A stretch of 37,932 bases of DNA from contig QBYE01000012.1 of the NCBI GenBank assembly GCA_003282985.1, positions 1 through 37,932 on the forward strand, read 5' to 3'. Below, piece by piece: positions 1 through 37,932 of this stretch. Source of the stretch: Pelagibacteraceae bacterium AG-325-E08 (lineage in GTDB: Bacteria; Pseudomonadota; Alphaproteobacteria; Pelagibacterales; Pelagibacteraceae). Numbering within the stretch: position 1 is the first letter of the stretch; each line of letters begins with the position of its first letter. A model generated the notes under the pieces. That model saw nothing but the letters and a program-made list of their open reading frames with translations, searched no databases and was not told where the DNA came from. The position numbers and the translations under genes are program-made.

Positions 1-632
1 AAACAAAGCCAGAAATAAAAAAGGTAAAAAAACAAGAAACTGAAAAAAGGGAATATAAAGTTAAAGATTTTGTTGTATATCCAAAACATGGTGTTTGTAA
101 GATTATAGATTTCAAAAAAATTACTATTGGGGGGATTGATTTAGAAAGCTATATTCTCTCATATGATAAAGACAAAGCAACAGGTTATTGTCCCGTAAAT
201 AAACAATCACATTTGAGACCATTAGCAACAATTAATCAAGTTAATAAATGTATTTCAATTTTAAAAAGTAAACCTAAAATTAAAAGATCTATGTGGAGTA
301 GAAGAGCTCAAGAATACGAAGCAAAAATCTCCTCAGGAAAAATTTATGAACTTGCTGAAGTGGTAAGAGATTTGAATAAAGGTGATGATCTGATGGTTGA
401 TCAATCTTATAGTGAAAGACAATTATTTGAAAAAGCCTATGAGAGAATATTGTCAGAATTTCAAATAATATTAAATATTTCCTTAGAAGATACTCAAAAA
501 AAATTAGATAAAGCTTTAAAAAGAAATTTAGTGTCACAAGCACAGCCAAATACTGAGACTACAAAGCAAACTACTTCAGAATTACCTGTAGAAGAGACTA
601 CAACTGACAATGAAGTTTCTTTAGAGGAATAA
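1..632 (+). CDS. carD: CarD/CdnL-type RNA polymerase-binding regulator (5' end outside window)
   Basis: The reading frame is open from the first bases, so the true start lies upstream. A lysine-rich stretch leads into the CarD/TRCF RNA polymerase-interaction fold, seen as VKDFVVYPKHGVCKI, then a second strand LESYILSYD and the typical HLRPLAT join to the helical DNA-binding half. The family binds the RNA polymerase beta subunit and stabilises open promoter complexes, often at rRNA and growth genes. The last 30 residues are Thr/Glu-rich and probably disordered. A start at the in-frame TTG at 213 would remove the RNA polymerase-binding domain, so I reject it. A two-way terminator follows the stop by 2 bases. 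Family assignment is firm; the missing N-terminus cannot be judged. Confidence 0.88.
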   Translation, partial: TKPEIKKVKKQETEKREYKVKDFVVYPKHGVCKIIDFKKITIGGIDLESYILSYDKDKATGYCPVNKQSHLRPLATINQVNKCISILKSKPKIKRSMWSRRAQEYEAKISSGKIYELAEVVRDLNKGDDLMVDQSYSERQLFEKAYERILSEFQIILNISLEDTQKKLDKALKRNLVSQAQPNTETTKQTTSELPVEETTTDNEVSLEE

Positions 633-634
633 AA

Positions 635-674
635 AAAACGCCTCTCACACGAAATCGTTATGAGAAGCGTTTTT
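635..674. terminator. Bidirectional hairpin terminator between convergent genes
   Basis: AAAAACGC-C-TCTCA pairs with TGAGA-A-GCGTTTTT around a 13-base loop, with one mismatch. The A tract on one side and T tract on the other give a U-run in both directions. It sits 2 bases after the CarD stop and 20 bases after the stop of the convergent minus-strand mini-gene, so it can end both transcripts. Confidence 0.8.
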
Positions 675-693
675 AATAAAGAATACTAAGTAA

Positions 694-771
694 CTATCTT
701 CTTCTTCTTTTCTTAGCTTTTTTCTTAGCTTTTTTCTTAGCCTTCTTTGCTTTTTTTCTTCTCTTAGGCAT
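694..771 (-). CDS. 25-residue Lys/Arg-rich basic peptide
   Basis: A very short minus-strand frame of 25 codons, opening MPKRRKKAKKAKKK and ending in four arginines; 19 of 25 residues are Lys or Arg and 4 are Ala. A 12-base tandem unit (GCTAAGAAAAAA) repeats in its middle and gives AKKK periods. Support for a real gene: GGGAG lies about 9 bases before the ATG, which is a good ribosome site in a region where most genes lack one; a TTGACA promoter lies upstream; a terminator lies 20 bases past the stop. I do not recognise the protein. The composition resembles tails of histone H1-like or ribosome-associated proteins, so binding to DNA or RNA is plausible but is inference. It could instead be a non-coding RNA with an incidental frame. 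Confidence 0.65.
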   Translation of the reverse strand: MPKRRKKAKKAKKKAKKKAKKRRRR

Positions 772-795
772 CTTTAGCTCCCTTTTTTAGTTAAA

Positions 796-812
796 CGAAT
801 CAAAATGATTCG
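796..812. promoter_or_regulatory. Perfect inverted repeat in the leader of the basic 25-mer
   Basis: CGAATCA-AAA-TGATTCG is a perfect 7-base inverted repeat with a 3-base centre, 24 bases before the mini-gene ATG. If transcription starts near 816 it forms a hairpin at the extreme 5' end of the RNA, where it could protect the transcript. It could also be an operator just downstream of the promoter. The dyad is seen directly; its role is not known. Confidence 0.55.
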
Positions 813-823
813 CTGATACCTTA

Positions 824-852
824 TTTTTATTTTTTTATGCACGTTATGTCAA
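824..852 (-). promoter_or_regulatory. Predicted sigma-70 promoter for the basic 25-mer
   Basis: On the minus strand a perfect -35 TTGACA (847-852) is followed after 17 bases by TAAAAA (824-829), which matches the -10 consensus at four of six positions. The start would fall near 816, giving a transcript of roughly 180 bases that ends at the 635-674 terminator. The rest of the gap up to 969 is AT-rich and shows nothing else I can name. Confidence 0.5.
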
Positions 853-969
853 TTATTTAATTAAAGATAAAATTTTTTAAAAAATTTATAATACAAAAAA
901 ATATTTTACAATTTTAATGTGTTAAAAAGTTAGTGTTTATGCGCTTAATAATCAAATAATAAACTTAAA

Positions 970-2712
970 TTAATAAAGTTTTTCTAAATCTTCTTTATAT
1001 TTTTCTAAAATTTTTTTTCTTTTTAGTTTTAAAGTTGGTGTTAACATTCCATTTTCAATTGTAAATTCTTCTTTAATTAATTTAAATTTTTTAATTTTTT
1101 CTACTAAAGACAAAGTTTTATTTAAAGTTTCTAAATAAAACTCAATTTCTTTTTTATTTTCTTCAGTTTCACTTACAATTAAAGATACAAGATAGGTTTT
1201 TTTATCTCCATAAACAAAACTTTGTTTAATTTTTTCATTAAGACATAATAAATTTTCAATTTTAGAAGGTGAAATGTTATCACCACCTAAATTTACAATA
1301 ATTTCTTTCTTTCTATCAGTTATCTTCAAATTTCCCTCTTTAGTTATCTCTCCTATATCTCCCGTGTGTAACCAACCATTTTTGATAATATTCTCTGTTT
1401 CCTTTTTCATTTTCCAATAACCAAGCATAACGTTTTCTCCTTTAACCAAAATCTCACCATCATCAGCAATTTTTACTTGGTTAGTTTTAAACGGTGGCCC
1501 AACTGTCTCTATTCTGATTTCTCCCGGAATATTACAGCTTACAACTGGGGAAGTTTCTGTTAGCCCATATCCTTGTAAAGTTGGTAATCCTATAGAATTT
1601 AAAAATTCACCAATTTTTTGATCCAAAGCACCCCCTCCTGAAACAAAGGCCTTAAGTTTACCACCAAATTGTTTTTTGATTTTTTTTCTTACTAATTTCT
1701 CACAAAAAAAATTGATAAAATTTTGCTTAAAACTAAGTGGCTTTTTATTCAATATTTTAGTACCAAGTAAAATAGTATTAGTTATAAGAAATTTCTTTAA
1801 CCCTTTTTGTTTTAAAAAATTTAAAGAAATTTTAGTATATAAATTTTGATAAAATCTTGGAACCGCGGTCATGATAGTAGGTTTTGCAATAGCCATATTA
1901 GGCAATAATTTTTCTAAACTTTCAGCATAAAAGACTTTTGCTCCAAGTAATATTTGAACATATTGAACAGTATGCTCGTATGAGTGAGACAATGGAAGCC
2001 AAGTTAAGAAAACTGGAGGATCTTTTTTAGTTAATGATTTTAAAATTTCTTGTGCTCCTTCACAATTCGACAAAATTCCTCCATGGCTGAGCATTACTCC
2101 TTTTGGGTTTCCTGTGGTTCCAGATGTATAAATTATGCAAGCTAAATCATTTCTTCTTAAATCATTATTATAAGGATCAACAGGCTCAATTGATTTTTCA
2201 AGAATAGTTTTATTTTTCAAAAAAATATTTTCAAAAAATTCTATTGTTTCATCAAATCTATCGATTGAAATTAAAATGGTATTTTCTGCAATATAATTTT
2301 TAATTTTCTTAAATTGATCAATGTTTGAAACAATACATACTTTTGGTTCACAATCTTTTATAATGTATTCATAATCATTTTTAGAATAAGTTGTAAAAAG
2401 TGGGACTGTTACCCCACCTGCATTCATTATTGCTATATCAGAAATTAACCATTCAGGTCGGTTCTCTGATAATAAAATACATCTATCACCTTTTGAAATA
2501 ATATTATTCAAATAATTTGATAAAATCTTTATTTTTGACTCAATATTCCCCCAAGAGTAAGTATACGGTCCAGAATTTGTATCTGGAAATTCTTTGTTTT
2601 TAAGACATGTTAAAAAAATTTCTTCATTTTTTTTTTTAGAAACATTTGGAAATTTTTCCTCAAATTTTTTAAAAAAAAGCTCAACTAAACTGTTTATCTC
2701 TTTAAGTTCCAT
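970..2712 (-). CDS. fadD: Long-chain acyl-CoA synthetase (AMP-forming)
   Basis: Activates fatty acids with ATP and CoA for beta-oxidation or lipid synthesis. An ANL-superfamily enzyme of 580 residues, like the FAA1/COG1022 branch. Seen in order: the AMP-binding P-loop IIYTSGTTGNPKGVMLSHG (about residues 195-212), QGYGLTETSPVVSCN (about 385-400), GWLHTGDIGEI (about 445) and the hinge DRKKEIIVNLGGDNISPSKI (about 465). The start is the first ATG and the next in-frame Met is far inside, so it is fairly secure. The ATG is only 4 bases beyond the encoded CCA end of tRNA-Leu, with no room for a promoter, so co-transcription with the tRNA is likely. Exact chain-length preference cannot be read. Confidence 0.9.
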   Translation of the reverse strand: MELKEINSLVELFFKKFEEKFPNVSKKKNEEIFLTCLKNKEFPDTNSGPYTYSWGNIESKIKILSNYLNNIISKGDRCILLSENRPEWLISDIAIMNAGGVTVPLFTTYSKNDYEYIIKDCEPKVCIVSNIDQFKKIKNYIAENTILISIDRFDETIEFFENIFLKNKTILEKSIEPVDPYNNDLRRNDLACIIYTSGTTGNPKGVMLSHGGILSNCEGAQEILKSLTKKDPPVFLTWLPLSHSYEHTVQYVQILLGAKVFYAESLEKLLPNMAIAKPTIMTAVPRFYQNLYTKISLNFLKQKGLKKFLITNTILLGTKILNKKPLSFKQNFINFFCEKLVRKKIKKQFGGKLKAFVSGGGALDQKIGEFLNSIGLPTLQGYGLTETSPVVSCNIPGEIRIETVGPPFKTNQVKIADDGEILVKGENVMLGYWKMKKETENIIKNGWLHTGDIGEITKEGNLKITDRKKEIIVNLGGDNISPSKIENLLCLNEKIKQSFVYGDKKTYLVSLIVSETEENKKEIEFYLETLNKTLSLVEKIKKFKLIKEEFTIENGMLTPTLKLKRKKILEKYKEDLEKLY

Positions 2713-2716
2713 AATT

Positions 2717-2801
2717 TGGTGGGCGAAGAGAGAATCGAACTCTCACTTCTTGCGAAACACGATTTTGAGTCGTGCGCGTCTACCAGTTCCGCCATTCGCC
2801 C
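2717..2801 (-). tRNA. tRNA-Leu, anticodon CAA
   Basis: Class II tRNA of 85 bases including an encoded ACCA end. The acceptor stem GGGCGAA pairs with TTCGCCC. The anticodon arm is CACGA, loop CTCAAAA, TCGTG, giving anticodon CAA, which reads UUG leucine codons. The long variable arm expected for leucine is present, and the T arm is GAGAG-TTCGATT-CTCTC. The gene runs into fadD 4 bases later on the same strand. Confidence 0.96.
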
Positions 2802-2860
2802 TCGATTGTTTAATTATTTATTAAATAGTATAAGAACTAAAATTATATTAAAACCAAAAA

Positions 2861-3466
2861 ATGTTTAATACTCTTTATAAAAAATGTTTGGATTTAGCAG
2901 CTCATAAAAGTTCTAAATACTATTTAGCAGCTGTTTCTTTCATCGAAAGTTCATTTTTTCCAATTCCCCCAGATGTAATGGTAGTGCCAATGGTTATTTC
3001 AAAAAAAGATGATTTTTTTAAGATATTTCTTATTACAACAATATTTTCTGTTTTAGGTGGTATTTTAGGTTATTTCATTGGAGCTTTTTTTTTTGATGTA
3101 GGAATGCAAGTTATAGCTTTTTATGGATATGAAGATAAATTAATTAGCCTTAAAAATAATCTTATAAACAGTGAAGGATTTTATGCTTGGCTAAGTATAC
3201 TTTTTTTAGCTGGTTTTACACCATTGCCTTATAAAGTTTTTACTATAGCTAGCGGTTTAATCGGATTTAATATCTTAATTTTTATATTAATAAGTTTAAT
3301 ATCTAGAGGATTACGTTTTTTTATTGTTTCTTATTTATCTTATAAATTTGGAAGTTTATTTACTGAATTTATGGAAAAAAATGGATCTAAATGGTTTACA
3401 ATTATTGGAATATTAATTGTTATAATTGGAGTCATAATTTATTTAATTTCAAAATTTTATGACTAA
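2861..3466 (+). CDS. YqaA/DedA-like (SNARE-associated, VTT) inner-membrane protein
   Basis: A 201-residue polytopic membrane protein. Near the N-terminus is SFIESSFFPIPPDVMVVPM, the acidic-plus-proline re-entrant motif typical of the YqaA branch (COG1238) of the SNARE-associated/VTT family. A glycine-rich membrane segment GGILGYFIGAFFFD and the second re-entrant motif FTPLPYKVFTIASG follow, then two C-terminal helices. Family members flip or move lipid or carry small solutes; the substrate here is unknown. It opens a plus-strand run and overlaps dsbB by 8 bases, so translation is probably coupled. The gap before it is shared with the divergent tRNA-Leu promoter region. Confidence 0.8.
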   Translation: MFNTLYKKCLDLAAHKSSKYYLAAVSFIESSFFPIPPDVMVVPMVISKKDDFFKIFLITTIFSVLGGILGYFIGAFFFDVGMQVIAFYGYEDKLISLKNNLINSEGFYAWLSILFLAGFTPLPYKVFTIASGLIGFNILIFILISLISRGLRFFIVSYLSYKFGSLFTEFMEKNGSKWFTIIGILIVIIGVIIYLISKFYD

Positions 3467-3944
3467 TTTAAAAATTGAGATTTACCTAAAGTTAATTCTT
3501 ATAATAAGTTTGGTTTCAATTATTTCTGCATATTTTATAGAATATGTTCTCGGACATCAGCCTTGTAGTCTATGTTTAATAGAAAGAATACCATATGGAT
3601 TAAGCATAATTTTAATAACTTTTAATTATTTTTTTAAAAAAAAAGAAAAATTTATAATTTTATTACTAATACTCACATTTTTCTTCTCTTTTGCTATTTC
3701 AGTGTACCATTTAGGGATTGAACAGGGCCTACTTGAAGAATCTGCAGTATGTGGTTTAAAAGATTCGACTGGAGTTATCTCAAAGGAGGAAATATTAAAA
3801 CAATTACAGGAAAAGACTGTCAGCTGTAAAGATGTGACATTTAGAATTTTTGGATTCTCTCTCACAAGTATTAATATATTATTAAGTTTGATATTAATAA
3901 CATTACTTACAAAAATTTATAATTCATATGAAAAAAACAAGTAA
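3459..3944 (+). CDS. dsbB: Disulfide bond formation protein DsbB
   Basis: Inner-membrane quinone reductase that re-oxidises periplasmic thiol oxidases, 161 residues with four predicted helices. The first periplasmic cysteine pair is HQPCSLCLIERIPYG at about residues 33-47. The second pair is split across the loop, at AVCGLKD and TVSCKDV, about 28 residues apart, as in the family. It overlaps its neighbours on both sides (8 and 17 bases), next to the ubiquinone gene coq7, which fits because DsbB passes electrons to ubiquinone. No dsbA lies in the window. Confidence 0.88.
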   Translation: MTNLKIEIYLKLILIISLVSIISAYFIEYVLGHQPCSLCLIERIPYGLSIILITFNYFFKKKEKFIILLLILTFFFSFAISVYHLGIEQGLLEESAVCGLKDSTGVISKEEILKQLQEKTVSCKDVTFRIFGFSLTSINILLSLILITLLTKIYNSYEKNK

Positions 3945-4458
3945 TAAAGTAGAGGAATTTATAAGAGTTGACCATGCTGGCGAACGTGGTGCAGTAAAAA
4001 TTTATGAAGGTCAGTTGTTAGCACTAAATACTCTTGTAAAAAATGAAGATTTAAAGAAGACAATTGAGGAAATGAAAGTTCATGAAATGGAACATTGTCA
4101 ATTTTTTGAAAAAGAAATTAAAAAAAGAAATATTAAACCAACAAAATTTTTACCTCTATGGGACTTATTAGGTGTGGGACTTGGTTTTGGTTCAACTTTA
4201 CTTGGAAAAAAAGCAGCAATGCTTTGTACAGCTTCTGTGGAGGAGGTTATAGATAAGCACTATTTAAGTCAAATTAATCAATTAGGTCCTGAAGAAAAAG
4301 AATTAAAAAAAAAGATTACTAAATTTAGAGACGACGAATTGCACCATAAAGATATCGCTTATGAAGAAGGAGCAACAAAAAAAGGTATTTATTCTATTAT
4401 GGATAAAATTATTAAAACTGGTTCTAAAATAGCGATTAATATTTCTGAGAAAGTTTAA
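3928..4458 (+). CDS. coq7: Demethoxyubiquinone hydroxylase (Coq7 family)
   Basis: Carries out the late ring hydroxylation of ubiquinone biosynthesis with a di-iron centre. The 176-residue protein shows the Coq7 signature FIRVDHAGERGAVKIYEGQ at the N-terminus, where the first Glu is an iron ligand. It also has an ExxH pair in HEMEHCQFF, VEEVIDKHY, and the last ligands in FRDDELHHKDIAYEEG. This ferritin-like enzyme replaces the flavin enzyme UbiF in many alphaproteobacteria. The start overlaps dsbB by 17 bases; ubiE and ubiB of the same pathway lie at 13957-16229. Confidence 0.93.
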   Translation: MKKTSNKVEEFIRVDHAGERGAVKIYEGQLLALNTLVKNEDLKKTIEEMKVHEMEHCQFFEKEIKKRNIKPTKFLPLWDLLGVGLGFGSTLLGKKAAMLCTASVEEVIDKHYLSQINQLGPEEKELKKKITKFRDDELHHKDIAYEEGATKKGIYSIMDKIIKTGSKIAINISEKV

Positions 4459-4460
4459 AT

Positions 4461-5030
4461 TTAAGCTTCTAGCTCTACATCCCAATATAAATAATCCATC
4501 CAACTTTTATGAAGATAATTAGGAGGAAAGTTTTTACCATTACGATGTAGGTCTTCAGTAGATGGTTGATAAGGATATTGATTAAGTTTCATTCCGGATG
4601 ATTTAAGTAGTTTTCCACCTTTTCTAACATTACACTCTGAACAAGCAGTCACGACGTTATCCCAGTGAGTTTCTCCACCTTTTGATCTTGGCAATAAATG
4701 ATCAAATGTAAGTTCCTCACTACTTCCACAATATTGACATGAAAATTTATCTCTTAAGAAAACATTAAATCTTGTGAAACTAGGTTTGGATTGAGGTACA
4801 ATATAATCTTTAAGTGCAATTACACTTGGTAATTTCATATTAAAAGATGGACTTCTTACAACTCTATCATAATTACTGACAATAATAACTCTTTCTAAAA
4901 ATACAGACTTAACAGTATCTTGCCATGACCATAAAGATAAAGGATAATAACTTAAGGGTCTATAATCAGCATTTAAAACTAATGCCGGACATTTTTCCAA
5001 TGAGACATCTTGTTCAATAAAATTATTCAT
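4461..5030 (-). CDS. HNH endonuclease domain protein
   Basis: A 189-residue protein with a complete HNH zinc-finger nuclease motif at about residues 95-140: CQYCG, then LTFDHLLPRSKGGETHWDN, then CSECNVRKGG. The four cysteines would bind a structural zinc; the DH and the HWDN histidine/asparagine form the active site. Proteins of this length and layout are chromosomal and conserved in alphaproteobacteria, not obviously linked to a mobile element or restriction system, and their substrate is not known. It is convergent with coq7 (2-base gap). The 47-base gap upstream (5031-5077) contains a small TTTAAG/CTTAAA dyad of unclear value. Confidence 0.85.
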   Translation of the reverse strand: MNNFIEQDVSLEKCPALVLNADYRPLSYYPLSLWSWQDTVKSVFLERVIIVSNYDRVVRSPSFNMKLPSVIALKDYIVPQSKPSFTRFNVFLRDKFSCQYCGSSEELTFDHLLPRSKGGETHWDNVVTACSECNVRKGGKLLKSSGMKLNQYPYQPSTEDLHRNGKNFPPNYLHKSWMDYLYWDVELEA

Positions 5031-5077
5031 ACTTTAAGATTAGCTTAAATAAAAAAAATTTTCAATGATAAGGAATA

Positions 5078-5728
5078 TTAAAATTTTTTTAAAATATAAT
5101 TTAATGCTATACTTGAAGATTCTATAGGAATATGATGATCACAACCTTTTATTAAATGTGTTTCAATTTCTATATCATTTCTAATAAAAAAATCTTTTGC
5201 TTCTAATAAAAAATTAGGCATTACGACCTGGTCTACATCTCCATGAATTAACAATGTTCTTGTTGCGACCTTTTTTCTTAATTTTAAATCTTCTTGATCA
5301 ATTATTTTACCAGAAAAACCTACAATACAATTATATTCTTTTTCGGCTGTCAATCCCAAATTTATAGACATCATACATCCCTGGCTAAAACCTGATAAGC
5401 AGATTTTATCATTATCTATATTATATTCTTTTTTAACTTCATCAATAAACTGACCCAATTTTTTTTCGGCTCTTTGAGATTGAGTCAAAATATATTTTGG
5501 ATCTTCATTCGATAAATCAAACCATTGATACCCAGATGGATTTATATGACACCTTTCGTGACCATTAGGACAAATAAAAACTGTATTTGGTAAATGTCTT
5601 TTCCAATTCAATGATAATAAACTTATATCTTTACCATCTCCTCCATAACCATGGAGTAAAATAATAGCATTTTTAATCTCAACATTGTTCTCTGGCTTTA
5701 TGATTGTTGTATCTAGGCAGAATGTCAT
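5078..5728 (-). CDS. Phospholipase/carboxylesterase family serine hydrolase
   Basis: An alpha/beta hydrolase of 216 residues (COG0400, YpfH/acyl-protein thioesterase-like). Visible parts are the oxyanion strand AIILLHGYGGDG near residue 25, the nucleophile elbow LSGFSQGCMM, the catalytic Asp in LIHGDVDQVV and the catalytic His in KGCDHHIP. It has no signal peptide, so it is probably cytoplasmic. The true substrate (short-chain esters, lysophospholipids or acyl-proteins) cannot be told from sequence. It shares a 49-base divergent promoter gap with the HIG1-like gene. Confidence 0.85.
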   Translation of the reverse strand: MTFCLDTTIIKPENNVEIKNAIILLHGYGGDGKDISLLSLNWKRHLPNTVFICPNGHERCHINPSGYQWFDLSNEDPKYILTQSQRAEKKLGQFIDEVKKEYNIDNDKICLSGFSQGCMMSINLGLTAEKEYNCIVGFSGKIIDQEDLKLRKKVATRTLLIHGDVDQVVMPNFLLEAKDFFIRNDIEIETHLIKGCDHHIPIESSSIALNYILKKF

Positions 5729-5777
5729 ACTTTATGAATTATGTTTTTTTATTTTTAAAATACCCTACAATACTATT

Positions 5778-5981
5778 ATGATTTCTGGAACAATTGTTAA
5801 AATTTTATCTATAACATTTTTAATCGCCGTGGGAATAGTTTTAATTCTAGGTATTGGCACTTTGTTCAAAGGTGGGGAAACAAGTAAAAAATATTCCAAC
5901 AAACTAATGCAATTAAGAGTTTTACTACAATTCATTGCAATTATTATTTTGGTTAGTTTTGCTTATTTTTTCAAAAATTAA
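5778..5981 (+). CDS. HIG1-domain twin-transmembrane protein
   Basis: A 67-residue protein with two helices joined by a loop containing NKLMQLRVLLQ, the hallmark of the HIG_1_N family. In mitochondria relatives assist respiratory supercomplex assembly; in alphaproteobacteria they are thought to associate with cytochrome oxidase. I place the start at the ATG at 5778, not at earlier in-frame codons, because the family begins right before the first helix and because upstream codons would overlap the divergent esterase. A TACAAT -10-like box lies 6 bases before this ATG, so the message may be leaderless. The 3' end overlaps the convergent TlpA-like gene by 4 bases. Confidence 0.82.
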   Translation: MISGTIVKILSITFLIAVGIVLILGIGTLFKGGETSKKYSNKLMQLRVLLQFIAIIILVSFAYFFKN

Positions 5982-6487
5982 TTATAATTTGCTAACCAAT
6001 CAATAAACTTTTGATCATTAAAATCTATAGATCCAATTATTCTAGCAAACTCTAATCCATCCTTATTAAATATAATTGAAGTTGGTATTCCTCTTAGACC
6101 AAATTTTTTAGCCAAAGTTATAGGTGAGTCAAAATAAATTCTTAAATTTTTTATTTTTAAATCTTCAAAAAATTTTAATGAGTTTTCAAGATTATCTTGC
6201 CCAACATTTATCGGAAAAATTTTTAATTTATCTAAATTTTCCTGTTTTTGTAATAAGTCTAAAGAAGGCATTTCTTCTTTGCAAGGAGCACACCAAGTTG
6301 CCCAAAAATTCAATAAGATCAAATTTCCTTTATAATCATTTAAGTCTATTTGATTATTCTTATCATCTAAAAACGTTAAATCTTTATATTTTTTTAAATC
6401 TTTGTTAATAACTAGATTTTTTATATCAGATGCCTCAATAGCAAATGAATTAGATATTAAAAAAATTAAAAAAATTAAAAATCTCAT
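5978..6487 (-). CDS. tlpA: TlpA-like secreted thioredoxin-fold protein
   Basis: A 169-residue protein with an N-terminal hydrophobic signal segment (MRFLIFLIFLISNSFA) and a thioredoxin-like domain carrying the redox motif NFWATWCAPCKEEMPSL at about residues 60-76. The cis-proline side is seen as LRGIPTSIIFN. It is expected in the periplasm as a thiol reductase, for example in cytochrome c or oxidase maturation. A tlpA gene divergent from argH is a familiar order in alphaproteobacteria. Only 24 bases separate the two starts, so their promoters must overlap the coding ends. Confidence 0.85.
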   Translation of the reverse strand: MRFLIFLIFLISNSFAIEASDIKNLVINKDLKKYKDLTFLDDKNNQIDLNDYKGNLILLNFWATWCAPCKEEMPSLDLLQKQENLDKLKIFPINVGQDNLENSLKFFEDLKIKNLRIYFDSPITLAKKFGLRGIPTSIIFNKDGLEFARIIGSIDFNDQKFIDWLANYN

Positions 6488-6497
6488 GTTAAATAGG

Positions 6498-6503
6498 TAT
6501 AAT
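6498..6503 (+). promoter_or_regulatory. -10 box for argH implying a leaderless start
   Basis: A perfect TATAAT ends 8 bases before the argH ATG at 6512, inside the 24-base gap between divergent genes. With normal spacing, transcription would begin at or within two bases of the ATG, giving a leaderless message. No good -35 hexamer is seen 17 bases upstream. Confidence 0.45.
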
Positions 6504-6511
6504 TAATTATC

Positions 6512-7903
6512 ATGACAAAAAATAAAAACAACCAGGCAATATGGGGTACAAGAATTAAAGATAATACTTCTAATCTTTTTCAAAAAATTGGGAGCTCTAT
6601 AAACATTGATAAAAGACTTTATAGGGAAGATATAGCTGTATCCATTGCTCATGTAGAAATGTTGTTTAAACAAAAAATTATAACTTTTAAAATTAAAAAT
6701 AAAATTATTTATGGACTTAATAAAATAGAAAAAGAAATATCAAAAAATAAATTAGAATTTAATAAAAAATATGAAGATATTCATATGAATATTGAAAAAA
6801 GACTTTTTCAAATCATTGGTGATGAAGCGGGTTATGTGCACACGGCCCGATCGAGAAATGATCAAGTTATAGCTGACTTAAAAATATGGATTAAATCTGC
6901 TAATAAAGAAATAAACTTAAAATTGAATTCATTAATCACAACTTCGCTTAAGTTAGCTGAAAAAAATATTTTCACTATAATGCCAGGTTTTACACATCTC
7001 AAGAATGCACAAGCAATTTCTTTTGCACATTACCTTATGGCATATGTCGAAATGTTTGACCGTGATAAAAAAAGATTTAATAACAATCTAGATAATTTAA
7101 ATGAAAATCCTCTAGGGGTGGCTGCACTTACCGGAACTTCTTTTGATATTGACAGATACTATACTACAAAAAAATTAGGATTTAATAAACCAACTAATAA
7201 TTCAATTGACACTGTTTCTGACAGAGATTTTGTTTTAGATTTTCTTTACAGTGTGTCAGTTTGTTCAATGCATATTTCTAGAATTGCTGAGGAACTTATT
7301 ATTTGGAATTCTGATGCTTACGACTTAGTAAATTTATCAGACAAAGTTGTTACTGGCTCATCAATAATGCCTCAAAAAAAAAATCCAGATCTTTTAGAAT
7401 TCTTGAGAGGAAAATCAGGTAGTACTTATGGAAATTTATTTTCTATGTTAACAATTTTGAAAGGATTACCATTATCATATTTTAAAGATCTTCAAGATGA
7501 TAAAGAAATAGTTTTTAAATCCTATGATACTTTAATTGGTTGCTTAAAAATTTTTGAGGAAGTTATAAAGAACTTAAGACCAAACAAAGAAAAAATGCTT
7601 AAACTTGCAAATAAAGGTTACATTACAGCGACAGACTTAGCGGATTATCTTGTTAGAAATCACTCCATGTCTTTTAGAAAAGCTTATCAAAAGACAGCGG
7701 GAATAGTAAATCTAGCAGAAAAAAAGAAAAAAAATCTTAATGAATTAAGTTTAGAAGAAATGAAGAAAATTGTACCAGAACTACAAGGTGATGTTTTAAG
7801 AGTGTTTGATTTAAAGAATTCTGTTAATTCTAAAAGATCTTATGGAGGAACATCTTTTGATAATATTAAAAAAATGATAATGAAGTATAAAAAAACTAAA
7901 TGA
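6512..7903 (+). CDS. argH: Argininosuccinate lyase
   Basis: Splits argininosuccinate to arginine and fumarate, the last step of arginine synthesis. The 463-residue protein carries the fumarase/aspartase superfamily signature GSSIMPQKKNPD at about residues 285-296, the flexible catalytic loop. Also seen are HTARSRNDQV near residue 110 and PGFTHLKNAQ near 160, which hold substrate-binding and catalytic residues. The N-terminal WGTR is a variant of the more common WGGR. The stop overlaps the lptM start (ATGA), so the genes form one operon with lysA. Confidence 0.95.
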   Translation: MTKNKNNQAIWGTRIKDNTSNLFQKIGSSINIDKRLYREDIAVSIAHVEMLFKQKIITFKIKNKIIYGLNKIEKEISKNKLEFNKKYEDIHMNIEKRLFQIIGDEAGYVHTARSRNDQVIADLKIWIKSANKEINLKLNSLITTSLKLAEKNIFTIMPGFTHLKNAQAISFAHYLMAYVEMFDRDKKRFNNNLDNLNENPLGVAALTGTSFDIDRYYTTKKLGFNKPTNNSIDTVSDRDFVLDFLYSVSVCSMHISRIAEELIIWNSDAYDLVNLSDKVVTGSSIMPQKKNPDLLEFLRGKSGSTYGNLFSMLTILKGLPLSYFKDLQDDKEIVFKSYDTLIGCLKIFEEVIKNLRPNKEKMLKLANKGYITATDLADYLVRNHSMSFRKAYQKTAGIVNLAEKKKKNLNELSLEEMKKIVPELQGDVLRVFDLKNSVNSKRSYGGTSFDNIKKMIMKYKKTK

Positions 7904-8031
7904 TTAAAAAAATTTTTTTCTTTTTAGCTATTTGTTGTTTAATAGTTTCGTGTGGAAAAAAAGGGGACCCTATATACAAAGATCCTGAAAAAAAAACTGA
8001 TCTACAAATAGTTCTTAAGGATAAAGTATAA
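7900..8031 (+). CDS. lptM: LptM-like small outer-membrane lipoprotein
   Basis: A 43-residue gene, easy to miss. A Lys-rich start and hydrophobic stretch MIKKIFFFLAICC lead to the lipobox IVSC at residues 15-18, then GKKGDPIYKDPE, which matches the CGxKGPL-x-x-P pattern of LptM (YifL/LppL). LptM assists LptD/LptE assembly for LPS transport. The position between argH and lysA is its usual place in proteobacteria. Its ATG overlaps the argH stop and its TAA overlaps the lysA ATG (TAATG), which strongly supports translation. Confidence 0.88.
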   Translation: MIKKIFFFLAICCLIVSCGKKGDPIYKDPEKKTDLQIVLKDKV

Positions 8032-9245
8032 TGAAATACATTAGTAAAAAGCTTTCAATTGAAAAAGTTGCTGTAGAAAATATTGCTAAAAGATATAAAA
8101 CTCCAACTTATTGTTATTCTTACAGACAATTAAAAGAGAATATTAAAAATTTTAAGAAAAATTTTAAATCTTTTTCTCCATTAATATGTTTTTCAGTCAA
8201 ATCTAATACAAATGTTAATTTGATTAGAGAAATTAGCAAATTCGGTCTCGGGGCAGATGTTGTATCGATGGGTGAATTAATGATAGCCATTAAAGCAGGC
8301 ATAAAGCCCAAAAAAATTGTTTTTTCTGGAGTGGGGAAAACATCAAATGAAATAGGCTATGCAATTGATAAAAATATACTATTAATAAATGCTGAATCTG
8401 AAAGTGAAATTAAAGAAATTGAAAGAATAGCAAAATCAAAAAAGAAAAAAGTTCATGTTGGTATAAGATTAAATCCTAATACAGACGCAAAAACTTTAAA
8501 ACAAATTTCAACTGGAAAAAAAGAAAATAAATTTGGTGTTAATGAAAAAACTTTTTGTGAGCTAGTTAGATATTGTAAAGGCTCTAAAAATATAATCCTT
8601 AAATGTTTAAGTGTCCATATTGGAAGTCAAATTTTAGATCATAGACCGTATGAAAAAATGCTTAGAATACTTGTTAAAATTATAAATAAAGTTAATCATA
8701 AATTTGAATTTATAGATCTAGGTGGAGGAATGGGAATTTCTTATAATAATAATGATAAAAAACTAAATTACAAAAGATACAATAATGCTATTAAAAAATT
8801 TTTAAAAAATAATAAATCTAAAATTATATTTGAACCCGGTAGATCAATTATAGGTGATACTGGCACTCTAGTTTCAAAAGTAATTTACATAAAAAAAAGT
8901 GGGAGAAAAAATTTTGTCATTATTAATACTGCTATGAATGATTTTATGAGACCAGCATTATATGGTGCTTCACATAAGATGTTACCTTCTGTTAAAAAAA
9001 ATACAACTTCAAAAAAAACTTATGAGGTTGTAGGGCCAATTTGTGAGAGTACTGATAAATTTACTACTTTAAAAAATTTTCAAGAACTTGAAGAAAATGA
9101 TTTTATAGTTATCTGTGATGTTGGAGCATATGGAATGTCTTTGAGCTCAAATTATAATGTAAGACCTAAACCAATAGAGTTATTAATAAAAGGATCAAAA
9201 ATTAAAATAATTAGAAAAAGACAAAAGCACAAAGACTTGATGTAG
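8031..9245 (+). CDS. lysA: Diaminopimelate decarboxylase
   Basis: Makes L-lysine from meso-diaminopimelate using pyridoxal phosphate. The 404-residue fold type III enzyme shows the PLP lysine in CFSVKSNTN at about residue 59, HIGSQ near 198, the glycine loop LGGGMGI near 232, FEPGRSI near 278, the active-site CESTDKF near 345 and GAYGMSLSSNYN near 373. The start is fixed by the TAATG overlap with lptM. The dapF gene that often follows is not here; a PlsC acyltransferase follows instead. Confidence 0.95.
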   Translation: MKYISKKLSIEKVAVENIAKRYKTPTYCYSYRQLKENIKNFKKNFKSFSPLICFSVKSNTNVNLIREISKFGLGADVVSMGELMIAIKAGIKPKKIVFSGVGKTSNEIGYAIDKNILLINAESESEIKEIERIAKSKKKKVHVGIRLNPNTDAKTLKQISTGKKENKFGVNEKTFCELVRYCKGSKNIILKCLSVHIGSQILDHRPYEKMLRILVKIINKVNHKFEFIDLGGGMGISYNNNDKKLNYKRYNNAIKKFLKNNKSKIIFEPGRSIIGDTGTLVSKVIYIKKSGRKNFVIINTAMNDFMRPALYGASHKMLPSVKKNTTSKKTYEVVGPICESTDKFTTLKNFQELEENDFIVICDVGAYGMSLSSNYNVRPKPIELLIKGSKIKIIRKRQKHKDLM

Positions 9246-9257
9246 CTTTTGACAAAA

Positions 9258-9959
9258 ATGATTAGAAATATAATTTTTTCAATTTTCTTTTTCTTAGGAA
9301 TAATAATTATTTCACTAATTTTTTTACCTGCATTTTTTCTACCAAAAAAAATAGTGCTAATTGGTGGGAGGTTGATGGGGTATTGGACCAGTTTTTGCTT
9401 AAAAGTTTTTTTATCTACCAAAATTACTATTAAAGGTAAAGAAAATATGATTACGAATGAGAAATTTTTTATAGCAGCTTCTCATCAATCTATGTTTGAA
9501 ACCTTTTATTTACAAACTATTTTTAATTCACCAATATTTATTTTGAAAAAGGAATTGCTCCGTATACCTATATTTGGGTGGTATTTAAAAAAAATTGGAT
9601 CAATTTCTATTCAAAGAGATAAGATCACTAAAGATAATTTAGGATTCTTTGAAGATATATCAAAAAAAATTTCAAATTCAAATCAACCACTTATAATATT
9701 CCCACAAGGAACAAGAGTATTACCAGATGAAAGACCGCCTTTTAAGAAAGGTGCTTCAAGAATTTATGAAGAATTAAAAATTACTTGCCAACCTGTTGCT
9801 ATTAATTCTGGTTACGTTTGGCCCAAAAAAGGTTTAAAAAATTCAAACAAAAATATAACTATTTCAATCTTAAAACCTATAGAGCCCAAGTATTCTAGAG
9901 AAGAATTTATGAAAATTTTAGAAAATAATATCTATTCAGAATTAGATTTATTAAATTAA
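9258..9959 (+). CDS. plsC: 1-acyl-sn-glycerol-3-phosphate acyltransferase (PlsC family)
   Basis: Adds the second acyl chain to lysophosphatidate at the inner membrane. The 233-residue protein has an N-terminal membrane helix, then motif I as ASHQSMFET (the usual HX4D aspartate is Glu here), motif II region GSISIQRD near residue 115, and motif III FPQGTRVLPDE near residue 150. I prefer the ATG at 9258 over a TTG at 9249 that lies three codons upstream; neither has a clear ribosome site. The stop overlaps the convergent dnaN stop by 4 bases. Confidence 0.85.
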   Translation: MIRNIIFSIFFFLGIIIISLIFLPAFFLPKKIVLIGGRLMGYWTSFCLKVFLSTKITIKGKENMITNEKFFIAASHQSMFETFYLQTIFNSPIFILKKELLRIPIFGWYLKKIGSISIQRDKITKDNLGFFEDISKKISNSNQPLIIFPQGTRVLPDERPPFKKGASRIYEELKITCQPVAINSGYVWPKKGLKNSNKNITISILKPIEPKYSREEFMKILENNIYSELDLLN

Positions 9960-11068
9960 CCCTTCATTGGCATTACTACAAAAATGCTATCAAAGTCACC
10001 AGGATCCTTTATTAATACTGGAGATCCAGTGTCATTAAAAAATAACTCTATTTTACTTCCATCAAGTTGAGATGCTACATCTAACAGATACCTTGAATTA
10101 AAACTGATTTCTAACTCGTTATCAAATTGTACGGAAAGTAATTCTTTTCCATCACCACTATTAGTATTATTTACAGACAAGTTTAAAGTGTCTTTAGCTA
10201 AATTAAACTTTACACCATCCTTTTTATCAAGCGATACAGAAGCAACTCGATCAACAGAGTCTAAAAAAAGCTTAAGGTCTATTTCTAATTTTTTTTGATT
10301 ATTTTTTGGTATTACCTGAATATAATTTGGAAACTTTCCATCAATTAATTTTGAAATCAAAATACTATTATTTAATTCAAACTTTATTTTAGATTTAATA
10401 TTTGAAATTTTTACATCCCCTTCATAATTTTCTAATAATGAACATAATTGAAAAATAGTTTTCTTTGGCAGTATAATAGGATCAAAGTCTATTTTTTGAT
10501 CTAATCTTATCTTTGATATAGACATCCTGTGACTGTCTGTGGCAACAGCTGTAAGATAATTTTTATTCTCAAATTCTGTTTGATGAAAATAGATCCCACT
10601 TAAATAATGTCTTGTTTCGTCATTTGAAACGGAAAACTTACACTTATTTAACAATTTTAAAAGGCTTTTTGATTTTATTGAGAATTCATTTTGATTAAAG
10701 TTTTCATCTGTTAATGGAAATTCTGAAGCACTTATGCAGTTGAGATTAAAAACAGATTTTTCAGACTCTAGATGTAATTTACTTATATCTGTTAAAGTTA
10801 AATTTATTTTTTTTCCAGAAGAAAATTTCCTTACAATATCGTACATAATTGCTGATGTTGTTGTGATTTTACCTTCTTCCAAAACTTCGACGTTATCTAT
10901 TTGATGTATAAAAATTAAATCTAAATCAGTTGCTGTAATAGTAAGTTTTGATTTTTCTGCATTTAACAAAATATTTGACAATATTGGAAGAGTGCTTCTT
11001 TTTTCTATCACTCCTTGACAATAATTTAGTGCTTGTTGTAAATCTTGCTGGTTAAGGTTAAATTTCAT
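9956..11068 (-). CDS. dnaN: DNA polymerase III beta sliding clamp
   Basis: Ring-shaped processivity factor that tethers the polymerase to DNA. At 370 residues it has the normal length for three clamp domains. Recognised by the N-terminus MKFNLNQQDLQQALNYCQGV and RSTLPILSNILL, by YLSGIYFH and ATDSHRMS in the middle domain, and by the C-terminal end SPVLIKDP with FVVMPMKG. It starts inside dnaA (11-base overlap), so the two are translated from one message. Its end overlaps plsC on the other strand. Confidence 0.95.
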   Translation of the reverse strand: MKFNLNQQDLQQALNYCQGVIEKRSTLPILSNILLNAEKSKLTITATDLDLIFIHQIDNVEVLEEGKITTTSAIMYDIVRKFSSGKKINLTLTDISKLHLESEKSVFNLNCISASEFPLTDENFNQNEFSIKSKSLLKLLNKCKFSVSNDETRHYLSGIYFHQTEFENKNYLTAVATDSHRMSISKIRLDQKIDFDPIILPKKTIFQLCSLLENYEGDVKISNIKSKIKFELNNSILISKLIDGKFPNYIQVIPKNNQKKLEIDLKLFLDSVDRVASVSLDKKDGVKFNLAKDTLNLSVNNTNSGDGKELLSVQFDNELEISFNSRYLLDVASQLDGSKIELFFNDTGSPVLIKDPGDFDSIFVVMPMKG

Positions 11069-12506
11069 TTTCTGCGTTATTATACAATATTTGATTTTTA
11101 AGTTTGTTTATATTGTCAACTATATCTTGATCTTTAATTTTTAATTTTTCAATAGTTTTAACAGAATGTATTATGGTTGTATGATCTCTGTTTGAGAACT
11201 CTCTACCAATTTCAGGCAAAGATTTTGAAGTTAAGATTTTTGTTAAATAGATAGCTGTCTGTCTTGGTCTCACTAAATATCTTGATCTTCTTGAAGATAA
11301 CATTTCATTTTTACTGATCTTAAAAAATTTACATACAGCTGTTTGAATTTGATCAATGGTTACCTTATTCTCATATAAATTTAGTAGATCTTTCAGTACC
11401 ACTTTAGTTTCAGCAAGATTTGGTAATTTTTTATAAATTCTTGAAAATGATACTACTCGATTAATTGCTCCAACTAGTTCTCTTACACTGCTTGTTATTT
11501 CTGAACTTATAAAATCGATAATTTCTTGGGATATTTCAAATTGTTCAGCGTATAAACTATTTAAATCTTTAATTTTATTTTCAACAATTTTTTTTCTCAG
11601 TTCATAATCTGGTTTTTGAATATCAACAACTAATCCCCCTGAAAATCTAGATTTAATTCTTTCTTGTATTCTTGATAATTTATTTGGAGATCTATCTGCA
11701 GAAACAATAATTTGAGATCCCTTATCTAATAAAGCATTAAAAGTATGAAAGAATTCTTCTTGCATTGCCTCTTTACCATTCATAAATTGGATATCATCTA
11801 TTAATAAAATGTCAGTATTTCTAAAATACTCTTTAAATTTAACCATATCATTTGATTTAATAGATTTAACAAATTGATACATAAAACGCTCTGCTGAAAT
11901 GAACATCACTTTATTATCTTTTCTTAATTCTAGGCCTATTGAATTTAAAAGATGCGTCTTACCCATCCCAACACCACCATAAATATAGAGTGGGTTATAA
12001 TGGGAAATATTTTCTGAAACTTTTACCGAAGCTTGATAAGCAAGATTGTTACTCGATCCAGTAATAAAATTTTCAAATTTTTTATTTGGATCTATGCGAT
12101 TATATTGAAGATATGAGTCTTTTATAAAAGATACATTTTCTTTACTTTCTAAAGGATTAGTATTTTGATTATTGCTAATATTGTCATTGTTTTTTTCAAC
12201 AATTTTAAATTCAATTCGAATTATATCTTTTTTATGATCTTTGATAATTTTTAAAATTTGGTCTAAGTATCTTGAAGTAATCCAATCACGGATAAATCTA
12301 GTAGGAACAGATAACAGTACATAATTATTTATTTCTTCCTCAAAACTTATTTTTTTAAGCCAACTTTCATAGATATCAGCCCCTAATTTATTTTTCATTT
12401 CTGCCTGGACTGTTAACCAATCAAAAGTTTCTACTTTCGAATTGCTTAAATTTTTATTTATGTAAGAACTGTTCATATTTATTGGGGAGACTCCAGTTAG
12501 AACCAT
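11058..12506 (-). CDS. dnaA: Chromosomal replication initiator DnaA
   Basis: The AAA+ initiator that opens the origin. Domain I begins near WLTVQAEMKNKLG, with a variable linker of about 60 residues. The AAA+ core has Walker A YGGVGMGKTHLLNS near residue 178, Walker B ILLIDDIQF near 234 and the arginine-bearing sensor stretch RIKSRFSGG. Domain IV holds the DnaA-box reader VRPRQTAIYLTKILT and NRDHTTIIHSV. I keep the first ATG (12506); a second Met ten codons later is also possible, and neither has a good ribosome site. No convincing DnaA boxes are seen in the upstream gap, so an origin here is not supported. Confidence 0.95.
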   Translation of the reverse strand: MVLTGVSPINMNSSYINKNLSNSKVETFDWLTVQAEMKNKLGADIYESWLKKISFEEEINNYVLLSVPTRFIRDWITSRYLDQILKIIKDHKKDIIRIEFKIVEKNNDNISNNQNTNPLESKENVSFIKDSYLQYNRIDPNKKFENFITGSSNNLAYQASVKVSENISHYNPLYIYGGVGMGKTHLLNSIGLELRKDNKVMFISAERFMYQFVKSIKSNDMVKFKEYFRNTDILLIDDIQFMNGKEAMQEEFFHTFNALLDKGSQIIVSADRSPNKLSRIQERIKSRFSGGLVVDIQKPDYELRKKIVENKIKDLNSLYAEQFEISQEIIDFISSEITSSVRELVGAINRVVSFSRIYKKLPNLAETKVVLKDLLNLYENKVTIDQIQTAVCKFFKISKNEMLSSRRSRYLVRPRQTAIYLTKILTSKSLPEIGREFSNRDHTTIIHSVKTIEKLKIKDQDIVDNINKLKNQILYNNAENEI

Positions 12507-12700
12507 AATAAGATTATTGCAACAAATTTTTTAAAAAAAAATAAAAAAAATAAAATCTAGGATTGTGTAATTTTATTTATTAAAAATATAAAATTACTTG
12601 ACAGAAAATTTATTTATAGCTTTAAGAAATAAAATTTATAATTGAATTTAATATATTTAAATATTTACTAAATCTAAATATTGTTTAACCAAGCTATCGA

Positions 12701-12742
12701 AGTATACATGAAGTGTATGCTTAAAGTTGAATCAACTTAAAG
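12701..12742. repeat. Two tandem hairpins between rpsT and dnaA
   Basis: The first dyad, AGTATACA (12701-12708) with TGTATGCT (12714-12721), has 8 pairs including one G-U and a 5-base loop. The second, CTTAAAGTTG (12720-12729) with CAACTTAAAG (12733-12742), has one mismatch and a 3-base loop. They lie 9 bases past the rpsT stop on the minus strand. They may stabilise the rpsT 3' end or act as a weak terminator or attenuator before dnaA; there is no strong U-tract. The rest of the 12507-12750 gap is AT-rich with A/T runs and nothing else I can support. Confidence 0.45.
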
Positions 12743-12750
12743 TTTATAAT

Positions 12751-13011
12751 TTAAAGTAAAGATATCTTTTTAGAGATTCTCGAAACATTTCTTGATGCGT
12801 TCTGTTTTTTGATTATACCAGATTTTGCAACTTTCATTAATTCAGAATTCAACTTAGGTAAGAACTTTACAGCTTCAGATTTATCTTTTTTTTCAATTAA
12901 AAGGTTCATTTTCTTCAAAGCATTTTTGTATCTGCTTTTTCTTGCTTTATTGACAGAAGTTTGTTTAGAAATTCTTCTTATTCTTTTGATTGCAGATTTG
13001 GTATTAGCCAT
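12751..13011 (-). CDS. rpsT: 30S ribosomal protein S20
   Basis: An 86-residue, Lys/Arg-rich helical protein that binds 16S rRNA. It starts MANTKSAIKRIRRISKQT and contains NKARKSRYKNALKKM, both typical of S20; normal length is 85-90. It lies between mutM and dnaA on the same strand, an order often seen in alphaproteobacteria. No clear ribosome site precedes the ATG. Confidence 0.95.
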   Translation of the reverse strand: MANTKSAIKRIRRISKQTSVNKARKSRYKNALKKMNLLIEKKDKSEAVKFLPKLNSELMKVAKSGIIKKQNASRNVSRISKKISLL

Positions 13012-13061
13012 ATGCGCAGGGGTATAACTTGAGAATTAATATTGGTCAATTAAATAATTGA

Positions 13062-13925
13062 TTATTTTTGACAAAAATTACAAAAAAAAGTTGATCTATT
13101 TGAAATAGTTTTTTTTCTAATAATACCTTTACATTTAGATCGCTTGCAATTTAATCCTTGTCTTTCATAAACATTAAAATCTTTTTGAAAGCTGCCCGTC
13201 TCACCATCTGTATTCTTGAAATCCTTTATACTTGAGCCTCCTTTTTTAATCGCATTTGATAGAACCTTTTTACAATTGATAATAATTTTTTTACAATCTT
13301 CTTTTTTTAATAAACGTACTTTTTTGGTAGGATTAATTTTACTCAAAAATAAAATTTCACTTGCATAAATATTACCAATACCAGATACAAAATTTTGATC
13401 TAACAAAAAATTTTTAATATTTTTTTTTTTACCCTTAAAAAATGAAAGTATATAACTTAAATTAAAATTAGAGGAAAATGGTTCTGGGCCAAGATGTTCA
13501 AATCTTTTTTTTAATAAATTTGAGTCTCTTATAATTTGTAAAAAACCAAATCTTCTTGGATCATTATAAATAATCTTTAAATCTGAAAAAATTATTTCTA
13601 TATGGTTATGCTTATTTGGTAACATTGGAGAATTATAGAAGCTAGTATTTGTTAAAAAGTTTTTTTTGTTATTGAATACTAAATGTATTGTCCCTGACAT
13701 ACCAAGATGTAATAAACAAAAACTGTTATTTGATAGAGATAGAATTAAATACTTTGAAAATCTATCTACTTTAGTTATTTCCTGGCCTCTTAAAAAATTT
13801 TCAAATTTTAAAGGAATTTTAAATCTTAAGTTTCTATTTCTTATTATTACATTTTTAACCTTTTTATATTTAATGTTTTTATCTAGCGATTGTCTTACAA
13901 TTTCTACTTCTGGTAATTCTGGCAT
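13062..13925 (-). CDS. mutM: Formamidopyrimidine-DNA glycosylase
   Basis: Removes 8-oxoguanine and formamidopyrimidines from DNA and nicks the site. The protein (287 residues) begins MPELPEVEIVRQSL, in which the processed Pro2 is the catalytic nucleophile and Glu3 assists. LHLGMSG near residue 73, NDPRRFG near 120, the LLDQNFVSGIGNIYASEILF helix-two-turn-helix near 180 and a C-terminal zinc finger (C-x4-C ... FFCNFCQK) are all present. A strand-nicking repair enzyme for oxidised bases fits with the katG/irr stress section nearby, but no shared regulation is visible. Confidence 0.95.
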   Translation of the reverse strand: MPELPEVEIVRQSLDKNIKYKKVKNVIIRNRNLRFKIPLKFENFLRGQEITKVDRFSKYLILSLSNNSFCLLHLGMSGTIHLVFNNKKNFLTNTSFYNSPMLPNKHNHIEIIFSDLKIIYNDPRRFGFLQIIRDSNLLKKRFEHLGPEPFSSNFNLSYILSFFKGKKKNIKNFLLDQNFVSGIGNIYASEILFLSKINPTKKVRLLKKEDCKKIIINCKKVLSNAIKKGGSSIKDFKNTDGETGSFQKDFNVYERQGLNCKRSKCKGIIRKKTISNRSTFFCNFCQK

Positions 13926-13956
13926 TTGATACTATATTCAATATATATTAATTATT

Positions 13957-14661
13957 ATGCAACAATATCTACAAAATAAAAAAGGATTAGTGCAAAATGT
14001 TTTTGATCAAGTTTATGATCAATACGACCTAATGAATGATTTTATGTCATTAGGGGTTCATAGATTGTGGAAAAAAGATCTGTTAAATATGATGAATCCA
14101 TCATCAAATCAAAAACTAATTGATGTGGCATGTGGAACTGGAGATATAGCTAAGCTCTTTTTGAATAATGTAAATAAAAAGTCTTATGTAACATGCGTTG
14201 ACCCAAATATCGGTATGATCAAAAAAGGCAAAGAAAAACTAAAAAAATTTAATAACTTAAACTGGGTTCTGGCTTCAGCAGAAAAACTTCCTATGGATAT
14301 AAATTCATTTGATTTTTATACTATTAGTTTTGGTTTAAGAAATACAAAAGATTTAAATAGATCTTTAAGTGAAGCATACAGAGTATTAAAACCTGGTGGA
14401 AGATATTTATGTCTGGAATTTTCAAAAATAGAAAATTCTGGATTGGACTTTGTATATAAAAAATATTCAAAAGTTATTCCTTCAATTGGAAAATTGATTG
14501 TTGGTGATAAAGAGCCTTATGAATATCTTGTGAAAAGTATTGAAAACTTTGTTAACCAAGATGAATTGATTGATTTAATGAAAAAGAATGGTTTTCAAAA
14601 TTGTACTTACAGAAACCTTTCTGGTGGAATAGTTTCTATACATAGTGGATGGAAAATTTAA
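13957..14661 (+). CDS. ubiE: Ubiquinone/menaquinone C-methyltransferase UbiE
   Basis: SAM-dependent methyltransferase of the ubiquinone ring, 234 residues. The family signature YDLMNDFMSLGVHRLWK is near residue 24, the SAM motif I LIDVACGTGDIAKLF near 58, the second signature RVLKPGGRYLCLEFS near 145 and the C-terminal NLSGGIVSIHSGWK. A TATATT box ends 7 bases before the ATG, so the message may be leaderless. The stop overlaps the ubiB start (TAATG). It is divergent from mutM. Confidence 0.95.
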   Translation: MQQYLQNKKGLVQNVFDQVYDQYDLMNDFMSLGVHRLWKKDLLNMMNPSSNQKLIDVACGTGDIAKLFLNNVNKKSYVTCVDPNIGMIKKGKEKLKKFNNLNWVLASAEKLPMDINSFDFYTISFGLRNTKDLNRSLSEAYRVLKPGGRYLCLEFSKIENSGLDFVYKKYSKVIPSIGKLIVGDKEPYEYLVKSIENFVNQDELIDLMKKNGFQNCTYRNLSGGIVSIHSGWKI

Positions 14662-16229
14662 TGTTAAAAAAAATAATTACTTTATTTCAACTTGGAAGAA
14701 AAGTAGCTAGGTCTGATATATTAACTATAATTTCAAAATTTCAAGAACCTCCATTAGCTGTAAGGCTTTTGTTTAAAGCTTTATCTTTTTCATTTTTCAC
14801 AAAAAAGGAAATAAATATTAATCAAGATGAAGGTGAACGTTTATCTAGTTCATTGGAGTCAATGGGAACAACTTTTATAAAACTAGGTCAATTTCTAGCA
14901 ACAAGACCAGACATTATTGGAGAAGAGCTCTCAAAAAAATTAGAAAACCTTCAGGATAAGTTGCCACCATTCTCATTAATTCAAGCTAAAGAGATAATAA
15001 AAAATGACTTAGGTAGTGATACATATAATTCTATAATTGATTTGAGCGAACCAGTGGCGGCAGCTTCTATAGCTCAGGTGCATAAAGCTAAAATTAACGA
15101 TGATGGCACAATAAAGGATGTAGCAATTAAGATTTTAAGACCAAACATTAAAAAAATGTTTAATGAAGAAATAGATGCTATGATGTTGTTTGCTTTTATA
15201 GTTGAGTCACTGATTAAAAAAACTAAAAGACTTAAATTAGTTGAAGTTGTTTTCTTATTAAAGGAAATAACAAACCTTGAAATGGATCTTAGATTTGAAG
15301 CTGCTGCTGCTAATGAATATTCAGAAAATACTAAGAACGATGTTGGGTTTAGGGTGCCTAAAATTTATTGGAATTTTACAAGTGAAAATGTAATGACGCT
15401 TGATTGGGTAGAAGGCATTTCTATAAGAGAAACTGAAGAACTCAAAAAAAGAGATTTAAATACAGAAAAGATTGCCGAGGATATTATACAAAATTTTTTA
15501 AGACACGCTGTGAGAGATGGTTTTTTTCATGCTGATATGCATCAAGGAAATATATTTATAGATAATAACGGTCATATTGTTCCTATAGATTTTGGAATTA
15601 TGGGTAGATTAGATAAAATGAGTAAAAGATTTTTGGCTGAAATATTATTTGGATTTATTCAAAGAGATTATCGTAAAGTTGCTGAAGTACATTTAGTTGC
15701 AGGACTTGTTCCAAAAGGGGTTCCAATTGATGATTTAGCCCAAGCATTAAGATCAATCGGTGAACCAATTTTTGGTCAAGCAGTAAAAGATATTTCTGGT
15801 GGAAAATTATTAAAACAACTATTTGATGTTACTGAAAAATTTAATATGCAAACTCAACCTCAACTTTTGATGTTACAAAAAACAATGGTTGTAGTCGAAG
15901 GTGTAGCAAGAAAACTTAACCCTAACACTAATATTTGGACAACTTCAAAACCTGTGCTTGAAAGTTGGCTTAAAGAAACAAAAGATCCAATGACAACTAT
16001 AAATGAAACACTTCAAAATACATCAGAAGTAATTAAAAGATTACCAGAGTTTCCTGAAATAATGGATAAAGCAAATCAAGCTCTTACTTTTTTAGCAAGC
16101 GGACAAATACCTCAAAACTCAAATTCTTACACAGCTTTAAATACTAAAAAATCTGAAATGATTGCTTTTAGAAATCAATCTATTATTGGATTATTAGCCC
16201 TTGTAATTTTAGGTCTATTGGTATTTTAA
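14661..16229 (+). CDS. ubiB: Ubiquinone biosynthesis kinase-like protein UbiB
   Basis: A membrane-anchored atypical kinase/ATPase (ABC1/ADCK/UbiB family) needed for ubiquinone synthesis. Seen are the KxGQ motif in IKLGQFLATRPD near residue 76, the alanine-rich loop AAASIAQVHKA near 136, the catalytic loop FHADMHQGNIFID and metal-binding PIDFGIMGRLD. A C-terminal hydrophobic helix (IIGLLALVILGLLVF) anchors it. I choose the ATG at 14661, which overlaps the ubiE stop, over one four codons earlier at 14649 inside ubiE. Confidence 0.92.
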   Translation: MLKKIITLFQLGRKVARSDILTIISKFQEPPLAVRLLFKALSFSFFTKKEININQDEGERLSSSLESMGTTFIKLGQFLATRPDIIGEELSKKLENLQDKLPPFSLIQAKEIIKNDLGSDTYNSIIDLSEPVAAASIAQVHKAKINDDGTIKDVAIKILRPNIKKMFNEEIDAMMLFAFIVESLIKKTKRLKLVEVVFLLKEITNLEMDLRFEAAAANEYSENTKNDVGFRVPKIYWNFTSENVMTLDWVEGISIRETEELKKRDLNTEKIAEDIIQNFLRHAVRDGFFHADMHQGNIFIDNNGHIVPIDFGIMGRLDKMSKRFLAEILFGFIQRDYRKVAEVHLVAGLVPKGVPIDDLAQALRSIGEPIFGQAVKDISGGKLLKQLFDVTEKFNMQTQPQLLMLQKTMVVVEGVARKLNPNTNIWTTSKPVLESWLKETKDPMTTINETLQNTSEVIKRLPEFPEIMDKANQALTFLASGQIPQNSNSYTALNTKKSEMIAFRNQSIIGLLALVILGLLVF

Positions 16230-16237
16230 TTCAGCCG

Positions 16238-17443
16238 ATGAAAGATTTAACAACAAAAAAAATTCTATTTGTAATTTGTGGTGGCGTTTCTGCTTATAAA
16301 AGCCTTGAAACGATTAGATTGTTTAAAAAAAATAATGCTGAAATAAAAACTATCTTAACTAAAAGTGCAAAAGAGTTCATAACACCTTTATCAATAGCAT
16401 CTTTATCACAAGGTAAGGTTTACGATGATCTTTTTAATGTGGAAAATGAAACAGAAATGGACCATATTGCTTTATCAAGATGGGCTGATGTAATAGTTGT
16501 TGCTCCAGCAACTGCAAATACACTTTCAAAACTAAGTCAAGGTTCTTCTGAAGATTTAGCTTCAACTGTAATTTTAGCATCTAACAAACAAGTATTTTTA
16601 GCTCCAGCAATGAATGTAAGAATGTGGGAACATCCTTCAACAAAAAACAATTTTAAAATCCTAAAAAGTTTTGGATATAAATTTATAGGTCCTGTAACAG
16701 GTGATATGGCATGTGGAGAATATGGAGAAGGGAAAATGTCTGATCCATATGATATATTTAATGAAATTTGTAGTTTTTTATTTTCTCAACTTAAAAATAA
16801 AAAAATTAAAGCTTTGGTTACAGCTGGTCCAACTAATGAATATATTGATCCAGTTAGATTTATAACAAATAAATCAAGTGGAAAACAAGGTTATGAAATA
16901 GCAAAGTCTTTATCTAGAAGAGGATTTAATACTACTTTGATATCAGGGCCTACTAACTTAACAATTGATGAGGATATTAAATTAATTAAAGTCGAGACTG
17001 CAGAGGAAATGTTTAAAGCTACTCAAAAAAATTTACCGACAGATATAGCAGTATTTTCTGCTGCAGTAGCTGATTATAAGATAAATAAAAAGAGTCAAAA
17101 CAAAATAAAAAAGCAAGAAAATTTAAATATAAATTTAGAACAGAATATAGATATATTAAATTATGTTTCTAATCATAATTCTATGAGACCTAAGTTAGTT
17201 ATAGGTTTTGCAGCAGAGACTAGTAATTTAGATAAAAATGCAATAACTAAATTAAAAAATAAAAATTGTGACTGGATTGTAGCAAATGATGTGTCTAAGA
17301 AAAATATTGGTTTTGAGTCTGATTATAATGAAGTAACTATACATTATAAAAATACCCCAAATAAAAAAGAAAAACTTTCATTAAAAAAAAAATCAGAAAT
17401 ATCAGAAGAAATTGTGGATAGAATTGTTAATCAAATTAACTAA
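16238..17443 (+). CDS. coaBC: Bifunctional phosphopantothenoylcysteine decarboxylase / synthetase
   Basis: Two steps of coenzyme A synthesis in one 401-residue protein. The N-terminal CoaC flavoprotein half (about 1-185) shows GGVSAYKSLETIR, the catalytic His in MDHIALSRWAD, APAMNVRMWEHP and the catalytic Cys in MACGEYGEGKM. The C-terminal CoaB half shows VTAGPTNEYIDPVRFITN, FSAAVADYK and VANDVSKKNIGF. It shares one base with dut (TAATG), placing it in the ubiE-to-SH3 operon. Confidence 0.94.
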   Translation: MKDLTTKKILFVICGGVSAYKSLETIRLFKKNNAEIKTILTKSAKEFITPLSIASLSQGKVYDDLFNVENETEMDHIALSRWADVIVVAPATANTLSKLSQGSSEDLASTVILASNKQVFLAPAMNVRMWEHPSTKNNFKILKSFGYKFIGPVTGDMACGEYGEGKMSDPYDIFNEICSFLFSQLKNKKIKALVTAGPTNEYIDPVRFITNKSSGKQGYEIAKSLSRRGFNTTLISGPTNLTIDEDIKLIKVETAEEMFKATQKNLPTDIAVFSAAVADYKINKKSQNKIKKQENLNINLEQNIDILNYVSNHNSMRPKLVIGFAAETSNLDKNAITKLKNKNCDWIVANDVSKKNIGFESDYNEVTIHYKNTPNKKEKLSLKKKSEISEEIVDRIVNQIN

Positions 17444-17880
17444 TGGTTAAAGTATTAATAAAGAAGTTAGATCCTACAGTTCAATTACCAGAATATAAAA
17501 CTAATGGAGCATCTGGTATGGACCTTACCGCGTTCACTGAAAAACCTATAAACGTTAAGCCAAAAACATCTTCATTAGTTCCTACTGGATTATCAGTTGC
17601 ATTTCATGAAAATTATGAAATTCAAATTAGACCTAGATCAGGTTTAGCAGCAAAAAGTAATATAACTGTTTTAAACACACCAGGAACTATAGACAGTGAT
17701 TATCGAGGAGAAATTAAAGTTATCATCTATAATCATGGGGATACTGATTTTGTTATAAGTAATGGTGATCGTATAGCTCAGATGGTATTATCTCCAGTTA
17801 TTAGAATGGAATTAGAAGAAGTCAAAGATCTACCTAAAACAATAAGAGGAGAGGGTGGATTTGGTTCAACAGGTAAATGA
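17443..17880 (+). CDS. dut: Deoxyuridine triphosphatase (dUTPase)
   Basis: Hydrolyses dUTP to dUMP, keeping uracil out of DNA. The 145-residue trimeric enzyme shows the five motifs in order: GASGMDLTA, RPRSGLAAKSNI, NTPGTIDSDYRGEI, GDRIAQMV and the C-terminal GEGGFGSTG arm. It overlaps both neighbours by 1 and 4 bases. The coaBC-dut pair is a common proteobacterial order. Confidence 0.96.
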   Translation: MVKVLIKKLDPTVQLPEYKTNGASGMDLTAFTEKPINVKPKTSSLVPTGLSVAFHENYEIQIRPRSGLAAKSNITVLNTPGTIDSDYRGEIKVIIYNHGDTDFVISNGDRIAQMVLSPVIRMELEEVKDLPKTIRGEGGFGSTGK

Positions 17881-18623
17881 ATTCAAAATTAGATAAAAAT
17901 CAAGTTGAAAGATTTTCAAGACAAATAGTCTTAAAAGACATTGGTGCCTCTGGTCAAAAAAAAATAATCCAATCAAAAGTCTTAATCATTGGTATGGGTG
18001 GCTTAGGATGCCCTGTTGCAGAATTTTTAGCAAGAGCTGGAGTTGGGACCCTTGGAATTATTGATTATGACAATGTTGATTTATCAAATATTCATCGTCA
18101 AAGTCTTTATAACGTAAGTGATATAAAAAAATCCAAAGTTTTAGTTGCAAAAAAAAAATTAAAAAAAATTAATTCAAAAACAAATATTATTTGTCATAAA
18201 ATAAGAATTGATAAAAATAACCTTAAAAAAATTATAAAAGAATATAATTATGTTGTGGATGGCTCAGATAATTTTGAAACTAAATTTTTAATAAATGATA
18301 CTTGTAAGAAATTTAAGAAATTTTTAGTAACCGGAGCTATAAGTAAATTTAATGGACATATTTTTACTTTTGATTTTAAAGATATCAAAACTCCTTGCAT
18401 AAGAAGTTTTTTTCAAGAAAAAAAAATATCAGATGATATATTGAATTGTGAATATGAAGGAGTTTTGGGAACCGTGGCAGGCATCATTGGTACTATTCAA
18501 GCTAACGAAATTTTAAAAAAAGTCTTGAATATTGGTGAAAATTTAAATGGCTATATCTTAATTTTAGATTTACTAAATTTAAATTTTAGAAAAGTCAAAT
18601 TAAACAAATTAAAGAATGTTTAA
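17877..18623 (+). CDS. MoeB/ThiF/HesA-family E1-like adenylyltransferase
   Basis: Members adenylate the C-terminal glycine of small sulphur carriers (MoaD, ThiS) for cofactor synthesis. The 248-residue protein has RFSRQIVLKDIGASGQKK, the nucleotide loop IIGMGGLGCPVAEFLARAG near residue 37, VDLSNIHRQSLY near 65 and DGSDNFETKFLIND near 125. The expected catalytic-cysteine region is NCEYEGVLGTVAG. The two zinc CxxC pairs of MoeB are not seen: the first site reads PCIRSFF, with Ser in place of the second Cys, and the C-terminus stops before the second pair. It overlaps dut by 4 bases and the SH3 gene by 8. MoeB and ThiF cannot be told apart here. Confidence 0.82.
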   Translation: MNSKLDKNQVERFSRQIVLKDIGASGQKKIIQSKVLIIGMGGLGCPVAEFLARAGVGTLGIIDYDNVDLSNIHRQSLYNVSDIKKSKVLVAKKKLKKINSKTNIICHKIRIDKNNLKKIIKEYNYVVDGSDNFETKFLINDTCKKFKKFLVTGAISKFNGHIFTFDFKDIKTPCIRSFFQEKKISDDILNCEYEGVLGTVAGIIGTIQANEILKKVLNIGENLNGYILILDLLNLNFRKVKLNKLKNV

Positions 18624-19074
18624 AAAAATATTTTTTATTAAATTTCTGGTAACTTTTTTTTTATTCTCACCTTTTTCATTTGTTAATTCTGAGGAAATTT
18701 TTTTATCATTAAAAAAAAATAAAGTTAATGTAAGATATGGTCCTAGTCTTGAGTCACCAATTAAATTCATTTATAAAAAAATAAATTTACCAATTAAACA
18801 AATAGATAAAAAAGAAAATTGGAGAAGAATTATCGACTCCAAAAATAATAGTGGTTGGATACATTGGTCACAATTAAAACCAATAAATTCTGTTGTTCTA
18901 CTAAAGGATAAAATTTTATTTAAAAAACCATCTAATTTCTCTCAACCATTAGCAAACATAAAACAGGGTAGAGTTTTAGTTGTTAAAAAATGTGATGGTA
19001 ACTGGTGTAAAGTTCAGACAGAAAATTTAAAAGGTTGGGTTGATAATAAAAACCTTTGGGGTAAGGTTAATTAG
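18616..19074 (+). CDS. Exported bacterial SH3-domain protein
   Basis: A 152-residue protein with an N-terminal signal segment (hydrophobic to about residue 24, cleavage near VNSEE). Two bacterial SH3-like repeats follow: the first at VNVRYGPSLESP to SGWIHWSQL, the second around ANIKQGRVLVVKKCDGNWCKVQ to KGWVDNKNLWG. Such COG3807-type proteins are periplasmic; binding to peptidoglycan is suspected but the ligand is unknown. It ends the ubiE operon and is convergent with the small Cys-rich gene 22 bases away. Confidence 0.8.
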   Translation: MFKKIFFIKFLVTFFLFSPFSFVNSEEIFLSLKKNKVNVRYGPSLESPIKFIYKKINLPIKQIDKKENWRRIIDSKNNSGWIHWSQLKPINSVVLLKDKILFKKPSNFSQPLANIKQGRVLVVKKCDGNWCKVQTENLKGWVDNKNLWGKVN

Positions 19075-19096
19075 TATTTTTCAAAATACTTATTTA

Positions 19097-19276
19097 TTAT
19101 TTTTGCTGCGAACAAACATCTTTGATTACAGGAGTATTTGCACAATCACCACATTTAGTTTTTTGTACAATACAACCATCATCAAGAACCTCAACATCAA
19201 CAACTTTATTACATTTAGAACAAGTTGACGAAATTGTAAGACCGCATTTTTTACAATTAAAATTTTCAATTAGCAT
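19097..19276 (-). CDS. Small cysteine-rich zinc-ribbon-like protein (59 aa)
   Basis: A short minus-strand gene in an otherwise unexplained 330-base gap. The 59-residue product has eight cysteines: a CKKC pair at residues 8-11, CSKC at 19-22, C35, CGDC at 42-45 and C55. Two CxxC pairs 7 residues apart suggest a zinc ribbon or rubredoxin-like knuckle, and the later cysteines could hold a second metal. I do not recognise a named family. Coding evidence is the ordered CxxC spacing and the clean 60-codon frame; no ribosome site is visible. Upstream (19322-19366) are two operator-like repeats resembling Fur/RirA sites, so iron- or metal-controlled expression is a reasonable inference. Confidence 0.68.
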   Translation of the reverse strand: MLIENFNCKKCGLTISSTCSKCNKVVDVEVLDDGCIVQKTKCGDCANTPVIKDVCSQQK

Positions 19277-19321
19277 TTTTATAGATTAAATATGATAAAA
19301 AGTTCATTCAAGAAAAATATG

Positions 19322-19336
19322 TGAGAATAATTATCA
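19322..19336. promoter_or_regulatory. Fur/RirA-like operator, copy 1
   Basis: TGAGAATAATTATCA differs at one position from the Fur 7-1-7 pattern TGATAATNATTATCA, and it also fits the RirA pattern TGA-N9-TCA exactly. It lies 46 bases before the Cys-rich gene ATG, where a repressor could block transcription. Which regulator binds cannot be told from sequence. Confidence 0.5.
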
Positions 19337-19351
19337 TTAGCGTATTTTTTT

Positions 19352-19366
19352 TGAGAATAATTATTA
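19352..19366. promoter_or_regulatory. Fur/RirA-like operator, copy 2 (inside a larger dyad)
   Basis: TGAGAATAATTATTA repeats copy 1 exactly for 13 bases, 30 bases (about three helical turns) away, so two proteins could bind the same face. This copy is also the left part of a wider dyad, TTTGAGA-N11-TCTCAAA (19350-19374), followed by TTTTATTT on the plus strand. A hairpin role is therefore an alternative reading. Confidence 0.4.
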
Positions 19367-19405
19367 ATCTCAAATTTTATTTAACAAAAAAAATTAAAAG
19401 TCTAA

Positions 19406-19642
19406 TTACTTTGATTTACTTGCCCACCACTTATCTAAGATAAAGTACCAGACTGAATTAGCGATTGGTTCAACAATTGCATCTGTCAACGCTATAGAAA
19501 AAGACACATCTGCAACCAACATCAAAACGGTAATTGCGATAGCAAAATGTCCAATTGTATAAATAACTGTTCTTAGGATTGAACCTTTGTTATTGCTGTA
19601 GATATTTGCAGCTGCTTTAAATATGCCGCTAGTTACTTCCAT
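19406..19642 (-). CDS. DUF2061 small membrane protein
   Basis: A 78-residue protein with the DUF2061 layout: a short amphipathic start, SILRTVIYTIGHFAIAI, a hydrophobic helix through about residue 45, and a second segment ALTDAIVEPIANSVWYFILD ending in a tryptophan-rich tail. The family is predicted to sit in the inner membrane and has no known function. Its start abuts the stop of the hydroxylase-like gene, so it is the last gene of the katG operon. No strong terminator is seen after it. Confidence 0.7.
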   Translation of the reverse strand: MEVTSGIFKAAANIYSNNKGSILRTVIYTIGHFAIAITVLMLVADVSFSIALTDAIVEPIANSVWYFILDKWWASKSK

Positions 19643-20239
19643 TTATTTTTTGAAAGGACTTTCAAGAACACATGCTACTAAGTGTATTCTTGCCTGTTCA
19701 CCACCATTAAAAAAATTATGATATTTAGTATTATTTGTTATCCAAACTTTTCCATCAGCTGGAAGATGTTTTGCAACATTCTCTATCACCATCGAACAAC
19801 CTTTATTAGTTATAATTGGTACATGAAGCCTACATTCAGGATCTTTGTGCCAACTTAAAGTTGATCTTGGTTCTTTTAACAAGAGTCTTACTCTTCCTAA
19901 TTTATACTTTTTACTTAATATTTCGAATACTTCTTTAAAATAAGTTTTTTCAAACTCTGGAACTAATTGTGTATATTTAGACTCATCTATATCTACATCC
20001 CTTGAAACTTCTTTTCCAGTATCATCAGCAATTGTCCAGTATTTCCCCCTTATATTATTACCTTTAATAGAGTTTTCATCATCTGGAATTTGATTTATTG
20101 GTATTGCACCAAAATGCGTAACTCCTGGTGAGTTGAACTTTTTATTTTTAAGTATTTTATTTAAATCTGACTTTAATCTTGAAATATCAAAATTTAAATT
20201 AGGAACTTCATAAAAATCTTCAAAGGTAGCTTTTTCCAT
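19643..20239 (-). CDS. Aspartyl/asparaginyl beta-hydroxylase-like 2-oxoglutarate oxygenase
   Basis: A 198-residue protein whose C-terminal half matches the Asp/Asn hydroxylase fold. The H-x-D iron motif is in SWHKDPECRLHVPI near residue 130. VWITNNTKYHNFFNGG follows, and the distal His and the 2-oxoglutarate-binding Arg lie in ARIHLVACV. Such enzymes hydroxylate protein or small-molecule substrates using Fe(II); the target is unknown. It follows katG by 21 bases and directly abuts the DUF2061 gene. An iron enzyme inside an Irr-controlled operon would fit iron-dependent regulation. I am fairly sure of the fold, not of the substrate. Confidence 0.72.
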   Translation of the reverse strand: MEKATFEDFYEVPNLNFDISRLKSDLNKILKNKKFNSPGVTHFGAIPINQIPDDENSIKGNNIRGKYWTIADDTGKEVSRDVDIDESKYTQLVPEFEKTYFKEVFEILSKKYKLGRVRLLLKEPRSTLSWHKDPECRLHVPIITNKGCSMVIENVAKHLPADGKVWITNNTKYHNFFNGGEQARIHLVACVLESPFKK

Positions 20240-20260
20240 ATTTTTTTCTAATAATATATT

Positions 20261-22498
20261 TTAATTAAGTCTTAAATCAAATCTATCAGCATTCATTACT
20301 TTTACCCATGCCGTGATAAAATCATTTACAAATTTATCTTGTGAGTCCTCAAATGCATAAACCTCAGCTAAAGCTCTTAATTGTGAATTCGATCCAAAAA
20401 TAAGATCAACTCTTGTACCTTTCCATTTTATTTTTTTCGTTTTTCTATCTGTTCCAGCAAATGTTTGCTCAGATTTATCAGTTTCTTTCCAGGTTGTATT
20501 CATGTCTAATAAATTTGTGAAATAATCATTCGTTAATACACCAGGTTTTTTTGTGAAAACCCCATGTATTGAACTATCAAAATTAGTATTTAAAACTCGC
20601 ATTCCACCCATTAATACCGTCATTTCTGGAGCAGTAAGGCCCATTAGTTGTGCTTTATCAATTAGCTTTTCTTCAGCTGATACAATTGATTTACCACCAT
20701 TTAGATAATTTCTAAAACCATCTGCTTGTGGTTCTAATAAACCAAATGAATTCACATCTGTTTGATCTTGTCTCGCATCTCCTCTACCCGGAGAAAATGG
20801 AACTTTTACTTTATGCCCAGCTTTTTTAGCAGCCATTTCAACTCCGACTCCTCCAGCTAAGACAATTAAATCGGCCATTGAAACTGTTTTCTTTTTATTA
20901 TCAAATTGTTTTTTAATTTTTTTTAACGCTGAGATAACTTTTGAGAGATTAGAAGGATTATTAACTTTCCAATTTTTTTGTGGCTCTAACATTATTCTTG
21001 CTCCATTAGCGCCACCTCTTTTGTCAGAACCTCTAAAAGTTGAAGCTGAAGCCCAAGCAGTAGAAACTAAATCAGAAACTGATAATTTGGATTTTGATAT
21101 TTTTGATTTTAAATCATTAATATCTTTTGATTTTAATTTATATTTTGGTTTATCAATTGGATCTTGCCAAATTAATTGTTCTTTAGGAACATCACTACCA
21201 AGATAACAAACTCTTGGCCCCATATCCCTGTGGGTTAGTTTAAACCACGCCCTTGCAAATGCATCATGAAATTCTTTTGGATTTTTATGAAAATGTTTTG
21301 TAATAGGCCCATAACTTGGATCAACTTTCATAGAAATATCTGTTGTTTGCATCATTGGAGGATGAAGAACATTTTTATCATGTGCGTCTGGAACCATTTT
21401 TATCTTTTGTCCATTTTTCTTTGGTGTCCATTGATGAGCGCCAGCAGGACTTTTTGTAAGCTCCCATTCGTGATCATAAAGACAGTCTAGATAACCCATG
21501 TCCCATTGAATTGGGTTTTGTGTCCAAGCACCTTCTATACCGCTACTGATTGTATCAACACCTTTTCCTGATTTGTATCCACTATTCCATCCAGTTGACT
21601 GATCTTGAATTCTAGAAGCTTCAGGATCTGGACCCTTGTGTGACTCAGGTGCTGCTCCATGTGATTTTCCAAATGTATGTCCACCAGCCACTAGTGCTGC
21701 TGTTTCATAATCATTCATTGCCATTCTACCGAATGTTTCTCTAATATCATGTGCTGCAAGTTTTGGATCTGGATTAGCATCAGGACCTTGTGGATTAACA
21801 TATATCAAACCCATATGTGAAGCACCAAGTGGTTGTTCTAAATCTCTTTTTTCAGTATATCTCTCTACACCTAGCATTTCTTTTTCTGATCCCCAGTAAA
21901 TATCATCTTCTGGTTCCCAAATATCAGTTCTTCCAGCACCAAAACCAAATGTTTTAAATCCCATTGAGTCTAACGCTACATTACCTACTAGGATAAATAA
22001 ATCTGCCCAAGAAATCTTATTTCCATATTTTTTTTTTATTGGCCAAAGAAGTAATCTTGCCTTATCTAAATTGACGTTATCTGGCCAAGAATTAAGTGGT
22101 GCAAATCGTTGATTTCCTGTTCCTGCTCCACCTCTACCATCACCAGTTCTGTATGTACCTGCTGCGTGCCAAGCTAATCTGATAAATAAGGGTCCATAAT
22201 GACCATAATCAGCTGGCCACCACTCTTGTGAGTCTGTCATTAATTTTTTTAAATCTTTTTTAAGAGCCTTATAATTAAGTTTTTTAAATTCTTTAGAGTA
22301 ATTAAATTTCTTATTCATCGGATTTGATAAATTAGAATGTTGACTAAGTATTTTAAGATTTAGACTATTTGGCCAAAAATCTCTTACAGATTGACCTCTT
22401 CCTGCGGAAAATTTTGCAGGTGTTCCAATTCCTGTAAAAGGACATTTGCTTAATTGATCAGCTTTAAAAGATTTATTTTTAAAATTTTCAGTGCTCAT
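20261..22498 (-). CDS. katG: Catalase-peroxidase KatG
   Basis: Haem enzyme that destroys hydrogen peroxide, 745 residues with the usual duplicated peroxidase domains. The distal site is [20 protein letters not shown] (Arg, Trp, His); the Tyr of the Met-Tyr-Trp adduct is in [10 protein letters not shown] and the Met in [10 protein letters not shown]. The proximal haem His is in [13 protein letters not shown]. The inactive second domain begins near residue 430 and contains [13 protein letters not shown]. It is first in an operon with the hydroxylase-like and DUF2061 genes. An Irr-type box sits between its -35 and -10. Catalase is reported to be absent from many SAR11 genomes, so its presence is notable. 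Confidence 0.96.
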
Positions 22499-22532
22499 TT
22501 AATTCCCCATAAGTAAATTTAAGATATTTTGT

Positions 22533-22561
22533 AGTTTATAATGATTCTAAAAAAGTGTCAA
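22533..22561 (-). promoter_or_regulatory. katG promoter with an Irr-type box in the spacer
   Basis: On the minus strand the -35 is TTGACA (22556-22561). The -10 is TAAACT at 17-base spacing (22533-22538) or TATAAA at 15 (22535-22540). Between and over them lies TTTAGAATCATTATAAA (22535-22551), one base off the Irr iron-control element TTTAGAA-N3-TTCTAAA. The same sequence also fits a PerR box (TTATAATNATTATAA) with one mismatch. A protein bound here would block RNA polymerase. Confidence 0.62.
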
Positions 22562-22594
22562 TTGGTTTAAAATGACGCTAAATTGATTACTAGA

Positions 22595-22993
22595 TCAGTC
22601 TTCTAGCTTTACTAGAACTTCAACTGACTTTATTTTTTTTCCATTAATTTTTTTTAAAATATTTATTGGTCCTACATCTGAATTCTCTAGATCAATCAAC
22701 TTTTCTTCTTTTAAATCATAAAAATGATGATGATCCGTAACGTTTGTATCAAAATATGTTTCACTAGAATTAATAGGAATTTGTTTAAGATATCCTTTTT
22801 TTTCAAAAGCGTGGACTGTATTATAAACAGTGGCTAATGATATTTTATTATTTGCTTGTTTTTTGATTTTTTGCTCCAACTCATTTATTGTAAAATGAAA
22901 TGTTTTATCAGTGTTAAATAAAACCTCACAAATTTGAAGCCTTTGCTTAGTTGGTCTTAATCCAGAATTTCTCAGTTTTTCAATGTATTTCAC
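22595..22993 (-). CDS. irr: Iron/haem response regulator Irr (Fur superfamily)
   Basis: A 132-residue winged-helix regulator. GLRPTKQRLQICEVLF and ISLATVYNTVHAFEKKGYL form the DNA-binding part; ETYFDTNVTDHHHFYD carries the HHH haem/metal motif typical of Irr and not of Fur, Zur or PerR. Irr represses or activates iron genes according to haem status in alphaproteobacteria. The start is GTG, with an in-frame TAA two codons upstream, so it cannot extend further. Its place, divergent from fabA-fabB-fabI, is a known alphaproteobacterial order and supports the naming. Confidence 0.88.
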   Translation of the reverse strand: MKYIEKLRNSGLRPTKQRLQICEVLFNTDKTFHFTINELEQKIKKQANNKISLATVYNTVHAFEKKGYLKQIPINSSETYFDTNVTDHHHFYDLKEEKLIDLENSDVGPINILKKINGKKIKSVEVLVKLED

Positions 22994-23011
22994 TATTTAA
23001 ACATATTGTTA

Positions 23012-23028
23012 GTTAAAATTATTCTAAA
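23012..23028. promoter_or_regulatory. Irr-type box in the irr-fabA gap
   Basis: TTTAGAATAATTTTAAC (minus strand) keeps the left half of the Irr element TTTAGAA-N3-TTCTAAA intact and matches five of seven bases on the right. It lies at the predicted irr start site, just downstream of a minus-strand TATAAT (23034-23039). Autoregulation of irr is therefore likely. A plus-strand TATAAT at 23049-23054 probably serves fabA. Confidence 0.5.
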
Positions 23029-23087
23029 CTAGTATTATAATTATATTATATAATAACAAAATCAAGTAAATAAGGGTACTCAATTTT

Positions 23088-23588
23088 ATGAAAAAAAACT
23101 CTTACTCATATGATGAGCTAATTAATTGTGGTGAAGGAAAACTATTTGGTTCAGGTAATGCCAAATTACCCCTTCCACCTATGCTCATGTTTGATAGAAT
23201 TACAGAAATTACTGACGATAAAGGTGCTTTTAATAAAGGTTCTTTAAAAGCTGAATTAGATATAAAAAAAAACCTTTGGTTTTTTGATTGTCATTTTAAA
23301 GAGGACCCAGTTATGCCTGGTTGCCTTGGTCTTGATGCTATGTGGCAATTGGTAGGATTCTATTTAGGTTGGATTGGGAATCCGGGAAAAGGAAGAGCTT
23401 TAGGAGTTGGGACTGTAAAATTTACTGGTGAAGTTTTACAAAGTGTAAAAAATGTCAGATATGAGATAGATATGAAAAAAATTATGTCTCCAGGAGGTAC
23501 AACTGTAGGTCTTGCTAATGGAGTTGTATTAGCAGATAATAAAAAGATATATTCAGCAGATAGTTTAAAAGTAGGTTTATTTAAATAA
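23088..23588 (+). CDS. fabA: 3-hydroxyacyl-ACP dehydratase/isomerase FabA
   Basis: Introduces the double bond of unsaturated fatty acids at the ten-carbon stage. The 166-residue hot-dog enzyme shows the catalytic His in [20 protein letters not shown] and the partner Asp in [16 protein letters not shown], with [11 protein letters not shown] further on. It is the first gene of the fabA-fabB-fabI operon, and its stop codon overlaps the fabB start. Normal length for FabA is about 170. Confidence 0.95.
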
Positions 23589-24799
23589 TGAGAAGAGTTG
23601 TAATTACAGGTTTGGGAGTAGTATCTTGTTTAGGTAATAATCAAGAAGAAGTTCATCAATCTCTATTTAATTCTAAATCTGGAATATCATTTAGTGAAGA
23701 ATATAAAGAACATAATCTAAAAAGCCATATCCATGGCAAACCAAAAATAAAACTTGAAGACCATATAGATAGAAAAACTATTAGATTTATGGGATCTGGT
23801 TCAGCTTATAATTATATTGCAATGAAAGAGGCAATTAAAGACTCTGGATTAGAAGAAAAAGAAGTAAGTAATTTCAAAACAGGAATCGTTATGGGTTCTG
23901 GTGGTCCGTCCATTGAAAATGTTATTTTGGCAGCCGATAAAACTAGAGCTAAAACTCCCAAATTAATGGGGCCTTTTATTGTTCCAAGAACTATGGCTAG
24001 TACTGCTTCCGCAACTCTTGCTGTCCCGTTTAAGATTAAAGGAATAAACTATACTATGAGTTCTGCTTGTGCAACAAGTGGTCATTGCATTGGTAATTCG
24101 ATGGAATTAATTCAAATGGGTAAACAAGATATTGTTTTTGCGGGAGGTAGTGAAGAAATACATTGGGCAATGACAGCAATGTTTGATGCTATGACAGCAT
24201 TATCCTCAAAATATAATGATACTCCTGAGACAGCATCAAGGGCTTATGATAAAACTAGAGATGGATTTGTAATAGCTGGTGGTGGTGGAGTGCTGGTACT
24301 TGAAGAGTATGAACATGCTAAAGCTAGAGGGGCTAGAATATACGCAGAATTAACCGGTTATGGAGCAACTTCAGATGGATACGATATGGTTGCACCATCA
24401 GGAGAAGGGGCTGTAAGATGTATGCAAATGGCAATGGCTACTGCTAAAAATAAAATTGATTATATTAATACTCATGGAACATCCACACCTGTTGGAGATA
24501 TTACTGAATTAAATGCAGTTAAAAATACCTTTGGAGATAATATTCCAAAAATTAGTTCAACTAAATCACTATCAGGTCATCCTTTAGGAGCTGCATCAGT
24601 CCACGAAGCCATATACTGCTTAATTATGATGAAAAATAATTTTATAGCTGGTTCAGCAAATATTAATGAAATGGATGATGAGGCTAAAAAATTTCCAATT
24701 GTTGCAAAAACAGAAACAAGAGCCACTTTAAATACTGTTATGTCTAATAGTTTTGGTTTTGGTGGAACCAATGCTGCTTTAGTTTTTGAGAAGGTGTAA
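23588..24799 (+). CDS. fabB: 3-oxoacyl-ACP synthase I FabB
   Basis: Elongates unsaturated acyl-ACP, working directly after FabA. The 403-residue thiolase-fold enzyme shows the nucleophile Cys in [13 protein letters not shown] near residue 160, the first catalytic His in [12 protein letters not shown] near 297 and the second in [15 protein letters not shown] near 330, plus the terminal [10 protein letters not shown]. Pairing with fabA identifies it as FabB and not FabF. Confidence 0.95.
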
Positions 24800-24801
24800 T
24801 T

Positions 24802-25587
24802 ATGAGTTTGATGAAAGGTAAAAAAGGATTAATCATGGGTGTTGCCAATGAAAGATCTATAGCTTGGGGCATTTCACAAAAACTTGCTGAAGCTGGAGCA
24901 GAACTTTCATTCACTTACCTTGGTGATGCTTTAAAAAAAAGAGTAATTCCTTTGGCGGAAAAATTAAATTCAAAAGTTACTTTTAGCTGCGACGTTGAAA
25001 AAAAAGAGGATATAACAAAATTATTTAAAGATGTTAAATCTCAATTCGGCGAAATTGATTTTGTTGTTCATGCGATTGCATTTTCAGATAAAGCAGAATT
25101 ATCTGGAGAATATCTAAATACTACAAGGGAAAATTTTTTAAGAAGTATGCTAATTTCATGCTTTTCATTTACTGAGGTTGCGAAAGAAGCATCTAACGTA
25201 ATGAAAAAGGGTGGAAGCCTAATTACTCTAAGTTATGAGGCAAACAAAGCAATCCCCAATTATAATGTAATGGGTGTTTGTAAGGCAGCGTTAGAGTCTA
25301 GTGTGAAATATTTGGCAAGAGATTTAGGTGCAAAAGGTATGAGAGTTAATGCTATAAGTGCTGGACCAATTAAGACTTTGGCAGCTTCTGCAATTGGGGA
25401 TGCAAAATTTCTTTATAAATGGAATGAAGACCATTCATTATTAAAGAGAAATGTTGATATTCATGATGTTGGGAATTCTGCATTATATCTATTAAGTGAC
25501 CTTGCAAACGGTGTTACAGGTGAGATTCACTACGTAGATGCTGGATATAATAAGGTGGGGATGCCAGATCCAAAGAATATTAGCTAA
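24802..25587 (+). CDS. fabI: Enoyl-ACP reductase FabI
   Basis: NADH-dependent last step of fatty acid elongation, 261 residues. The short-chain dehydrogenase start MKGKKGLIMGVANERSIAWG is present, as are FVVHAIAFSD near residue 92 and the active site IPNYNVMGVCKAALES, with the catalytic Tyr and Lys in the FabI spacing. It follows fabB by 2 bases, and its last 8 bases overlap the convergent FkbM gene. Confidence 0.95.
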   Translation: MSLMKGKKGLIMGVANERSIAWGISQKLAEAGAELSFTYLGDALKKRVIPLAEKLNSKVTFSCDVEKKEDITKLFKDVKSQFGEIDFVVHAIAFSDKAELSGEYLNTTRENFLRSMLISCFSFTEVAKEASNVMKKGGSLITLSYEANKAIPNYNVMGVCKAALESSVKYLARDLGAKGMRVNAISAGPIKTLAASAIGDAKFLYKWNEDHSLLKRNVDIHDVGNSALYLLSDLANGVTGEIHYVDAGYNKVGMPDPKNIS

Positions 25588-26353
25588 AAATATATCCTCT
25601 TTGAAAACAAATTAAATCTCTACCTAATTTTAAAAACTCATAATTTAATTTTTTTAGTTTATTTAATAAAAGTTCAATTTCTGTTTTTTCTGCATGTATC
25701 CACTCAAATATTATCATAGGTTTAATTTTTAAAGTCTCTATAAAATTATCAATCAATTTGATATCATAACCCTCAGTATCTACGACCAATAAGTCTAAAT
25801 CGTGGAAATCATAATCATCCATTAATTTTAAAAATGTTTTGCATTGAATATTATTAGATGCGATATGGTCTTTTTTAATGCCATGATTAATCAAGTGATC
25901 TTTAGAAAATGAAGCTAAAATATTAAGCCAGTCAACATTAGCTTTTTTATATTTTTTTTCATAAAATTTATAAAATTTTTTATTTACAGAAAATATTTCT
26001 TTGTTTCCATTTTCGATATCTACAGCCAAATTAAGACATTTTACTTTTGAAAATTTTTTATAATTTTCTTTTAATTTTAAAAAAGCGTCTTCAATCGGTT
26101 CAATTAATATTGCATCCAGATCTTTGTTAAAACATTTGAACAAAAAATCATCACTTTTACCATCATTTGCTCCAACTTGGATTATTTTATTAACTTTTTT
26201 TTTGTTAATAAGAGGCTGTAGGATATTTTCAATTTTTACTGAAAAATTATCTATTAATCTCTCAGTTTTGACTGATTTTTTATCAACAAGTTTATATCCG
26301 ATTGAACCAATAATTTTTTTTAAAAATTTGAACTTTTTTAAATCATGACTCAA
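25580..26353 (-). CDS. FkbM-family SAM-dependent methyltransferase
   Basis: A 257-residue Rossmann methyltransferase. Motif I is IIQVGANDGKSDDFLFKCF near residue 60, followed by AILIEPIEDAFLKLKENY, and the family-typical LLVVDTEGYDIKLIDNF near 185. FkbM proteins O-methylate sugars, antibiotics or cell-surface glycans; the substrate is unknown here. There is no signal peptide. It follows pnp by 10 bases on the same strand, so it may be read through from the translation operon. It is the least conserved type of gene in this section and could be a later insertion. Confidence 0.8.
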   Translation of the reverse strand: MSHDLKKFKFLKKIIGSIGYKLVDKKSVKTERLIDNFSVKIENILQPLINKKKVNKIIQVGANDGKSDDFLFKCFNKDLDAILIEPIEDAFLKLKENYKKFSKVKCLNLAVDIENGNKEIFSVNKKFYKFYEKKYKKANVDWLNILASFSKDHLINHGIKKDHIASNNIQCKTFLKLMDDYDFHDLDLLVVDTEGYDIKLIDNFIETLKIKPMIIFEWIHAEKTEIELLLNKLKKLNYEFLKLGRDLICFQRGYIFS

Positions 26354-26363
26354 ATTATACCTA

Positions 26364-28436
26364 TCAACTTTGAGCTTGTTTCATGGAAAGTTTAACTTTG
26401 CCCCTATCAAAACCAATCACTTTAACTTTTACTTCATCACCTTCTTTTACAACATCAGTAACTTTTGCCACTCTTTTGTCTGCTAGTTCTGAAATATGAA
26501 CAAGACCATCTTGTTTACCTAAAAAATTAACAAATGCACCAAATTCCATAATCTTCATAACTTTACCTGAATAAATTTTATTTAATTCAGCTTTTGCTGT
26601 GATATCTTTAATCATTTGCAAAGCGATGTTTCTAGACTCTTCATCTGGAGCAGCAACTGTTACTACCCCTTCATCATTTACATCAACTTTAGCCCCTGAT
26701 TTTTCAACAATCTCTCTGATTGTTGCTCCACCTTTTCCAATTACAGCAGCAATATCTTTTTTATCAACATTTACTTGTTCCATCTTTGGAGTATGTTTTC
26801 CAACATCAGCTCTTGACTTATCTAAAGCTTTATTCATTTCACCTAAGATATGAATTCTTCCGTCTTTAGCTTGTTTTAGAGCCTGCTCCATGATTTCAAA
26901 AGTAATACCAGTAATTTTAATATCCATTTGAAGTGAAGTAATTCCATCTTTAGTTCCAGCAACTTTAAAATCCATATCACCTAAATGATCTTCATCACCT
27001 AAAATATCTGATAAGACACTAAAATCATCACCCTCTTTAATTAATCCCATCGCAATACCTGCAACTGGTTCTTTGATTGGAACACCAGCATCCATTAATG
27101 CTAAAGATGCTCCACAAACAGTAGCCATTGAAGAAGATCCATTAGACTCTGTGATCTCTGATACTATTCTAAAAGTGTATGGAAATGAATCTTTTGAAGG
27201 TAGTGAAGAATTAATTGCTCTCCAAGCAAGTTTACCATGACCAATTTCACGTCTCCCAGTTCCGATTCTTCCAGTTTCACCAACTGAAAAAGGGGGGAAG
27301 TTATAGTGTAGCATAAATCTTTCTCTGTGCTGTCCATCTAAGCTTTCTAATCTCTGTTCATCATCAGAAGTTCCTAAAGTAGTAATAACTATTGCCTGAG
27401 TTTCACCTCTAGTAAATAATGCAGAGCCATGAGTTCTTGGCAAGACACCAACTTCACATGAAATAGCTCTTACATCAGATAAACCTCTGCCATCAATTCT
27501 ATTTTTATTTTTAAGAATATCAGTTCTTACAATAGATTTTTCTAAACTTTTTAATTGACTGCTTACGTCAAGATCAGTGTAGCTTTCATCTTCTTCATAA
27601 AGTTTTTTGGCTTTATCTGTGATTTCTGAGATTTGATTTGATCTATCTTGTTTATCTTTAGTCGCAAAAGCTTTTTTAAGATCATCTGTAAATGATGATT
27701 CTAGTTTTTTCTTAACTTCAGATAAATCTTTTTTCTCAACTTTCCATTCTGGTTTTCTACATTCTTTTGCTAGCTCTTCTATCGTTTGGATTACTGGAAC
27801 AAATCCCTCATGTCCAAACTTAACAGCCTTTAACATTTCTTCTTCTGATAAACCATTGGCTTCGGACTCAACCATCAGCACAGCATCTTTGGTACCTGCT
27901 ACAACTAAATCTAAACTTGAGTTCTCCAATTCAGCTTTTGATGGATTAAGAATATACTTACCATCAACAAAACCTACTCTAGATGCCCCTACAGGTCCCA
28001 TGAACGGCATTCCTGAAATAGCTAATGCTGCGGATGAAGCAATGATTGCTAAAATATCAGGTTGATTTTCTTTATCATAAGAAATTACTGTTGGTAATAA
28101 TTGTACTTCATTTTTAAATTCATCTGGAAACAAAGGCCTTATAGGTCTATCAATTAATCTTGAGATTAATGTTTCGCTCTCAGTTGGTCTTGCTTCCCTT
28201 TTAAAATATCCACCAGGAATTTTTCCACCTGCGTAATATTTTTCCTGGTAGTTTACCGACAAAGGAAAATAATCCATATCTGGATTTACTTTCTTTGCTC
28301 CTACTACTGTTGCTAAAATAACTGTTTCACCGGATGTTGCTATAATTGCTCCATCTGCTTGTCTTGCTACTTTACCTGTTTCTAAACTTATCTTTTTCCC
28401 TGCTACTTCAATTTCCTTCTTATATACTTTAAACAT
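26364..28436 (-). CDS. pnp: Polynucleotide phosphorylase
   Basis: The 3'-5' phosphorolytic exoribonuclease, core of RNA decay. At 690 residues it has the full set: two RNase PH domains ([20 protein letters not shown] near residue 43 and [19 protein letters not shown] near 338), the helical linker between them, a KH domain with [12 protein letters not shown] near 570 and a C-terminal S1 domain with [20 protein letters not shown]. It lies after rpsO, as in most proteobacteria. Confidence 0.96.
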
Positions 28437-28479
28437 TTCGTTTCCATTTCGTTTCGTTCGTTTCTTTCCATTTCGTTCT
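28437..28479 (-). promoter_or_regulatory. Purine-rich repeated leader before pnp
   Basis: Read on the minus strand, the 43 bases before the pnp ATG are almost all A and G, with an 11-base unit ACGAAATGGAA appearing twice and GAAACGAA spaced between. There is no hairpin of the kind cut by RNase III in the enterobacterial pnp leader. It could be a binding site for ribosomes, S1 protein or PNPase itself. The repeats are seen directly; the role is a guess. Confidence 0.4.
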
Positions 28480-28494
28480 ATCTATCTTGATCTT

Positions 28495-28743
28495 TTATTT
28501 TCTTAAATTCAATTTCGACAGTACATTCTTGTAAGAATCCATTTTATTTTTTTTTAGGTATTCTAACAATTTCTTTCTTCTATTGACCGCTCTCAATAAT
28601 CCAACAGAAGAGTGTTTATCTTTTTTAAACTTCTTTATATGAATTGAAAGAGTTTCAATTTTGTCAGTTAGCAAAGCAATCTGAATTTCTGAGGATCCAG
28701 TGTCTTTATTATGAATTGCTAATTCTTGTATTTTTTTGTTCAT
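28495..28743 (-). CDS. rpsO: 30S ribosomal protein S15
   Basis: An 82-residue 16S rRNA-binding protein, slightly shorter than the usual 89. Typical parts are TGSSEIQIALLTDKIETL, HIKKFKKDKHSSVGLLRAVN and RRKKLLEYLKK. It lies 11 bases after rbfA, where truB is expected in many genomes, and 58 bases before pnp. Confidence 0.95.
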   Translation of the reverse strand: MNKKIQELAIHNKDTGSSEIQIALLTDKIETLSIHIKKFKKDKHSSVGLLRAVNRRKKLLEYLKKNKMDSYKNVLSKLNLRK

Positions 28744-28754
28744 ATTCTATTTTC

Positions 28755-29123
28755 CTATTTGTTTGTTTGTTTGATTAAATTTTCAATTTTTTCAGCGTAT
28801 TCAAATGACTCATCTTTTCGAAAAATCAGTTTTGGTAAAAATTTCATATTAACTTTCTGAGATAAAATTTTTCTTATCATAAATGAATAATCTTTTAAAA
28901 TTTGTATAATTTCTTCGGCATTTTTTCCTCCTAAAGGAAGAACATATGCTTTTGCTATTTTCAAATCTTGACTCATTCTCACCTCAGTAACTGTTATTGT
29001 GTTAGTTTCTAAATTTGGGACCTTAGCCTCATTTCTTATAAAAATCATGCTTAAAGACTGTTTAATCATTTCCCCAACTCTAAGCTGTCTCTGTGAAATT
29101 GGTTTTCCTATTCTATCAGCCAT
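28755..29123 (-). CDS. rbfA: Ribosome-binding factor A
   Basis: Helps 30S maturation by binding near 16S helix 1. The 122-residue KH-like protein begins with SQRQLRVGEMIKQSLSMI and has TITVTEVRMSQDLKIAKAYV, the family pattern of beta strands around the KH core, then LPKLIFRKDESFEYAEKIENL. It shares one base with infB and leads to rpsO in the same operon. Confidence 0.92.
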   Translation of the reverse strand: MADRIGKPISQRQLRVGEMIKQSLSMIFIRNEAKVPNLETNTITVTEVRMSQDLKIAKAYVLPLGGKNAEEIIQILKDYSFMIRKILSQKVNMKFLPKLIFRKDESFEYAEKIENLIKQTNK

Positions 29124-31342
29124 TATATCGACCTTTCTGTAGATGTAACACTAAAAGCTTCTATTGTATCATTTTTTTGAAAATCCATATAATTTTTAAC
29201 TGTAATTCCACACTCTTGTCCATTACTAACTTGTTTAACTTGATTCTTTTCTCTGAATAACGTGCCTACTTTGCCAGTATAAATTATGGAACCATCCCTA
29301 ATTACTCTTACATCTGAGGTGCTATTAATTTCACCATCAGTAATTTTCGAACCTGCAACTTTACCTGCACCTGAAACTTTAAAAATTTCTAAAATTTGAG
29401 CAGTACCTGTAATTTTTTCTTGAATATCAGGTGCTAATAATCCAGACATTTTTTGCTTAACATAATCTAAGACCTCATAAATAATATTGTATGAAGAAAT
29501 CTTAATTTTTTCATTTTCTGCAAATTTTTTTGCTTCTTTGCTTGGTTTAACATTAAATGCAATTAGAACAGCATTCGATGCTTTTGCTAACGTAACGTCA
29601 GTCTCAGTTACCATCCCAATATCAGCTAAAATTATTTTTGGTTTTACTTCATCATGTTTTATTTGATTAATGGCACTTTTAATTGCTTCTGATGATCCAT
29701 GTACATCAGATTTAATTATTAAATTTAATTCTTCAGAGGATTTATTTGAAAAGGCACTATCTTGTGTTGCAAATGTTAAAGGATTTTTTCCTTCTTTAAT
29801 TTCTTGAGCTCTATTTTCACTCAAAGTTTTAGCCTCTTTTTCATTATTCAGAACAATAAAATCATCTCCAGCTTTTGCAGCTCCATTAATTCCTAAGATT
29901 TCTATTGGTGTTGATGGTGGAGCATCATTTATATTATTTCCTTTATCATCAATTATTGCCCTAATTTTTCCCCATCGTAATCCACTTACAAAAAAATCTC
30001 CCTTTTTTAAAGTGCCAGCTGTTACAATAATAGTTGCTACTGGTCCTCTTCCAACATCAATTTTGGACTCTAAAACAATCCCTGTTGCTTTGGACTCAAA
30101 ATCTGTTTTTAAATCTAAAATTTCTGCTTGAAGTACTATCGCCTCCACCAATTTATCTAGGTTTAATTTTGTTTTAGCTGAAATCTCAACCATTAAAGTA
30201 TCTCCTGATAAATCTTCAGCTATTAATTCATATTCTAATAATTGGTTTTTAATTTTTTGTGGATCTGCCTCAGGTAGATCACATTTATTAATTGCAACAA
30301 CAATTGGAACATTTGCAGCTTTTGCATGCTTAATTGACTCTATAGTTTGAGGTTTTACTCCATCATCAGCCGCTACAACTAAAACTACAATATCAGTAAG
30401 TTTTGAACCTCTTGCTCTCATTTCAGTAAATGCAGCATGGCCCGGGGTATCTATAAAAGTCAGTTTATTATTTTTATTTTCAATTTGATAAGCTCCAATG
30501 TGTTGTGTGATTCCACCAAATTCACCAGAGACAACATTAGCACTTCTTAAAACATCAAGAACTGAGGTTTTGCCATGATCTACATGTCCCATAACTGTTA
30601 TGATAGGAGGTCTATTTTTTAAATTTTCTGTTCTTGACGCCTTTATCTTTTGAATTATCTCTTCTGTCTTTTCCTCTCTAATAGGATTATGTCCAAATTC
30701 TTTAACTAAAAACTCTGCAGTATCTGCTGCTAGAGTTTGATTGATAGTAACTGTCACACCCATACCAAACAAATACTTTATTACGTTACTTGATTGCTCA
30801 GCCATTCTATTAGCAAGTTCTCTAACTGTAATTGCTTCTGGAATGTTAATGTCTCTTTTAACAGGTTTTAAACTTTCTTGATAATCATCTTTTGATAAAT
30901 TCTTATTTTCTTTTTGCCTTGCCCTTTTTACAGACGCTAAACTTCTTTCTCTTGCCTCTATTTGATCACTTAAGGCTCTTGAAACAGTTAATTTTAGTTC
31001 TCTTTTTTTCGTTCCAGATTTTAAACTTTTTTTATTTTTACTTTCGTTGTCTTCTTTAAGTCTTTTTGTGGCTCTTTGTTCAGCTAATTTACGTCTTTCA
31101 AAATCACTTGATAACTGTGTAGTTTTTGGAGAAAAACTTGGTTTTGATAAAGCCCCCCTGTTAAGTGATGAGGTAGATTTTGACTTATTAAAACTGGATT
31201 TAAATGAACCGCTTTTATTTGAAAACTTGCTTGATTGCTTTTCTATTATTACAGAATTTTTACTTTGAGTTTTTGCTTTTTCAATATTTTGGATTGATTT
31301 TTTGGCTATACCAGATATTTTTAATTTTGTTTTTTTTTCCAT
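29123..31342 (-). CDS. infB: Translation initiation factor IF-2
   Basis: GTPase that brings initiator tRNA to the ribosome, 739 residues. A basic, low-complexity N-terminal region runs to about 160, then an IF2_N domain [20 protein letters not shown], the G domain with P-loop [12 protein letters not shown] near 251, [15 protein letters not shown] and NKCD, then domains II to IV. The N-terminal region is shorter than in many alphaproteobacteria, consistent with streamlining. It follows nusA by 10 bases with no ylxR between. Confidence 0.95.
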
Positions 31343-31352
31343 AGCTCATCTC

Positions 31353-32906
31353 TCAATCTTTATAAATAATTTCTCTTGCTGACATAATTAGTCCATCAGC
31401 TTCATCTTTTGAAAGAGCAAAATCTTCTAAATAGCCGTGAATTTTAACTCTTTCTCCTTTTACAATATCAAATCCACCTGTTAATTCATCTGATGCGAGA
31501 TCTGCAAAATCCTCTAATGTTAAAATTTTTTGATTTCCAAGCGTAACAAGCATACCTGGTGTCAAACCTTTTAAATTTATTAATGTATCTTCCAAACCTA
31601 ATTCTTTTATTCTTTCAGAGATGTGTTCTTGATCTTTTTGATAAAATTCTTTTGCTCTATCAATAAGTGCTTTAGCTGTATCTTCTTCTATCCCTTCAAT
31701 TTTTCCTAAAGTTTCTAATGAGCTATCTTTGATATCATCTATTGTAGAAAATCCCTCAGCAACAAGTAATTGTCCAAGCGTCTCATCCAATTCTAAATTT
31801 TTAACAAAATTATCTGTTTTTTCTTTAAATTCTAATTGTCTTCTTTCAGAGTCCTCGGCATCGGTCATTATATTAATTTCATAATTTAATAGTTTAGTTG
31901 CAAGTCTTACATTTTGGCCTCTTCTACCAATTGCTTTACTTAAATTTTCCTCTGTAAGAATTACATCAAGTTTTTTTCTTTCTAAATCAACATTAACTCT
32001 TTGAACTTCTGCTGGTGATAACGCACTTGAAACTAAAATCGCTGGATCTTCAGACCAGTTTACTATATCAATCTTTTCTCCTTGCAGTTCATTTACTACA
32101 GCTTGTACTCTAGAGCCTCTCATACCAACGCAAGCTCCAACAGGATCAAGTGAAGTATCAACAGCTTTAACACAAATTTTTGCTCTGCTTCCAGGGTCTC
32201 TTGAGGAGGATTTAATCTCAATTAAACCATCATAAATTTCTGGAACCTCTTGAACAAAAAGTTTTTCCATAAACTTTGGATGGGCTCTAGATAAAAATAT
32301 TTGTTGTCCACGAGGTTCTCTTCTTACGTCATGGCAGTACGCTTTTATTCTATCTCCAGCTTTTATATTTTCTCTTGGGATAATTTCATTTTTTTGGATA
32401 ATTGCTTCTGTTCTTCCAAGATCAACAATCACATTTCCAAATTCTAGTCTTTTTACTATCCCGCTTAAAATAGTATTTTTTTTTTCTATAAAGTCATTAA
32501 ATTGTCTTTCTCTCTCGGCCTCTCTTACATTCGAATTAATTACTTGTTTAGCTGTTTGAGCAGCAATTCTTCCAAAATCAAATGATGGTAAGGGTTGTAA
32601 AACTTCATCACCAATCGACTTATCTTTATTTGTTTGATTGAGATTGATTGCGTCTTCTAATTTAATTTCTGTATTTGAATTTTCCGGATTTTCAGAAACA
32701 ATTAATCTTCTAAAAATTTCTATATCACCATTATCTCTATTAATGATAACTTTAATCTCATTATCTTGGCCGAATTTAGATTTAGCAGCCTTTGCAATTC
32801 CTGTTTCCATTGATGATATTATCAATTCTTTGTCTATGGACTTTTCTAAAGCTACTGCTTCTGCTATTCTTAATAATTCAAGTTTATCAGCTCTTTTATT
32901 TAACAT
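31353..32906 (-). CDS. nusA: Transcription elongation/termination factor NusA
   Basis: Binds RNA polymerase and nascent RNA at pauses, terminators and rRNA antitermination. The N-terminal domain starts RADKLELLRIAEAVALEKSI. An S1 domain (ILSGIVKRLEFGNVIVDLG), two KH domains (VGACVGMRGSRVQAVVNEL and AIGRRGQNVRLATKL) and C-terminal helix-hairpin-helix acidic repeats follow. I place the start at the ATG at 32906 (517 residues): an upstream in-frame ATG at 32945 lies inside the metK terminator hairpin, and a GGAG lies 11 bases before 32906. Confidence 0.93.
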   Translation of the reverse strand: MLNKRADKLELLRIAEAVALEKSIDKELIISSMETGIAKAAKSKFGQDNEIKVIINRDNGDIEIFRRLIVSENPENSNTEIKLEDAINLNQTNKDKSIGDEVLQPLPSFDFGRIAAQTAKQVINSNVREAERERQFNDFIEKKNTILSGIVKRLEFGNVIVDLGRTEAIIQKNEIIPRENIKAGDRIKAYCHDVRREPRGQQIFLSRAHPKFMEKLFVQEVPEIYDGLIEIKSSSRDPGSRAKICVKAVDTSLDPVGACVGMRGSRVQAVVNELQGEKIDIVNWSEDPAILVSSALSPAEVQRVNVDLERKKLDVILTEENLSKAIGRRGQNVRLATKLLNYEINIMTDAEDSERRQLEFKEKTDNFVKNLELDETLGQLLVAEGFSTIDDIKDSSLETLGKIEGIEEDTAKALIDRAKEFYQKDQEHISERIKELGLEDTLINLKGLTPGMLVTLGNQKILTLEDFADLASDELTGGFDIVKGERVKIHGYLEDFALSKDEADGLIMSAREIIYKD

Positions 32907-32921
32907 AATTTTGTTTGCTCC

Positions 32922-32948
32922 AAAAAAAAATGGGCTCGAGCCCATTTT
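32922..32948 (-). terminator. Rho-independent terminator after metK
   Basis: ATGGGCTCGAGCCCAT (32930-32945) is a perfect palindrome, one of the few GC-rich spots in the window. It is followed on the minus strand by nine T. It lies about 60 bases past the metK stop and ends 15 bases before the nusA ATG, so it separates the metK and nusA transcription units. NusA would then need its own start within a very short space or rely on read-through. Confidence 0.88.
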
Positions 32949-33004
32949 GATATTTCAACAATGTAAAATTAATATAGTAAAGTTTTTCCTTAATTCAATA
33001 AAAA

Positions 33005-34174
33005 CTATTTGGAAAAAATGCTTAATTTATCAGTTTTTTCCCATGAAAATGAACCATTATTTTCTGGTGTTCTGCCAAAATGACCATAAGCAGATGTTTT
33101 TTCATATATAGGTTTATTTAATTCAAGCATCTCTCTAATTCCCTTTGGGCTTAGATCAAAATTTTCTTTAATTTTTTCTATTACAAATTTATTCTTATCC
33201 AAATCATTATCAAACAAATCAACATAAATTGATAAAGGTTTGGAAACACCTATGGCATAAGCTAACTGAATTAAGCATCTATTACTTATTTTTGAAGCTA
33301 CAATATTTTTTGCAATATATCTTGCTGCATAAGCCGCTGATCTATCAACTTTAGTCGGATCTTTTCCTGAAAAAGCCCCCCCACCATGCGGAGCAGCTCC
33401 ACCATAAGTATCAACTATTATTTTTCTTCCTGTTAATCCACAATCTCCATCAGGACCACCTATTACAAAATTCCCAGTTGGGTTAACATAAAACTCCTCA
33501 TCATTAAAACCATCAAGAAAATTTTCCGGTATTGCTTTAATCATATATGGTCTTAATAAATCTATTACTTGAGCTTGATTTACATCCTTAGAATGTTGAG
33601 AAGATATAACTACAGACTTAACTTTAACTGGTTTACCATTAATATATTCAAAAGTTACCTGGCTTTTAGAATCTGGTTCAATATTTTTAAGTTTACCTGT
33701 TTTTCTATCCTCAGCCATTAGTCTTAAAATTTTGTGAGAATAATGAATTGGAGCTGGCATTAACACATCAGTTTCATTGCAAGCATATCCAAACATGATT
33801 CCTTGATCACCAGCCCCTTCATCTTTGTTTCCAGAAGAGTCTACTCCCATAGCAATATCAGCAGATTGAGAATGTAAATGACTTTCAATCTTAGTGGCTT
33901 CTTTCCAAGTAAAACCCTCTTGGTCATAGCCAATATCTTTTATACAGTTCCTAACTTTTTCTATTAATTCATCTTTTTTAATTTCTGGACCTCTAACCTC
34001 GCCAGCCAAAACAACTTTATTGGTTGTAGTGAGTGTTTCACAAGCTACTCTTGAAAATGGATCTTTAGAAAGGTAACTATCTACAACCATATCTGAAATT
34101 CTATCTGAAACTTTATCTGGGTGTCCTTCTGATACAGACTCACTAGTAAAAAGATAATTTTTAAGATTACTCAT
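33005..34174 (-). CDS. metK: S-adenosylmethionine synthetase
   Basis: Makes SAM from methionine and ATP. The 389-residue protein shows [14 protein letters not shown] at the N-terminus, the signature [15 protein letters not shown] near residue 115, and [20 protein letters not shown] near 265. Its first 8 bases overlap the end of lnt, so no leader or SAM riboswitch precedes it. It is followed by a strong terminator. Confidence 0.97.
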
Positions 34175-35711
34175 TTTTAATTCTAATAAATGAAAATATT
34201 AATAAAATATACAATAAAGTTAATAATCCAAAAATTTTATTTCCATATTTAGAAAATATTGTTGGTTGTATTTTTCGCATTTCTTCTAAATCTAGATAAC
34301 CCGACTCACCAAATTCAACCTTTTGTTCTATAATTCCTATAGGATTAATTATAGCTGCGATACCATTATTCGAGGAGCGAAGGATATATTTGCCATTTTC
34401 AATTGCTCTAAAAATACTATGGTCAAAATGTTGCTTTGGCCCTATTGATTTACCAAACCATCCATCCTCAGAGATATTAATTATAAAATCATAACTTGAA
34501 TTTTTAAATAATCTACCTGAATAAATTATTTCATAACAAATCAAGGGTAACACTTTTAAAGTAAAATTCGCATGTTCTATTTCAATTAGTTCCCTTTTTT
34601 TTCCTTTTGAAAAAGGTTGATAATTATTGGTTAAAGATCTTAATCCTATAACTTTTAAAATACTTTCAAATGGCAAGTATTCGCCAAAAGGCACTAAATT
34701 AATTTTGTTGTATGAATCTAAAATATTTAATTCACTATCATAAACAGATAATGAATTAAAAAAATTTGTAAATCCGTTATTAGAAACCTTCTTATTTATA
34801 CCGATGACAAACAAATGATTTTCATTAAAACTCTGATTAAACAATGATCTAAATTCTTTTAATTCTTTTTGTGAAATATCTGGAAAAATTCCTTCTGGCC
34901 ATATAAAGATTGTTTTCTCATTACTATTTGGTGAGCTTAATTTTATTAAATCCTTAATAATAGAGACAGTGTTTGCGCTGGTATAAAATCTGTCTAAAGA
35001 AATATTAGAACCAATTATTCGTATTTTATGCTCATAAATTTTATTATCTGCCTTATAAAAACTATCTTTTTGAAAAGAGCCATAGGCGTAAAAAGATATG
35101 AAAGTAATTACAAAAAAAATGCATACTAAAATGTTTTTTTTCGATTTACTTAAAAATATTACCGCTGGGCTTGTAAATAAAGAGATGCAAAATAAATTTA
35201 ATCCATAAGTGCCTATAATTGAGGTTATGCTTAAAAGTTCTAGTTGATTAGAAAGACTGTAAACAATTAAATTCCATGGGAATCCTGTTAGAACTATTCC
35301 TCTTAAGAATTCTACAACTCCAAAAATTAAAGAAAAAATAAGAAAAGAACTAACAATACTCTTCGGCTTTAAAACTGCAAAAAAATAAGAAATTAAACCA
35401 TAAAATAAAGCTAACAAACTGGGTATTAAGACTAAAGTAAAAGGGATTAAAAATTTAAAACTTTGATCAAATGTTAAAGAAATTGATATCCAATACAAAT
35501 TAGATACAAAAAAACCAAAACCAAATGCCCAACCATAAAGAAAAAAAATCTTCAAATTTGTTTTTTGTTTTAATTTCTTACTTAAAAATAGATAGAGTGA
35601 AGAAAATGTGAAAAAATTTATTATAAAAAAATTAAAAGGGGTTAGACTTAAAGAAGTGAGTATTCCTATTAAACCCAAAAATATGATTTCAGTAAATAAT
35701 TTTTTTTTCAA
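34167..35711 (-). CDS. lnt: Apolipoprotein N-acyltransferase
   Basis: Adds the third acyl chain to outer-membrane lipoproteins at the inner membrane. The 514-residue protein has an N-terminal multi-helix part and a periplasmic nitrilase domain from about residue 225. Catalytic Glu, Lys and Cys are seen in [25 protein letters not shown] and [13 protein letters not shown]. It lies between ybeY and metK with 1-base and overlapping junctions. It would act on lipoproteins such as the LptM-like one at 7900. Confidence 0.93.
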
Positions 35712-35712
35712 T

Positions 35713-36174
35713 TTAATTTAACTTTGAAATTACAGATCTATATATAAGCTCTTCCTCTTTTAACATCTTTTTATAATCTTTATTTTTTATATGATCAAAA
35801 TTTAGTAAATGAAGAAAACCATGTATAAAGATCTTAATTAACTTTTCTTTAAAAGATTTAAACGATTGAGATTTTGGTTTATCAATAAAATTATAACTTA
35901 TAATAATATCTCCAATATAATTTTCTTTAATATTTTTTAGTTTTTTATTGGAAGGAAATGATAAAATATCAGTAGGTTTATTTTTATTTCTAAAGCTTTT
36001 ATTTAATTTTTTAATACTCTTATTATTGGAAAGCAAAAGTGTAAAGCTTATTTTTTTTTTCAAAAATTTATATTTTTTGGGAAATGATTTACAAATTTTT
36101 TTAAAGAAAAGTTCTTTATTTTTCAGTTTTTTTGCCCAGGCTTTCTCCTGTGAGAAAACATCAACATTAATCAT
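35713..36174 (-). CDS. ybeY: Endoribonuclease YbeY (16S rRNA 3' end maturation)
   Basis: Metal-dependent RNase, 153 residues. The zinc-binding signature near residue 115 reads HGFLHLLNFDH, with all three metal histidines in the H-G-x-L-H-L-x(2)-x-D-H pattern. KPTDILSFPS and YIGDIIIS strands come before it. It overlaps phoH by 8 bases and lies 1 base before lnt, the standard miaB-phoH-ybeY-lnt order. It is unusually rich in Lys and Phe. Confidence 0.92.
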   Translation of the reverse strand: MINVDVFSQEKAWAKKLKNKELFFKKICKSFPKKYKFLKKKISFTLLLSNNKSIKKLNKSFRNKNKPTDILSFPSNKKLKNIKENYIGDIIISYNFIDKPKSQSFKSFKEKLIKIFIHGFLHLLNFDHIKNKDYKKMLKEEELIYRSVISKLN

Positions 36175-37162
36175 TGTTAGAATAAGCTTTTACTATTTTT
36201 GAAACAAGAGGATGTCTTACTACATCTGAATGATCAAAATCGACAACTGCTATTTCATTTAAATGTCCTAATAGTTCTTTGGACCTTACAAGTCCTGACA
36301 TATTTTTATTGGGTAAATCTATTTGTGTTGGATCACCATTAACAACTATTTTTGAATTTTCTCCTATACGCGTCAGAAACATTTTGATTTGAGTATCAGT
36401 AGCATTTTGAGCTTCATCTAAAATAGCAAAAGAGTTTTTTAAAGTTCTTCCTCTCATAAATGCTAATGGTGCTATTTCAATATCACCTATTTCAATCATT
36501 CTTTGTATTTTTTCAAAATCAAAAAGATCATAAAGAGAATCATATAAAGGCCTTAAATATGGGTCGACCTTTTCCTTCATATCTCCAGGTAAAAAACCTA
36601 ATCTTTCACCAGCCTCTACGGCGGGTCTTGATAAAATTATTCTTTCAATCTTTTTTTCTAATAACATTGTAAGACCAACTGCCACTGCTAAAAAAGTTTT
36701 TCCTGTCCCAGCTGGCCCAGCCGAAATTATTATATCACTTTGTCTTAAAGCTCTAACATATCCCTTTTGTTTTTCTGATCTAGGAATAATTGATTTTTTT
36801 GGTGTTTTAATTATATCGGTTACATTGTTGTTTTTAACTTTTTCGTTAATCATAAATTTATCAACTGATGAAACTATGTCTTTATTTTCAATACTACCAT
36901 TATTGATAAATTGATTAGCTAAAAATTGAATAGCATTTTTAATTATCTCATTTTTCTGAGAATTTGATTTAATTAATATTGAGTTGCCTCTTGAGTATAA
37001 ACTAGATTTAGTTATTTTTTCTAATTCTTTTAAATTTTTATTAAATTCTCCAACTACTCCCATTAATAAATCGTTATCATGAAAAATAACACTAAGTGTA
37101 TTATTATCTGAATAAACAAATTTAAGTGATGTTTCTAAGTTCTTTTTAGTTAAACCGACCAA
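36167..37162 (-). CDS. ybeZ: PhoH-like ATPase (YbeZ)
   Basis: A 331-residue P-loop NTPase linked to RNA metabolism through YbeY. The PhoH core shows Walker A SAGPAGTGKTFLAVAVG near residue 150, RPAVEAGERLGFLPGDMKEK, Walker B SFAILDEAQNAT near 248 and VVNGDPTQIDLPN. The N-terminal third carries a KH-like RNA-binding region. It starts 3 bases after miaB and overlaps ybeY. Confidence 0.93.
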   Translation of the reverse strand: MVGLTKKNLETSLKFVYSDNNTLSVIFHDNDLLMGVVGEFNKNLKELEKITKSSLYSRGNSILIKSNSQKNEIIKNAIQFLANQFINNGSIENKDIVSSVDKFMINEKVKNNNVTDIIKTPKKSIIPRSEKQKGYVRALRQSDIIISAGPAGTGKTFLAVAVGLTMLLEKKIERIILSRPAVEAGERLGFLPGDMKEKVDPYLRPLYDSLYDLFDFEKIQRMIEIGDIEIAPLAFMRGRTLKNSFAILDEAQNATDTQIKMFLTRIGENSKIVVNGDPTQIDLPNKNMSGLVRSKELLGHLNEIAVVDFDHSDVVRHPLVSKIVKAYSNND

Positions 37163-37165
37163 TTT

Positions 37166-37932
37166 TTATGCTACCTTCTGATTGGAATCAATAACTACAT
37201 CACCAAATAAAGTAGTTCTATTGCTTTGTCTAATTTTTACTAACATAACTTTTCCTATGTCCTCTTTTTTACCATTAAATATAACTGGTGTCATATATTC
37301 TGAGCGTCCAAATAACTGAGTTTTATCTTTTGTTAGATTTTCTACTAAAACTCTTAATATTCTATTTTCTAAAGACTTGTGCATATTAATTTGATTTTTA
37401 AATAATTGATTTTGTACTTTTTCTAATCTTGAGGTAGAAATACTTTTATCAATTAAATCTAAGTCTTCAGCGACAGTACCAGGTCTTGGACTAAAAATAA
37501 AAGAATATGAATTTATGAATTTAATTCTTTTAATCAAATCAAGTGTATCATTAAAATCTTTTTCCTCTTCTCCTGGATAACCAATAATAAAGTCACTTGA
37601 TAATTCTATTTTTGAATTTATTTTTTTTAATTTTTCAAATATTTTCAAATAATCACTTATTAAATGCTTTCTATTCATAAGTTTTAAAATTTTATTTGAA
37701 CCACTTTGAATAGGAAGATGAACTAGAGGCATCAATTTTTTCGAATGTTTATAAACTTCAATTAAGTCTTCTGACATATCTTTTGGATGAGATGTTGTAT
37801 ATCGGATTCTCTCAATTTTTGAAAATTTTTCAATTTCTAGAATCAAATTAGATAATCGATAATTATTATGTTTGTAAGCATTTACATTTTGACCAAGCAG
37901 AATAATTTCTTTAACTCCATTATCAACCAGAT
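37166..37932 (-). CDS. miaB: tRNA methylthiotransferase MiaB (5' end outside window)
   Basis: Adds the methylthio group to isopentenyl-A37 of tRNAs that read U-starting codons. The frame is open to the window edge; the first visible residues LVDNGVKEIILLGQNVNAY match the middle of MiaB, so an apparent start near 37846 is internal. The radical-SAM part is seen in SSDFIIGYPGEE and FSPRPGTVAEDL, and the C-terminal TRAM domain from about LENRILRVLVENL. The CxxxCxxC cluster lies beyond the edge. tRNA-Leu(CAA), which reads UUG, is a possible substrate. Confidence 0.93.
   Translation of the reverse strand, partial: LVDNGVKEIILLGQNVNAYKHNNYRLSNLILEIEKFSKIERIRYTTSHPKDMSEDLIEVYKHSKKLMPLVHLPIQSGSNKILKLMNRKHLISDYLKIFEKLKKINSKIELSSDFIIGYPGEEEKDFNDTLDLIKRIKFINSYSFIFSPRPGTVAEDLDLIDKSISTSRLEKVQNQLFKNQINMHKSLENRILRVLVENLTKDKTQLFGRSEYMTPVIFNGKKEDIGKVMLVKIRQSNRTTLFGDVVIDSNQKVA

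Follow-up and report, generated by a model that had tools for sequence, protein, structure and literature searches.

Positions 852 to 631 on the minus strand of a SAR11 (Pelagibacter) contig hold a complete small transcription unit, convergent with carD, and comparison with relatives leaves us hardly any doubt that its 25-codon frame is a conserved protein gene, not an incidental ORF. As judged from comparative sequence data, the frame is under purifying selection, its promoter and leader are conserved, and it is adjacent to carD in two families. Our best explanation, towards which we lean only slightly, is that the SAR11 order has here a genuine protein gene of very small size, encoding a minimal histone H1-like polycation tied to replication; binding, expression and methylation are inferred. 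SAR11 bacteria are among the most abundant cells on Earth and in the ocean. Their genomes are pared-down, yet the peptide gene has been kept with its promoter and leader, and profile searches are nearly blind to it. If the explanation is true, a nucleoid protein can be as small as this, and the gene gives a concrete target for studying the coupling of replication, methylation and chromosome packing in SAR11.

A short transcription unit beside carD

The DNA analysed, called the window here, is the whole stretch of 37,932 nucleotides that forms contig 12 of its source assembly (1.02 Mb, 88.7% complete). The closest named relatives of its carD, among the matches listed, are Pelagibacterales single cells and MAGs. 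The original prediction described a perfect TTGACA -35 element separated by 17 bases from a weak -10, a 5' hairpin dyad, a GGGAG ribosome site, a 25-codon frame with 19 Lys/Arg and a two-way terminator, next to the gene of an RNA polymerase regulator. Each of these parts was recovered (Table 1), and the regulator gene is carD. Transcription is predicted to start near 817, as counted from TAAAAA at 17-nt spacing; a promoter scan scores another -10, AAAAAT at 18-nt spacing. When the dyad was folded, the minimum free energy was -8.6 (z -3.0), and 3 of 200 shuffles were equally good. The terminator hairpin gave -22.1 (z -7.3) with the minus strand alone folded, and T runs are present on both strands; a terminator scan of the window did not have this hairpin in its output. 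The peptide had also been called strongly expressed, for which the promoter sequence is the only basis, so that expression is an inference.

The peptide contains 13 Lys and 6 Arg (K 0.52, R 0.24, A 0.16), with a net charge of +19. Its K/R share is 76%, against 36% in the next most basic ATG ORF of the window (at least 20 aa) and a maximum of 52% in 200 dinucleotide shuffles of the window. Thus, the ORF is not a product of chance.

Table 1. Features of the peptide transcription unit and the convergent gene (window coordinates).
Feature	Position	Strand	Remarks
-35 hexamer TTGACA	847..852	-	exact consensus letters; conserved in relatives
-10 hexamer TAAAAA (weak)	824..829	-	17-nt spacing; A, not T, at -7
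Inverted repeat CGAATCA-TTT-TGATTCG: two extended GANTC (GcrA-type) sites and 5' mRNA stem-loop	796..812	-	about +6 to +22 from the predicted start
Shine-Dalgarno GGGAG, inside block GGGAGCTAAAG-ATG	778..782	-	block conserved in relatives
ORF MPKRRKKAKKAKKKAKKKAKKRRRR	694..771	-	25 codons + TAG, ATG at 771; frame, start and composition kept in relatives
Intrinsic terminator hairpin (predicted) between peptide gene and carD	~636..674	-	fold, and similar stem by eye in relatives' loci
carD, C-terminal 209 codons, 5' end beyond the window	3..632	+	PF21095 (5e-20), PF02559 (1.6e-12)

Conservation and distribution of the frame

Among the matches listed, GGGAG[CT]TAAA[AG]ATG followed by a K/R-rich frame was found in 86 of 89 Pelagibacter-type loci downstream of carD. 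The remaining three (L020, L024 and L088) lie at contig edges, with only 134, 86 and 0 bases after carD. These 89 places are the window, loci from same-genus genomes (L002-L030) and Pelagibacteraceae or Pelagibacterales records (L031-L089), the last assigned as Pelagibacter-type by a carD identity of 71-88%. The carD relatives are the best 80 listed, and some species occur in both collections, so that the loci are partly non-independent. A scan for the start-site pattern, with up to 3 mismatches allowed, covered 147 genomes of the order and found it in 72 of 76 Pelagibacter genomes and in none of 71 others. One of the four Pelagibacter genomes without it has carD at a contig end with a partial frame visible, and the other three gave no carD match.

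The mode of variation in the frame is that of a protein gene. The exact peptide of the window is encoded at 31 loci by eight DNA versions, which differ at five sites, all of them third codon positions. A simple pairwise sum over all of the distinct Pelagibacter-type frames, uncorrected for relatedness, gave a pN/pS of 0.21. The 115 Pelagibacter-type loci (some places were fetched twice) encode 40 distinct peptides made almost only of K, R and A with some T and P, and the length in such loci ranges from 20 to 35 aa. Substitutions in relatives are synonymous or conservative, and length changes are in-frame only. Frameshifts or stop codons in relatives with only RNA structure conserved had been named in advance as what would refute the peptide gene. 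None was found in the relatives checked, which retain the frame, its start and its basic composition and vary at third codon positions. In one locus (L030, genome G032), the carD match crosses two TAG and two TAA codons and looks broken or misassembled; the adjoining peptide gene is intact.

The gene is also found beyond Pelagibacter. It is present at 16 of 16 carD loci in other Pelagibacteraceae genera (g5-g9; carD was found in 16 of 18 genomes tried), where it encodes 21-50 aa, and at 17 of 19 carD loci in the sister family f2, where it encodes 40-91 aa of the type MEELKVIFAKARKKAKKKAAPKKKRKAAKRKPAKKK. The two f2 loci without the gene are contig ends, 76 and 66 bases after carD. Among the matches listed, all SAR11 places with enough DNA after carD have the gene, promoter and leader (119 of 119, namely 86 + 16 + 17). 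Lengths are 20-91 aa over 148 SAR11 loci, and by eye the change consists of in-frame gain or loss of AKK-type units. At 48 other alphaproteobacterial carD loci (20 among the carD matches listed, plus 28 of 97 non-SAR11 genomes with a carD match), no free K-rich ORF was found downstream at a cut-off of 8 Lys in 20 residues; this applies to the locus only, and two of the 48 have just 257 and 124 bases of downstream DNA. The sole downstream frame reported for these loci (L195) is longer and of mixed composition. On this distribution, the peptide gene is older than the genus.

Promoter and leader motif

With TTGAC as the anchor, 105 distinct Pelagibacter-type upstream sequences could be placed, and all of them read TTGACA. 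When the last match was taken over 148 SAR11 leaders, 141 had TTGACA, five had TTGACT (L125 being an artefact of this rule) and two had none. The -10 at 17-nt spacing is TAAAAA in 95 of the 105 sequences, TACAAA in eight and otherwise in two. At this spacing, T is absent from -7 in 104 of 105, whereas a -10 read at 18-nt spacing would have T there in 86 of 105; the start site is unmapped. In Alphaproteobacteria, promoters whose -10 has no T at -7 have been proposed to require CarD (PMC8407463).

CarD itself has a Lys-rich N-terminal extension of about 50-105 residues in SAR11, counted from the first in-frame ATG and placed ahead of the RNA-polymerase-interacting domain. It was seen in 17 Pelagibacteraceae loci shown (e.g., the window, 3-632, and L002, L004, L008, L031, L169 and L171). 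Long Lys-rich extensions also exist in a few other alphaproteobacteria (L183, L190 and L195) and are absent from most others shown.

Of 155 SAR11 places, seven had a truncated leader or frame and were left out; the comparison of leaders rests on the other 148, among which 108 are distinct. The first dyad arm fits YGAKTCK on the opposite strand in all 148 leaders, as TGATTCG in 146 and CGATTCG in two. In the 146 leaders with TTGAC, it begins 38-42 nt past the first T of that element, and exactly 40 nt in 100 of them. The second arm reads TGATTCG in 82 of 148 leaders and is absent in this form from 66; 63 have no YGAKTCK on the coding strand. In the whole window TGATTCG occurs twice, both times at the peptide leader, and CGAATCA-N1-6-TGATTCG occurs once and in none of 100 shuffles. 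CGAATC-N3-7-GATTCG marks one place per genome in eight of eight Pelagibacter genomes. CGAATCR has 16-38 sites per genome against 78-148 for the reversed pattern (six genomes; this control does not keep the CG dinucleotide), and GANTC is mildly depleted over the window (69 observed, 97 expected).

Earlier work in Caulobacter proposed TGATTCG, or YGAKTCK, as the motif for activation by GcrA at CcrM-methylated sites, although the same source saw no preference of GcrA for the extended motif in Brevundimonas (PMC7987155). In SAR11, the RAMA-domain methylase profile PF18755 and the GcrA profile PF07750 each matched in nine of nine genomes, the window's own not being one of these; PF07750 also had an unexpected control match in Sulfolobus acidocaldarius. 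PF18755 presumably marks CcrM, and this assignment is supported by its matching only Caulobacter among the controls and by a published mention of a CcrM homologue in SAR11 (PMC3973325). Pelagibacter is reported to lack ctrA, and CcrM and GcrA are implied to be missing from a Rickettsiales cluster that possibly includes Pelagibacter (PMC2877005). Our profile searches and PMC3973325 disagree with the latter implication. Control of the peptide gene by GcrA and CcrM is a good inference that we consider a little better than even, with methylation and GcrA dependence both inferred.

The dyad can also be read as an RNA element. It is conceivable that the leader is a mere 5' mRNA-stabilising stem-loop whose match to the GcrA/CcrM motif is coincidental. 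In each of the 108 distinct leaders the stem equals or outperforms 95% of shuffles, but the stretches folded start at the motif and the test cannot tell an RNA stem from two inverted DNA sites. The pairing of reverse-complementary arms accounts for part of the sequence conservation. The stem is kept in g5-g9 though the second arm no longer fits the motif: g5, g6 and g7, like f2, use different or extended partner arms, and g8 and g9 retain pairing through G-U despite the loss of the second GANTC. Since the stem is kept while the second TGATTCG is often absent, RNA structure is also selected, and an RNA role of the 5' stem, such as protection of the mRNA, is likely alongside that of the motif; both can hold. 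What a stem-loop alone does not explain is that the first-arm 7-mer stays nearly invariant while its partner drifts, and that it recurs before other genes, as described below: in 6 of 11 genomes it stands before HU at the spacing seen in the peptide leader (HU leaders were not folded), and in both Pelagibacter genomes read it precedes recA and clpX. We therefore regard a purely structural leader as rather unlikely.

Two possible ways of hiding the translation start were considered. Sequestration of the start codon by GGUAUC/GAUGCC pairing appears in the fold of the window, but most relatives, when compared by eye, lack its upstream half, and the pairing was judged to be due to chance. A CTCC or CCTC between the stem-loop and the Shine-Dalgarno sequence, which could sequester the latter, is present in 11 of 11 distinct f2 leaders, two of two in g5 and three of three in g7 (loci from L110-L128, L169-L172 and L174). 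It is absent from the leaders of g6 (two), g8 (eight) and g9 (one) and from all 81 distinct Pelagibacter-type leaders, and thus is inapplicable to the window.

The motif at its promoter distance is shared with HU in some lineages. In nine genomes searched for TTGAC-N31-37-CGAATCA, the peptide locus matched in eight, the ninth (G012) reading CGAATCG, and the sole second match lies about 25 nt before an HU domain match in G037. SAR11 genomes carry two to three HU-family genes each. Upstream regions were surveyed for 33 of 36 such genes in 12 of 13 genomes, with the main HU, chosen by eye from N-termini, covered in 11. The motif stands 38-40 nt after TTGA at this HU in six of six genomes of g5, g6, g7 and f2 (L238, L246, L249, L232, L235 and L241), so that motif and spacing are common to HU and the peptide gene in 6 of 11 genomes. 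The chance of the motif in a 40-nt stretch is about 0.0005-0.0012 per genome, from the site density measured in three genomes. In Pelagibacter and g8, to which the window's own branch belongs, none of five genomes has the motif in the HU leader; an apparent site about 250 nt upstream is inside the preceding ORF. The other 22 HU-family upstream regions contain no CGAATC[AG] or YGATTCG, and L243 and L253 have other YGAKTCK sites (TGATTCT and TGAGTCT) more than 200 nt upstream of HU-family genes. The block GGAGCTAAA (773-781) before the peptide start also precedes HU in Pelagibacter (L221, L223, L226 and L229); it may be a common leader element or just an ordinary ribosome site.

The remaining CGAATCR sites were compared between two Pelagibacter genomes, G012 with 16 (eight non-coding) and G062 with 14 (seven non-coding). 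Genes were named by Pfam in G012, and the copies in G062 were matched by eye. Non-coding sites are common to both at five genes, recA, clpX, an acetyl-CoA synthetase gene, a Suv3-type helicase gene and ubiA, the last of which has a divergent neighbour. In both genomes TGATTCG lies 39 nt before recA (L259 and L271) and 18 nt before clpX (L261 and L272), and at clpX a TTGA stands 38 nt before the motif site. A site is shared 131 and 130 nt before smc as well, but within the upstream frame. The genes with the motif look like a DNA and cell-cycle set, which is suggestive but not proof, and the recA and clpX sites possibly represent a small GcrA/CcrM set in SAR11.

Nature of the peptide and comparison with known systems

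The longer orthologues indicate what kind of protein the peptide is. They consist of Lys/Ala/Pro repeats, AAPKK or KPAKK in f2 and g7 and up to 91 residues in f2, and resemble histone H1 tails (for example, MEELKVIFAKARKKAKKKAAPKKKRKAAKRKPAKKK... in f2 and MAKKRKKAAKKKAPAKKKKVAKKRKPAAKKK... in g7). Two traits of H1-like proteins are met: a Lys/Ala(/Pro)-rich, low-complexity and strongly basic sequence, in the window peptide as in the f2 and g7 orthologues, and a length that changes by basic repeat units (20-91 aa, 148 loci). The third, a match to an H1-like Pfam or NCBIfam profile, is not met up to E 10 for eight SAR11 peptides, and the same search gave only two unrelated matches (E 6.4 and 8.5). 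Because no curated profile of this kind matches, the peptide is called H1-like in kind without assignment to a named family. Composition alone is weak evidence of homology to H1-like proteins, and because of low complexity, homology searches with the peptide or an 85-aa orthologue are nearly blind. Of the genomes searched with a profile built from 16 members, only the one from f2 yielded the peptide, and the six from Pelagibacteraceae did not. The original prediction recognised no family and suggested binding to nucleic acid or the ribosome. The kind can now be placed among the bacterial histone H1-like polycations, though a curated match is still lacking, and nucleic-acid binding has become more likely through the H1-tail-like orthologues without being shown. 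That the peptide acts as a nucleic-acid-binding, H1-like polycation is, from sequence features and in the absence of binding data, likely.

Binding to the ribosome is not excluded. A small ribosome- or RNA-binding protein would neutralise rRNA, like tiny basic ribosomal proteins, and not DNA. The aligned Pelagibacteraceae peptides mostly begin with M[AP]K[KR]RKKA, which would suit this role, as would the perfect -35 and good Shine-Dalgarno sequence, and a comparison of the 85-aa orthologue with PDB chains listed a single entry, a putative ribosomal protein L29, whose E of 0.52 is not significant. However, a length of 20-91 aa and a free order of K, R, A, P and T are unlike a protein fitted to rRNA, and no ribosomal Pfam or NCBIfam family was matched even at E 10. 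The motif and spacing held in common with HU in four lineages also argue against it, and no ribosomal gene is among the five genes with a shared non-coding motif site in two Pelagibacter genomes. The sequence is almost as compatible with RNA or ribosome binding as with DNA binding; as the actual identity of the protein, we judge the ribosomal or RNA role unlikely.

A structured or regulatory RNA with an incidental ORF would account for the conserved 5' stem and the strong terminator hairpin, but not for a frame whose variation is synonymous or conservative, whose length changes only in-frame and which is kept where its length triples. At gathering score, Rfam finds in the window one tRNA elsewhere and no other family, and 19 matches at 560-960 are all below family cut-offs (E 0.012 or worse). 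We hold such an RNA to be very improbable. Runs of Lys/Arg codons followed by a terminator might suggest a leader peptide for attenuation of a downstream gene, but this is ruled out by gene order, in relatives as well, since the gene after the terminator is the convergent carD and nothing co-directional lies directly downstream.

We thus return to the H1-like polycation. In this explanation, the disordered K/R/A peptide would bind DNA, and probably RNA too, by charge, and would condense or shield the chromosome together with HU. CarD, which the adjacent gene encodes, may be needed for its transcription. CcrM methylation, with GcrA acting at the TGATTCG site or sites just downstream of the start, would time transcription, so that the peptide would be made in step with DNA replication, and the short mRNA probably gains stability from the 5' stem-loop as well. 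Against this stand the lack of binding, expression and methylation data, the absence of the motif from the HU leaders of Pelagibacter and g8, and the two to three HU-family genes that SAR11 already has. A wider reading, which we offer only tentatively and with more doubt than belief, is that a free H1-like tail of 20-35 residues, almost pure charge, is among the smallest gene-encoded chromatin proteins yet seen. Its synthesis would be gated by CcrM/GcrA at a start-locked site in bacteria reported to lack ctrA (PMC2877005). With the Lys-rich tail of CarD and, in sister lineages, an HU under similar control, it would form a carD-linked polycation system that coordinates nucleoid compaction and transcription.

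A literature search of partial coverage found no paper that names the peptide. SAR11 strain HIMB5 has at least three intergenic sORFs of undefined function; their identities are in a supplementary table, and the peptide gene may or may not be among them (PMC6429828). In regulation, the closest parallel is the GcrA/CcrM regulon of Caulobacter (PMC7987155), which likewise has TGATTCG in promoters, and SAR11 encodes CcrM-type and GcrA proteins. Unlike in that regulon, the SAR11 site follows the predicted start closely at a fixed distance, and in Pelagibacter it is part of an inverted repeat; regulation is not shown. As a protein, the peptide may be compared with Chlamydia Hc2 and the Hc2-like proteins of Bordetella, Burkholderia and other genera, which are Lys-rich, bind DNA and vary in size by repeat units (PMC2848022). 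Hc2, at 165-237 aa, is about seven to nine times as long as the window peptide, and the SAR11 peptide has no H1-type Pfam match. Another comparison is AlgP (AlgR3) of Pseudomonas aeruginosa, whose K/P/A composition has been called histone H1-like and which is reported to bind DNA (PMC9239181). The SAR11 peptide resembles its C-terminal domain in being Lys/Ala/Pro-based, of low complexity and strongly basic, and for AlgP DNA binding was reported with a C-terminal fragment and KPAA peptides. Whereas AlgP joins a 124-aa N-terminal helical domain to its KPAA repeats, the SAR11 protein is the tail alone; it has 20-35 aa in Pelagibacter, is richer in K/R and contains little Pro.
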